Below, in pieces: positions 1-48,837 of a stretch of 48,837 bases of DNA (within the stretch, counting starts at the first letter, position 1; each line of letters opens with the position of its first letter). The translations under genes were made by a program, and so were the position numbers. The stretch comes from Nanobdellota archaeon (lineage in GTDB: Archaea; Nanobdellota; Nanobdellia; Parvarchaeales; Parvarchaeaceae). The stretch is taken from the NCBI GenBank assembly GCA_021818905.1, contig JAKASS010000008.1:1-48837 (forward strand). The letters are read 5' to 3'. The notes beneath the pieces were generated by a model. It was not told the DNA's origin. It did not search any database and saw nothing but the letters and a program-made list of their open reading frames with translations.

Positions 1-2
1 AT

Positions 3-113
3 GAAAACGTGGTAAAGCGCGCCGTTCAGTCGGTGATATTGAGCCTTGCGGCTTCTGGCGCGACTTTCTTTATAGGCACGTTAGTGTCAAGCTATCTGCA
101 TGTTGCGGTTTAG
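3..113 (+). CDS. C-terminal end of a membrane protein, possibly VIT1/CCC1 family (partial)
   Basis: Reading frame 3 is open from the window edge and stops at TAG 111-113. It encodes 36 residues beginning ENVVKRAVQS, followed by one hydrophobic helix that includes AASGATFFIGTLVSSYL. A basic patch followed by a last Ala/Gly/Thr-rich transmembrane helix resembles the C-terminus of VIT1/CCC1-type iron or manganese transporters. That match is remembered family resemblance on a very short piece, so only 'membrane protein C-terminus' is firm. The rest of the gene lies outside the window. Confidence 0.4.
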   Translation, partial: ENVVKRAVQSVILSLAASGATFFIGTLVSSYLHVAV

Positions 114-175
114 AAGATAAAATAGTGATTGCCAGGATCCAGCTCCCTTGGTCTTGCAATATCGCTTCTAAATAA

Positions 176-1090
176 TCATTCCGTTAGTCGAAGCCGGCTC
201 TGTAGAAATCCTATGATAATAATATAAGCAAGCTGTATGAATCGCCGGATGTCGTAGACCACATCGATCACCTTCACCTCCTTCAGCTTGTTCAAATGCA
301 GTTTGCTGCCCAGGGTGGAGCCGAACTTCCTCTTCTCCACGGAGTTGACGGTCTCCACGATGCTTCGTTTATGGTACTCGTCAAGTGGAAAAGATGCTTT
401 CATCAGCTTCCTCCATCTTCCCCTGGTCTTCCATATCGGAACGCCTTCATTCCTTGCAGGAATGATCGATCCTGCGTGAAGACGCTCTCTTGCGAACCTA
501 TGATTTCTCTCCGAATCGTATCCTTTATCAGCCAGTATCTTATCGATCTTTACCATTTCGGCGGCTTTCTTCATGAGCGGTCTGAAGGTCTTATTGTCGC
601 TTTCATACCTTCGGTTGGAGGAGGAAACGGCTATCGCTTCCGTCTTCGGGTCTACGACGATGGAATGCTTGGTAAACTCCCTTATACGCCGTTCTTCTCC
701 TATCCTCCGCAGGTAGTGATAGGAAGCGTTTCGTTCATCGTATCCAGTGGAGTCTATGGCGGCGTCCATTCTTCTTATCCCGAACAGTCTAAACGCGAAG
801 GACAGCATCGCATCCCATACTCGCAGCGGTATCCGTTTGAAGAATTTCTGCAGTGTCGTATAATGAGGGACTTTATCGAAGTCAAACAACCCCTTGAGCT
901 CTTCCAGCTCGTCTACGACGTCCCGATAAGGCTTTCTCTCGTGTTTCATCAGGCAGATGCACGCGGCAAGCTGCGGCTGCGTGTACGTCTTCTTCGAGAA
1001 TCTGCTTGAGAAGGGCGACAACGCCCTCCGCGCTATGCCCGATACGATGGACGCAAATCTTTTATAGTAAGGACTCCCATTTTTATTCAT
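176..1090 (-). CDS. IS5-family DDE transposase
   Basis: This is a cut-and-paste transposase of the DDE_Tnp_1 superfamily. The catalytic acids sit in AAIDSTGY (first D), ILADKGYDSE (second D) and RSIVETVNSVEKRKFG (E with the Y/R-x-E-x(6)-K-type context). A basic N-terminus of about 100 residues contains helices probably used for DNA binding. I choose ATG 1088-1090 because AGAGGTG lies just upstream; a GTG at 1094-1096 is also in frame. The stop codon at 176-178 lies outside the element, so the last six or so residues come from the target duplication and host DNA. It is the only gene in the element. Confidence 0.9.
   Translation of the reverse strand: MNKNGSPYYKRFASIVSGIARRALSPFSSRFSKKTYTQPQLAACICLMKHERKPYRDVVDELEELKGLFDFDKVPHYTTLQKFFKRIPLRVWDAMLSFAFRLFGIRRMDAAIDSTGYDERNASYHYLRRIGEERRIREFTKHSIVVDPKTEAIAVSSSNRRYESDNKTFRPLMKKAAEMVKIDKILADKGYDSERNHRFARERLHAGSIIPARNEGVPIWKTRGRWRKLMKASFPLDEYHKRSIVETVNSVEKRKFGSTLGSKLHLNKLKEVKVIDVVYDIRRFIQLAYIIIIGFLQSRLRLTE
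187..195. repeat. Target-site duplication, left copy (9 bp)
   Basis: GTCGAAGCC directly abuts the outer end of the left terminal inverted repeat of the IS element. The same nine bases abut the right end at 1163-1171. Exact abutment on both sides identifies a 9-bp target duplication and fixes the element boundaries. Confidence 0.9.
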
Positions 1091-1162
1091 AAGCACCTCT
1101 TTTTTTGTTTATTTCTTATAATAATTAAAGAGGTGCTTACTTTAGAGGATTTCTACAGAGCC
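196..1162 (-). mobile_element. Complete IS5-type insertion sequence, 967 bp
   Basis: The element is bounded by perfect 17-bp terminal inverted repeats: GGCTCTGTAGAAATCCT at 196-212 and its reverse complement at 1146-1162. A 9-bp duplication GTCGAAGCC flanks it. It carries one DDE transposase gene on the minus strand. Length, single gene and duplication size suit the IS5 superfamily; IS903-type members make 9-bp and ISH1-type members 8-bp duplications. The intact ends and open reading frame suggest a recent and possibly active insertion. It landed about 10 bp upstream of the TATA box of the SemiSWEET gene. Confidence 0.9.
1091..1138 (-). promoter_or_regulatory. Hairpin that would sequester the transposase ribosome-binding site
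   Basis: A perfect 12-bp inverted repeat (AAGCACCTCTTT at 1091-1102, AAAGAGGTGCTT at 1127-1138) has a 24-nt AT-rich spacer containing a TATA-like TTATTATAAG on the minus strand. In transcripts entering from outside, the 3' arm holds AGAGGTG, the ribosome-binding site of the transposase, so the stem would hide it. A transcript starting inside the spacer would lack the 5' arm. Insertion elements such as IS10 and IS50 use this logic to block read-through expression. That it works this way here is inference. Confidence 0.6.
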
Positions 1163-1171
1163 GTCGAAGCC
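1163..1171. repeat. Target-site duplication, right copy (9 bp)
   Basis: GTCGAAGCC follows the right terminal inverted repeat directly and matches 187-195. Deleting 196-1171 would restore the uninterrupted target GTCGAAGCC followed by GACTAGTTTATATACC. Confidence 0.9.
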
Positions 1172-1176
1172 GACTA

Positions 1177-1186
1177 GTTTATATAC
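1177..1186 (+). promoter_or_regulatory. TATA box of the SemiSWEET gene
   Basis: TTTATATA-type box centred about 27 nt upstream of ATG 1209, which predicts a leaderless mRNA. It starts within about 10 bp of the IS5 right end, so the insertion replaced whatever lay upstream of the BRE. Confidence 0.6.
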
Positions 1187-1208
1187 CTTTGGCGGAGCTA
1201 AAATATTG

Positions 1209-1484
1209 ATGGACTTTGTAGTGGTTATTGGGTTTTTAGCCGGTGCGCTTACCACGGCAGGATACGTTCCGCAGCTATTGAAGACCATGCGTACAAAGTG
1301 CGCAGACGATCTATCTTTGATGATGTTTGCAGCGATATCAGTGGGGGTGTTTCTGTGGCTGGTTTACGGCTTATACTTGAATTCTTTTCCAATAATAGCG
1401 GCAAATGGCGCGACGCTGTGCCTAACGGCCGCGATAGGGACGCTAAAGATAAAATATTCAAAACAACGCAAGGATACCAAATAG
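1209..1484 (+). CDS. SemiSWEET-type (PQ-loop) transporter
   Basis: This 91-residue protein has three hydrophobic helices, the unit size of bacterial and archaeal SemiSWEETs, which dimerise to form a sugar uniporter in the membrane. The signature GYVPQLLKTMRTK (Pro-Gln near residue 21) follows helix 1. WLVYG lies at the end of helix 2, and an Asn near residue 66 in helix 3 matches the substrate-pocket asparagine. A TTG three bases upstream is in frame, but ATG 1209 sits at the expected leaderless start. The real substrate is unknown. The IS5 element lies directly upstream and may change its expression. Confidence 0.85.
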   Translation: MDFVVVIGFLAGALTTAGYVPQLLKTMRTKCADDLSLMMFAAISVGVFLWLVYGLYLNSFPIIAANGATLCLTAAIGTLKIKYSKQRKDTK

Positions 1485-1572
1485 GTTCCGGCCCTTCTTT
1501 TAACACGCGCTTATGCTACAGCAAAATAGGCTTAAAATACATTAAAATTCACTATTTTACGATAGGAAAAAC

Positions 1573-1582
1573 TATTTATATT
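1573..1582 (+). promoter_or_regulatory. TATA box of the M16 operon
   Basis: TATTTATATT centred about 25 nt upstream of ATG 1603, the spacing expected for a leaderless archaeal transcript. No comparable box precedes the next three genes, which are packed end to end. Confidence 0.6.
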
Positions 1583-1602
1583 GGTTCTTTTCTCTTAATT
1601 GG

Positions 1603-2844
1603 ATGAAATTCAATCCACCGGAGCGTTTAGACAATGGACTGGAAGTAATAGTGAACTCCCTGCCGAATCTGCATTATGTAGGCGTAGCGGTCGGCGTAAG
1701 ATACGGCTCAATCTATGAGGACATGAGAATAAACGGTTCTGCGCACTTTCTAGAGCACATGCTTTTTGAGGGCACGAAAACAAAGGGTCCTAGAGAGATA
1801 GACCGTCTTATAAGGGAGAATGGTTTCGATCACAATGCCTTCACGGACGAAGAAGTAGTCTTGTACTACATGCTTACGCCAAGAAAGAACCCAGAAAATG
1901 CGATGGCCCTTCTTTCCGACATGATGCAAAACTCCGTGCTTGACCCAGAAGAAGTGGAGCACCAGCGTGGCGCAGTCACAAACGAGCTTTTGGGAAGACA
2001 AGACGAGCCATGGACATTCCTGCGTGACGTTTCGCAACCGATAATATTCGAAGGCCAGGCAGCAGGAAGATTAGGCGCAGGGACCCCGGAAACGGTATCA
2101 AAGATAACTAGAGAAGAGCTGATGGACATATACCAGAAAAACTATACGCCGAAAAACATATCGCTTTCGGTATATGGGGCGATAAAACCGGAAACGGCGA
2201 TGCAGCTGGCGCAGAAACATTTCGGCGACTTTCAAAGACCTTACCAAGAGGTAGAGATACCAGATTCTGACGGTCCTTCCGAAGCAAAATCGATAGAATT
2301 GAAAAAGCCCGGGATCTCTCAAGTAAAATACGGCCTTTGTTTCGGATTTCCGGGCAGCCGAAAAATACTGTCTTCCAATCCAAAAGATTTTGCGTCGATA
2401 GATCTTCTGGTGGATTTCCTTGATCAGAGCATTAGAGACTCGGTCCGCGGAAAACTTGGCGTATCCGATGTAACAGATGTTGCGTGCAGGCTAGGCTATA
2501 CGTTTAGTGCGGTGTACCTTCTTGGGATGTCAAATCCAAAAAAGATTGGCGCCATGCAGAACATAATAGAATCGGAAGTCGATAAGGTTAGGAATGGTGA
2601 AATAGACCAAGCCAATCTCGGGAGGACGAAGGCAAAATACCTGAGTGAGAAGGAATCGAGTCTTGATGACGTTTTCCAGTCGGCTATGGATTCAGCATTC
2701 TGGCAGGCCGTCCACAGGAAGCAGCTTTATGATACATACCAATTGGCGAGAGACGTATCCACAGAAGATCTGGCAAGAGTGGCTGGTACATATTTAAACC
2801 ATAAAAAAGCGGTTTCGCTTACGCTGGGACCGGGGGCGAAATGA
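1603..2844 (+). CDS. M16-family zinc peptidase, catalytic subunit
   Basis: 413-residue COG0612/M16B-type protein. The inverted zinc motif is intact: H48-x-x-E51-H52 in GSAHFLEHMLFEGT, with E128 about 76 residues later as the third ligand. The C-terminal substrate-binding motif normally reading REKRGLxY is degenerate here (RGKLGVSDV around residue 280). The next gene shows the opposite pattern, with no zinc site but an intact R/Y motif. M16B enzymes of this kind work as heterodimers, one chain supplying zinc and the other the R/Y pair. It is first in a four-gene coupled operon. The substrate is unknown. Confidence 0.9.
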   Translation: MKFNPPERLDNGLEVIVNSLPNLHYVGVAVGVRYGSIYEDMRINGSAHFLEHMLFEGTKTKGPREIDRLIRENGFDHNAFTDEEVVLYYMLTPRKNPENAMALLSDMMQNSVLDPEEVEHQRGAVTNELLGRQDEPWTFLRDVSQPIIFEGQAAGRLGAGTPETVSKITREELMDIYQKNYTPKNISLSVYGAIKPETAMQLAQKHFGDFQRPYQEVEIPDSDGPSEAKSIELKKPGISQVKYGLCFGFPGSRKILSSNPKDFASIDLLVDFLDQSIRDSVRGKLGVSDVTDVACRLGYTFSAVYLLGMSNPKKIGAMQNIIESEVDKVRNGEIDQANLGRTKAKYLSEKESSLDDVFQSAMDSAFWQAVHRKQLYDTYQLARDVSTEDLARVAGTYLNHKKAVSLTLGPGAK

Positions 2845-2845
2845 T

Positions 2846-4084
2846 ATGATAAGATACAATTCACCGTTCCATCTTTGCAGCGGTCTAGAAGTCATAATAA
2901 AATCAGCCCCTAAGCTCCACTCAATCGGCATAGCTCTCGGCGTGCAATACGGTGCGATGGACGACCCAATCGCGAAGAGCGGCATGGCAAACCTCCTACA
3001 GAGAACCGTATACAGGGCGGATAAAGATCTAGAAGATGCAATAGCAGAAAACGGGATAGAGCACAGACCGTTCACCGATTACAATGCTACTGTACATGCG
3101 TTTAAAGTGCCAAAAAGAAAAGTACGCGAAGGTTGTGATCTCATGGCAGCCGTAGCGTCAAGTTACATGATAACGAATCGGGCTATGGAACCGGAGAAAA
3201 TGAGAATGATAGAAGAGAATGCGCAGATGGAAGACGATGCAGGCCACTTTGGATTTAATACTCTTCAAAAAATTATGTTCGGCGATAGCCGCCCTAGCAT
3301 ATCAACTGGGGGGACAAACGACACTTTGGAGAGGATATCAGTCGACGATCTGAAAAAATCGCTTTTAGCGAATTACACCGGCGATAAGATGGTGCTTTCG
3401 ATATACGGAGCTACAGGCTTTGAACCAGCGCTTAATGCTGCGGCAGAAGCGTTCGGAGACGTCAACTCGACTTATTCTCCAAGAAAAGTAGCAAAGGCGA
3501 TACCCGTACTGCCAGTAAAATCTCTATCCTTGGGTAGAGATGGCATTACCCAGACTAAATTCTCTTTAGGTATTAGGACAAGAGGTTTCTTTGATGACAA
3601 TAGGGTATACGAATTGCCAGCACTGGATTGTGCCGTCAGGATACTTAACGAAAGGATATACGATGAAGTAAGGGAGAAAAGGGGACTTGTATATGGGGCT
3701 TGGGCCGGGAACGTAGAAAATAACGGTTTCGGTTTTATTACTATAAGTGGCGGGGCAAGACAGGAAAAGATGGAAGAAGCCCACAAAGTTATACTAGAAG
3801 AACTACAAAAAATGAGAGACGGTGAGATAAGCCAGGCGGACCTAACCAGAGCAAAGAGAAACGGCAGGATAGAGGAGGAAGGTTATCTTGACGATACTGG
3901 GGTAACGGCTTCCAAAATAGCTTACGAAAGATCAGTGATAGGAGACGGCGCGTATATGCTTAGCGATGCGGCTAGGAAATTAAATCTCACTCAGCTAAGA
4001 AAAACCACTGCAAGATACTTCAATCCAGATAAAGTCTACTCGGTTTTTGTAGAGCCAAAACAAATCAATTTACCGATCTTATGA
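2846..4084 (+). CDS. M16-family peptidase-like, non-catalytic partner subunit
   Basis: 412 residues of M16 fold, starting one base after the catalytic subunit gene stops. At the zinc-site position it reads GMANLLQRTVY, so both His ligands and the catalytic Glu are replaced (N49, Q52, R53). Around residues 270-290 it keeps RIYDEVREKRGLVYGAW, the R/Y substrate-anchoring motif lost from its partner. It should therefore complete a heterodimeric active chamber, as alpha subunits do in mitochondrial processing peptidase and bacterial M16B pairs. Its stop overlaps the next start (ATGA, 4081-4084). The heterodimer is inferred from sequence only. Confidence 0.85.
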   Translation: MIRYNSPFHLCSGLEVIIKSAPKLHSIGIALGVQYGAMDDPIAKSGMANLLQRTVYRADKDLEDAIAENGIEHRPFTDYNATVHAFKVPKRKVREGCDLMAAVASSYMITNRAMEPEKMRMIEENAQMEDDAGHFGFNTLQKIMFGDSRPSISTGGTNDTLERISVDDLKKSLLANYTGDKMVLSIYGATGFEPALNAAAEAFGDVNSTYSPRKVAKAIPVLPVKSLSLGRDGITQTKFSLGIRTRGFFDDNRVYELPALDCAVRILNERIYDEVREKRGLVYGAWAGNVENNGFGFITISGGARQEKMEEAHKVILEELQKMRDGEISQADLTRAKRNGRIEEEGYLDDTGVTASKIAYERSVIGDGAYMLSDAARKLNLTQLRKTTARYFNPDKVYSVFVEPKQINLPIL

Positions 4085-4359
4085 ACGAAACCGTAGGTTA
4101 CTGGCACGTTCCCGTTGAACAAGGAATATCAAATCTTGTTATGGTCTTTCAGGTAGAACCTAAAAGGACCGTAAAAAATCCAAACTTTGATTTTAGTTTA
4201 CCTTATCATTCTGGCGCATATCTAAATCGATTGCAACTTTCTGGGACTACGGGAACGGTCAAAGCCGGTCCATTTCTTGCGAGGCAGGAAGGTGGGCGCA
4301 GCATAACTCTTCTAGAAGATGACAGCCGGATCCGCTTAGAGATTCGCCAATCGATATGA
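4081..4359 (+). CDS. Hypothetical protein coupled to the M16 pair (92 aa)
   Basis: Starts in a 4-bp ATGA overlap with the non-catalytic M16 gene and ends in another with the following gene, so it is probably translated in step with both. I recognise no domain. The chain is mixed polar/hydrophobic, without signal peptide, transmembrane segment or cysteines, and its middle (RLQLSGTTGTVKAGPFLARQ) looks beta-rich. It could be a substrate, a regulator or a small third subunit of the peptidase; nothing in the sequence decides between these. Confidence 0.7.
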   Translation: MNETVGYWHVPVEQGISNLVMVFQVEPKRTVKNPNFDFSLPYHSGAYLNRLQLSGTTGTVKAGPFLARQEGGRSITLLEDDSRIRLEIRQSI

Positions 4360-4718
4360 CCGGTAGAATGTACTACGCAGACCTTGAAAGTTTGGTAAGG
4401 CAGGAGGCATCCTCTTTTTGGTTGTTACAGAACAATACAAAAAAAGCGGTAGACCAATTTACAGACCTACTTGTGTATACTGCGTTGCTAGAATTGCAGG
4501 CAAAAACGCCTTTTCCTGAAACTTACGATTCAAGATATGTACATAAATTTATTAAGGAGAATTACAAGGACCTTGTTGGGGCGGCGCTGCCGGAAGGAAT
4601 CACAATGCGATTCTTGCCTTATGACAGGGCAATTAGGATCCACGCGGAGCTAGGAGAGGACGCAATAAATCTAGAAGCTGATTGGAATCATGACAGATAC
4701 CGTCAAATCATTTTGTGA
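4356..4718 (+). CDS. Hypothetical protein, last gene of the M16 operon (120 aa)
   Basis: Begins in an ATGA overlap with the preceding small ORF. The N-terminal two thirds looks helical (DLESLVRQEASSFWLL, DQFTDLLVYTALLELQAK) and the end looks like strands. There is no known motif, signal or membrane segment. The four-gene run 1603-4718 has no gap larger than one base, which argues strongly for joint function with the M16 peptidase. The role is unknown. Confidence 0.7.
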   Translation: MTGRMYYADLESLVRQEASSFWLLQNNTKKAVDQFTDLLVYTALLELQAKTPFPETYDSRYVHKFIKENYKDLVGAALPEGITMRFLPYDRAIRIHAELGEDAINLEADWNHDRYRQIIL

Positions 4719-4766
4719 GTAAGAAAGTTTACAAGCATTTATTAAGCTGGCATATTAAATCATTCT

Positions 4767-5978
4767 ATGGTCAATTTTGACGTATACAAAATAAGGGAAG
4801 ATTTTCCGATCCTAAAATCGAAAGTAAATGATTATCCACTTGTATTCTTAGACAACGGGGCCACGTCACAAAAACCGAGGCGGGTAATAGACGGAATAAA
4901 ATATTTTTATGAAAATATAAATGCGAATCCTATGAGGAGCATACATCATCTTGCCGAAAAAGCCACAGAAGCGTACGTAGATGCGAGAGAAAAGATCGCT
5001 AAATTTATAAATGCCTCGCCGGAGGAGATAGTTTTCGTAAGAAACACTACCGAAGCTATAAACTTGGTTTCATTTGCACTGCCGTTCAAACGCGGAGAGA
5101 GGGTCGCGACTACTTACCTAGAACATCATTCAAACATCCTGCCATGGCTTAAGCTAAAAGAAAATGGATTGGGTGTAGACTTCGTAGACGTAGACGAGAA
5201 CTTTGACTTGGATATGGATTATTACAAGGAAATGCCGGCCGAGACTAAATTAGTGACAGTCGCGCACGAGTCGAACGTAACTGGAACGATAAACGACGTT
5301 AAAAAGATATGCAGTTTAGCGCACAGTTCAGATACTTTGTGTCTTGTAGACGCGGCGCAGTCCGCCCCGCACATGAAGATAGATGTAAATGATATGGGAG
5401 CAGATTTCCTCGCCTTCTCTGGCCATAAAATGCTCGGTCCGTTAGGCATCGGCGTGTTATACATAAACAAGAACGTCGCGCCGAAACTAAGGACCTTCAT
5501 GACCGGCGGGGAAATGATAAAAAGCGTAAAAATAAACAAGGTTGAATACGCGGATATGCCGAGCTTCTTTGAAGCCGGGACCCAGAATGTCGAAGGAGCG
5601 TATGGTCTTGGTCTGGCTATCGATTATCTGAATGGAGTCGGCTTAAACAACATAGAAAGCTATGAGAAAGGACTGATGGCGCATCTTTACCAATCATCAA
5701 AGACGATCAAAGACATCGACATTTACAGCGGCAGAAGCAAAAAGAATGGTGCAATATTCGCCTTTAACTTGAAAAAGCTGCATCCGCATGACATTGCATA
5801 TCTTCTTGACAAGAAAGGCATAGCTATAAGATCAGGTTTCCATTGCGCGCAGCCGTTTATAGAAGATAAGTTGCATTTGGAAGGCGCCGCCAGAGCAAGC
5901 ATGTACTTCTACAATACAAAAGAAGAGATGGACGCATTCGTAAACGGGCTCAAGGAGATACAAGTCGAATATGGCTGA
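4767..5978 (+). CDS. sufS: SufS-type cysteine desulfurase
   Basis: 403-residue class V aminotransferase-fold enzyme that takes sulfur from L-cysteine for Fe-S cluster assembly. The PLP lysine is K221 in FSGHKMLGPLG. D195 and Q198 in LVDAAQSAPH contact the cofactor, and H120 lies in the LEHHSN motif. The persulfide cysteine is C360 in RSGFHCAQPF, whose RxGxHCA pattern is typical of group II (SufS/CsdA) enzymes rather than IscS. A TATA-like TTTATTA lies about 27 nt before the ATG. The scaffold gene follows 23 nt downstream. Confidence 0.95.
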   Translation: MVNFDVYKIREDFPILKSKVNDYPLVFLDNGATSQKPRRVIDGIKYFYENINANPMRSIHHLAEKATEAYVDAREKIAKFINASPEEIVFVRNTTEAINLVSFALPFKRGERVATTYLEHHSNILPWLKLKENGLGVDFVDVDENFDLDMDYYKEMPAETKLVTVAHESNVTGTINDVKKICSLAHSSDTLCLVDAAQSAPHMKIDVNDMGADFLAFSGHKMLGPLGIGVLYINKNVAPKLRTFMTGGEMIKSVKINKVEYADMPSFFEAGTQNVEGAYGLGLAIDYLNGVGLNNIESYEKGLMAHLYQSSKTIKDIDIYSGRSKKNGAIFAFNLKKLHPHDIAYLLDKKGIAIRSGFHCAQPFIEDKLHLEGAARASMYFYNTKEEMDAFVNGLKEIQVEYG

Positions 5979-6001
5979 GACACAAAAGAGTGATTTAAGA
6001 T

Positions 6002-6379
6002 ATGAATGAAGAAAAGTATTATGAGTTTGTAGACTTGTATAAAAATCCGGATCACAAAGGCAAGCTTAAGGATTTTGATTTTAAAGCGGAGGAATATTCG
6101 TCTTCTTGCGGCGACGTGTTTACGGTATACCTGAAGATGGAAAATGGAAAGGTAAAAGATGCGACATTCGAAGGCAATGGATGCATAATATCTACGGTTT
6201 CAATATCAAAAACATGTGGCGATATCGTAGGCAAGACGCCAGAGGAAATAAAAAAGATGAGCTTGGGAGAAATAAAAAAAATAGTTGGCGTAGATGAAAT
6301 CAGCCTGTCAAGAATAAAATGTGCGACAATCGGTCTCGATACTATAAAAGAGGCGTTGAGGAACGATTTAAGCAAATGA
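6002..6379 (+). CDS. sufU: SufU/IscU-type Fe-S scaffold protein
   Basis: 125-residue NifU-N/IscU-fold scaffold. The three conserved cysteines are C36 in SSCGDVF (with D38), C61 in GNGCIIS and C107 in RIKCATIG; an extra C72 follows in KTCGD. SufS sits directly upstream, so the pair forms a minimal assembly module. The MIP18-Mrp carrier at 9371-10417 could act downstream of it. It might be called iscU in other annotations; pairing with a group II desulfurase favours SufU. Confidence 0.9.
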   Translation: MNEEKYYEFVDLYKNPDHKGKLKDFDFKAEEYSSSCGDVFTVYLKMENGKVKDATFEGNGCIISTVSISKTCGDIVGKTPEEIKKMSLGEIKKIVGVDEISLSRIKCATIGLDTIKEALRNDLSK

Positions 6380-6410
6380 GATTGACTGCGCGGTAATCCC
6401 CAAAATAGTA

Positions 6411-6438
6411 AGCTATAAATATCACCAGTTAGCTATAA
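6411..6438 (+). promoter_or_regulatory. Promoter and possible operator of the toxin-antitoxin pair
   Basis: AGCTATAA occurs at 6411-6418 and again at 6431-6438, exactly 20 bp apart, about two helical turns. The first copy contains the TATA box, about 28 nt before ATG 6445. Direct repeats overlapping the promoter suit autorepression by the antitoxin, as in many type II systems; the binding itself is inferred. Confidence 0.5.
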
Positions 6439-6444
6439 GTAACT

Positions 6445-6675
6445 ATGGTAACGACAATACAGGTAGATGAAAGGACAAAGAATCTGCTAGAAAGATTAAA
6501 AATACACAATAGAGAATCATTTAACGAGGTTATTAAAAAATTAGCCACGGCCAAATTTGATTCTGAACCGTTATCAGAAGAAGAAATAAAAGATGTAGAA
6601 AAAAGCTTGGACGAGATAAAAGCCGGTAAATATTATACTCACGAACAGGTAAAAAAGAAACTTAACCTAAAATGA
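6445..6675 (+). CDS. Antitoxin of a RelE/ParE-type toxin-antitoxin pair
   Basis: 76-residue acidic/basic protein. The N-terminal MVTTIQVDERTKNLLERLK is a short strand plus helix, typical of ribbon-helix-helix or VapB-like archaeal antitoxins. The charged C-terminal tail (SEEEIKDVEKSLDEIKAGK) would wrap the toxin. It lies four bases upstream of the toxin gene. It has its own TATA box and probably represses its own promoter through the repeated AGCTATAA. The exact antitoxin family is uncertain. Confidence 0.8.
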   Translation: MVTTIQVDERTKNLLERLKIHNRESFNEVIKKLATAKFDSEPLSEEEIKDVEKSLDEIKAGKYYTHEQVKKKLNLK

Positions 6676-6679
6676 GTTT

Positions 6680-6946
6680 GTGGAACAGATTAAATACTCT
6701 ATAATTTGGTCGCCTACAGCCTATAATTCATTTTCTAAATTAGAGGATAATATAAAAATCAGAGTTAGCAAAAAATTAGAGGGGATGGTTGTCGACCCGT
6801 TTTCCTTCTCTAAGCGCTTGGTGGGTTCCCCGTTATACAGCTTAAGAATCGGCGATTATAGAATACTAATGATGATCGGTATTAAGACTAAGATAATCGC
6901 TATAGAACGGGCCGGCCTAAGGAAAAATGTTTATGATAAGCTATAA
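6680..6946 (+). CDS. RelE/ParE-superfamily toxin
   Basis: 88 residues matching the RelE fold: a strand with IIWSPTAYNSFSKL, two helices, then LVGSPLYSLRIGDYRILMMI and a last strand ending RAGLRKNVYDKL. The LYSLRIGDYRI block and the C-terminal R-K-x-V-Y are standard for this superfamily; RelE members cleave mRNA on the ribosome. The usual GHR near the end reads GLR here. It starts at GTG 6680; no ATG is in frame between the antitoxin stop and this point. Confidence 0.85.
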   Translation: MEQIKYSIIWSPTAYNSFSKLEDNIKIRVSKKLEGMVVDPFSFSKRLVGSPLYSLRIGDYRILMMIGIKTKIIAIERAGLRKNVYDKL

Positions 6947-7046
6947 TTAAACACTTTTGTAATAAAACCCGAAAAATGGCAGCGCCATGATAAGGCTTTA
7001 CGTAATAAAAAAAGCCAGTAAAAAGAATAGTTAATTATCCCGTAAA

Positions 7047-7664
7047 CTAATAAAAACTCGTTATTTTAGCTTTTTGTTCTTCCTTGTAGAACACATCTTT
7101 ATCGAAACCTTTTATCTCTCTGCCGATAGAAATCCCAAGTAACACCTTCTCAAGTTCCATGAACTCGTCCACGTTCTTTTCTCCGTATATGACCATCTCC
7201 GGCTTTGTGTCATTAAGCGGGTTTCCGTCTAGGTCAAAATACATGCATATCCTGCCGATACACGCCGAGGTATCCTCTCTTCCCCAGAGCCGTTTCTTTT
7301 TGTAGCGTGGTTCTACAACGTAAGCATTAAGTTTATAATAATTTGGCTTTGGATGACGTTCAAACGAAAAACCGGTTTCTATAAGCGATGAATAGTCTTT
7401 TACTGCACCATAAGTGCCAAACCATTTTTTGCATGCGAGATAACCGCTGGATGTTACAGCCCACAAGACGCTCTCAGAAAACCTGTACATATTTTGATAA
7501 GCCACTTTCTTTCGTTCCTCGGCTCTGAAATTTTCAAGTTCTTGGGCGGCCCATATCTCAGAGAATCTCCTATTGCTCTCTTGATCTCGTAGTTCCCGCT
7601 CTACGTATGAACGTTTTACAGAATCTTTGGCCGATAATTTACTATCAAGGTCATCTTTGGCCAT
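7047..7664 (-). CDS. Hypothetical protein (205 aa)
   Basis: I do not recognise the family. The first 60 residues are very charged and probably a long helix or coiled coil (KRSYVERELRDQESNRRFSE and on to EERKK). The remainder is mixed, with aromatic-rich strands. No signal peptide or membrane segment is seen. A TATA-like CTTTAAATAAAGG lies 22-25 nt upstream on the minus strand, in the 58-bp gap shared with the divergent pilin-like gene. Confidence 0.65.
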   Translation of the reverse strand: MAKDDLDSKLSAKDSVKRSYVERELRDQESNRRFSEIWAAQELENFRAEERKKVAYQNMYRFSESVLWAVTSSGYLACKKWFGTYGAVKDYSSLIETGFSFERHPKPNYYKLNAYVVEPRYKKKRLWGREDTSACIGRICMYFDLDGNPLNDTKPEMVIYGEKNVDEFMELEKVLLGISIGREIKGFDKDVFYKEEQKAKITSFY

Positions 7665-7722
7665 GTCAACTTATACAAAAGCCTTTATTTAAAGTTTTAA
7701 ACCACGAAAGACAGTATTCTAA

Positions 7723-8091
7723 ATGAAAGGACAGGAGCTTCCGATAAACACGATAGTACTGATAGTATTGGTATTGATAATACTCGTTCTTGCGCTCGTC
7801 TTTATAGTCCTGCCTATCGCTAGGACACCAACACCGTCCCCTCAAAGTATAAGCAGCATAGAGACGTTTACTGAGAGCTGCTCTACTTATTGTTACAACG
7901 CGGCTAACAGTCAAGCCGGCGATGCGCCATGGAACACGCAATTTTGTACGGCGACAACGGCTTACCAGGGACATACTTACCACTGTTACTCTGACTCGCC
8001 GTCTACAAGCACTCCGATTTATGAATGCGGCTATGAAGCATACAACGGGACGTTTTATACGGACATAGGCCAAATTATTTGCAGTAAATAA
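7723..8091 (+). CDS. Pilin-like secreted protein with class III signal peptide, Cys-rich
   Basis: 122 residues. The start MKGQELPINTIVLIVLVLII has the short basic-KGQ-E leader followed at once by a hydrophobic helix, the layout of archaeal class III (type IV pilin-like) signal peptides. The outer domain contains six cysteines (ESCSTYC, QFC, HC, ECG, IIC), enough for three disulfides, and is rich in Ser/Thr/Tyr. It is probably a minor pilin or a membrane-anchored surface protein. No other pilus gene is in the window. Confidence 0.7.
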   Translation: MKGQELPINTIVLIVLVLIILVLALVFIVLPIARTPTPSPQSISSIETFTESCSTYCYNAANSQAGDAPWNTQFCTATTAYQGHTYHCYSDSPSTSTPIYECGYEAYNGTFYTDIGQIICSK

Positions 8092-8132
8092 TGATTTATT
8101 TAAAAATAACCGGGTAATGGCGTGGAGGTAAT

Positions 8133-8981
8133 GTGATATCGCTGGTTTCGTCGCTTTTGCTGTCTTTGACTGGTATAGTCGCCGGTATCATCGGTGCGCT
8201 TACCGGACTCGGGGGTGCAGTGATCATAACACCGGTCTTATCCATATTATTCGGCGTACCTCTTGAGTATGCCGCCGGTGCGAGCCTAGTCGCTACGATC
8301 GCTACTTCAAGTGGCTCCGCAGTGGCTTACATAAAAGACAAAGTAACGAATATACGAATAGGTATGTCGCTGGAAATAGCGACGACTGCAGGTGCGATAT
8401 TCGGTGCGCTGGCTGCGGCATTCGTGTATTCGCACAATCTAGCGTATCTTATTTTCATCGCGTTCGGGTCAGCCCTTCTTTTATCGATTTATCCGACGCT
8501 TAAAAATCGCAATTTTCAGAAGAAAAACAAACCAGACCATTCTACCGAGGTATTCCAATTGCGGGGAAGCTATTACGATAAGGCCGAGAAGAAAACGATC
8601 GCCTACTCGGGGGTCAGGTGGTGGCTCGGGGAAGGCATAATGTTCATAGCAGGCACATTGTCAGGACTATTAGGGGTCGGATCGGGAGTTTTAAAAGTCC
8701 TAGCGATGGACTCGGGGATGCGCTTACCGATAAAAGTGAGCACGGCTACCAGCAATTTTATGATAGGGGTGACGGCAGTCACTGGCAGCGCTATATACTG
8801 GGGACTGGGTTATATCCGGCCGTTTCTCGTCACGCCCGTAATAATCGGCGTCCTTATAGGCGCCGCTATCGGTACGAGAATAATGCAGCAACAACAGGGC
8901 AGCAAAGTAAGGACGCTATTCATAATTATACTGGCTATAATATCCGTAGAGATGATACTTAAGGGGTTAGGGATAGCATGA
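8133..8981 (+). CDS. TauE/SafE-family membrane permease
   Basis: 282 residues with about eight transmembrane helices in two related halves, each starting with a Gly-rich segment (GIIGALTGLGGAVIITP and GTLSGLLGVGSGVLKV). This duplicated pattern is the hallmark of the TauE/SafE (DUF81) family, which exports sulfite, sulfonates or similar anions. It starts at GTG 8133 behind GGAGGT at 8124-8129; an overlapping ATG is out of frame and stops at once. The next gene overlaps by ATGA and encodes the DUF1634 partner usually found beside this family. The substrate is unknown. Confidence 0.85.
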   Translation: MISLVSSLLLSLTGIVAGIIGALTGLGGAVIITPVLSILFGVPLEYAAGASLVATIATSSGSAVAYIKDKVTNIRIGMSLEIATTAGAIFGALAAAFVYSHNLAYLIFIAFGSALLLSIYPTLKNRNFQKKNKPDHSTEVFQLRGSYYDKAEKKTIAYSGVRWWLGEGIMFIAGTLSGLLGVGSGVLKVLAMDSGMRLPIKVSTATSNFMIGVTAVTGSAIYWGLGYIRPFLVTPVIIGVLIGAAIGTRIMQQQQGSKVRTLFIIILAIISVEMILKGLGIA

Positions 8982-9280
8982 AGTCGTCAAGCATAGAAAA
9001 CATGATCTGGTCGGTTCTCATCATCGGAGTGATCATAAGTGCGACTTTTTTGATCATCGGGTTGGCTTTGACGTTCTTGACGAACGGCGCGTCGATTTTT
9101 GGCACGGATTTTCTGATTGCTGGCATCTTCGCTCTTTTTGCGACACCAGTAATGAGGATAACAGTCTCCATATTAATGTTCGCGTCCGAGAAAAATAGGT
9201 TGTATACGGTGATAACTGCGATAGTTTTTATAAACGTCATGGTCGCGATATTTATTGTGCCCGCACTACTGCACGTATGA
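8978..9280 (+). CDS. DUF1634-family membrane protein
   Basis: 100 residues with three hydrophobic helices and short loops. The third segment RITVSILMFASEKNRLYTVI resembles the conserved end of DUF1634 proteins. It overlaps the permease stop by four bases and is probably translated with it. DUF1634 genes commonly accompany TauE/SafE permeases, which supports an accessory role in the same transport system; the biochemical role is not established. Confidence 0.8.
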   Translation: MKSSSIENMIWSVLIIGVIISATFLIIGLALTFLTNGASIFGTDFLIAGIFALFATPVMRITVSILMFASEKNRLYTVITAIVFINVMVAIFIVPALLHV

Positions 9281-9281
9281 T

Positions 9282-9370
9282 CTAAATGTAGCCATGGCAG
9301 TCTTCGATGGTCTTTGTAAGATGACATTCTTTACAGGATACGCGACCAGATTTTCGATGCCATAAAAGCT
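9282..9370 (-). other. Coding-like zinc-ribbon stretch without a start codon
   Basis: Directly after the mrp stop, another minus-strand frame reads LWHRKSGRVSCKECHLT and then KTIEDCHGYI before a TAG at 9282-9284. The CxxCH and DCHGY spacing looks like a tiny zinc knuckle. The frame has no ATG, GTG or TTG before a stop within about 90 bases. It may be a remnant, a non-canonical start or chance. Confidence 0.25.
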
Positions 9371-10417
9371 CTAATCCTTATGGACGGTAGCGTTTATCGC
9401 GCCGTTTAGTTCATTGAACGTGTCCGCGTCTATCCCTTTTTCTATATCAAGACCTATCTCCTTTTTGAATCCCAGTCTTGCGAGTATAGGGAATTTTTTC
9501 AGCAGCTTTTCGCTTGCGCCGGGCATGTCGGTCTTTTCACCGCAGTGGTCGCATCTGATGTAGCTCATGTTTTCTATTATTCCTAGTATCGGCACTTTTA
9601 ATATTTCCGACATCAGTACCGTCTTTCTTCCAACTACCTGGGATAGATTCTGCGGTGTAGTTACAAGTAGTATCTTGTCGACTGGTATCGCCTGGAAAAC
9701 CGTCAGCGGTCCGTCACTAGTTCCGGGGGGAAGATCAAGGAAAAGTATATCAAGATCGCCCCAATCCGTATCGCTGTACATCTGTTTTATAGCGCTGGAT
9801 ACGAGCGGGCCGCGCCATATCAGTGCTTCTGCATCGGTTAACATCTCGACCGACATCATCTTTATTTTGTTGTGCAAAAGCGGAGATAACCTGTCATTTT
9901 TATCTAACGTGGCACGATATTTTTCGTTGAATATAGTTTGTATCGAAGGTCCTGATATGTCGCAGTCAAGTATACCAGTCTTGTAGCCTAACTTTGTCGC
10001 AGCTATCGCTAACATAGCGACTACACTGCTTTTCCCTACGCCGCCCTTGGCGGAGTAGACTGCTATTATGTTTTTTATCTGTTTCTTGTCGTATCTCTCT
10101 ATCGGAGCCGGAAGCTTTTGGTTGTTCCCGCGTATGGATTTTTTGACGTTGTCAAGTTCTTCCTTGGTCATGTACCCAAACTCTAGTTCTACATTATTGT
10201 ATCCTTCTGGTTTTAGAATCCCCTTTACGTCTTTTTCTATCGTCGCAGAAAGCGGACACCCCGGTACGGTGAGTTTTATATTTATCTTTAAAGTGTCGCC
10301 GTCCATTTCGACGCCGTCGACCATCTTAAGCTTTATTATGCTTACACCTATCTCGGGGTCTTTAACTTTGTCTAGAAGAGAATATATCCTATCTGATTCT
10401 TTTTTTTCGAGACTCAT
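9371..10417 (-). CDS. mrp: Mrp/ApbC-type Fe-S carrier ATPase with N-terminal MIP18 domain
   Basis: 348 residues. Residues 1-95 form a MIP18/DUF59 domain ([22 protein letters not shown] with C54). From about 115 there is a Mrp/NBP35 deviant-Walker NTPase: KGGVGKS at 124-130, [12 protein letters not shown] further on, and a CxxC in [10 protein letters not shown] near 290 that can bind the bridging Fe-S cluster. It would carry clusters to apo-proteins after SufS/SufU assembly. Its ATG overlaps the radA stop (ATGA, 10414-10417), so the two are translated together. Confidence 0.95.
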
Positions 10418-11442
10418 TTTGTTTTCTTGGCAGTGCCTTCTTCTTCCACATCGGTTATTCCGTCCGTCCCGATTTGGAAAGTGGCTTCTCCTTCTGGAAG
10501 GCTTGGCGAGTCGACAAGCCTTGCTACTCTAAGTCCCTTCTTGCCTTTTCTTAAGTATATCCTGTAAGTGGCTACGTGCCCTATTATGTGTCCACCGACC
10601 GGCGCGGTCGGGTCGCCGAACATCATATCGGGCCTAGCCATGACCTGGTTTGTTATGTAAATAGCTATATTGAATCTGTCTGCAAGCCTCTGTAAATTGT
10701 GTAAGATGACATTTAGTTTTTGCTGCCTGTCAGCTAGGGTCCCTCTCCCGACGTATTCCGCTCGGAACAGTGACATCATGCTGTCGACCACTACCAGCTT
10801 TATCTTCGGGTCTTTATTGATTAAATCTGGGATCTTATCTACGAGAAGAATCTGATGATCAGATGAATAAGCCCTACCGACTTTTATGTTCTGAAGCACT
10901 TCTTTCGGGTCGATTCCCTTGACCTTTGCCAGTTGTTCTATCCTGGCTGGCCTGAAAGTCCCTTCGGTATCGATCCATATCGCGTGGCCGTCTAGTCCAC
11001 CCTTCTCTTTTGGTAATTGTACGTTCACCGTCAGTTGGAATGCGATCTGGCTTTTTCCAGAGCCGAACTCACCGTAGCATTCTGTTATAGCCTGGCTTTC
11101 TACTCCGCCGCCAAGCAGTATATCAAGGGCGTTGCTGCCGGTCGATATTCTTTGCACGGCTTTTCTCTTTTCTTCGAATTCCAATCCTGATAAGAAATTC
11201 ATCTTCGCAGCTTCTCTTGCTTCAGCTATTATTTTTTTTGCAGTAGGCTCGCCTATCTCGCAGACTTCGATTACGTCCATAGGATTCGCAGTTGCGAGCG
11301 CTATCATGTCTACATATCCAGCGCTCTTTAATTTAGAAGCTATGGTAGCACCGACCCCGGGCAAATCCTTTATGTCTGTATATTCTTCCTCGAAGGGTTT
11401 TTCTTCGGCAGAATCAGTTGGTTCAGCGTCTTTTTTTGCCAT
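10414..11442 (-). CDS. radA: DNA repair and recombination protein RadA
   Basis: 342-residue archaeal RecA/Rad51 homologue for strand exchange. An N-terminal HhH domain ([18 protein letters not shown]) is followed by the ATPase core with Walker [10 protein letters not shown] at 124-132 and Walker [11 protein letters not shown] near 220. The [10 protein letters not shown] loop L2 region and C-terminal [20 protein letters not shown] are typical. Length is normal. A minus-strand TATA-like GTTTTTAAAC lies about 25 nt upstream. Sharing a promoter with mrp is unusual but not meaningful by itself. Confidence 0.97.
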
Positions 11443-11480
11443 AGCAATATCTTACATTATCCGTTTAAAAACCTTGTTCC

Positions 11481-11729
11481 TTATTTTACTTGTTCCAATA
11501 TTATCGTGGTATCCGTCTTGCCGACGCCATTTACTTTCCTTAACTGAGAAACTACAAAATCAGAAAGGCTGTCCATCTTATCGTACTGGAATTTGACTGC
11601 CATGTCCCATTCGCCGCTTATCAACAATACCTCGCTGACGCCTGGTTTGTCCATTACGGCTCTTGCAACTTCAAGCGGAGAAACGCCTTCCAGGACGCTT
11701 ACGAAAATCAATGCACCCATCTGAGCCAT
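11481..11729 (-). CDS. Stand-alone Lrp/AsnC ligand-binding (RAM) domain protein
   Basis: 82 residues covering only the alpha/beta RAM domain of Lrp/AsnC regulators, without the DNA-binding HTH. The segments GALIFVSVLEGVSPLEVARA, LLISGEWDMAVKFQYDK and GKTDTTIILEQVK match the strand-helix pattern. Such SraM-type proteins bind amino acids or partner with full Lrp proteins. It has its own TATA box in the divergent gap with thrH. Confidence 0.85.
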   Translation of the reverse strand: MAQMGALIFVSVLEGVSPLEVARAVMDKPGVSEVLLISGEWDMAVKFQYDKMDSLSDFVVSQLRKVNGVGKTDTTIILEQVK

Positions 11730-11748
11730 AAGAACTAATATAATGACA

Positions 11749-11759
11749 AATATATAAAG
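11749..11759. promoter_or_regulatory. Near-symmetric TATA element between two divergent genes
   Basis: AATATATAAAG lies about 25 nt from the Lrp-domain start on the minus strand and about 35 nt from the ThrH ATG on the plus strand. It is the only good TATA sequence in the 59-bp gap. A symmetric TATA box could support transcription both ways; direction would then depend on flanking BRE sequence. Confidence 0.45.
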
Positions 11760-11788
11760 TTTGTTTGGGTTTAATCACTATCTATAAC

Positions 11789-12409
11789 ATGGCAAACTTT
11801 GTTCTGGCATCTGATCTTGAGGGCGTCTTGATACCGGAAATATGGCCTGCTTTAGGCAAGTCGCTCCATATACCGGAGCTTTCTCTTACTACCAGAGAAG
11901 TTTCTGATATGAACGTTTTGATGAAGATAAGACTGGGCGTTTTGAAACGGGACGGAGTCGAATTTCCAGACATTATAAAACATTTGTCTGCCGTCAAACC
12001 GTTTGAAGGGGCCGAAGAGTTCATGAGCAAGGTTTCCAAGCTAAGGAATGTGAGTCCAGTGATAATCTCCGACTCTTTCGAACAGTTCGTGGATGTCGTA
12101 CTAAAAAAACGCTATGGATGGAAAGTCTTTGTAAACAAATTCGACGTCTCTTTTGGCAGGCTAGAAGGATGCAAGCTTGAGGTCGGCGGTAAGAAAGATA
12201 TCATCTTGTCAAAGATAAACCGTTCCGGAAGGAAAACTATCGCAGTAGGAGACTCTTTCAACGATGTAGGCATGCTTAAGCTCGTGACTTCGCCGATACT
12301 TTTCAATCCTGTACCGGCGCTGCAGAAGGCGTTTTATAAAGCGATCGTCTGTAAAGACTTTGCAGGACTTTTCGACGTGATACAGAAAATAACGAGCGAA
12401 AAAACATAA
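11789..12409 (+). CDS. thrH: ThrH-like phosphoserine phosphatase / homoserine phosphotransferase
   Basis: 206-residue HAD enzyme. Motif I is DLEGVLIPEIW, the ThrH variant of DxDGT. LTTREVSDMNVLMKIRLGVL, KPFEGAEEF, VIISDSFEQF (motif II), and VAVGDSFNDVGML-type motif IV (here IAVGDSFNDVG) match ThrH in order and spacing. ThrH dephosphorylates phosphoserine or moves phosphate to homoserine. A TTG at 11765 is in frame, but ATG 11789 gives the family length of about 205 residues. Confidence 0.85.
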   Translation: MANFVLASDLEGVLIPEIWPALGKSLHIPELSLTTREVSDMNVLMKIRLGVLKRDGVEFPDIIKHLSAVKPFEGAEEFMSKVSKLRNVSPVIISDSFEQFVDVVLKKRYGWKVFVNKFDVSFGRLEGCKLEVGGKKDIILSKINRSGRKTIAVGDSFNDVGMLKLVTSPILFNPVPALQKAFYKAIVCKDFAGLFDVIQKITSEKT

Positions 12410-12441
12410 GATTTAAATAGCGGCTTAACCAATGAAATAAA

Positions 12442-12948
12442 ATGTCGTTAGATTCTGCGATACAAGATTTTGAGACAAAAAGCCTAAAGACGAAGTTCAA
12501 CTCATATGCCATGAACTTTCTTCTTGGGGCAGGTTCTTGCGAATACGCACCGGGTTCATTTAAGAGCGCATCGCCATTGGGTGAGCAGCATGTGTCCTAT
12601 GATTCCAGCTATAACGTAACTTCTCTTATCGAAGAACCTATTTTTGGCCAAAGAATGGACCTTACTTCCCACGCGTCTCAGCCGGTTATATTAGAAACAG
12701 TTCTCTCCGTGGACCCTCGCCCACTTTATAGGCGCCTTAAGAATTCTATAAATCGGGTCAGCAATACGCTGTATGTCTATGAGGGAACAAGTGCCGCCGC
12801 AACGGGCCCAAACATGAAGTTTCGCGCGGAATTTTATCTTTCTGCAAATGGCAGTTTAGAAAAGCTTGTGAGCGGAATGATGATGAAAGCGGGTAATGGG
12901 GTAGTAAAGAAAGACATCTGGATGAATAAACTAGAAGTAGTTTTCTAA
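12442..12948 (+). CDS. Hypothetical protein (168 aa)
   Basis: No family recognised. A short helical N-terminus (DSAIQDFETKSLKTKF) is followed by a Ser/Tyr-rich, probably beta-sheet body (VILETVLSVDPRPLYRRL, NTLYVYEGTS, MKFRAEFYLSANGSLEKL). There is no signal peptide or transmembrane segment. It lies 32 bases after thrH. Codon use matches the core genes, so it looks like a resident gene. Confidence 0.65.
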   Translation: MSLDSAIQDFETKSLKTKFNSYAMNFLLGAGSCEYAPGSFKSASPLGEQHVSYDSSYNVTSLIEEPIFGQRMDLTSHASQPVILETVLSVDPRPLYRRLKNSINRVSNTLYVYEGTSAAATGPNMKFRAEFYLSANGSLEKLVSGMMMKAGNGVVKKDIWMNKLEVVF

Positions 12949-12960
12949 ATTTTTATAGGC

Positions 12961-13959
12961 TTAAGACTTTTTTTGTTTTTCTAGCTTCGCTTGGTCGCCC
13001 CTCTTCCGTTTTTCGAGCGTCTCCTTTATTCCTTCTATCCCGAATGGTATCGGCATGCTTAGACCTTTTGTTTCCGTAGGTATAAAGACCATTACGTTCT
13101 TGCCAGCAAGGCTTATCTCGTACATCATGTTGAGCGCTCTTAGTTGCATTGCATTAGGATAAGAATTGTATTTGTGCGCGGCTTCCAACATTTTGTCGGC
13201 GGCTAGCGATTCGCTCTCTGCTAATATGACCCTCGCCTGCTTTTCCCTGTCGGATGTAGCTACGCGGGCCATTGCATTTTGCAATTCGTCAGGTATTGTA
13301 ACGTCTCTTATTTCAACTGAAATTGCGGTTATCCCCCAGTTTGCTATCCTATCTTCTATGAGTTCCTTTATGTCTTCTCCTATGATATCCCTACCAGCCA
13401 GCATCTGGGCCAGTGCGCTTTTGCCTATGACATCGCGCATCGCGGTCTGCGAAGCCAAAAGAACGGAATCGTAATAAGACTGGACGTTCAATATGGCGCT
13501 TTGTGGTTCCTTTACCTGCCAAAAAAGTATCGCGTCAACGTCGACTGGCACGTTGTCTTTAGTCAGCGTCTTTTCTGCCTTGAAAGTCGTGCTTAAAACC
13601 CTCGTATCGACATTTATAGGCGTCATATTTATCAGCGGCACTATGAAATAAAGGCCCGGGCCTATAATCCCAACGTATTTACCAAGACGGAGAACGGCCA
13701 TCCGATTCCATTGGTCAAGTACACGTATCGAAAGAGCCAGCATTATAAGAGTAACGATAAATAGTACAGACAGCGTCGCTATGATGTTCACCGTAAAGAG
13801 CCAAGTCAAAAAAGTGAACAATAGAATGGCAATGATGTCTACAAGTATGGCATTAACGCTGGAATAAGTATACTGTAGTTCAGTCCTCGGTTTCTGTGGA
13901 CTTACATCTTGCACTTTTGGACGGGCTTGTTTTTTAGTTGGCACATAAAAATATGCCAA
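12961..13959 (-). CDS. SPFH/Band 7 (stomatin-like) membrane protein
   Basis: 332 residues. Two hydrophobic segments (about residues 32-75) anchor the protein. The Band 7 domain starts at VLDQWNRMAVLRLGKYVGII and includes GPGLYFIVPLI, DNVPVDVDAILFWQV, and RDVTIPDELQNAMARVATSDREK. A coiled-coil region rich in Ala/Glu (REKQARVILAESESLAADK) follows, then a basic tail. Prokaryotic stomatins form membrane scaffolds and often pair with an NfeD protease partner; none is adjacent here. Confidence 0.9.
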   Translation of the reverse strand: MAYFYVPTKKQARPKVQDVSPQKPRTELQYTYSSVNAILVDIIAILLFTFLTWLFTVNIIATLSVLFIVTLIMLALSIRVLDQWNRMAVLRLGKYVGIIGPGLYFIVPLINMTPINVDTRVLSTTFKAEKTLTKDNVPVDVDAILFWQVKEPQSAILNVQSYYDSVLLASQTAMRDVIGKSALAQMLAGRDIIGEDIKELIEDRIANWGITAISVEIRDVTIPDELQNAMARVATSDREKQARVILAESESLAADKMLEAAHKYNSYPNAMQLRALNMMYEISLAGKNVMVFIPTETKGLSMPIPFGIEGIKETLEKRKRGDQAKLEKQKKS

Positions 13960-14048
13960 TCGAATTATTTAAGCTTTATTTCCCACGTTTTGTGTAAAAT
14001 CGGCGCAGACAAGAAAGTACGTCGTCTATTCTTTCCTTAATTTTAAAA

Positions 14049-14255
14049 CTAAAAAGTGCGGTATTTTTTAGTTTTTTCATAAAGGTCTTTATTGACTTTT
14101 CTCAGCGCGAGCGATGGAACCGATTCAATGAAGTCTTGGATTTTGAATCCAGCTAGACGCAGTAGATGGACAAGATAAGAAAATTTTAAGTCGGTGTTCT
14201 TATATACTTTTTGTTTCGAAAGCGATCGAAAGTAGCCGTTGTACTTAAAATCCAT
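14049..14255 (-). CDS. Small hypothetical protein (68 aa)
   Basis: Basic, aromatic-rich sequence without known motif, starting MDFKYNGYFRSLSKQKVYKN and ending KTKKYRTF. The spacing of hydrophobic residues in FSYLVHLLRLAGFKIQDFI suggests two helices. An AT-rich stretch upstream on the minus strand could hold a promoter. It is short, and I give it moderate confidence only. Confidence 0.45.
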   Translation of the reverse strand: MDFKYNGYFRSLSKQKVYKNTDLKFSYLVHLLRLAGFKIQDFIESVPSLALRKVNKDLYEKTKKYRTF

Positions 14256-14318
14256 CAGTCATATTTAGTGAAAATTTCTCACTTAAAAGTATTAATAATA
14301 TTAAAATAATAATATTTT

Positions 14319-14465
14319 ATGGTTAATGTATCTGTCATGGTATCCGTACATAAATCTGATGTGATTTCTAAATGTTTAAGGGCAGCACAAAAACAAAATC
14401 CATACGAACTAATCGTAATAGCTGATAACTGTGACAACGAGACTAGAAAAATTATAGATCCATAG
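14319..14465 (+). pseudogene. N-terminal stub of a family 2 glycosyltransferase
   Basis: 48 codons from ATG 14319 to TAG 14463-14465 encode MVNVSVMVSVHKSDVISKCL and then QNPYELIVIADNCDNETRKI. This is the first beta-alpha-beta of a GT-A glycosyltransferase: VSVxVxVxxxxxxIxxCLxxxxxQ and an LIVIADNCDNET block in place of the usual VVDDGSTD. The chain stops where roughly 200 further residues would be expected. In another frame the next bases run into the downstream HAD gene, so an indel followed by deletion is likely. Confidence 0.55.
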
Positions 14466-14512
14466 ATCTCCCGAATACATCTGCAAAAATGTTTACAAAC
14501 TTACGGAGAGAT

Positions 14513-15217
14513 ATGGAAAATGACTTATTAAAAAATGTTAAGGCAGTGGTCTTTGATTTTGGCAATACTCTGATTAACACTAGAAAGGCCATAAAAGAAG
14601 CTGATGACTTGGTCTTTGAAACATTAAGTAAAAAGTATGGGGTTAAGAAAATAAAACTGGCCAACGAGTTCACTAAAATAAAAATGGGGATGGGCAACAT
14701 TTATTCCAAAGACAGATCCGAGTGGATAAGACTCATATCAAATAGATTAAAAATTGATATAAAAGAGGAAGATATAAAAAGTAGCTCAGAATTGTTCCAC
14801 AATTACATTTTAAATAATACAGAAGTTGATAAAGACGCCGAACGAGTGCTAACTTATATAAAATCTGGCGGCAAAAAACTCGGATTGCTTACTACGCGGG
14901 ACACAAAAAAGAATTTTAAGATGAGAAGGATAAATCAAACATCGTTTTATAGACTTTTTGATGCGATGCTTATAGCAGAAGAAGGCAATACAACAACCAA
15001 AAATGACGCCAGTGCATTCATAAAGATTGCTAAAATGTTAAAAGAAGTCCCGTCTAATATACTAATGATAGGTGATGATCCAACGGCCGATATAGGAAAT
15101 GCTAAAATGGCCGGAATGCACACGGCGTTGTTAGACAAATATACTCCTATCAGTCCTATTGACCATAATCCTGACGTAGTTATAAAAGAACTTACAGATT
15201 TGCTCGTATTACTATGA
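14513..15217 (+). CDS. HAD-superfamily hydrolase
   Basis: About 234 residues from ATG 14513 (an in-frame ATG at 14489 is also possible). Motif I is VVFDFGNTLINTR, with the second catalytic Asp replaced by Asn as in some pyrophosphatase- or phosphoglycolate-type HADs. LGLLTTRDTKK is motif II, a Lys precedes the C-terminal half, and ILMIGDDPTADIGNAKMAGM is motif IV. A helical cap lies between motifs I and II. The substrate is unknown. The region is AT-rich, unlike the core genes before 14000. Confidence 0.8.
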   Translation: MENDLLKNVKAVVFDFGNTLINTRKAIKEADDLVFETLSKKYGVKKIKLANEFTKIKMGMGNIYSKDRSEWIRLISNRLKIDIKEEDIKSSSELFHNYILNNTEVDKDAERVLTYIKSGGKKLGLLTTRDTKKNFKMRRINQTSFYRLFDAMLIAEEGNTTTKNDASAFIKIAKMLKEVPSNILMIGDDPTADIGNAKMAGMHTALLDKYTPISPIDHNPDVVIKELTDLLVLL

Positions 15218-15260
15218 AAAAATCTCTAACTAGTTGTTATGTTGGGATAAACCTTGTCGG

Positions 15261-16022
15261 ATGGTAAAAATTAGTGGTATATCTTCTGAACAAGCGCATG
15301 AGCACTACAAGTCACCAGAATTTATATTTATAGATCTAAGAAGCTCCAAAGAGTATGAAAAGGACCATATATACGCCGCCTTCAATATACCGATGACGGA
15401 GATGAAAGGGAGAGTCACAGAACTAAAAAATGAACGAAATGTCGTATTCTATGCTGGTGCGTTACCCGATCCTAGTCTTGAAAAGATTACGTCTGATTTA
15501 GTTGCAAAGCTTTACTATCTAAAGGGCGGTTTTGAAGAGTGGAAATCAAAGTCGTTCCCGAGCGAGGATAAAAAGCGAAAAGTCGAAGTCGGCGTCTTTG
15601 TTATAGAGCCGGAGCTAGAGTTTCTTGCGCTCCATACCACCGTGGATAGAGGTAGTTTTTGGCAGGACGTATTCGGGAAAGTGGAAACTGGAGAATCTTT
15701 GCTTGAAGGTGCAAAAAGAGAATTACTTGAAGAGACGAATATAGGCGAAGAGAACACAAAAGCTCTTTTTGAGATACCCAAAAAATATCTTAAGGGACAA
15801 GATGAGAGAAAAATAAAAGAACGTATATTCTATCACTGCGATGGGGTATTCTGCTGCAGCGTAAAAAATATGGGTGGAGTAGATATATCTAATAACCTGG
15901 ACAAAGAACACGATGATTTTAAATGGCTAAGGCCTAACGAAGCACTTTCGACCTTTGGGTGGCAGACCCCAAAGGACATCGTAAATGCTTTGTTACTTAT
16001 GCGACTAGAAAATAAACTATAA
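15261..16022 (+). CDS. Rhodanese-like domain fused to a Nudix hydrolase
   Basis: 253 residues from ATG 15261. Residues 1-100 are rhodanese-like (FIFIDLRSSKEYEKDHIYAA, then YYLKGGFEEWKSKSFP), but the active-site loop reads VVFYAGALPD, so the catalytic Cys is missing. Residues 105-253 are a Nudix domain whose box spans G139 to I161 with E145, R153-E154 and E157-E158 in place; the usual Gly before the last hydrophobic position is Asn. The Nudix part should hydrolyse a nucleoside-diphosphate-type substrate, with the dead rhodanese as binding module. Substrate unknown. Confidence 0.8.
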   Translation: MVKISGISSEQAHEHYKSPEFIFIDLRSSKEYEKDHIYAAFNIPMTEMKGRVTELKNERNVVFYAGALPDPSLEKITSDLVAKLYYLKGGFEEWKSKSFPSEDKKRKVEVGVFVIEPELEFLALHTTVDRGSFWQDVFGKVETGESLLEGAKRELLEETNIGEENTKALFEIPKKYLKGQDERKIKERIFYHCDGVFCCSVKNMGGVDISNNLDKEHDDFKWLRPNEALSTFGWQTPKDIVNALLLMRLENKL

Positions 16023-16054
16023 TTGTCGGGCGTATGTAAGGTGGATCATCAAAA

Positions 16055-16819
16055 TTGTCCCCCAAAAAGCACGGCTACGATGTCACGATGCGGGACACGA
16101 AAAGCCTGCAGCTTTACTTCGAGAGGAAGAGAGTAAAGGCCTCAAGGGAGACCATACGCAGGACGTTATTTGGTATGGGCGGACACTACGTCAAAGCCGT
16201 CCACGAGTACGCCGAAGCCGATCTTAAGAAACAGCTCGCATTCGCCAAAAGGACGCTTAAAACGCTAAGATCGATGGACAAGGATACGATTGCGCTTTTC
16301 GAGGACGAGATGTCCGCGGGCGGATCATTAAGGAAAGGATACGGATGGACTTTCGACGATAGGCTTGTGATCAAGGCTCCAGCTTACCACATGAAGAGGA
16401 CTAACGTCTTCGGGACCGTCTCCCCTCTCACTGGAGAGATCGTACAGTCCTCCTTCGCAAGCGCCAAGACTCCAGCTTTCATGGAGTTCCTCAGGAGGAT
16501 AGCAGATGCGTTTTCAGGAAAGAAGATAGTGCTGTACATGGACAACTTCCGCGTGCATAGTCCGGAGAAGACAAGGCGCTTCCTAAAGCTGCATCCCGAC
16601 CTCAAAGTAAGGTTCTTTCCCCCTTATTCTCCCCGGCTCAATCCCCAGGAATATTGGTGGAACTATCTCCGCAGGAAGCTGCTTAACAACCGCTTTTTCA
16701 GATCCGCAAGGCAAATGGCTTTTGTGATGGGGCGGTTTGTCAAGTCCGTATATTCGGAAGAAGTGATGGGCGTGTGCTCTTTGAATCCCCTCAGAAAGAT
16801 ATTAAAGGACGGAGTGTAG
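16055..16819 (+). pseudogene. IS630-family transposase, N-terminally truncated
   Basis: 254 codons, opening at a TTG, of DDE transposase. Catalytic acids appear in ALFEDEMSAGG, VLYMDNFRVHS and YSPRLNPQEYWWNYLRR. The first residues SPKKHGYDVTMRDTKSLQLY correspond to the end of the IS630 winged-helix region, so roughly 80 N-terminal HTH residues are absent. The Nudix gene stops only 33 bases upstream. I see no convincing terminal inverted repeats. It is richer in GC than its neighbours. It is not closely related to the IS630 element at 37722-38812. Confidence 0.75.
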
Positions 16820-16925
16820 GATCACTTTCGAGGATCGCTATAATTAGTTAACTTTATAAATGACAGTTATCATAGTTAAGTATGATCCCTGGTGATCCTA
16901 CGGGGTCGCCAGTGTAATTTTTATT

Positions 16926-17516
16926 ATGGACGATACAGCAGTCCTTATAGAAGCTCATTACCTAGATTTGATTTCTAAAGAATTGGGTTTAAACGGAGAC
17001 AAACGAATAGACATTAAGAATTTAGCCGTAAATATGGCTAAGGAAAACAATTTATGGTGTAAAGAGGTCTTTTTCTATACCTGCCCGCCCTTCCAAAGTT
17101 CAAAGCCAACAGTGGATGAATCGAGCAGAAAGGCAAAATACGACAAATTTAAAGACAGGCTTCAAAAAAGGAATATAAATGTAAGAGAGGGCCGTTTACA
17201 GAAACTAAAAATACTTAGGGACGGGAAGCCAGCAGAAAGATTCACCGAAAAGGGCGTGGATACTCTATTTACAATTGATCTCTTAAAACTTAAGGAGAAA
17301 TACGGTATTAAAACGGCGATATTATTAACTTGTGATACCGACTTTGTACCTGTAATAAAAGCGGCAAAGGAAGAAGGAACTAAAGTAATACTTTATTATT
17401 ATACTGATAATAAAAATAAAACCCACTTCTCACTTTCTTATTACTTAGCAAACGCATGCGATTCCAAAGTCTTATTGACTGAGCAACTATTAAAGCAAGC
17501 GACGTTTTCAAGCTGA
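16926..17516 (+). CDS. NYN-domain (PIN-like) ribonuclease-type protein
   Basis: 196 residues of the LabA/DUF88 type. Acidic positions of the PIN-like fold are D112 (KGVDTLF), D118 (TIDLL) and D137/D139 (LLTCDTDFVPVI). The first acidic site is E9 in VLIEAHYL instead of the usual Asp. GTKVILYYY matches the fourth strand. NYN proteins are metal-dependent RNases or RNA-binding relatives. It lies between a truncated IS630 gene and the island, so it may be accessory. Confidence 0.75.
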   Translation: MDDTAVLIEAHYLDLISKELGLNGDKRIDIKNLAVNMAKENNLWCKEVFFYTCPPFQSSKPTVDESSRKAKYDKFKDRLQKRNINVREGRLQKLKILRDGKPAERFTEKGVDTLFTIDLLKLKEKYGIKTAILLTCDTDFVPVIKAAKEEGTKVILYYYTDNKNKTHFSLSYYLANACDSKVLLTEQLLKQATFSS

Positions 17517-17545
17517 CAGTTTAGTCTTCTTTTGTTAACTTATAA

Positions 17546-17704
17546 TTACTAAAGATTTTTAATAAATTCGTGTTTGTGGCGCCGAGAAGAGAGCAAGGCG
17601 CAATAACTGAATTTGCAGCCAAATATTACCACAATCGCATTGGGTCTAGAAGGTTAAAGAGGATTGTGGCGGCCTTTGTAGTGGCTTATATGCATAAGAA
17701 GTGA
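17546..17704 (+). pseudogene. Fragment related to the C-terminus of the multi-HTH protein at 19814
   Basis: A frame without start codon reads NKFVFVAPRREQGAITEF and AAKYYHNRIGSRRLKRI before TGA 17702-17704. The 19814-20674 protein has KRICLLPGNENEAIAAF and VARYYNNRLGSRRLKRI at the same places. Spacing is identical and the match stops near the stop codon. This is a second, decayed copy of that gene family 2.3 kb away, pointing to a duplicated or mobile module. Confidence 0.6.
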
Positions 17705-17735
17705 GAAAATTAGATACTAGGGATAGCTAGCATTC

Positions 17736-18833
17736 TTAAGTCCTTATTGCTAATTTTATAGTAGACTTTACAGCCTTATTAAATTGCTTTAATTGTTCTT
17801 TTAATATTCCGAATTCGATAACCGATGAAAAGGGTAAAACCTGCAGAGCGGTAAGATTAACATGCACAAAGAAGCTATACGCGACATACAAGGTTCTTAG
17901 ACTAGGAGCGAGACGCTTTCCTATCTCTCTATTGGTCTTGGTTTCGTCAATTTTCCGTTCTGGTCCAAACTCTTCGAACCCTTCTAAGCCTTTCTCCTTC
18001 AATATTAAAAACTCATTATAATAAAGATCGTGGTATATATCTTTCTGTTTATGGTTGGTTAACTTGCGCCAGCTTAGTGCAATTGAAATGTCTTCTATTA
18101 CTTTTCTGAGTATTATATAAACCGATGTGACCTGGCCGGCTTTGATTAATTCTCTTATTAAAGGCAAAAGGCTAGAGCTTGCATTTAAAATAACTTCGGC
18201 AGGTGCAAGGAATGGCTCACCTTCGATTGTTTCTTTTTTTAGTTTTCGGACGAGCGAATTCAGCACTTTTGATGTCTCATCCAGTTCAGCGAATATTACA
18301 TTCTGATTGTACTTTAAATTCTTAAGAGCGGGTATTATCTCTCTCTTGAAGTTTTTTATACCGGATTCAGAGTACAACCATTTAGGTAGCGCATGTCTGC
18401 TTCTAAAAAGATAAAAGTATTTTACACTTATCGGTCGCTCAGAATTTACAAGCGATACAACAAAGTTCTTTATATTCTTGTAACTACTAATCTTATAACC
18501 TAAACCATATTGATTTTTGTAGATGTAGTTATCCATATAAAAAGTTATATAACGGGTTTTAGTCTTTTTCAATTTCTCTGCATCTAAAACCCAATTTAGA
18601 TAGTGCTCTATGCTAGAATTATGTTCGCTTATTATTTTTATCGCTTTTGTGTAAAAGACACCAACATTGTCGCTTTGTGCATCCGCATTGTGTATGTCCT
18701 GTAAAAAGTGACTTATCTCCAGATTTGGAAAATCTACAAATATCCTTCTGCTCTTAAGACGAAAATATTTTCCTTTCAAATTTCCGCTTCTTACATACAC
18801 ACCAAATACCGGCCATCGCTCTTTTTTAGGCAT
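17736..18833 (-). CDS. Hypothetical protein with HEPN-like helical region (365 aa)
   Basis: The N-terminal half is unrecognised, alpha/beta and rich in Tyr and Lys. The C-terminal part is all helix. VTSVYIILRKVIEDISIALS resembles TATFILCRKIIENLLIEEI in the 21244-21954 protein and the helix pair of DUF5677/DUF4145 HEPN-like proteins, which are common in defence islands. I do not see an R-x(4-6)-H motif, so RNase activity is not indicated. Its promoter would lie in the 100 bp that also hold a dispersed 43-bp repeat. Confidence 0.65.
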   Translation of the reverse strand: MPKKERWPVFGVYVRSGNLKGKYFRLKSRRIFVDFPNLEISHFLQDIHNADAQSDNVGVFYTKAIKIISEHNSSIEHYLNWVLDAEKLKKTKTRYITFYMDNYIYKNQYGLGYKISSYKNIKNFVVSLVNSERPISVKYFYLFRSRHALPKWLYSESGIKNFKREIIPALKNLKYNQNVIFAELDETSKVLNSLVRKLKKETIEGEPFLAPAEVILNASSSLLPLIRELIKAGQVTSVYIILRKVIEDISIALSWRKLTNHKQKDIYHDLYYNEFLILKEKGLEGFEEFGPERKIDETKTNREIGKRLAPSLRTLYVAYSFFVHVNLTALQVLPFSSVIEFGILKEQLKQFNKAVKSTIKLAIRT

Positions 18834-18864
18834 ATAAATAAATGTTTTTCTCTTCTAATTAGTT

Positions 18865-18907
18865 TATAGCTCTCCACAGAAGTAATCCGACACCAAAATA
18901 GGAAACC
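18865..18907. repeat. Dispersed 43-bp repeat, copy 1
   Basis: TATAGCTCTCCACA at the start and CCGACACCAAAATAGG near the end match 45821-45863 with about four mismatches. Here it lies just upstream of the 17736-18833 gene and 106 bp before the transposon fragment. It may be one end of an insertion element not otherwise present. Confidence 0.6.
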
Positions 18908-19012
18908 GAAAAGTATTTGGGGAAGTAACGTTCTAATAATGATTGAAGTGGAGGAAAGCCGAAGTCGAAGGGAAAAGGGGCTTTCAAGATGCTAGAAGAA
19001 GACGAGGATTAC

Positions 19013-19455
19013 TAAGCAACAAAGCGACTCTCAATTCTAAACTGCTTGAGCCTGATCCCGTAGCTGTGATAAAGGGCGAGAGCATGGGAAACGCCAAGGT
19101 AAATCTGATAGCCGTAAAAGAGGACGGCCATAGATACGGCTTCTTTACCAATATAGGGGCTGGTTTAGACGACGACAAAATGGCGATGGCTATAGCAGAC
19201 TTCTATTCTCGGCGTTGGCAGATTGAGACGGGCTATAGAGTAAAGAAGTATGCGTTCAGAGGCAAGACTACATCGAGAAAATACATAATACAATATATTT
19301 ATTTCATGCTTTCTATTGTACTGTATAACTTTTGGATCCTAATAAATGGCTTGCTTATTTTTGAGCTAAATTTAAAGAGTGATAAACCGATTCTTTCAGC
19401 TAAAGTATTCGATGCGCTTCTTTACAAAACAAGGGCGTTAGAAGACGTTACCTGA
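19013..19455 (+). pseudogene. C-terminal part of a DDE transposase (second copy)
   Basis: From SNKATLNSKLLEPDPVAVIK onward the frame matches residues about 378-524 of the full transposase at 27608-29182, including YSRRWQIETGYRVKKYAFRG with the catalytic Glu. Upstream residues in the same frame (from 18943) are unrelated, so the 5' two thirds has been lost. The first 280 bases differ from the full copy at roughly 8-10 percent, mostly silently; from 19293 to 19641 the copies are identical. Confidence 0.9.
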
Positions 19456-19641
19456 CGTCTAGATTAAAATTTTTTGAATCGTTCTAGTCATACTTAGATC
19501 AGAAACCTAAAAATTTACTCTCTTCACTGATTTTTCCTTGGCTTGATTTAAATTTTACTTAGGATCGGTTTTAAAACTGATGAATTTATCAATATAAAAT
19601 AAGTCGATTTAGGATCTGTTTTGCACTTTTGTCTCTACTGG
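19456..19641 (+). repeat. 3' non-coding end of the transposon, copy 1
   Basis: 186 bases following the transposase stop are identical to 29183-29368. They contain TTAGGATCGGTTTT and TTAGGATCTGTTTT, two near-identical direct repeats about 53 bp apart that could be transposase-binding sites. Identity ends at CTACTGG, the likely element end. 19642-19813 is non-coding and I see nothing further in it. Confidence 0.85.
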
Positions 19642-19813
19642 TATACCAGTTGAGCGCAAAGTCAAATTATGCCAATGAACTCTATAAACTCTAAGTCCTA
19701 AGTGATTATAAGCGTTCTGTGAAGATTAATCGCCAGAATTTCCATTTAATCGTTTTTCAAAAACGCCAATGACAATCCACCTTTAATCCCGCTTTGACCA
19801 TTACTTATTGTAG

Positions 19814-20674
19814 ATGAAAAAATACAGTGAAGCGATAAAACTAGAAGCAAGAAAGCTTGTAAGATCTGGACTTACCAGAAGAGAAACGGGAAGACAGCTC
19901 GGTTTAGACGACAGATTAATCTGCATATGGTGCGCGGATATACCTGCGACAAAAGGCAAGGCTTTCTCTAGAGAATTAGTAGAAAAGGCTAAGTCGTTGG
20001 TATTATCTGGCAAATCTAAGCGCATTGTCGCAAAAGAAATAGGCGTTTCATACGAATGGATAAAATACCATACGAAAGGAGTCGAATCAAGAAAGACAAT
20101 ACCAAAAGAAACCGAAGACAAGACGAAGCAATTAGTAGCATCGGGAATCCAAAAGAAAGAAGTCGCAAAAATGCTAGGCTTGAGTTATCAATGGGTAAAG
20201 CGACATACGAACCCAAGCTACCACTTCACGCAATATCCTCAAAAACTCAAGGAAAGCGTTCAAAGGTTGGGAGAACAAGGATTTAATGCGCCATTTATAG
20301 AGCGGGCTTTCGGTTTAAAGTCGCGCACTGCGCGGACCTGGTTAGGTTACAAGAACAAGCGGAAATACCTAATTATCGGCGGAAGATCGCTGGCAATCTT
20401 ACAGAAACTTATGGAAAGGCACTGGTTTATACCAAAAGGACGGCAAATGGATGCGTGCAGGATACTTTCAAGACAACTGCCTATAAAGATTGTAAGATAC
20501 AACCAAAAGAAGAGAATCTGCCTGCTGCCAGGAAACGAGAATGAGGCGATTGCTGCATTTGTAGCCAGATACTACAACAATCGCCTCGGATCGAGAAGAT
20601 TGAAGAGAATACTGGTTAAATTTGGTGTAATCTACACTAATCGAAAGCTTATAAAGAAGGTGTATTCAATATAA
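19814..20674 (+). CDS. Protein with four tandem helix-turn-helix units (286 aa)
   Basis: Four HTH-like units repeat through the first 180 residues: about 18-40 (SGLTRRETGRQLGL), 66-87 (SGKSKRIVAKEIGVSYEWIK), 110-131 (SGIQKKEVAKMLGLSYQWVK) and 155-178 (GFNAPFIERAFGL). The C-terminal 100 residues are a basic domain with YYNNRLGSRRLKRI that recurs in the fragment at 17546. I do not know this C-terminal domain. It is probably a DNA-binding regulator or recombination accessory. Four bases separate it from the next gene, opening a six-gene run to 23271. Confidence 0.75.
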   Translation: MKKYSEAIKLEARKLVRSGLTRRETGRQLGLDDRLICIWCADIPATKGKAFSRELVEKAKSLVLSGKSKRIVAKEIGVSYEWIKYHTKGVESRKTIPKETEDKTKQLVASGIQKKEVAKMLGLSYQWVKRHTNPSYHFTQYPQKLKESVQRLGEQGFNAPFIERAFGLKSRTARTWLGYKNKRKYLIIGGRSLAILQKLMERHWFIPKGRQMDACRILSRQLPIKIVRYNQKKRICLLPGNENEAIAAFVARYYNNRLGSRRLKRILVKFGVIYTNRKLIKKVYSI

Positions 20675-20678
20675 AGCA

Positions 20679-20915
20679 ATGGAAGAGAAACAGTACAAAG
20701 GGCTGGATAAGAAGCTAGATACAATAATAAAATTATTGGCACTTCAAGCCGTTGGTAGCAAGGCAAAAGCAAATGAGGCCATATCCGCGCTTTCTAGGTT
20801 TGGTCTTCAGCCAAAGGACATAGCGGAAATTCTAGGTACTACAGCTAATTCTGTACGTGTCGCATTAAGCACAACGCGAAATAAGAAGGTGAAGAGAGAT
20901 GCCAAAGAAGAATAA
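20679..20915 (+). CDS. Small HTH protein 1 of 3 (78 aa)
   Basis: An N-terminal amphipathic helix (LDKKLDTIIKLLALQAVGSK) precedes an HTH that reads FGLQPKDIAEILGTTANSVR, like sigma-70 region 4 or a MarR/Xre-type recognition unit. It ends with a basic tail. The next ORF starts before this one stops (overlap 20899-20915). Shares its layout with the following two ORFs. Confidence 0.75.
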   Translation: MEEKQYKGLDKKLDTIIKLLALQAVGSKAKANEAISALSRFGLQPKDIAEILGTTANSVRVALSTTRNKKVKRDAKEE

Positions 20916-21075
20916 AACTCCAGAAGAGCACTTACAGACTATAGAATATTTACTAGCGGGATTATTACTTAAAAGAGAAACTGATGTAAATAAGGTCGCT
21001 AGAATTATTGGTTGTAACAGCAAAACCTTAGTCGAAATGTTCCCTGAAAAAAGACGTTCTAAAAATGGAAAATAA
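20899..21075 (+). CDS. Small HTH protein 2 of 3 (58 aa)
   Basis: Starts MPKKNKTPEEHLQTIEYLLA at ATG 20899, inside the end of the preceding gene, and stops at 21073-21075. The helix LQTIEYLLAGLLLKRETDVN is followed by VARIIGCNSKTLVEMFPEKR, a shortened HTH. A clear relative of the two neighbouring ORFs by pattern (L-x-x-I-x-x-LLA, then A-x-I-I-G) though not by high identity. Confidence 0.65.
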   Translation: MPKKNKTPEEHLQTIEYLLAGLLLKRETDVNKVARIIGCNSKTLVEMFPEKRRSKNGK

Positions 21076-21235
21076 CAAATCTGATGACATTCTAAGGGAG
21101 TTAAGAGCAATCAAGAAATTGCTAGCCGTTCAATTATATGTGTCTGGTGTTCTCCCCGAAGACATATCTAAGATTATTGGATTGGATGCAGGCACAATAA
21201 GGAATTTTGTAAAGAAGGGAAAAACTAAAAAATAG
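21065..21235 (+). CDS. Small HTH protein 3 of 3 (56 aa)
   Basis: ATG 21065 overlaps the previous stop. The sequence begins MENNKSDDILRELRAIKKLL and continues AVQLYVSGVLPEDISKIIGL, then DAGTIRNFVKKGKTKK. Same two-part design: helix, then a compact HTH with a basic end. Its stop shares a base with a possible GTG start of the next gene, so translation is probably coupled. Confidence 0.7.
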   Translation: MENNKSDDILRELRAIKKLLAVQLYVSGVLPEDISKIIGLDAGTIRNFVKKGKTKK

Positions 21236-21243
21236 TGCAGTTT

Positions 21244-21954
21244 ATGGCCAAGCTCAATCCCGAGATTTTATCTATAATAGAGCGAAAAACTGGGAAAAAA
21301 GAAAACAGCATAAGACATGACATCTCTATTATGAGGAGAACAAACGCAAAACTTCCACTAAATGTAGTAGCCCATTTATATGCGCTTAAAAATGGCTTTT
21401 CGGTATTACAAAAACTTGCTCCCGCGGAAAAAGCCGTAGTGCCGAATACCGAGTTTGAAAAACCGCTTAGATTAGTAAAGACGCAAAGACGTGCTGATAA
21501 AAAAAGAGTTATAGAGTTCATAAAATATGCTACTTCAAATGTCTTCTTGTCAGACCACATAGTCGAGATAAATAGAGCTTATACCGCAAGATGCTATACA
21601 GCGACTTTTATCTTATGCAGAAAAATCATAGAAAATCTCCTTATAGAAGAAATATTAAAGAGAAAGTTTCCTCAAAAAGATAAGGCTACAAAAGAACTTT
21701 ACTATGACTTTAGTCAAAACCGGAATAAAGATTTAAAATATATATTGGATAACTTAAAGAAACACGCCCAAGATTTTGGTACAGATAAGGCACTTGTAGA
21801 GAAAATCGTCCATGACTCTAAAGCATTCAAAGACGACGCGAATGACAAAGCCCATTCATTGTATCATCTAGTTAAAAGTCCAAAGGAACTTGATGACGCT
21901 AATGTACAAGGTATAATCGACATGATATCTCAACTTAAAAATAATATTCCTTAA
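21244..21954 (+). CDS. HEPN/DUF4145-like protein (about 236 aa)
   Basis: Either GTG 21235 or ATG 21244 starts this frame; I prefer the ATG. The C-terminal 140 residues are helical and resemble DUF4145/HEPN-like domains: YTARCYTATFILCRKIIENL, ELYYDFSQNRNKDLKYIL, then KAFKDDANDKAHSLYHL, where NDKAH sits at the place of the RNxxxH motif but lacks the Arg. Such proteins occur in restriction and toxin systems. It is coupled to the small HTH genes upstream, with the AlbA_2 gene nine bases downstream. Confidence 0.65.
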   Translation: MAKLNPEILSIIERKTGKKENSIRHDISIMRRTNAKLPLNVVAHLYALKNGFSVLQKLAPAEKAVVPNTEFEKPLRLVKTQRRADKKRVIEFIKYATSNVFLSDHIVEINRAYTARCYTATFILCRKIIENLLIEEILKRKFPQKDKATKELYYDFSQNRNKDLKYILDNLKKHAQDFGTDKALVEKIVHDSKAFKDDANDKAHSLYHLVKSPKELDDANVQGIIDMISQLKNNIP

Positions 21955-21963
21955 GATAAGACT

Positions 21964-23271
21964 ATGTCGTTAGAAGGTAACTCAAAAATTTGGTTCGAAC
22001 AAATTATAGACACGATAAATAAGGAGAAGGAATTCTTAGGTAAGGCGCGTGTTGGATTTGTAATCTTGAAAGATGAAAAAGCGCAGCCCAAGTTGCATTA
22101 CTTATGGGGCACTTTTTTAAAGAAAGGAGAATCAATCCCAACAGAACAAAGTTGGGAGTATAAGAACATAGCATTAAAAGAAAAATATTTAGTCCTATCT
22201 GAATTTCTGGATTTTATAAAAGATTTATTTGTGGAGGATAAATTTAAGCTTCTTGGTTTTGATTTCAAAATAAAGTTGAACTTCCAACAACCATTAAAAT
22301 TATACAGTAATTGGAATTATGCGAATATCATTACTGAGTACCCCTCGCTACATTGTTATGAACGTATTGAAGGTAATGCGCTTCCATTCAACTGGGAAAC
22401 AGTTGTAGGCGCGGATGCTCTTCCTGCTTTTCCTAATGTGAATGAGGCGATTTTTACCTTCATGCGTTTTCCAGTCAAAGACGGTCTTTATCAGTCATTA
22501 GAAGCGGCAGTCCAAATTCTTATACCAGATTACAGGGCCAAGATAGAAAAAGTAAGATTAATGGAAGATAAAGTAGAACTATGTATAAAAGCTCCCTTTA
22601 TATCTGAGAAGGATTTAATTTTGAAAGCTTATTACAAAACAGAAAATGAGAGAGTGAATCTCTCTACAAAAATTAAGAAAGGAAACGCATCGATTGCGCT
22701 CAAAGGTTCATTCTCGTTATTGGAGTTATATCTTATCTCCAAGAAAGGAGAATTAATCGATAAGAAAACCATAAACTCGCAATTTTTTACTAATGATAAA
22801 AGTATAGAAATCGAATATTCAAAAGAAACTATTGAAAACCTGGTAAAAGCAAAAGAGAACCAGACTATAGAAAAGAAGCGTGAGATTGGAGAAACGGAAA
22901 AAAGTCAACTAGAATTCCTTGAAAGCGTAACGGCTTTTTCGAACTCGGAAGGCGGCGTTATTATAATCGGAGTGGACAACCGAGGGAATGTAGTAGGGCT
23001 TTATAATATAGAAAAAGAAAAACAGAGAATAATAAGTTTAATCGGCAAGAAATGTGAACCAAAAGTAGATTTTGAAATAAAAGAGGCTAAAATCGATAGT
23101 AAAAATCTGCTTTTAGTTACTATCATTGCGGGGAACAATAAACCGTATTTCTTGAATGAAAAAGGTTTTCTTCTAAGAGATAACGACACGGATAGATTAA
23201 TAAAAAGAGCTGAAATGGATGAAATATTCAACGACAAACAGAAGATAAATCAAAATCCATACCTTGCATGA
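21964..23271 (+). CDS. AlbA_2 (Schlafen-type, divergent AAA_4) protein (435 aa)
   Basis: Residues about 1-290 are unrecognised. The C-terminal 140 residues form an AlbA_2 domain: EKSQLEFLESVTAFSNSEGG, VIIIGVDNRGNVVGLYN, then KNLLLVTIIAGNNKPYFLNE and LLRDNDTDRLIKRAEMDEI. AlbA_2 domains bind nucleic acid and relate to Schlafen RNases; many regulators and defence proteins carry one. In this protein the domain is at the C-terminus, whereas in many regulators it comes first. It is the last gene of the run starting at 19814. Confidence 0.8.
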   Translation: MSLEGNSKIWFEQIIDTINKEKEFLGKARVGFVILKDEKAQPKLHYLWGTFLKKGESIPTEQSWEYKNIALKEKYLVLSEFLDFIKDLFVEDKFKLLGFDFKIKLNFQQPLKLYSNWNYANIITEYPSLHCYERIEGNALPFNWETVVGADALPAFPNVNEAIFTFMRFPVKDGLYQSLEAAVQILIPDYRAKIEKVRLMEDKVELCIKAPFISEKDLILKAYYKTENERVNLSTKIKKGNASIALKGSFSLLELYLISKKGELIDKKTINSQFFTNDKSIEIEYSKETIENLVKAKENQTIEKKREIGETEKSQLEFLESVTAFSNSEGGVIIIGVDNRGNVVGLYNIEKEKQRIISLIGKKCEPKVDFEIKEAKIDSKNLLLVTIIAGNNKPYFLNEKGFLLRDNDTDRLIKRAEMDEIFNDKQKINQNPYLA

Positions 23272-23292
23272 GCTAGGAGACTGTGAGTAATA

Positions 23293-26157
23293 TTATAATA
23301 AAGTCAATAGACTAGATTGTTCATCACCATTGTCACTTATGGTAAGATTCTTTCGCGATTTTTTATGTTTTCCATTTCTATTTACGGAATTCGCTTTTGT
23401 ATATCTGTCTTTAACTAATTCTTTCAAAGAGGAATAAATCTCTTGTCTTTCAGTTTTAGAAAGTCCCAAAATATCGAATATAATATTATCTAAATTTTGG
23501 TGATCCTTCATTTCGATTTCTTTTTCGACTGGTAATATTTCTCTCTTAGACAATCGTAGAAATGCTTTTTCTAAGTCGATTTTTTGGGCTTTTGTAAGTT
23601 TTGCTATATCTAATACTGGCATAGCTTTCCAGTCCGGTCCATATATAGTCAAAACGCCTTCGCCAAGATTTACTCTGCCGTATAACTCCTTTGTTAACGC
23701 GAAAATGCTAGAGTTTAGGTATGCCACTAATAATAACGGGGATATGTCATTCTTTGGGGTAAATCCAAAAAATGTGTCTTCTATTTGTACTGCGTCTTTA
23801 TTGTATACAGCAAAATGTCGATCTCCATAAAATCGTGTGATAATTATTTTTGGTGCCTCTTGCAGTCCTACATCATACCACTGTTTACTACTGCTTTTCC
23901 CGCTACCTTTTACGGAGGTTACTTTGTTTATGCCTTTTATCTCCCCCATATTTATATATGATAAAGCTTTTGTGCCGCGCATCTTTATTTTTTCCAGTTT
24001 TGAGCTAAATAGAACGTTCTCCAACTCCTTTTCTCTCAGTATTGTTTTCTTTAATTCTTTTGTAGAGTGTAGGATGGGTTCCAAGAATTTTGTTTCTATA
24101 CCGAATTTTCCTGCGCTACTTCTTTTTAGCACGAAAAAATGGGTCGCACCGGTTTTTATGCCATATTTTGGTTCTGCTATTGAAGTTAGCGGTTTTAATT
24201 TATCTGTTTTATTCATTATTTTGAAGTATATGTCTGGTGCTCTTAGGTATATATTCCATTTGCCCCCTTTCCAGTCCTCCTTTCCACGTTCATTTATTTC
24301 TCTCCCTTTATCGTAAAGTTCTTTTTGGCCGATAGTTACCGCTCTAAATTCGGTGTTTTCAGTAAACGATTCGGTTTTATCAATTTCGCTAGCTAATTTT
24401 TTAAGATCACTGTAATCTTGTAGTTTCTTTTTAAGTAGCACGAATCTTACATTATTTTTAGCACGCTTCTCTTCATCATCCTCCTGCTCTGCAATTATTA
24501 TACAAGTATTTATTGAGGCATCTTCGAACCAGCGTTCTACCTTAGATTCTAATATGGTCTTTATTCTAAAATTTTGTAAAAGCATTTTCTGTATTTCTTC
24601 GCCGTATTCTGCATCCATCCACGAATTAGATACGATAAACCCTAAGCGCCCTCTTTGCTTCAGAAAACTTGGTGCGTGCAGCAAAAAATACGTGTATATA
24701 CTTGCACGCTTCCCAATCGAATATTTATCGCCCCAATCCTCACTAATTACTGAGTGAAGCTTATCTTTATATTTTTCGGAGTATTCTCCTAATTCTTCTT
24801 GTCTTGTATACGGGGGATTTGCCACGATTGTATCAAATTTTGGTATGTTCATAACTTGCACCTTGCCTCGTATGTCTTTACCAGAAAATGGCAGTAACAC
24901 ATGAAGGCGCGGCTGTAAATTAAAAAAATCGTTCACTAAAACGTTTACTTTATTTGTAAGTTCTTTGAGGTTTCTTATTGTAAGATTAATAACGCTCAAA
25001 TGGGCGGCAAATTGGTTTATATCCGTTCCATATATTTGGGACAGTAATTCCTTATGTTTTTTATTCTTGTTTTTATTTAGCATGTTATAATATGCTCTTA
25101 CTAAAAAAGTGCCGGATCCGCATGCTGGATCGAGTATTAAATCATCAGCGCTCTTTATACAGAATCCCTCTATTAAATCTACTACGTCGGGGGGGGTGTA
25201 ATATTGACCAAGATAATGTCTTTCTTGTATTGGAATTAGCGATTCAAAAACTTTACCTATGACATCATATTCGATTTCGGATAGTTTATAGCGTTCAAGT
25301 TCTGAGATGAACTGATTGAATAATACTATAGCCTCTTTTGTTATTGGTATTCTATCGAAAAAGGTCGATGAGAAAACGGCTTCGTAATCTATTTTTAATG
25401 CGGCCCTAAAACGGTTGTTTAGTTCTTCTTTGAATATTTTATCATTATCGGTATCTATTTTATTTAGTTTTGGCAGTTTAGGAAAATTGCCCTCTAATAG
25501 TTTATAGAAGAACATTTTATTTGATAGAAGATGAGAGTACTGCTTAACGATCTTTTCATTCGTTTCTTCATCTAGTGTAAATTCCTGTTCAAAAAGCCAT
25601 TCCGCGTATTCCTTTTTGAATAACCTATCCTTTTTGATTTGCTCATCCAATCCATCCAGAATAGCCGGCCACAAAATCTCATAAAATGTTTTCAATCTCT
25701 TCACGAACTTCTCATCGATGCTGAGGAATTTAAGTTTGTCTTGTCTAAGAAGCTCTAAATCAGCAAATATTTGTTTTAACGTTATGTCGATTGGTGTTGT
25801 CGCATCGTAGTGCAATAACTGCCTGTCAAGTAATGGCGTCCCTTCTTGAAACGTTTTCCATAAAACATAGTGTTGTAAATTTGAAGTGACAAAATAATTT
25901 ACGCCTAAGCCATTAGCATAATTAGCAGCCTGCTCAACGACTTCGGGGTAGTAAGGGTCGTGTATAGGAGAACCGTCCGGCTGTTTTAATTCTATAACTA
26001 AATCCGGCTTTCCGGCTTTATCATATAGAACTATATCGGCACTTTTTCGACCGACCGGTACTTCTTGCTCCGCCTTTGAAAAATAGGTTCCTCCAGATTC
26101 TATTATAGATTTTATCCGATGCAATAAGTCGCCCATCAACAATCTTTCTCTTGGCAT
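23293..26157 (-). CDS. Single-chain restriction endonuclease-methyltransferase (type IIG, Eco57I-like)
   Basis: 954 residues. The N-terminus is a PD-(D/E)xK nuclease (D41 in SADIVLY, E56-x-K58 in LVIELKQPDG). A helical linker leads to an N6-adenine methylase: YLGQYYTPPDVVDLIEGF, motif I LDPACGSGTFLV near 345, motif IV IVANPPYTRQEE near 450. The last 350 residues should be the target-recognition region (YGIKTGATHFFVL; VNLGEGVLTIYGPDWKAMPV). One protein would both modify and cut, so no separate subunits are needed. Intact length suggests activity. Confidence 0.85.
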   Translation of the reverse strand: MPRERLLMGDLLHRIKSIIESGGTYFSKAEQEVPVGRKSADIVLYDKAGKPDLVIELKQPDGSPIHDPYYPEVVEQAANYANGLGVNYFVTSNLQHYVLWKTFQEGTPLLDRQLLHYDATTPIDITLKQIFADLELLRQDKLKFLSIDEKFVKRLKTFYEILWPAILDGLDEQIKKDRLFKKEYAEWLFEQEFTLDEETNEKIVKQYSHLLSNKMFFYKLLEGNFPKLPKLNKIDTDNDKIFKEELNNRFRAALKIDYEAVFSSTFFDRIPITKEAIVLFNQFISELERYKLSEIEYDVIGKVFESLIPIQERHYLGQYYTPPDVVDLIEGFCIKSADDLILDPACGSGTFLVRAYYNMLNKNKNKKHKELLSQIYGTDINQFAAHLSVINLTIRNLKELTNKVNVLVNDFFNLQPRLHVLLPFSGKDIRGKVQVMNIPKFDTIVANPPYTRQEELGEYSEKYKDKLHSVISEDWGDKYSIGKRASIYTYFLLHAPSFLKQRGRLGFIVSNSWMDAEYGEEIQKMLLQNFRIKTILESKVERWFEDASINTCIIIAEQEDDEEKRAKNNVRFVLLKKKLQDYSDLKKLASEIDKTESFTENTEFRAVTIGQKELYDKGREINERGKEDWKGGKWNIYLRAPDIYFKIMNKTDKLKPLTSIAEPKYGIKTGATHFFVLKRSSAGKFGIETKFLEPILHSTKELKKTILREKELENVLFSSKLEKIKMRGTKALSYINMGEIKGINKVTSVKGSGKSSSKQWYDVGLQEAPKIIITRFYGDRHFAVYNKDAVQIEDTFFGFTPKNDISPLLLVAYLNSSIFALTKELYGRVNLGEGVLTIYGPDWKAMPVLDIAKLTKAQKIDLEKAFLRLSKREILPVEKEIEMKDHQNLDNIIFDILGLSKTERQEIYSSLKELVKDRYTKANSVNRNGKHKKSRKNLTISDNGDEQSSLLTLL

Positions 26158-26218
26158 ATAAAGTTAATTTTATCTGTCTTAGTTTAATCTTAAGTTATAC
26201 ATTTTGAACGTATAAATG

Positions 26219-27391
26219 TTAAGATATGCCTAATTTTTGTTTTAATGCTGCGATTTTTTCGGCATTTTTGTATAATTCTAATAATTCGCTATACGACAAA
26301 AATTTATAGCGTTCTTTCACCTCTCTGTATGGTGCCTTATTTACTTCAATTTGAAACTTAGTTCTCTTGTCATCGGGAGCAACAATTACGAAACTGGAGT
26401 AAAACTGTTTTAGCTGATAAAGGCGTAATAAGCCGCGACTTACATCGGTAGTGTTTTCAACCTCTATGCAAACTTTCGGCGCGTCATCATAGCTAAACCA
26501 GATTATATCAATTTCTCTAACAGACTTTTTATCTCGCTCTCCGATAGAGTCTGGGATAGTGTCTAATAAGACGATTTCACCAAGTTTTGTGCCTTCAAAG
26601 TCTTTAGACGGATCAGCGGTATAAGTTTTATATCCCAACAGGTTTCCCAATCGTATCAGATAATATTCCGCGCCCTCGTGTGTGGATATTTTATTTTCTA
26701 TAGATACGATTGCAGATGGTTCGGTTATTCTTTGTTGAGGTACAAGTTTACTGTGGACCATATTCTTAAAGATATACCAAAACAAACAATCGAGATCAAT
26801 GAAATTCGGATTTTCGAATCCAAAATTGCTTAATTGATTTTTTATTATTGTCAATACGTTTAAAACTTGTAGATATTCTTTTCCAGTGCTAATATTATAT
26901 TTTAGGAATTTATCAGGCAAAATTTTAATACCGAGATAAGGCAAAACGGCCCTTGGCGTTGCATTCCACAAACAATATTTTTCAGGAAATACGAAATTTA
27001 ATATCTCAGAAATTGAAGATGCTCCAAAACCCTTTATTTTATTACAAAAAGTATCATATCGATGATCTATACTCTCTTCTCCGTATAACAAATCTTTTAG
27101 GGCTTCTTTTACATTCTCTAGACCATTAGGTTTCAATAATTTGTTATCGATATACCAATCTTTATTCCCCCAGATATTGCTTGCCCATAAAAATTTCCAC
27201 ATGTCCCTGAAGGTATTTTCATTTAGTCCGTCTATGTTCTCTTTAGATAGCCTTTGACTTAGGAATTCTGCATGATCCTTGTGATCTTTTAAATTTTCTT
27301 GCCATTCGCTCGAATTTGTTTTTAATTCAACTTTGTATCTATCTGAGAAGGAACCAATTTCTTTTATCTGTGAGTCGGTAAGATTTTCCAT
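26219..27391 (-). CDS. Restriction-endonuclease-like protein (390 aa)
   Basis: The C-terminal half has a PD-(D/E)xK-like core: REIDIIWFSYDDAPKVCIEV with E-I-D and I-E-V-E about 15 residues apart. The N-terminal half is helical and may be DNA-binding (GFGASSISEILNFVFPEKYCLWN resembles an HhH-like start). It lies 61 bases upstream of the type IIG gene on the same strand. It probably belongs to the same defence unit; the exact family is not known to me. The ATG shares one base with the stop of a tiny upstream ORF. Confidence 0.65.
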   Translation of the reverse strand: MENLTDSQIKEIGSFSDRYKVELKTNSSEWQENLKDHKDHAEFLSQRLSKENIDGLNENTFRDMWKFLWASNIWGNKDWYIDNKLLKPNGLENVKEALKDLLYGEESIDHRYDTFCNKIKGFGASSISEILNFVFPEKYCLWNATPRAVLPYLGIKILPDKFLKYNISTGKEYLQVLNVLTIIKNQLSNFGFENPNFIDLDCLFWYIFKNMVHSKLVPQQRITEPSAIVSIENKISTHEGAEYYLIRLGNLLGYKTYTADPSKDFEGTKLGEIVLLDTIPDSIGERDKKSVREIDIIWFSYDDAPKVCIEVENTTDVSRGLLRLYQLKQFYSSFVIVAPDDKRTKFQIEVNKAPYREVKERYKFLSYSELLELYKNAEKIAALKQKLGIS

Positions 27392-27528
27392 TATTTTGAT
27401 CTTAATGCATCTTCAATTTTTTTGAAAATTTCTTCTAGACTAGTATCATAAACTGTTATACTCTTACTTTTGTTGCTTTTTCTATCACGAACGGTAATTA
27501 TTATCGCTTTCGGTTTTGCAGTTAACAT
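27391..27528 (-). CDS. 45-aa protein coupled to the nuclease-like gene
   Basis: ATG at 27526-27528, TAA at 27391-27393, overlapping the next ATG (TAATG). It encodes MLTAKPKAIIITVRDRKSNK and then ITVYDTSLEEIFKKIEDALR. A predicted strand-strand-helix with strong alternation suggests a folded mini-protein rather than noise. It could be a small antitoxin-like or control protein for the restriction gene. Not seen as a known family. Confidence 0.55.
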   Translation of the reverse strand: MLTAKPKAIIITVRDRKSNKSKSITVYDTSLEEIFKKIEDALRSK

Positions 27529-27607
27529 ACTATTTAATAGAATAGTTAACTATTAATAGTTATAAGTTAATTATATTATTAACAAAATAGTTAACTAAAA
27601 CTAACTT
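27529..27607. promoter_or_regulatory. AT-rich divergent promoter region with repeats
   Basis: AATAGTTAACTA occurs at 27541-27552 and 27586-27597, 45 bp apart, and GTTAAC again at 27521-27526. Between them are AATAGTTATAAGTTAATT variants. The region separates the minus-strand nuclease operon from the plus-strand transposase. The repeats could be operator sites for the 45-aa protein or belong to the left end of the transposon; no inverted match to the right end was found. Confidence 0.45.
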
Positions 27608-29182
27608 ATGTTAATAAAAACGGCCCGCAAAAGCAAGAAAATTGCTACTAATATTTACAAAGCTATTGAGCTTAATCCAAAACGGTTGTCAGAAATTTTA
27701 CATTGTCTAACTTTGGACGACACAATAAGAAAACGCTACGAGTTCTCTAAAGACGCCTTACTTAAAGTGCTAGTACTTGGCAGACTCAAGGGGATAAAAT
27801 TTGACGCAAAAATAATCGACTATCTAAAAACGCATCCAGACGAAGCTTTGGACTTAGGTTTTTACAGGGATGAAAATACTGGTGTAAAGATACCAGATAG
27901 GCGTACACTTGGTCTGTTTAGAAAGAACCTTACTAAAGAAGAATCGGCTTTGGTGGATTTTACGACGAAGACCGTAGAAGACGCACTTTACACGAAAGGC
28001 AAGTTTTTGGATCTTGGACTTGTAAGACAAGAGCCAGAAAAAGAGAATATTAGTAAGTCTACTATTTATAAGACTACGCAGGATAAAACAAGAGAGTTGA
28101 GTAGGGTGATAAAGAAGACCTTGCTCAAGCAACTTAAAGACCATACAAAATACAATTCTATATACAAAGACGAGGAATTCCTTGACCTGCTTATACACAT
28201 ATCTCTTTCACAGGATTTCGCGAAAGAGGGCTCAAAAGTGCTTAGGACTTTGAAGGAGTCTAAGGTGCCTGTCGGCGCTACTTTGTTCTATTACCTGAAG
28301 AAGTACAGTTTAGAGGAAGTCTCAGATGTGTTTACAAGGATATTTGACATGACTTTCTCTATGGCCGAGAAGTCTGGCCTTTTATCTAGAAGGACTAAGC
28401 ATACGGTGGCTATAGACTGTCATGAATGGTTCTATTACGGCAAGCAGATAGAAGGCGGCTTTATAGTCGGCAAGAAACCTGAAAGAGGGACGTTAAGATG
28501 CTTTAAATTCATCACACTGGACATAGTCGACAAAGAATGCAGGTTCACGCTGCTCGCCTTGCCCGTAATAAAATCTAAAGACGAGCAAGTCACGCAGATA
28601 GACCTTGTGAAACGCTTGATAGAAAGGGCTTTGAGCAAGATAAAGATATGGCGAGTCCTTATGGATAGAGGATTCCTTGGTGCCGATATCATAAACTTCC
28701 TTAAATCTAAAGGCTTAGAGTTCATAATCCCTTCTAAATCGAGCAACAAAGCGACTATCAATTCTAAACTGCTTGAGCCTGATCCTGTAGCTGTGATAAA
28801 GGGCGAAAGCATGGGCAATGCCAGAGTAAATCTGATAGTCGTTAAAGAAGGCGGTCATAGATACGGTTTCTTTACCAATATAGAAGCTGGTTTAGACGAC
28901 GACAAAATGGCGATGGCTATAGCAGATTTCTATTCTAGACGTTGGCAGATAGAGACGGGCTATCGCGTAAAGAAGTATGCGTTCAGAGGCAAGACTACAT
29001 CGAGAAAATACATTATAAGATATATTTATTTCATGCTTTCTATTGTACTGTATAACTTTTGGATCCTAATAAATGGCTTGCTTATTTTTGAGCTAAATTT
29101 AAAGAGTGATAAACCGATTCTTTCAGCTAAAGTATTCGATGCGCTTCTTTACAAAACAAGGGCGTTAGAAGACGTTACCTGA
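27608..29182 (+). CDS. DDE transposase, ISH3/IS4-like (524 aa)
   Basis: Full-length, uninterrupted transposase. Catalytic residues: D in HTVAIDCHEWFYYGK (near 283), D in RVLMDRGFLGADII (near 358), E in YSRRWQIETGYRVKKYAFRG (near 450) with the Y-x(2)-R-x(3)-E-x(6)-K signature of IS4-like enzymes. A long N-terminal helical region precedes the core. The ISH3-type assignment rests on length and general layout. A truncated copy of its 3' third lies at 19013-19455. Confidence 0.85.
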   Translation: MLIKTARKSKKIATNIYKAIELNPKRLSEILHCLTLDDTIRKRYEFSKDALLKVLVLGRLKGIKFDAKIIDYLKTHPDEALDLGFYRDENTGVKIPDRRTLGLFRKNLTKEESALVDFTTKTVEDALYTKGKFLDLGLVRQEPEKENISKSTIYKTTQDKTRELSRVIKKTLLKQLKDHTKYNSIYKDEEFLDLLIHISLSQDFAKEGSKVLRTLKESKVPVGATLFYYLKKYSLEEVSDVFTRIFDMTFSMAEKSGLLSRRTKHTVAIDCHEWFYYGKQIEGGFIVGKKPERGTLRCFKFITLDIVDKECRFTLLALPVIKSKDEQVTQIDLVKRLIERALSKIKIWRVLMDRGFLGADIINFLKSKGLEFIIPSKSSNKATINSKLLEPDPVAVIKGESMGNARVNLIVVKEGGHRYGFFTNIEAGLDDDKMAMAIADFYSRRWQIETGYRVKKYAFRGKTTSRKYIIRYIYFMLSIVLYNFWILINGLLIFELNLKSDKPILSAKVFDALLYKTRALEDVT

Positions 29183-29368
29183 CGTCTAGATTAAAATTTT
29201 TTGAATCGTTCTAGTCATACTTAGATCAGAAACCTAAAAATTTACTCTCTTCACTGATTTTTCCTTGGCTTGATTTAAATTTTACTTAGGATCGGTTTTA
29301 AAACTGATGAATTTATCAATATAAAATAAGTCGATTTAGGATCTGTTTTGCACTTTTGTCTCTACTGG
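27608..29368 (+). mobile_element. Transposon, near-complete copy (left end not defined)
   Basis: Includes the transposase and a 186-bp 3' non-coding end ending at CTACTGG, where identity with the other copy stops. The left end is unresolved. The right end lies 8 bp from the 3' end of the tRNA-Phe gene, so the insertion is next to, not within, the tRNA. I found no clean terminal inverted repeat or target duplication. Confidence 0.7.
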
Positions 29369-29376
29369 GTATACTG

Positions 29377-29447
29377 TGACCTCGGAGGGATTTGCACCCT
29401 CGCAACGCGGGCTTCAACCGCGGACCCTCCTGCTAGGCGACGAGGTC
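29377..29447 (-). tRNA. tRNA-Phe (GAA)
   Basis: 71 nt on the minus strand folds as a cloverleaf: acceptor GACCTCG/CGAGGTC with discriminator A, D-arm GCCT-AGCAGGA-GGGT, anticodon arm CGCGG-TTGAAGC-CCGCG giving anticodon GAA, variable TTGC, T-arm GAGGG-TGCAAAT-CCCTC. The T-loop is TGCAAAT where TTCAAAT is usual, so position 55 is G rather than the pseudouridine precursor T. No intron. Upstream on its strand is GTATAAAAAG, a suitable TATA box. CCA is not encoded. Confidence 0.9.
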
Positions 29448-29546
29448 ATATAATCATAATTGTAATGTCATCTATTTAACTTCTTTTTATACATTGCATA
29501 TATACGTGACTTTTATGTCTGTCTACTATCAGGACAAAAGGCGTAC

Positions 29547-29720
29547 GGTCTAAAAAACACAGAACATTTGGATCTATCACAAAGGATATTCAAATGTTCG
29601 AATTGTAAAATAGAGTTGGATAGAGATCACAATGCATCAAGAAACATCTTCATAAAAGGGTTAGTCGGCAGGGGCCTGCCGATATGCTCGTCGAGTCCAG
29701 ACCTCTACTTCATAAGCTGA
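29547..29720 (+). pseudogene. tnpB: C-terminal remnant of an IS605/IS1341-type TnpB
   Basis: The frame ending at TGA 29718-29720 reads EHLDLSQRIFKCSNC and KIELDRDHNASRNIFIKGL. These are the second half of the TnpB zinc ribbon (F-x-C-x-x-C) and the RuvC-III block D-R-D-x-N-A-S-x-N. The first CxxC, RuvC I and II and all upstream sequence are gone. The tail after GLVGRGLP is typical of the stretch that overlaps the right-end RNA. Confidence 0.75.
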
Positions 29721-29776
29721 AGCAAGTCAGGACGTTGAAACGGAAAGCCCCATGCGGAAGCTTGGGGTAGTTCACT
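29660..29776 (+). ncRNA. Possible omega-RNA (right-end RNA) scaffold of the TnpB element
   Basis: CGGCAGGGGCCTGCCG can form a hairpin at about 29670-29685. Further on, AGCCCCATGCGGAAG and CTTGGGGTAGTTCAC form the short CCCCA/TGGGG hairpin followed by GTAGTTCAC that ends many archaeal IS605-family elements. In intact systems this RNA guides TnpB, and the guide is the sequence just outside the right end (here from about 29775). Whether it is still transcribed is unknown. Confidence 0.5.
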
Positions 29777-29791
29777 AACTCTCTTTAGTAA

Positions 29792-30847
29792 TTATTTCTC
29801 AAAGGAAAACTTACAAAAAGAATTATTTACGGATGAACAGTCAGCTTCTTTTAGTTTTAAATTCGTTCCCAATAAAAAATAGGATAAGCCGGTCAATATC
29901 CCCGCTAACAGATAGCATCTTTTTTCCGTTTCTGCATCAACATGAAGGGCGTTGAAGCTGTCGTAGACATCTACTTCCTGCAGGCCGCCAAAATCGTTTT
30001 TTATCGATTTTACGAATCCGACTCCCGCGAGCGGGGCCAGAACGTCAAAGCCTGCGACTTGGTATTTTGATGCCACTTGTGGTAGGGGGTAGGGCACATA
30101 TAGTTTCGACATAGTCGTGCCTATACCGTATTGTATTCCATATACGCCCATGCCTATTATTTTTCTTAGTTTGCTGAAAAGATAAGGGAAGAATATTACA
30201 GGGACTATCTCTACCGGCATCGAATTTATTGTTACGCCATATTCGGAATTGGAAATTTCCACTTTTTCAAGATCAGGATTCGGATTTTTTGCGTCAAATG
30301 GATAACTAGGAGAGTTTATGTACGAAAATTCTTTTTTCTCGTTAAGGATGATCATCTCAAACCAGTCTATATCAGAATTTCCTGTCGTCTTACATTTAAG
30401 CTCGTTTACTTTTACGTCTTTTCCCAACATCAAACGGTATAGTGCCGTTAACAAACCGCTCGCTTGGTAGCAATATGTCATTGGTTTTGTCATGCTTAAA
30501 AAAGAATTGAAGCTGTGGTCCATTGTAAGGCTGTAAGAGTTTATGTCTTTGGACACTACGCCGATGTTTCCAAAGCCTAGCCCTCTGAACATAGAAAACA
30601 GTTCCTCTTCGCGTCTCTCGTCGTTTTTTATCTTTATTTGCCTATTCTTTGCAAGGTCGGTCAAGAAAGAGTATACCGTGGTAGCCATCGCGTCTTCGAA
30701 TATGCTCTTCGTAGCAAGCCCGAGTATTGCGCCTACATAGTCCTGTATGAGCTCTAGGCTGCCTTTTGGCAGAGGCATGACTCTCAGGCCATTAAGCACG
30801 TAAATCCCTCTAGTTTTGTCGTATCTTAAATCTAAATCCATATACAA
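29792..30847 (-). CDS. Protein with two V4R (4-vinyl-reductase-like) domains
   Basis: 351 residues; ATG at 30847 or 30841. Two V4R signatures are visible: YCYQASGLLTALYRLMLGKD followed by VKVNELKCKTTGNSDIDWFEM, and CYLLAGILTGLSYFLLG followed by LKLKEADCSSVNNSFCKFSF at the C-terminus. V4R domains bind hydrophobic ligands or metals through the C-x(6-7)-C region; the first copy lacks its final Cys. The protein has no HTH, so it is not the usual fused regulator. Expressed divergently from the DUF929 gene. Confidence 0.7.
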   Translation of the reverse strand: MYMDLDLRYDKTRGIYVLNGLRVMPLPKGSLELIQDYVGAILGLATKSIFEDAMATTVYSFLTDLAKNRQIKIKNDERREEELFSMFRGLGFGNIGVVSKDINSYSLTMDHSFNSFLSMTKPMTYCYQASGLLTALYRLMLGKDVKVNELKCKTTGNSDIDWFEMIILNEKKEFSYINSPSYPFDAKNPNPDLEKVEISNSEYGVTINSMPVEIVPVIFFPYLFSKLRKIIGMGVYGIQYGIGTTMSKLYVPYPLPQVASKYQVAGFDVLAPLAGVGFVKSIKNDFGGLQEVDVYDSFNALHVDAETEKRCYLLAGILTGLSYFLLGTNLKLKEADCSSVNNSFCKFSFEK

Positions 30848-30977
30848 GTCGATTTCTAACCTATAATAATAACTGGCTAGCCGCTAATATAATCTTTATT
30901 AGGCGGCGGGATTTATAGGTTTTAATTCGCGTTTTGAATTTTAAAGATATTTATAGGGATAACGCAAATTTATAAAG

Positions 30978-31832
30978 ATGGCCGAAAGCCCGGAAAAACA
31001 GATAAGCGGGGGATACAAGCTCAAGCTGATGCACCTCATATACGCCGTAGTAGCGATGGTCGCAGTAATAGCCATCACGGTCCTGATAGCGGCATTTTCT
31101 GCTAGTCCGGTCCAGAACACTTCGGTCGGGAATGGATGGCATCAGGTCGTAGGACTTCAACCATTTACGGTCGGTAATCAATTATACGTAACTTTTATAG
31201 GAATAGAATCTTGCCAGTTCTGCGCTGCAGAAAGATACGCGATTTTTGATGCGCTAAGCAATTTCGGCAATTGGACATATTACGGCAAAATGGTTTCGCT
31301 AAACACCCTGCCCGTGGAAAATTTGACTACGGGCGCTGAATCAGCATCAGACGCAATTTTTTACAAAGCTGGCGAAGGAGACTGGACATTGAATTTCTTG
31401 GCGACGCACCTTAGTTACACTTCAGATTATATAGATTTTTCAAGCGCAGAAACCTTGAACAATGGGGGTTCAGCACTCCAAAGTCCAAGCGCGATACAAA
31501 GTAGTTATCTGAACAAGTATGATCCGGCGGGAAGCGTCCCATTTACGATCATAGGGGGGAACTTTTATGAAGTCGGCGCCGCGGATAGCCTAGTATCAAC
31601 CGGGACTCCAATAATCTGTTTTCAGAACGTCACCAAGTGTACTCCGTCTACTGGTTATATGCCAGACTACATAATCTCACAGTTTAATCTTACCGGTTCG
31701 GCTATAAATTTAGGCATGACCGAAGAAGCAGATTATATTTCAGCCTTGATATGTTTTGACATAAACAATGCAGCGCCGGTATGCAGTTCTTCGGCGGTTT
31801 CTTCTTTAGAAAGCAACATAGTTAAAAGTTAA
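30978..31832 (+). CDS. DUF929-family membrane-anchored thioredoxin-like protein
   Basis: 284 residues. One N-terminal transmembrane helix (about 18-42) places the rest outside the cell. VTFIGIESCQFCAAERYAIF carries the C79-x-x-C82 motif and matches the DUF929 signature; VPFTIIGGNFYEVGA is the cis-Pro region of a thioredoxin fold. Two further cysteines are near the end. Probably a secreted thiol oxidoreductase. TATA GATATTTATAGG lies about 28 nt upstream. Confidence 0.85.
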   Translation: MAESPEKQISGGYKLKLMHLIYAVVAMVAVIAITVLIAAFSASPVQNTSVGNGWHQVVGLQPFTVGNQLYVTFIGIESCQFCAAERYAIFDALSNFGNWTYYGKMVSLNTLPVENLTTGAESASDAIFYKAGEGDWTLNFLATHLSYTSDYIDFSSAETLNNGGSALQSPSAIQSSYLNKYDPAGSVPFTIIGGNFYEVGAADSLVSTGTPIICFQNVTKCTPSTGYMPDYIISQFNLTGSAINLGMTEEADYISALICFDINNAAPVCSSSAVSSLESNIVKS

Positions 31833-31849
31833 AGGAAACTTATTATACG

Positions 31850-32122
31850 ATGGAAAGCGAAGAAGAATCCGATGCGTGGATAGAAGATAACCTAGAAAAA
31901 AGTTTAAGCATCGTAAAAAGCTCTAGCATAGACAACCTAAACGCACCGGAGAAAGTACCTTTAGTGATCGAGGTGATGCGAGAAAGATACAAGTTACATT
32001 TAAAACGCAACTCGCAGCAGGATGCAACTCAAAGTACTGACCAGAACGCGGCCCGGAATAATACTCAATCAAATACGGACCAAATTGCAGACGGGTCCGA
32101 TACAGGTTTTAAGTTCGAATAG
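31850..32122 (+). CDS. Hypothetical acidic protein (90 aa)
   Basis: Starts 18 bases after the DUF929 gene and is probably in the same transcript. The first 60 residues are helical and charged (DAWIEDNLEKSLSIVKSS; VPLVIEVMRERYKLHLKR). The last 30 are low-complexity Asn/Gln/Asp/Thr, likely disordered. No known domain. Confidence 0.6.
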   Translation: MESEEESDAWIEDNLEKSLSIVKSSSIDNLNAPEKVPLVIEVMRERYKLHLKRNSQQDATQSTDQNAARNNTQSNTDQIADGSDTGFKFE

Positions 32123-32214
32123 ACTTAAATAATAATTTCTTTTAATGCAGATATTTTTTATTTTTGGCGTAAAAAGAACCATTGTATGCGATCGTTTCGG
32201 CTTTAGTAAAACTT

Positions 32215-32904
32215 TCAATAAAATATCTTATTTTGGATTCCAAGTTTCTTTAAGAGACCTAAATAGAAATTATTTATCGATACGGAGAACTTTTCGAACT
32301 TCTTAGAATTCAAAAGCAGATAGCATGCGAGTAAGGCTACTCCCGAGCCAAGAAGCGCCCCCGCCAAAACATCGGTAGGGTAGTGCACGCCCACATATAC
32401 CCTGGAATAGCAGACTAGAAGAGCTTCCGCAAGAAGCGGAAGCGAATAACGTTTCTTTAGCATGGCCAAAGCAACGGTCGCGCCAGCAAGCACTATAAGT
32501 GCATGACCGGACGGAAAAGAAGAATCACTGTCCCGTGGACCCATCGTTATCGCGCCTTGAACGGTTAGAAAAGGTCTCGCCCTATAATAGCCCACCTTTA
32601 ACCCTTCGCCGATTATGATTATAGCTATGAATACTATGACCATCAATAGTGCCGCCTTCCTGCCGTTCTTTCTCCCGAAGATCCAAAGAAGTATGACTAC
32701 CGGTATCCAGAAGAATTCCCTCCCGAACTCCGAAAGCCCGAGGAAGAACCAGTTTAGACTGCTTACATTGAGCGTCTCATTTAGGAATTTGAATGCCGCC
32801 GTATCCCAGGCCGAAGTAAGCCCAGAAGCGATAAAAAAGAACGTCAGCCCGAAAAGTACGACAAATATAAGACCGATTATAAGAAACTGATTGGTCATTT
32901 TCAT
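32215..32904 (-). CDS. PAP2-family membrane phosphatase
   Basis: 229 residues with about six transmembrane helices. The three PAP2 motifs are complete: K103-x(6)-R110-P111 in KVGYYRARPF, P131-S-G-H134 in FPSGHALIV, and S-R-x(5)-H174-x(3)-D178 in YSRVYVGVHYPTDVLAG. The family removes phosphate from isoprenoid or other lipid phosphates at the outer face; in archaea a role in recycling dolichyl or polyprenyl pyrophosphate is likely. Confidence 0.9.
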   Translation of the reverse strand: MKMTNQFLIIGLIFVVLFGLTFFFIASGLTSAWDTAAFKFLNETLNVSSLNWFFLGLSEFGREFFWIPVVILLWIFGRKNGRKAALLMVIVFIAIIIIGEGLKVGYYRARPFLTVQGAITMGPRDSDSSFPSGHALIVLAGATVALAMLKKRYSLPLLAEALLVCYSRVYVGVHYPTDVLAGALLGSGVALLACYLLLNSKKFEKFSVSINNFYLGLLKKLGIQNKIFY

Positions 32905-32961
32905 TCTTATGGATAGAAATATAACTTTAAATTCTTTTCGACGCTATTTAATCTATAGTTC

Positions 32962-33681
32962 ATGGAAAACAAAAAGCTCTCGGCATACGACGAAGATAAA
33001 ATAATAGACATCGATGTTGGAGAGATAATAGACGAATACCTAAACGAAGAATCCCGTCCTAAAAAAGTCGGCGCTTACTATCCGAGCGAGATAGGGATGT
33101 GCATAAGACGCGGTTATTATTCTTATGTAACGCCAAAACCTACTGAAAGAGCCGCCCTAAGGATATTTGCACTCGGAAACAACGTTCATTCTTTTTTGGC
33201 CGCAGCATTAAAAGATTCAAAGGAGTTTTCTCTCGTAGAAGAAGAGAAACCGATAAAGATAGAATGCGATGAGGAAGGCGCTTCGTTCACGATTTACGGT
33301 AGAATAGACGATTACGTTATAACCCGCGCAACCAATAAGAAGATAATAATAGAAGCTAAATCGGCGAGTGATGTAAGTCGCGTAGAAGAGCCAGACCCTA
33401 AACATGTGATGCAGATAATGCTATACCTAAACGCTGAACAGGCGGACTATGGATTGTTAGTTTATGCCGATAAGAAAAACTTAGCGATAAAACAATTCAG
33501 GGTCGATTACGATAACGAGCTGCACAAGAAGACCATGACACGATTTAAGGACTTGGATTACCACCTAAGAAACAACAAGCTTCCGCCGGCGGAGTTTTAT
33601 TTTGATACAAAGAAAGTCTGGGAATGTAAGTACTGTCCTTACTTCAACGAGTGCATGCAGGCTATAGCGAATGGAGACTGA
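32962..33681 (+). CDS. Cas4-like Fe-S PD-(D/E)xK exonuclease
   Basis: 239 residues with all Cas4/RecB-type features: C47 in GMCIRRGYY, H76, D116 in IYGRIDDYVI, E131-x-K133 in IIIEAKSAS, Q151-x(3)-Y155 in MQIMLYL, and C222, C225, C231 in WECKYCPYFNECM. The four cysteines should hold a 4Fe-4S cluster. No cas1, cas2 or CRISPR repeat is in the window, so this is a solitary Cas4, as found in many archaea, viruses and transposons; a role in DNA repair or element biology is likely. Confidence 0.85.
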   Translation: MENKKLSAYDEDKIIDIDVGEIIDEYLNEESRPKKVGAYYPSEIGMCIRRGYYSYVTPKPTERAALRIFALGNNVHSFLAAALKDSKEFSLVEEEKPIKIECDEEGASFTIYGRIDDYVITRATNKKIIIEAKSASDVSRVEEPDPKHVMQIMLYLNAEQADYGLLVYADKKNLAIKQFRVDYDNELHKKTMTRFKDLDYHLRNNKLPPAEFYFDTKKVWECKYCPYFNECMQAIANGD

Positions 33682-33910
33682 ATAGTTTCTAAATAAGGTT
33701 TAAATAATCGGACTCGTCTTACGTTATAAAATCTTATATAGAGATTCTGACTTTGAACGTGTAAGCGGCGGACTTGACCCAGAGAAAAAGACCAGGGATT
33801 AAACGACAGAAAAACAATCAAACGACAACGCCTTCTTAGAAAAAAGGTTTAAATACTCCCTCGCGTCTTACTACTACTTAGTGTAGTTTAAAATCAAGGA
33901 GGTTTTAGAA
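33682..33910 (+). promoter_or_regulatory. Duplicated promoter and leader with strong Shine-Dalgarno
   Basis: AAGGTTTAAATA occurs at 33695-33706 and 33844-33855, each followed by a similar C/T-rich stretch containing CGTCTTAC. The second lies about 60 nt before ATG 33911 and would give a leader of about 30 nt carrying AAGGAGGT at 33896-33903. The first would start a transcript of unknown nature between 33725 and 33840; I see no ORF or tRNA there. Confidence 0.55.
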
Positions 33911-34822
33911 ATGGAAACTGATGGTTTAGAAAGCATGACTCTGGATCAGCTGATGAGCCAGTACAGAGATAAGACAGTAAGACCGACGATAAGGTCGTTA
34001 CGGGACTGGCTTGGCGTAGTAAAACGGCGTGGCTACATAGAAGCAAGAAAGGTGGTAGAATCACTGGGCGGATTACCAAGGAACGTAGTACATGAACAGG
34101 TATTGGTCAATTCCGACGACTGGATGCCATTGGCAGGCCAAGGATACTACCCAGCATGGGCGAGAGAGATGATTGTAGCACCAGAAAACGGGGGAGTATT
34201 CAGGAACGGAGAAGACATAGTAGACACTTATACGGATGACGGCAGAAGCTGGGTATTTCCTTCCTACTGTATACCAGAAGGAGCAAGGCAGAAAAGAGGA
34301 AAAGGATTGTTCGTCGATCCGAGAAAGATAATAGAAGGACCAAAAGAAGTCATGGTAATAGCAGACCCATCAAAAGACGTGGTAGTGCTAGATGACTTTC
34401 TGCAGGAATCCGGCTGGGGAAAAGTAGACCCGGCAACAGGCGTACCTTTATATGCGAGGAACGTTGATGCATCCTCTAGGGGCGCAGGATACTTTTGCAG
34501 GCCAAACCAAGCGTTTGTGCAGCCTTTTATGCGCGGCATCGGCTACACCGACCTCTCCGGCTATCGCTTCTACTACGGCAGGCGTAGTGTCGATGCTGGC
34601 AACGGGCACTATGTGCAGTCCGGGGTGGGCGTGGAAAGCCGTGAGGCGGCCTCGCAAGACTTGGAGTCAGTGACCCTTGGCCAGCTACTCGAGACAATGG
34701 GCAAAAAGAAAGCAAGGGTGGAGTCTAAATATGTTTTTGGAGATACGGATATCCAGCCAATCGAGACAGCGAGCAAAGAGAAAGAAGGAAAGGTAAAACC
34801 CATATATCCAGACTGGGAATAG
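33911..34822 (+). CDS. Hypothetical protein (303 aa)
   Basis: No family recognised. Short similar motifs occur at both ends (LESMTLDQLMSQY and LESVTLGQLLETMG), perhaps a repeated docking or terminal element. The middle is rich in Gly, Tyr, Asp and aromatic turns (YYPAWAREMIVAPENGG, SGYRFYYGRRSVDAGNG), more like a structural or surface-shell protein than an enzyme. GC content rises sharply after 34450. The strong Shine-Dalgarno leader sets it apart from the leaderless host genes. Confidence 0.65.
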   Translation: METDGLESMTLDQLMSQYRDKTVRPTIRSLRDWLGVVKRRGYIEARKVVESLGGLPRNVVHEQVLVNSDDWMPLAGQGYYPAWAREMIVAPENGGVFRNGEDIVDTYTDDGRSWVFPSYCIPEGARQKRGKGLFVDPRKIIEGPKEVMVIADPSKDVVVLDDFLQESGWGKVDPATGVPLYARNVDASSRGAGYFCRPNQAFVQPFMRGIGYTDLSGYRFYYGRRSVDAGNGHYVQSGVGVESREAASQDLESVTLGQLLETMGKKKARVESKYVFGDTDIQPIETASKEKEGKVKPIYPDWE

Positions 34823-34823
34823 T

Positions 34824-35111
34824 TTTGGAGACAACAAGACCGCAATCAACATAGCAGTCCTTTGCCATAACATCGTTGTGCTTATACAATCAATGTTCGA
34901 GTCGGGCATCGAGCCTAACTTCAGCCCGCTCTTCCAAAAAGAAGAACCAATTGATATAAAAGCGACACGCGATGGCCTAAACAAACTCTTAATCAAAATA
35001 TATCCCAGTCTCAAGTCAACTGATTATTCAAAGCCGTTCTATAAAAATAATAGGGTAAAAAACCCAAGGCTTAGATACGCAGAAAGAGCGCACCGCTCAA
35101 CAGGGACCTAG
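34824..35111 (+). pseudogene. C-terminal remnant of a transposase
   Basis: A frame without a good start reads GDNKTAINIAVLCHNIVVLI then QSMFESGIEPNFSPLF. The block from AVLCHNIVVLIQ to ESGIEPNF resembles the end of archaeal DDE transposases, where it lies after the catalytic Glu. ORF start at 34878 is arbitrary. The remaining residues to TAG 35111 are basic and unrecognised. Identification is from memory of the motif only. Confidence 0.45.
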
Positions 35112-35169
35112 CTCGCCATATGCAGAAAAAAGTAAAAGATTTAAATATTTCTAAAGGCATTAGCATAAA

Positions 35170-36111
35170 ATGCCAGGGACAAAAATTAGTCTAGAATTCG
35201 CTGGCACACGCCTTGATAGGACAGAGCGTAAATACTTTGAACGGCTTACGGAGATTGCAAATCGTGAAGATGTAACTAGGACGGAAAAAGGAAAATCCTA
35301 CCTAGAAACGCTTCTACAGACTTATCCTGGGTTTGCGCAACCCAACATAGCTAGAAACATTTATCAGGAGAATCTAAGCGGCTATAAGGTATCCAAGTAC
35401 CCTACATCGATTCAGCCAGAAGACATATGCTTTTCCCTTCATTATGGCATAGAGATACCAAATGCCAACACCCTTAAAAACATGGCCGAGGAACTTTTCA
35501 GTGGCAGCCCACAGGAGGTAAGCTTGGAGAGACTTGCCGCAATAGTCCAAAAAGCGTGGAGTATAATACCACACGTAGAGAATAAGTGCAACAACTATCT
35601 TCTGCCACCGGGCAATTCGACTCCGTTTTTCAACATTATGTATAGCAAATACGTCGGCAAATCGGTAAAATTAGAAGACATAGTATCCGGAAAACTCCCC
35701 GGCGTTTGTTTCGAAAAGTCCCTGCTTCTCGCAGCCCTGTTATCGATAGACGACGGCATAAAGAAGGCGGGCATAGAAGTCTACCTTTCTCACGGTACGC
35801 ATATGGAAGAGAATTTTGGACCCGGAAGTCACGCATGGGTAAGGATAGAGGTGCCAGAAAGTTTCGACAGGAAGATATTGGCATTCAAAACTTATATCCT
35901 TGATCCGACTTTCAACAGAATATTTATATGGGACGTAAATTGCCTCGCAGCAAATCCAAGACACAAATATGAAGAAAATTATTACGAAAATGCTTACACC
36001 GGGTTTAATTTCAAACCATACAGTGCATACCGCAGAGCGGAACAGACATTTATGGAACGCCTTGGCGCATCCGGCATCGTCGCTAGGATAAAGAGATACC
36101 TCAGACTTTAG
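35170..36111 (+). CDS. Transglutaminase-like (Cys-His-Asp) protein
   Basis: 313 residues. The core triad fits the transglutaminase/papain-like fold: C180 in LPGVCFEKSLLLAALLS, H221 in GSHAWVRIEV, D245 in YILDPTFNR. The 150-residue N-terminal region is helical and unknown; no signal peptide is present. Prokaryotic members are mostly proteases or amidases acting on peptides. TATA GATTTAAATATT lies about 28 nt upstream. Neighbours are hypotheticals of a probable integrated element, so it might process element proteins; that is speculation. Confidence 0.7.
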   Translation: MPGTKISLEFAGTRLDRTERKYFERLTEIANREDVTRTEKGKSYLETLLQTYPGFAQPNIARNIYQENLSGYKVSKYPTSIQPEDICFSLHYGIEIPNANTLKNMAEELFSGSPQEVSLERLAAIVQKAWSIIPHVENKCNNYLLPPGNSTPFFNIMYSKYVGKSVKLEDIVSGKLPGVCFEKSLLLAALLSIDDGIKKAGIEVYLSHGTHMEENFGPGSHAWVRIEVPESFDRKILAFKTYILDPTFNRIFIWDVNCLAANPRHKYEENYYENAYTGFNFKPYSAYRRAEQTFMERLGASGIVARIKRYLRL

Positions 36112-36222
36112 AACCTCATTCTTTTATTGCGGGCGCAAAATAGCTTTTAACAAGCGGCTTTTTGGGATCAGAAGGGTTTATATACTAGTTCTTCTCTATT
36201 AAAGAATGGTAAATTTAACTAT

Positions 36223-37200
36223 ATGGTAAATAACAAAAAAGGAAATGAAGAGATTACGTATAGCCCAAGGGATTTTGGGATAGATGTTGTCGGCGAGCCG
36301 CCAGCAGCTATAGCAACTCCAGTAGTCGCGACAGCGCCTAAGAGATCAAAGAGATCCACAAAATCAGCCGACCTAGAAGCTCTACTAAACGATAAATTCA
36401 GCAGCTTGCAAAGCACATTGGACCAAAGACTAGCTCCGCTCGAAAGAGCAGTTTATGGAGAGCAAACTAGTGGTCAAAACGCCCCAACGCCAGAAGCGCG
36501 ATATAACGGCAATCCGGTTGGGACGGGCGGTAGGATCGCGTCTTACGATAAGCGACTAGGAAGACAGGAAGGCCAAGGGATTGGAGATATACAAAGTAAC
36601 GCAGAATTAGCGCAGCTTCAGCTAGACTCCGAAGAGCCGCAGGCCCAAGTAGTCGGCGAAGAAGCGAATCTTGACGAGAAAATGAGGCTTAATCTTCTTG
36701 AAGAGAAATCTCATTTACTCCCGGTAAGGGTAGGGCCAGATAAGAATGGCAGATACCTTCCATTGTTACATTCAAGTGTAGAAGTCTATAAAGACGAAAC
36801 AGGAAAGATAAAGAGAGACCCTAGAGACAATAACCTGCCAATGTACAAGGTAAAAGCAACATATGGTTACAGATGGTGGGAATGGATGTTCTTCGGGAAA
36901 GGTAGGGGTATCAATAAGGACTCAATGATGAACAATATATACAATCATGCAAAGAATGCAAGAGTACCGTTTGGAAGTTACTTTTCAAGAAGGGAACTCA
37001 ACCCATCAATCGCTGGCGATGACTTCAGCCTGACGATTTACGGCCCTTGGAGAGAGAACCTGCTTAAAGGTTTCGTAACTGGAAACAGGGTAGAGATAGA
37101 CTATATTAGACCTATGTCAGATACAAAGATGAAGAGATTCATACTCGCTTTGGAGCCGGACAGCGGTGCGTACAGGGCGGCTGAGGAAGACAACGCGTAA
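36223..37200 (+). CDS. Hypothetical protein with low-complexity N-terminus (325 aa)
   Basis: Residues 1-150 are Ala/Pro/Gln/Glu-rich and probably disordered, with a possible short coiled coil (LEALLNDKFSSLQSTLDQRL). Residues 160-315 look folded: HLLPVRVGPDKNGRYLPLL, YRWWEWMFFGKGRGINK, and GDDFSLTIYGPWRENLL. No family recognised. TATA TTTATATAC lies about 42 nt upstream. The following gene starts 13 bases after the stop. Confidence 0.65.
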   Translation: MVNNKKGNEEITYSPRDFGIDVVGEPPAAIATPVVATAPKRSKRSTKSADLEALLNDKFSSLQSTLDQRLAPLERAVYGEQTSGQNAPTPEARYNGNPVGTGGRIASYDKRLGRQEGQGIGDIQSNAELAQLQLDSEEPQAQVVGEEANLDEKMRLNLLEEKSHLLPVRVGPDKNGRYLPLLHSSVEVYKDETGKIKRDPRDNNLPMYKVKATYGYRWWEWMFFGKGRGINKDSMMNNIYNHAKNARVPFGSYFSRRELNPSIAGDDFSLTIYGPWRENLLKGFVTGNRVEIDYIRPMSDTKMKRFILALEPDSGAYRAAEEDNA

Positions 37201-37212
37201 GGAGGTAAAAAT

Positions 37213-37539
37213 ATGGTAACACGGAAAAAAATATTGAGTGAAATGCTGGGAGACATAAAAGATGGAGTCAAGGATGCCCTGCACGGTTTGGTCAACTATT
37301 CTAATTATAGAAACGCCGGTGGCGGGACGCTTAATAGCGTGTTAATTGAAGGACTAATATATAGTGCTATTGGATTAGGAGTAGCAGCTGAGACCACGCA
37401 TTATTCACCTTATTCATCACTTGCTCTTTTGGCGCTCCCGGCGACATTCGTCGGACGGGCTTTGCATACTAAATATACAGAGACTAAGGCAAACTTAGAA
37501 GCGCAAGAAAGAGAATTAAGAGTATACGGAGTTGTATGA
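37213..37539 (+). CDS. Small membrane protein (108 aa)
   Basis: AAGGAGGTAAAAATATG gives a strong ribosome-binding site. The middle has two hydrophobic segments (SVLIEGLIYSAIGLGVAAE and SLALLALPATFVGRAL) flanked by charged helices, so it is probably a two-pass membrane protein. No family recognised. Its stop overlaps the next start (ATGA 37536-37539). Confidence 0.65.
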   Translation: MVTRKKILSEMLGDIKDGVKDALHGLVNYSNYRNAGGGTLNSVLIEGLIYSAIGLGVAAETTHYSPYSSLALLALPATFVGRALHTKYTETKANLEAQERELRVYGVV

Positions 37540-37721
37540 TACAGGTGCCACTAATAAAAGGAGTTTTTTCCCCTAAAACAAAAGAGAATAGTTCTACGCT
37601 GGAAAAATTGGTAGGCAAGATTAAAGCCGCTATTGCAATAGGACATTATAAGTCTCTTGGGCGCCCATACGCAGAAGATGCATACATGCACCGCGAAATG
37701 ATTGCGCATTATTGCATATTA
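37536..37721 (+). pseudogene. 5' part of a gene interrupted by the IS630 element
   Basis: Codes for 62 residues (MIQVPLIKGVFSPKTKENSS ... MIAHYCIL) and then meets TAG 37722-37724, which lies in the left end of the insertion. If the element 37722-38814 (with one TA copy) is removed, codon 62 (TTA) is followed in frame by AGT at 38815 and the frame stays open for 31 more codons to TAG 38908-38910. The original protein was probably 93 residues. No family recognised. Confidence 0.7.
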
Positions 37722-37737
37722 TAGATAATTGCGCTAC

Positions 37738-38155
37738 TTATAGCCCATTAATATTATAAAAAAAGGACGTCAAAAGTGTAGGTTGTCTTTGTATGCTTTT
37801 CATAGCAGAAATCGTAATGTCCTTCAATTCCGCTTTTGATTTTGCCTGATGCGCCTTCAGTTTGTTCTTCTTCAGATAGCCCCAAACGCTTTCGTCGGGA
37901 TTCAATTCCGGCGAGTACGGCGGCAGGTAGTATATCGCAAACGACTTTTTGTTCTTCTCTGCATACTCTTTGACTTTGCCCGCGATATGCGGCGGGGCCC
38001 TATCGGCTATGACGATGACCTTGCGGCTTTTGTGATGCTTCCTGATCTTATCCAAGAAGTCGATAAACGTAGTGGAATTGACCGTTTTCCTTTCCACCCT
38101 AAAGACCAATCGGCCCGCCGGGCTTATTGCTGAGGAGACGCAGATGCCGCCGCGG
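37738..38155 (-). pseudogene. C-terminal half of the IS630 transposase
   Basis: On the minus strand the frame reads RGGICVSSAISPAGRLVFRV, VIVIADRAPPH (catalytic Asp region) and YLPPYSPELNPDESVWGYLK (third acidic residue in NPDESVW), ending at the TAA 37738-37740. It is the direct continuation of the segment that was inverted; the joining codon is GGT-AAC. It cannot be expressed as a whole transposase in the present arrangement. Confidence 0.85.
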
Positions 38156-38730
38156 TTACCGGATAATCTTGTCCTGGAACGCTATCGTTTCAGAGCAATC
38201 GAACTACGAAAAAAAGACTGGAAAGTCTCAGAGATTGCCGAGGCATTTGGCGTAAATAGGAGGGCAGTAACGAGATGGTCCACGAATTATAGAAGAGGGG
38301 GCCGAGAATCATTGAAAAGCAAGAAGGCGCCCGGACCCCGGCTGAGACTCTCGGCAAAAGAAATGACAAGGGTCCTAGCCAGCCTTAAACTTCCGGCCAC
38401 TGATTTTGGCTTTGAAACGCCGCTTTGGACGTGCAAAAGAGTCGGATATCTGATCCAGAAACTAACGGGGAAAGATCTGGACAACTCAAATGTGTGGAGA
38501 CTGCTCAAAAGACTGGGCCTTACGAATCAAAAAGGAGAACGTAGGGCATCGGAACAAGATCCAAAAGAAACGAAAAGGTGGTCGAAGGAGGAATGGCCTA
38601 AGATCCTCGCCAAGGCAAAACGTTGGCAGGCTATGATATATTTTCAGGATGAAGCGGGGGTCTCAGTAAATGCCGTGATGGGCAAAACATGGGCGCCAAA
38701 AGGGAAAACTCCGATAGTAACATGTGGTAA
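38156..38730 (+). pseudogene. Inverted N-terminal half of the IS630 transposase
   Basis: The plus-strand frame reads LPDNLVLERYRFRAIELRKK, an HTH (VSEIAEAFGVNRRAVTRW), the linker SLKSKKAPGPRLRL, LWTCKRVGYLIQKLTGKDLD, and MIYFQDEAGVS with the first catalytic Asp, ending KTPIVTCGN. Flipping it back joins GRQ (minus strand 38731-38739) to LPDNL and CGN to RGGIC, and rebuilds a 338-residue enzyme. The ATG available on the plus strand (38143) is chance. Confidence 0.85.
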
Positions 38731-38754
38731 TTGACGCCCGATACCGTGTTCCAT
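38731..38754 (-). pseudogene. Original start of the IS630 transposase
   Basis: Eight minus-strand codons from ATG 38752-38754 read MEHGIGRQ, then the frame meets the inversion joint. A TATA-like CATATTTATATAG lies about 27 nt upstream, the standard leaderless spacing in this genome. This short piece shows that the inversion included the coding sequence only and left the promoter in place. Confidence 0.75.
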
Positions 38755-38814
38755 AATATAGTATTACAGTATGGACTATATAAATATGAGCTATAAACTA
38801 CGCAATTATCTATA

Positions 38815-38910
38815 AGTCAAAGGTACGGCTGCGAATCCGTGGTTTCTTATTTTAATCAAAAATCAAATACAGATATTGAACTTTTATCTTCACATATAAC
38901 GGAGAGGTAG
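38815..38910 (+). pseudogene. 3' part of the gene interrupted by the IS630 element
   Basis: 31 codons read SQRYGCESVVSYFNQKSN, then TDIELLSSHITER and TAG 38908-38910. In frame with 37536-37721 once the element and one TA are removed. The sequence has normal codon use and no internal stop, which supports a genuine split gene. Confidence 0.6.
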
Positions 38911-38929
38911 GGATCGCCAGCAAAGAGAT

Positions 38930-39037
38930 CTACCAGATCTGATGGCCGCACACGGCGCAGAACGTATCCTTTGTATAACAGGCAGTGCAAGTACAAGACA
39001 GATTATCACCTTGGCGGCCCCTACATCGTTCGCACAT
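38930..39037 (-). CDS. 35-aa zinc-knuckle protein
   Basis: ATG 39035-39037 to TAG 38930-38932 encodes 35 residues with seven Cys at positions 2, 5, 15, 17, 20, 27 and 30, plus His 32: CERC, CTCTAC, CAVCGH. This is a compact double zinc-ribbon arrangement; many archaea encode such tiny zinc proteins of unknown role. The upstream 30 bases in frame have no better start. 38911-38929 and 39038-39180 hold no other feature that I can see. Confidence 0.6.
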   Translation of the reverse strand: MCERCRGRQGDNLSCTCTACYTKDTFCAVCGHQIW

Positions 39038-39181
39038 ACTTTTGTATATCCAAACATCGAATAAATAGTTTTTTATTGCGCTTGAATAGATGACGGTTAT
39101 ATTGATTGCGGTCTTTTAAAGAATCCTGATTATAACATTGCGCCCCCCGTAAATTAAAATTGTTGGGTATGGTATCTTATT

Positions 39182-39217
39182 ATAAGGGTAAGCTTTAAAT
39201 ATAATCATTACCCCTAT
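39182..39217 (+). promoter_or_regulatory. Promoter with flanking inverted repeat (ATPase 1)
   Basis: ATAAGGGTAA (39182-39191) and TTACCCCTAT (39208-39217) form a 10-bp inverted repeat with one mismatch around the TATA sequence CTTTAAATATA, about 27 nt before ATG 39224. A dimeric repressor bound here would cover the TATA box. Confidence 0.5.
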
Positions 39218-39223
39218 GATACT

Positions 39224-40492
39224 ATGGAAATAAAGAACTATCTCGTGGATAAAAAACTGGACATAGATTCGTTGTACGTAAAGGCCCGCGGACTAAAATT
39301 AGAGCCGACCATAAATTTTATCACCTCTATCATAGGGCCGAGGCGGGCAGGGAAGACTTACCTTATATATGAATTTATAAAAGAAAAACGGCTTAAACCG
39401 GAAGATTATCTGTTCATCGACTTTGAAGACGAAGACACCATAAGTTTTAGACGAGAAGACCTGCTAAGATCGCCATACTTATCCAAAGAGACCTACGGCA
39501 AAGAACCAGATTACTTATTTTTCGACGAGATCCAGAACTTGAAAGAATGGGAACGTTTGGTCTATACACTGTATGAGAAAAAAAGATACAAGATAGTGAT
39601 CACGGGCTCATCATCTAAATTGCTGAGCAAGGAAATAGCGACTTCATTGCGCGGTCGGGCTTTACCATTGACAGTCTTGCCGCTTTCTTTTGTGGAGGTC
39701 CTAAAGGCGAAGAACGTGACCCTATCACCGCCACTATCAAGCGAAAAGACCAGTAGTATAAAATATGAGCTGTCAAACTATCTAGTCAATGGCGGGTTTC
39801 CTGACATAGTGTTTGACAACGCAAAAGCCACCCAGTTCTTCAGGCAATATCTAGATCTAGTGATCTTTAAGGACTTGACGGAACGGTTCGGCATAAGAAA
39901 TATCTCCGTCGTAAAGTTGCTCATGAATTCTATATTATCCGCGTCCGGGAAAGAATTCTCGATAAGCAAACAATACAAGACACTAAGAAGCATGGGAATG
40001 AACGTCAGCCAGAAGACCGTATATTCATATGCGCAATTATTCGAAGATTCGTTTTTCTGTTTTTTCATCCCAAGGTTTTCGACCTCATTGAGAAAATCGT
40101 CTTTATCCGTCAAAAAAGTATATCTGAACGACAATGGCTTCGCAAACATTTCGGGCGACAAAGAACGTGGAAGGCAGATGGAAAATGCGGTTTTTCTGGA
40201 ATTGCTAAGAAGAAAAGACAATTACGATATTTTTTACTGGAAAGACTATCAGCAGAGAGAAGTAGATTTCGTAATGAGCACAAACGGCAAATCCCTCGGC
40301 CTTATACAGGTGACTTACGCCAGCCATAAGGAAGAATTGGGACAGAGGGAGCGCTCTTCGCTGCTTGTCGCATCAGAAGAACTGCATTGCAATAATCTTC
40401 TGATTATAACCTGGGACTACGAAGCGGAGGAGAAGATCAAAGGCAAGAAGATAAGGTTCGTTCCCTTGTGGAAGTGGCTCCTTGACGTTTGA
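39224..40492 (+). CDS. AAA_14/DUF4143-type ATPase, copy 1
   Basis: 422 residues. Walker A GPRRAGKTYL (about 38-47), Walker B YLFFDEIQNL (about 100-109), sensor-like VITGSSSKLLSKEIATSLRG, then a DUF4143 region with DFVMSTNGKSLGLIQVTYA (nuclease-like core). The C-terminus from ITWDYEAEEK to WKWLLDV is identical in copies 2 and 3. Such ATPases occur in many copies in archaea; their job is not established. Leaderless promoter with a flanking inverted repeat. Confidence 0.85.
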   Translation: MEIKNYLVDKKLDIDSLYVKARGLKLEPTINFITSIIGPRRAGKTYLIYEFIKEKRLKPEDYLFIDFEDEDTISFRREDLLRSPYLSKETYGKEPDYLFFDEIQNLKEWERLVYTLYEKKRYKIVITGSSSKLLSKEIATSLRGRALPLTVLPLSFVEVLKAKNVTLSPPLSSEKTSSIKYELSNYLVNGGFPDIVFDNAKATQFFRQYLDLVIFKDLTERFGIRNISVVKLLMNSILSASGKEFSISKQYKTLRSMGMNVSQKTVYSYAQLFEDSFFCFFIPRFSTSLRKSSLSVKKVYLNDNGFANISGDKERGRQMENAVFLELLRRKDNYDIFYWKDYQQREVDFVMSTNGKSLGLIQVTYASHKEELGQRERSSLLVASEELHCNNLLIITWDYEAEEKIKGKKIRFVPLWKWLLDV

Positions 40493-40541
40493 ACGCCGGG
40501 ATAAAGACGGCCGCACGGTCTAGCAGTCCTCGGCTTCAAAC
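40399..40541 (+). repeat. Conserved 3' cassette, copy 1
   Basis: The last 31 codons and about 50 bases after the stop closely match the ends of ATPase copies 2 and 3 (ACCTGGGACTACGAAGC; AAGATAAGGTTCGT; GACGTTTGAACG; GCACGGTCTAGC). This copy is the most diverged, with about 15 percent differences. The cassette is richer in GC- and C-ending codons than the gene body. Confidence 0.75.
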
Positions 40542-40630
40542 GCCCGATCATTCACGTTTCCTACAAGAAACATTAAAAAAGAGATTTTCAAGAAGAAGGC
40601 GTGTTAAATCCGTAGGGGTACATAAAATAT

Positions 40631-40659
40631 AAATAGTTTCCCCCTTTAAGAAACTATTT
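40631..40659 (+). promoter_or_regulatory. Perfect 10-bp inverted repeat at the ATPase 2 promoter
   Basis: AAATAGTTTC (40631-40640) and GAAACTATTT (40650-40659) are exact reverse complements with a 9-bp spacer. The right arm overlaps the TATA box ACTATTTAAAAG, about 27 nt before ATG 40684. A repressor site is the simplest reading. 40542-40630 is otherwise without features. Confidence 0.55.
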
Positions 40660-40683
40660 AAAAGAATCGGCCCTTTGTATATT

Positions 40684-41973
40684 ATGGAACGTAAGGCAAT
40701 CGAACGGTATCTTATAAATAAGAAAGAGGAGATAAGGTCGCTTACGGTGAAAGAGAGACTGACATCTTTTGAAGTTTCGAAGCAATTTGTAACCGTCATA
40801 GTCGGCGCTAGAAGAACTGGCAAGACGTATGGGGTGCTAGACTTTTTGTTAAATAAATTAAGATTAAAGGATCCCGATTTTTTGTACTTGAACTTGGAAG
40901 ACGTAGATCTCGATGGAATTACGAATAAAGACATATCTGATACCGTAAATGTACACCAGCAGATATACGGGGTGCCGCCTTCGATCATATACGTGGACGA
41001 GCCACAAGTAGTACAAGATTGGGAAAAGGCGATTTATTCTCTTCACGAAAAGAAGTCCTTTAAGATAATAATAACTGGCTCTTCGTCAAAGCTTTTAAGC
41101 AAGGAAATCGCCTCGGCTTTAAGAGGTAGAACATTGACTTATTCTGTCTATCCACTATCATTTAAAGAATACTTATCCTTTAAAGGAGTTACTCCTAAAG
41201 AAGGGGGGCCGTTGCCTAGTTCTATAAAAAATAAGATAATGTATGAGTTATCAGCGTATCTTGCCACCGGGAGTCTCCCAGACATCGTCATAAACCCATC
41301 GATTTCGTCCAAATTCTATAATGATTATATCGATTTGATAATCTTTAGGGATATAGTCGAAAGATTTGGAATAAAAAACATAGGTATAATACGGTTTGTA
41401 ATAAAATCGCTGATAACTTCCTTTTCGAAGCAAGCGTCGATACATAGTATGTATAAAGCTTTGAAAGGCAATGGACAGAAAATAAGCAAAAAAACATTGT
41501 ATTCTTACGTTTTCTTATTAGAAGATGCATACTTTTCTTTTCAGTTAAAGAAATTCAACTTTTCAAATAAGAAATCCGAACTGAGCATATCGAAGACTTA
41601 CTTGAATGATTGGGGAGTCGCGTCTATGATGTTAGATCTTAAAACGGAAATCGGAAGGACGATGGAAAATGCAGTCTTTATAGAATTAAAACGTAGACAA
41701 ACGCAGAATGATAAACTTTATTATAGTGATATTGGTGACGAGATAGATTTCGTTAAAGTAGAAAAAAATAAAGTTTCAGATCTTATACAAGTCACTTACG
41801 CGTCGAATAAGAACGAAATAAAAGAGAGGGAGATAGAAAATTTATTAAGCGGGTCCATAAAACTTAACTGCAACGATCTCCTCGTGATAACCTGGGACTA
41901 CGAAGCCGAGGAAAAAGTAAAAGGCAAGAAGATAAGGTTCGTCCCCTTGTGGAAATGGCTCCTCGACGTTTGA
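40684..41973 (+). CDS. AAA_14/DUF4143-type ATPase, copy 2
   Basis: 429 residues from ATG 40684 (a TTG at 40675 is in frame but upstream of the expected transcription start). Walker A GARRTGKTYG, Walker B SIIYVDEPQVV, TGSSSKLLSKEIASALRG, then DEIDFVKVEKNKVSDLIQVT. The body is AT-rich and only moderately similar to copy 1, but the last 31 residues differ at one position (Val for Ile). Own promoter with an inverted repeat. Confidence 0.85.
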   Translation: MERKAIERYLINKKEEIRSLTVKERLTSFEVSKQFVTVIVGARRTGKTYGVLDFLLNKLRLKDPDFLYLNLEDVDLDGITNKDISDTVNVHQQIYGVPPSIIYVDEPQVVQDWEKAIYSLHEKKSFKIIITGSSSKLLSKEIASALRGRTLTYSVYPLSFKEYLSFKGVTPKEGGPLPSSIKNKIMYELSAYLATGSLPDIVINPSISSKFYNDYIDLIIFRDIVERFGIKNIGIIRFVIKSLITSFSKQASIHSMYKALKGNGQKISKKTLYSYVFLLEDAYFSFQLKKFNFSNKKSELSISKTYLNDWGVASMMLDLKTEIGRTMENAVFIELKRRQTQNDKLYYSDIGDEIDFVKVEKNKVSDLIQVTYASNKNEIKEREIENLLSGSIKLNCNDLLVITWDYEAEEKVKGKKIRFVPLWKWLLDV

Positions 41974-42044
41974 ACGTCGGGATAAGGACGGACGCGCGAT
42001 CTAGCGGTCCCCGGCTTCTCGGCATCCTCTTCATAAGGCATCTG
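41870..42044 (+). repeat. Conserved 3' cassette, copy 2
   Basis: About 175 bases are nearly identical to 43474-43648. Identity starts abruptly at CTGCAACGATCTCCTCGT inside the gene and continues 70 bases past the stop to CCTCTTCATAA. CGACGTT-TG-AACGTCG forms a 7-bp hairpin that includes the TGA stop. The base composition changes at the start of the cassette. Confidence 0.8.
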
Positions 42045-42234
42045 TACTTCCCTCCGCCAGTCGACTATCGTCTTTCTCATGGATATCAGGTCCTTGAATA
42101 AGACTGCGTCCAGGCAGCTGCCTTCTAGCTTCGTTTATTATTGCCTTGTCCATTTCTCGTATATTCTGAAATCCTTTAAGTTCTACACGGCTTCCGCCTT
42201 CTATTGAAAGGTTTACGTCCTGCCGCCCATGCAT
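42031..42234 (-). pseudogene. Fragment of a GatE/GatB amidotransferase subunit
   Basis: About 40 codons (42112-42234) read GRQDVNLSIEGGSRVELKGF then QNIREMDKAIINEARRQ. This matches the RQDxNVSIxGGxRVEIKGVQ block of GatE/GatB, the tRNA-dependent amidotransferase subunit. No other part of that gene is visible; the frame then runs into unrelated sequence. It is a displaced fragment lying between ATPase copies 2 and 3. Confidence 0.6.
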
Positions 42235-42308
42235 TGTGGAGGTCTAGATTTTGTTAATCTCTACCTTATAAAGGAAGCTTTTTATATAAAGACGATCATA
42301 ACGTTTCT

Positions 42309-43577
42309 ATGGTCTCGATCTTCGATTTAAAGTCCGCCATCGCCGAAAAAGAAGCGGAACTTAGATTAAAATTTAAGAGTGAGAATATAATCGGACGGGA
42401 ATTGATCTCGAGGGTCAAAAATCCGAGACGGGATTTCGCTACGATAATAACCGGTCCGAGGCGAAGCGGCAAATCCATATTCGCGTTTCAATTGGCAAAA
42501 AACGAGAATTTTGGTTACGTTAACTTCGATGACGAAAGACTGAGAATCCCAGCAAAAGACTTAAATAGAGTTTTGGAAGCGCTATATGTCCTAAAGGGCG
42601 ATATAAATTTATTCATATTCGATGAGATACAGAACATAGACGGCTGGGAACCATTCGTTTCCAGACTTTTGGGCTCAAAGAGAATAATCCTAACGGGCAG
42701 CAATGCAAAGATCATGAGTAAAGAACTGGCTACACGACTTACCGGCAGACATTTAGATTATGAATTATTCCCTTTTAGTTTTAGAGAATTTCTTAGATTC
42801 AAATCACATAAAACGGACGAACCTAGCATTTATTTAACGCAAGAAAGGGCGAATTTAGTGGAATTAACAGAAAAATATATAATAAACGGCGGGTTTCCTC
42901 TTGCCGTAAGAGAAGGGAAAATCGTATTGGTAGAGCTGTACAAGGACATAATAGAAAAGGACGTTGTACAGCGATACAAAATAAACATGAGGACAAAATT
43001 GGCAGAGGTTTCGAGATATCTTATATCAAACGCTTCTTCAGAGATAACATACGCTAAACTAAAAAATATATTTGAGATAAGAGGACAGCACACGATCCAA
43101 GACTGGATAACTTATCTCGAAAAGGCATACCTGCTGTTTAAAGTAGAACGGTTCTCCTTTAAATTGAAAGAAGCAATAATAGCCCCCAAAAAGATCTATT
43201 GCATAGATACGGGCATCATAGGTATGATCTCCCCTCGGCATAGCATGAGTAGACTGATGGAAAATGTCGTCGCCATAGATTTAATAAGGAAAAAAGCTTA
43301 TTCGGGCGTCGAAATAAATTATTGGAAAAATCATACGCAGAAAGAAGTCGATTTTGTTTTGAGAAACGGCAATAAAGTGCTTTCGTTGATACAAGTTACT
43401 TACGCCTCTAGCAAAATAGACGTTAAAGACAGAGAAATAAACAATCTTCTTGCTGCTTCAAAAGAGCTCCACTGCAACGATCTCCTCGTCATAACGTGGG
43501 ACTACGAAGCCGAGGAGAAGATCAAAGGCAAGAAGATAAGGTTCGTCCCTTTGTGGAAATGGCTCCTCGACGTTTGA
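42309..43577 (+). CDS. AAA_14/DUF4143-type ATPase, copy 3
   Basis: 422 residues. Walker A TGPRRSGKSIFAF (about 50-62), Walker B LFIFDEIQNIDGW, ILTGSNAKIMSKELATRLTG, then KEVDFVLRNGNKVLSLIQVT. Body sequence differs strongly from copies 1 and 2, but the end from ITWDYEAEEK to WKWLLDV is identical. TATA TTTTTATATAAAG is about 25 nt upstream (leaderless). Function unknown; possibly a stress or defence STAND-like ATPase. Confidence 0.85.
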   Translation: MVSIFDLKSAIAEKEAELRLKFKSENIIGRELISRVKNPRRDFATIITGPRRSGKSIFAFQLAKNENFGYVNFDDERLRIPAKDLNRVLEALYVLKGDINLFIFDEIQNIDGWEPFVSRLLGSKRIILTGSNAKIMSKELATRLTGRHLDYELFPFSFREFLRFKSHKTDEPSIYLTQERANLVELTEKYIINGGFPLAVREGKIVLVELYKDIIEKDVVQRYKINMRTKLAEVSRYLISNASSEITYAKLKNIFEIRGQHTIQDWITYLEKAYLLFKVERFSFKLKEAIIAPKKIYCIDTGIIGMISPRHSMSRLMENVVAIDLIRKKAYSGVEINYWKNHTQKEVDFVLRNGNKVLSLIQVTYASSKIDVKDREINNLLAASKELHCNDLLVITWDYEAEEKIKGKKIRFVPLWKWLLDV

Positions 43578-43648
43578 ACGTCGGGATAAGGACGGACGCG
43601 CGATTTAGCGGTCCCCGGCTTCTCGGTGTCCTCTTCATAAAGTATCTA
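43474..43648 (+). repeat. Conserved 3' cassette, copy 3
   Basis: Matches 41870-42044 with few changes through the stop codon, the TGA-containing hairpin CGACGTTTGAACGTCG and the GC-rich tail (GGACGGACGCGCGAT, GCGGTCCCCGGCTTCTCGG). GGAC and GTCC inside this tail could pair into a second stem. Beyond 43650 the copies diverge. Confidence 0.8.
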
Positions 43649-43748
43649 TCCTTTCCTCTGCCACAGGTCTTTTTGATTCCCGATTTCACCTCCTAAAACA
43701 GCAATGGGTCTTTTCCAAGATCATGAGTAAACTCTAGCCTTTGTCTGA

Positions 43749-45182
43749 TCATATACAGCAACTTGTGTCTTTGACATTTCTAAAGAAGGATTGAGCGACT
43801 ATTTTTAGAGCCTCTGACATCGTTGGAAAAACATGTATCGTATCTATCACATCTTCGACTTTATAATCATTTTTCACTATCATGGTCGCTCCATGTATAA
43901 GCTCCGCCGCTAAAGGCGAGAGTATTTGCACACCCAAAACTACATGCGTCTTTGGGTGTACGACCATTTTTATCATGCCACTTGTGTTGCCCATTATCAC
44001 GGCTTTTGGCACGTCACTAAATCTGACTAGCCTACATGCGCATGCTTTGAACTTTTCAATCGCTTCTTTTTCTGTGATACCGACGCTCGCGAATTGAGGT
44101 TCCGTGAATACGGCCCTTGGTACGATATTTTTATTTATTTTTTTATGAGCGCCCAATAAGGCGTTTTCAGCGGCATGTGTGCCTTCTCTAGCGGCCAGCG
44201 CTTCTAACATTGGCTCTCCTGTCACGTCGCCGGCAGCAAATATATTTGGGTTGCTTGTCCTCATTTCCTGGTCTATCGTTATTTCGCCTTTGGCGCCGAC
44301 TGTGATATTGGCTTTTTCAGTATTCAGTGCCTTTATATTTGGCGTCCTACCAGTGGCAAAAAGGATCGAAGACGCTTCAAACACGGCCGTTTCTCCATTG
44401 ACCACCGCGTTTACAATGATTTTATTGTTTGCGGCGCCCTTCTCAAAGCTTTTGAGGTCGACATTTGTGCGTATTTCTATCCCATCTTCTCTTAAGTATG
44501 ACTCTAATGCTCTAGACAGCTCTGGCTCTTCCTCCGGAATGAGCAACTGGCTTCTTTGGAGAAGTGTCACTTTTGTCCCAAACCTATTGTACATTTGTGC
44601 GAATTCTAGGCCAAGAGCACGCCCACCGATCACAATGAGTGATTCTGGGATCCTTTCCTGTTCAAGACCTTCTATATTTGTCCAATAATTTATACTGTCT
44701 ATTCCTTTTAGTTTTGGTATTGAGGGACTAGCGCCAGTTGCAATAATAAATTTTTTCCCCCAAATGACCGTGCTTGCGCTATTTTGCCTGATTTCTACCT
44801 CGTTTTCAGAAATGAAGCCCGCAATGCCTTCATAGAGCTCTACGTTTTTGAGCTTGCTTAGTACCTTTTCGTATTTTTCATGTCTCAAATTCTCTACAAG
44901 GGTTTTTTTAAACTCCATTATTTTGGCAAAATCAAACTCTTCGTCATGTTGCACGATCGTATTTTTCCCCAAATCGTGATTTCTTGTATTTCTTATGACC
45001 TCTCCGCTGACAAGAAGCCTTTTGCTTGGGACACAGCCGACATTGACACAGGTCCCGCCGATCATGCCGCCTTTTATCATAGCGGCCTTACTGCCAAGCT
45101 CGTCTGCCTTTATTGCAGCGGCAAAGGCTGCTGCACCATTGCCTAATATGACTAATTCATATTCTTTGCTCGTCATCATCAC
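43749..45182 (-). CDS. merA: Mercuric reductase
   Basis: 477 residues of the pyridine nucleotide-disulfide oxidoreductase family, reducing Hg(II) to Hg(0) with NADPH. FAD-binding ILGNGAAAFAAAIKA, redox pair C45/C50 in GGTCVNVGCVPSKRLL, NAD-binding VIGGRALGLEFAQ, and the C-terminal vicinal pair C475-C476 in KDTSCCI that is diagnostic for MerA. No N-terminal HMA domain, as in other archaeal MerA. The regulator lies four bases upstream. Confidence 0.93.
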   Translation of the reverse strand: MMMTSKEYELVILGNGAAAFAAAIKADELGSKAAMIKGGMIGGTCVNVGCVPSKRLLVSGEVIRNTRNHDLGKNTIVQHDEEFDFAKIMEFKKTLVENLRHEKYEKVLSKLKNVELYEGIAGFISENEVEIRQNSASTVIWGKKFIIATGASPSIPKLKGIDSINYWTNIEGLEQERIPESLIVIGGRALGLEFAQMYNRFGTKVTLLQRSQLLIPEEEPELSRALESYLREDGIEIRTNVDLKSFEKGAANNKIIVNAVVNGETAVFEASSILFATGRTPNIKALNTEKANITVGAKGEITIDQEMRTSNPNIFAAGDVTGEPMLEALAAREGTHAAENALLGAHKKINKNIVPRAVFTEPQFASVGITEKEAIEKFKACACRLVRFSDVPKAVIMGNTSGMIKMVVHPKTHVVLGVQILSPLAAELIHGATMIVKNDYKVEDVIDTIHVFPTMSEALKIVAQSFFRNVKDTSCCI

Positions 45183-45186
45183 CGCC

Positions 45187-45525
45187 TCATTTGATAGTCA
45201 TCTTTCTAACATCAGAAAGCATTTCGCAATCTCTTATTTTGTCACCAAAAATCTTTGCATGCTTATTTGCAGCGTCTATGATCGGCGTTATCGTGTCTTT
45301 GTTTAGCCCATATATCATTTTTTTACCTTTCCTCTCTGAGTGAACAAAACCGCACACCGCTAGGCAGCGTAGTTCATGGGACACCCTGGGCTGCTCTTCG
45401 TGTATCTCTCCACAAATTTCATTTACATCCATGGGCGCTTTCAAGAGGGCTTCTATTATGGCTAATCTAACCTCGTTTGAAAGTACCTTGAAGATCAATA
45501 CATTGACGCCATTCTCGCTTTTCAT
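45187..45525 (-). CDS. ArsR-family metal-responsive repressor (archaeal MerR type)
   Basis: 112-residue winged-helix protein: LSNEVRLAIIEALLKAPMDV, NEICGEIHEEQPRVSHELRCL, then HSERKGKKMIYGLNKD (wing). Cysteines in NEIC, ELRC and AVCGF and a later DCE could sense metal. In Sulfolobales, mer operons are controlled by an ArsR-fold protein named MerR; position next to merA supports that role here. Confidence 0.9.
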   Translation of the reverse strand: MKSENGVNVLIFKVLSNEVRLAIIEALLKAPMDVNEICGEIHEEQPRVSHELRCLAVCGFVHSERKGKKMIYGLNKDTITPIIDAANKHAKIFGDKIRDCEMLSDVRKMTIK

Positions 45526-45568
45526 ACAAAATCAATATTTAATGATCAACGCCGATCACGACCGTACT

Positions 45569-45667
45569 TTATTTTCCCGCCGCTGAGATCACCACATCGC
45601 AACAAGAGCAAGAGTCCATACAACGTCCCTTTTGCTTAGGTTCACTTTGTTTAGCCATTTTTGCCAT
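45569..45667 (-). CDS. Cys-rich 32-aa peptide at the head of the mer operon
   Basis: ATG 45665-45667 to TAA 45569-45571. The sequence starts MAKMAKQSEPKQKGRC and continues MDSCSCCDVVISAAGK, giving C-x(3)-C-x-C-C, a compact soft-metal site. A TATA-like GATATAAATAC lies about 32 nt upstream on the minus strand and is the only clear promoter for the arsR and merA genes. It may buffer or deliver Hg(II). A second ATG (codon 4) is possible. Confidence 0.6.
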   Translation of the reverse strand: MAKMAKQSEPKQKGRCMDSCSCCDVVISAAGK

Positions 45668-45731
45668 AAAACCACAATATAAACATAGTAAGAGTAAGTA
45701 TTTATATCTTAACATATGATAAAATAACGAT

Positions 45732-45809
45732 ATGATATGCCTGCTTGAGTATGAACGTAATGCAATTAGGATAATACTTGCGGATAGGCCCTACAGTTTG
45801 TTATTATAG
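45732..45809 (+). pseudogene. 25-codon ORF cut off at a dispersed repeat
   Basis: ATG 45732 to TAG 45807 encodes MICLLEYERNAIRIILADRP and YSLLL. It has a TATA-like ATTTATATC upstream and helical look, like the beginning of a regulator. It ends exactly where TATAGCTCTCCAC begins, so the gene was probably truncated by that element. Weak evidence. Confidence 0.3.
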
Positions 45810-45863
45810 CTCTCCACTATTATAGCTCTCCACATAAGTAAACCGACACCAAAATAGGGAACC
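45805..45863. repeat. Dispersed repeat, copy 2 with a partial duplication
   Basis: TATAGCTCTCCAC occurs at 45805-45817 and starts again at 45821, where a 43-bp match to 18865-18907 follows (CCGACACCAAAATAGG at 45843-45858). The doubling suggests nested or repeated insertion of the same end. Confidence 0.55.
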
Positions 45864-45883
45864 TACGCTTGTGCATAAGTCCC

Positions 45884-46099
45884 TCAAATAAGCTTAGGTC
45901 TGTCCGGCTCGTTTGAATCTTCTCTTTGCTGGCACTTTAGCCAATCAGTCTGTCGTAAAGCATGGCCTTTATTTATATTGTCTCGTGTTTTTGGAGGCGA
46001 CAGTCTTTCACCATCGGATATCACCTTGTCGTAAAGATTGCCCCCACCCCCACTTCTTATCGATCCCTTTTTAGCGATATTAGACGTCATATCAGTCAT
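45884..46099 (-). CDS. Questionable ORF (71 aa)
   Basis: Hydrophilic sequence starting MTDMTSNIAKKGSIRSGGGG, with a run of Gly and many charged residues; no known motif and no clear promoter. It may be a fragment of a gene broken by the adjacent repeat, or not a gene. Region 46100-46213 is the promoter region for the ATPase and shows no strong TATA box. Confidence 0.25.
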   Translation of the reverse strand: MTDMTSNIAKKGSIRSGGGGNLYDKVISDGERLSPPKTRDNINKGHALRQTDWLKCQQREDSNEPDRPKLI

Positions 46100-46213
46100 A
46101 GTTCGGCTTAGAATAAAGGTCTACTAGTCGAGTCATGCACACGCATAGAATCGATATAAACAAGCAGACATTAAAGACTGCATGGGCACACCTTTCGATA
46201 CCCCTCTTTTTTT

Positions 46214-48622
46214 ATGAACAAAAAAAAGGCCGCTGTAGAAGACATAAATGAAAGGATGAAGGGTCTTTCGACATCGTTCGAGGGCATATCGGAAAAGGAG
46301 GCTGAAAAAAGACTCCTTTATTACGGCGCCAATACTATAGCGGAGAACCCGCAGAATTACCCCCTTAAGTTCTTAGGAGAATTCATCGGCCCCATACCAT
46401 TCATGCTTTTTGCGTTGATCGGCCTCTCGATTTTTCTTAAAGATTATACCGAAGCCTTCATAGTCATAGGGCTGCTTATATTTAACGCCGTAGCGACCTT
46501 TTTTGAGGAGTTCAAAGCCGATAACACACTTGAACTTTTGAAGAAAAAATTAGCTGCATATGTCAACGTCAAAAGGGGCGGCACATGGAAACGGGTCGCT
46601 TCACAAAGCCTTGTGCCCGGAGACATAATCCGGATAAGACTGGGGGACATATGCCAAGCGGACGGCTTGATAACAGAAAGTGATTATCTGTCAGTAGACC
46701 AATCGATGCTGACTGGAGAATCTTTACCCGTCGAAAAACGGCGGGGGGAAGACATATTCTCTTCCTCATTGGTGAAAGCCGGCGAGGCGACCGTGCTTGT
46801 GACGGCGACGGGTAAAAAAACCTCGTTTGGTAAGACCGCGGAACTAGTCAAAATGGCGAAAAGCCGGACTCACTTAGAAGCAGACATAATAAACCTTATA
46901 AAATATCTTGTAGTGGCGGATATCGGTCTTATCGCGGTAGTGCTTATTTTCTCTTTCATATCGGGGATAAACCTGATAGACACGGTGTCTTTCTCGTTGC
47001 TTATATTACTGGCGTCCGTCCCGGTGGCGATCTCTGCGGCGTTCACGATAGCGATGGCATACGGCGCCAAGAGGCTTTCTTCCAGGGACATATTGGTCAC
47101 TAAATTAGGAGCGATAGAAGAAGCAGCCACTATGGACCTAGTCTGCCTTGACAAGACCGGCACGATGACCATGAACAAGCTCGCAGTCTTAGACCCGTGG
47201 CCATACTTAAGAAATACGAAAGAAGAGGTCTTATTGTACGGCTCTCTCGCTTCAAGGGCGGAGGACAACGACGAGATAGACACGGCTATAATAAGGGAGT
47301 GCCTCGATCACAAAATAAAAACGCCGGTTTTCAAAGTAAAAAGATTCTTTCCGTTCGACCCGGCGACAAAGATCTCGAGATCGGAAGTCGAAATAAACAA
47401 CAAGCTGATCAAGGCGGCGAAGGGCTTTCCTTCTGAGATAATCAGACTGTGCAATATAAAAAACGAGGAGTCACGTGAGATTGAAGAAAAAATAAGGTCA
47501 TCATCTTCAAATGGCGAACGGGTGATAGCCGTAGCTGCAAATAAAAATGGCGTATGGGATCTTATTGGATTATTGCCATTAGCTGATAGACTACGACCCG
47601 ATACTAGAAAATTGATATCCGAACTAAACAGACTCGGTCTGACTACAAAAATGCTTACAGGAGACAATATAGACACGGCGAGAGCGGTGGCAAAAGAAGC
47701 GAAGATCGGGGATAAGATGATAAGCGCCGATAGTCTCGCTGGAAAAAGTGAAAAGGAAATAGCCGGACTGGTCGCTGAAAACGACGGCTTTGCAGGGGTA
47801 TTTCCAAAGGATAAATACACCATAGTGAAAGCGCTGCAAGATTCTGGTTTTCATGTGGGCATGACGGGGGACGGAGTAAATGATGCCCCCGCCCTTAAGC
47901 AGGCGGAGGTCGGCATCGCGGTCTCTAATGCGACTGACGTGGCTAAGAGCGCCGCAGCCATAGTGCTTACTGCCGGCGGGATAGAACCGATAGTGAACGC
48001 CATAAAAGAGAGCCGAGCCATATTCGAGAGGATGATGACTTACACATTGAACAAAGTAACAAGGATATTCCAAATCGCCTTTTTCTTGTCGGTAGCATTC
48101 ATAGTGCTAAAATTCCTGCCGCTCCTGCCGATACAGCTTATACTCATGATATTCATAAATGACATAGGCAGCATCTCACTTTCTACCGACGAAGAAAGCT
48201 ATTCCAAAGGACCGGACAACTGGGATACCAAAACGATACTGCATGCCTCATTGATCTTTGCTGTCATGGCGACTATAGAGATAGCTTTGCTTTCTATCAT
48301 CGGTTTATCCTACCTTCATTTGGGCGAGAGCGCGTTCCAGACCTTTCTATTCGTTTCATTCATATTTTCAATAGAAATGATGCTCCTCTCGATCAGATCA
48401 AGACACGGATTCCTTTCCTCCATGCCAAGCGCGCCCGTCTTGCTCCAGATCATATCGGCGGTCTTGATAACTGCGTTTATAGCGTATTTCGGCATATTAA
48501 TGACCTCGCTAAGGGCAGAATACCTGATATTGCCCGCCATATTCGCGGTGATATTTTTAGTCTTGACCGACGCGATCAAGGTTTTTATATACGGAAGATA
48601 CCACGAGTTCGCAAAGCTTTAG
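46214..48622 (+). CDS. Plasma-membrane-type (P3A) H+-transporting P-type ATPase
   Basis: 802 residues. A-domain TGES (167-170), PVAIS in M4, phosphorylated D313 in CLDKTGTMT, MLTGDNIDTA and GMTGDGVNDAPALKQAEVG in the P-domain. In M5 TLNKVTRIFQIAFF keeps an Arg like R655 of plant H+-ATPase, and in M6 MIFINDIGSISLS contains the key N-D pair. There is no C-terminal regulatory domain. It would pump protons out to keep cytoplasmic pH near neutral, as in acidophilic archaea. Proton specificity is inferred from motifs. Confidence 0.9.
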   Translation: MNKKKAAVEDINERMKGLSTSFEGISEKEAEKRLLYYGANTIAENPQNYPLKFLGEFIGPIPFMLFALIGLSIFLKDYTEAFIVIGLLIFNAVATFFEEFKADNTLELLKKKLAAYVNVKRGGTWKRVASQSLVPGDIIRIRLGDICQADGLITESDYLSVDQSMLTGESLPVEKRRGEDIFSSSLVKAGEATVLVTATGKKTSFGKTAELVKMAKSRTHLEADIINLIKYLVVADIGLIAVVLIFSFISGINLIDTVSFSLLILLASVPVAISAAFTIAMAYGAKRLSSRDILVTKLGAIEEAATMDLVCLDKTGTMTMNKLAVLDPWPYLRNTKEEVLLYGSLASRAEDNDEIDTAIIRECLDHKIKTPVFKVKRFFPFDPATKISRSEVEINNKLIKAAKGFPSEIIRLCNIKNEESREIEEKIRSSSSNGERVIAVAANKNGVWDLIGLLPLADRLRPDTRKLISELNRLGLTTKMLTGDNIDTARAVAKEAKIGDKMISADSLAGKSEKEIAGLVAENDGFAGVFPKDKYTIVKALQDSGFHVGMTGDGVNDAPALKQAEVGIAVSNATDVAKSAAAIVLTAGGIEPIVNAIKESRAIFERMMTYTLNKVTRIFQIAFFLSVAFIVLKFLPLLPIQLILMIFINDIGSISLSTDEESYSKGPDNWDTKTILHASLIFAVMATIEIALLSIIGLSYLHLGESAFQTFLFVSFIFSIEMMLLSIRSRHGFLSSMPSAPVLLQIISAVLITAFIAYFGILMTSLRAEYLILPAIFAVIFLVLTDAIKVFIYGRYHEFAKL

Positions 48623-48712
48623 TTTGCCACTTTACGGGGAATTTTTGCGCCGTTGATCCGATCGTTCACGTGACAATCAACGAGAAGGTCACGCTTTCGA
48701 AGCTCGTCCAGA

Positions 48713-48832
48713 TCATGCGAGGCTGCGCACATACCCTTCCACCATGTCCTCATCGGCTTCCAGATATCCTTCAGTATCGAGTCTCATCTTGGCTTTCCCT
48801 TTTCTGCATCCGAGGCTTTTAAGGTAGGCCAT
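48713..48832 (-). CDS. Possible small or partial ORF at the window end (39 aa)
   Basis: ATG 48830-48832 to TGA 48713-48715 encodes MAYLKSLGCRKGKAKMRLDT and EGYLEADEDMVEGYVRSLA. Basic start, acidic end, no known motif; the frame may continue beyond the window, which would make the start arbitrary. 48623-48712 is without features that I can see. Confidence 0.3.
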   Translation of the reverse strand: MAYLKSLGCRKGKAKMRLDTEGYLEADEDMVEGYVRSLA

Positions 48833-48837
48833 GAATC

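Follow-up and report, generated by a model that had tools for sequence, protein, structure and literature searches.

Metallothioneins are known from eukaryotes and from some bacteria. In the literature searched, we found neither a description of an archaeal or Micrarchaeota metallothionein nor the phrase 'archaeal metallothionein'; most subscription journals lie outside this scope, and an earlier description is possible. A survey of Haloferax mediterranei found no metallothionein (PMC9240420). Archaeal mer operons often consist of merA only, and in Sulfolobus they include arsR and TRASH proteins, with ArsR repressing until Hg(II) arrives (PMC3466566). The merA genes of Micrarchaeota and Parvarchaeota have been counted previously (PMC8261052). 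The locus described here has an ArsR-type regulator and a MerA core in common with the archaeal arsR-merA operons (PMC3466566, PMC8261052). It differs from them by a Cys-rich head peptide and, in the cassettes of donor type, by divergent membrane-protein and TlpA-like genes.

The locus was analyzed within a window of 48,837 nucleotides, the whole stretch of DNA under study. The order of elements is a conserved promoter, an ORF of 32 codons (45569-45667, minus strand), arsR and merA. The sequence-only reading had placed a C-x3-C-x-C-C ORF between promoter and arsR, with merA behind, and this arrangement was found exactly as described. Translated in all six frames, the 48.8 kb window contains this motif a single time. 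The product of the ORF is MAKMAKQSEPKQKGRCMDSCSCCDVVISAAGK, and its stop codon lies 43 nt before the arsR start. It begins with MAK and a basic tail, MAKMAKQSEPKQKG, as do the members of the peptide family aligned below (alignment A2, basic tail of ~12-18 residues). An alternative in-frame ATG at 45715 would extend the ORF to 48 codons. Since this ATG sits 5' of a TATA-like box, 45667 is the likelier start. The box, TATAAATA at 45699-45706, is located ~36 nt before the ORF ATG within a block conserved in both sister operons. This promoter block (45699-45722, minus strand) is a candidate operator, reads TATCATATGT.AAG followed by TATAAATA and is near identical in the window, L037 and L083. When 141 related genomes were searched, the conserved promoter/start pattern was found in the window only. 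A sigma-70 promoter scan was set aside as not applicable to archaea.

The arsR gene (45187-45525, minus strand) encodes an ArsR/SmtB-family regulator, likely the repressor of the operon, which matched PF01022 (E 4e-9, 36.7 bits, cut-off 22) and NF033788 (E 2.4e-19, 68.9 bits, cut-off 55). The merA gene (43749-45182, minus strand) encodes a mercuric reductase core without N-terminal metal-binding domain. It matched TIGR02053 with 558.8 bits (cut-off 454.45) and has the vicinal C-terminal Cys pair (DTSCCI). Comparison with the sister copies gave a dN/dS of 0.07-0.08 for arsR and 0.06-0.08 for merA, and all pairs fell within 0.06-0.10. Both genes are under strong purifying selection.

The window merA shares 75-82% identity with five merA loci spread over four Micrarchaeota MAGs (L036-L040), compared with 46-50% identity to merA of its own genus and family. 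The gene order of the window, and also its start-site sequence, recur in two Micrarchaeota operons, L037 (genome G295) and an operon of genome G394, and these two also have the arsR closest to that of the window (76-81% identity). The G394 operon, the third one, was found by a search with the window ArsR (81% identical). In L037 the corresponding position carries a small ORF, preceded by the identical sequence TTTATATTGTGGTTTTATGGCAAAA; the peptide is MAKQKRKAKKDMAHAQEISQEEQPYKGGEMKCNCDC. The G394 ORF is intact. Its product, MAKRTGKGQLKKEECCTSCCACCDCGECKGGKRKCGCSCC, has 40 residues: first a basic tail, then 12 cysteines arranged as CC and CxC clusters. In both genomes a membrane-protein gene and a TlpA-like thioredoxin gene are divergent from the shared promoter region. 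The next closest arsR (G449, 64%) has no Cys-rich peptide before it. In the remaining Micrarchaeota merA relatives arsR is oriented differently and the Cys-rich peptide is absent, and among 301 genomes of G394's phylum no further operon of the same arsR type with a Cys-rich peptide was found. Looking for similar ORFs in other mer operons, as proposed earlier, showed a Cys-rich ORF in two Micrarchaeota operons and in none of the others that were examined.

Further Cys-containing genes were observed at Micrarchaeota mer loci. A protein of ~91 residues with the Cys-rich tail CGGGCGCGNGMNSSCGCGSENCKGKECNCGNE is encoded near a mer locus (L038:2224-2571, minus strand); it has no Pfam match and is possibly another metal-binding protein. 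Some of the loci carry a CVFCGENRW-motif protein between arsR and merA (L088:9895-10962, L085:4643-5719), which resembles the DUF929 protein at 30978-31829 of the window (CQFC). A mini-ORF in L040 (MADVYIAALCK) was rejected as a second small peptide: near 3850-3950 this locus retains, after an ATG, just the final ~33 codons of such a DUF929-type protein.

The relation of the window ORF to the intact gene was analyzed base by base. Window and G394 can be aligned all the way from the ORF start codon to arsR with a single interruption, one base that follows the CSCCD codons. Up to this difference 45 of 71 bases are identical (maximum of 34 in 20,000 shuffles); past it 28 of 51 agree, more than in any of the 20,000 shuffles. 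Because the alignment with an intact gene at the same place is gapless from the start codon, the resemblance goes beyond chance. The first cluster reads RCMDSCSCCD in the window and CCTSCCACCD in G394, with four of the six cysteines kept at positions that are homologous by the base alignment. The frame of G394 continues in the window as CGDLSGGKIKYGRDRR up to a stop codon. This stretch (45546-45596, minus strand) is the remnant of the 3' half of the gene in the other frame, as seen in the alignment and with a frame-tolerant profile, and five of the six second-half cysteines are now L, Y, R, R and R. The CxCxCC cluster expected at the stop codon lies out of frame in the window, with KYGRDRR in its place before the stop. 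Thus, the window ORF is a derived remnant and not a full family member. An assembly error may lie behind the one-base difference, but the cysteines lost further on would not be affected.

The frame-tolerant profile was built from stand-alone family members only, with the mer-linked copies excluded. It ranked the ORF site first in the window (33.3 versus 18.8 for the second-ranked site), whereas 200 dinucleotide shuffles reached at most 19.1. The same profile scored an unrelated antisense stretch elsewhere, in L087, higher (37.0). The profile alone is therefore not decisive, and it supports rather than replaces the alignment and the conserved position. The L037 copy of G295 has kept the second cluster and lost the first, and the profile sees its second half only (27.7, next background score 27.3). 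Two of the three mer-linked copies have therefore decayed, in different ways.

Relatives of the intact peptide were collected with the G394 peptide as query and then with alignment A2 of twelve members. Of 301 Micrarchaeota genomes, 13 contain members. Most of these are stand-alone genes, and each encodes 11-13 cysteines. After Met and a basic tail comes a CCxxCCxCC-type cluster, and in nearly all of them CxCxCC immediately precedes the stop codon. Core codons of the stand-alone copies gave a mean pS of 0.83 versus a pN of 0.20, which identifies these copies as maintained genes. Their neighbours vary between lineages, and mer genes are absent among them. Stand-alone intact members are located on L090-L100, L103-L113 and L125 (genomes G295, G298, G305, G314, G322, G344, G381, G393, G408, G410, G453 and G456), with a position conserved between close pairs only and no fixed neighbour gene. 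In G295 an intact stand-alone copy coexists with the mer-linked one. Applied to 371 genomes from the phylum of the window, the A2 profile detected no intact copy, and it also missed the degraded copy of the window. Searches of plasmids, phages and viral contigs yielded no family member.

The family looks metallothionein-like, and its sequence suggests metal binding. As in bacterial and eukaryotic metallothioneins (SmtA, MymT), members are small, with ~30% Cys, CxC and CC clusters and few aromatic residues. Like these, the Micrarchaeota peptides probably act as cytoplasmic thiolate buffers. In contrast to metallothioneins, the family is archaeal, has a basic N-terminal tail and gives no sequence match: searches of Pfam, NCBIfam, PHROGs and PDB sequences returned zero hits, and the 12 intact members had no Pfam or NCBIfam match up to E 1, so that no curated metallothionein family was matched. 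The window peptide likewise has no Pfam or NCBIfam match. The earlier suggestion of a new Hg(II) peptide may be partly right for the family, but not for the window ORF, which is the 5' part of a 12-Cys gene, altered in frame and ending early behind CSCCD. The predicted unlikeness to MerH was borne out, as neither the window peptide nor the intact family matches the TRASH domain in Pfam. Sulfolobus MerH likewise comes from a small Cys-containing archaeal gene, adjacent to those for an ArsR-type regulator and MerA (PMC3466566), whereas the intact family has many more cysteines in another spacing and heads the operon. With MerP and NmerA there may be a functional analogy in handing over Hg(II) to MerA; the intact family is without the heavy-metal-associated fold and the GMTCxxC motif, and holds 11-13 cysteines in ~25 residues.

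Several explanations of the window ORF were weighed. A chance ORF in an untranslated leader between promoter and arsR, unrelated to any protein, would agree with the unremarkable length of 32 codons and with the low conservation of the ORF, the lowest in the region when window and L037 are compared. It is already contradicted by the codon-level alignment with the intact 12-Cys gene of G394 at the same site and by the conserved family elsewhere. Dinucleotide shuffles never attained the profile score either, and we regard a chance ORF as very improbable. The position directly between promoter and arsR, together with a spacer before arsR that is conserved between window and L037, might instead point to a leader peptide that is translated to regulate arsR-merA, the signal being cysteine or metal content. 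However, with 43 nt separating the stop codon from the arsR start there is no translational overlap, and the family also occurs as stand-alone genes in unrelated contexts. Leader-peptide control is not known from archaeal mer operons, and we give this explanation hardly any credence.

More weight belongs to readings in which the peptide still acts. The ORF could encode a shortened yet working peptide, its CxxxCxCC half sufficing to bind one Hg(II) or Cu(I) and surviving the loss of the remainder. The reading frame is open and stands behind a conserved promoter, and cysteines are kept at four of six positions before the frame difference compared with one of six after it. Across the 9 codons of the first cluster, silent changes are near saturation and amino-acid changes are few (pS 0.96, pN 0.22), which leaves room for remaining function. 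Yet these counts are tiny, and neither half is consistently preserved, since in the G295 copy it is the second cluster that remains and the first that is gone. A direct search of 141 related genomes with the 32-residue peptide gave weak, unlinked matches only and no convincing relative, and no other peptide of the short form was found. We consider a working short form unlikely. It is doubtful, too, that a new Micrarchaeota metallothionein family supplied one copy to the mer operon to buffer Hg(II) or deliver it to a MerA that lacks NmerA, with the window form still partly working. We favour with some confidence that the window ORF is a shortened, decaying metallothionein-like copy heading a horizontally acquired mer cassette of Micrarchaeota type. 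What the data show directly is the homology, the gene order, the frame difference, the gene losses and the purifying selection on arsR and merA. The form with four cysteines is probably vestigial and contributes little, and a role of the window copy in mercury buffering or delivery is unlikely.

A remnant of the divergent membrane-protein gene, 25 codons followed by a stop, is present at 45732-45809 on the plus strand (tblastn 53% identity, E 2.4e-4 to the L084 protein). In the window this gene is truncated and the thioredoxin gene is gone, and the sister cassettes cease to be homologous at the DNA level at 45786/45793. Exactly at this border, at 45804-45840, the short sequence ttatagctctccac is present twice as a direct repeat, possibly the trace of a deletion. 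For RadA, encoded on the same contig, identity is 78-87% within the genus and family of the window and 51-53% with Micrarchaeota. On this ground a misplaced Micrarchaeota contig was rejected; the contig belongs where it is assigned, and a transfer of the cassette is therefore probable. Genome grouping and RadA suggest a host phylum other than that of the Micrarchaeota. The mer cassette was probably acquired from Micrarchaeota and then pared down to arsR-merA.

Other features around the mer loci were recorded as well. Tyrosine-recombinase-like or integrase-like ORFs were recognised by eye near mer (L083:3674-4519, L085:2661-3101, L088:7591-8397), which suggests a mobile element as vehicle of the cassette. 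The window contains transposase ORFs (DDE_Tnp_1, DDE_3) and three successive AAA_14/DUF4143-like ATPase ORFs, one of them confirmed, within 179-1096, 16055-16816 and 39224-43577. A P-type ATPase of the plasma-membrane H+-ATPase type (46214-48622, plus strand; TIGR01647, 694.7 bits) is an unusual mer neighbour and is absent from the sister cassettes examined.

We propose the following course of events for such a cassette. The donor form would comprise the peptide gene, arsR and merA, plus the membrane-protein and TlpA-like thioredoxin genes on the opposite strand. Transcription directed by the TATA-like box would start ~10 nt before the ORF, and the ORF would be co-transcribed with arsR and merA. 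ArsR would repress the operon until Hg(II) arrives; upon such induction the intact peptide would be produced together with ArsR and MerA. MerA would reduce Hg(II) to Hg(0), and the intact peptide is predicted to bind soft metal ions as a cytoplasmic thiolate buffer. In the window, the one-base frame difference after the first cysteine cluster takes away the second one, and the divergent genes have been lost, so that a minimal arsR-merA unit is left. In summary, the conserved Micrarchaeota family with 11-13 cysteines is a concrete candidate for an archaeal metallothionein. The mer-linked copies tie this Cys-rich family to mercury, and would show a resistance cassette pared to its core after a move between distantly related small archaea.
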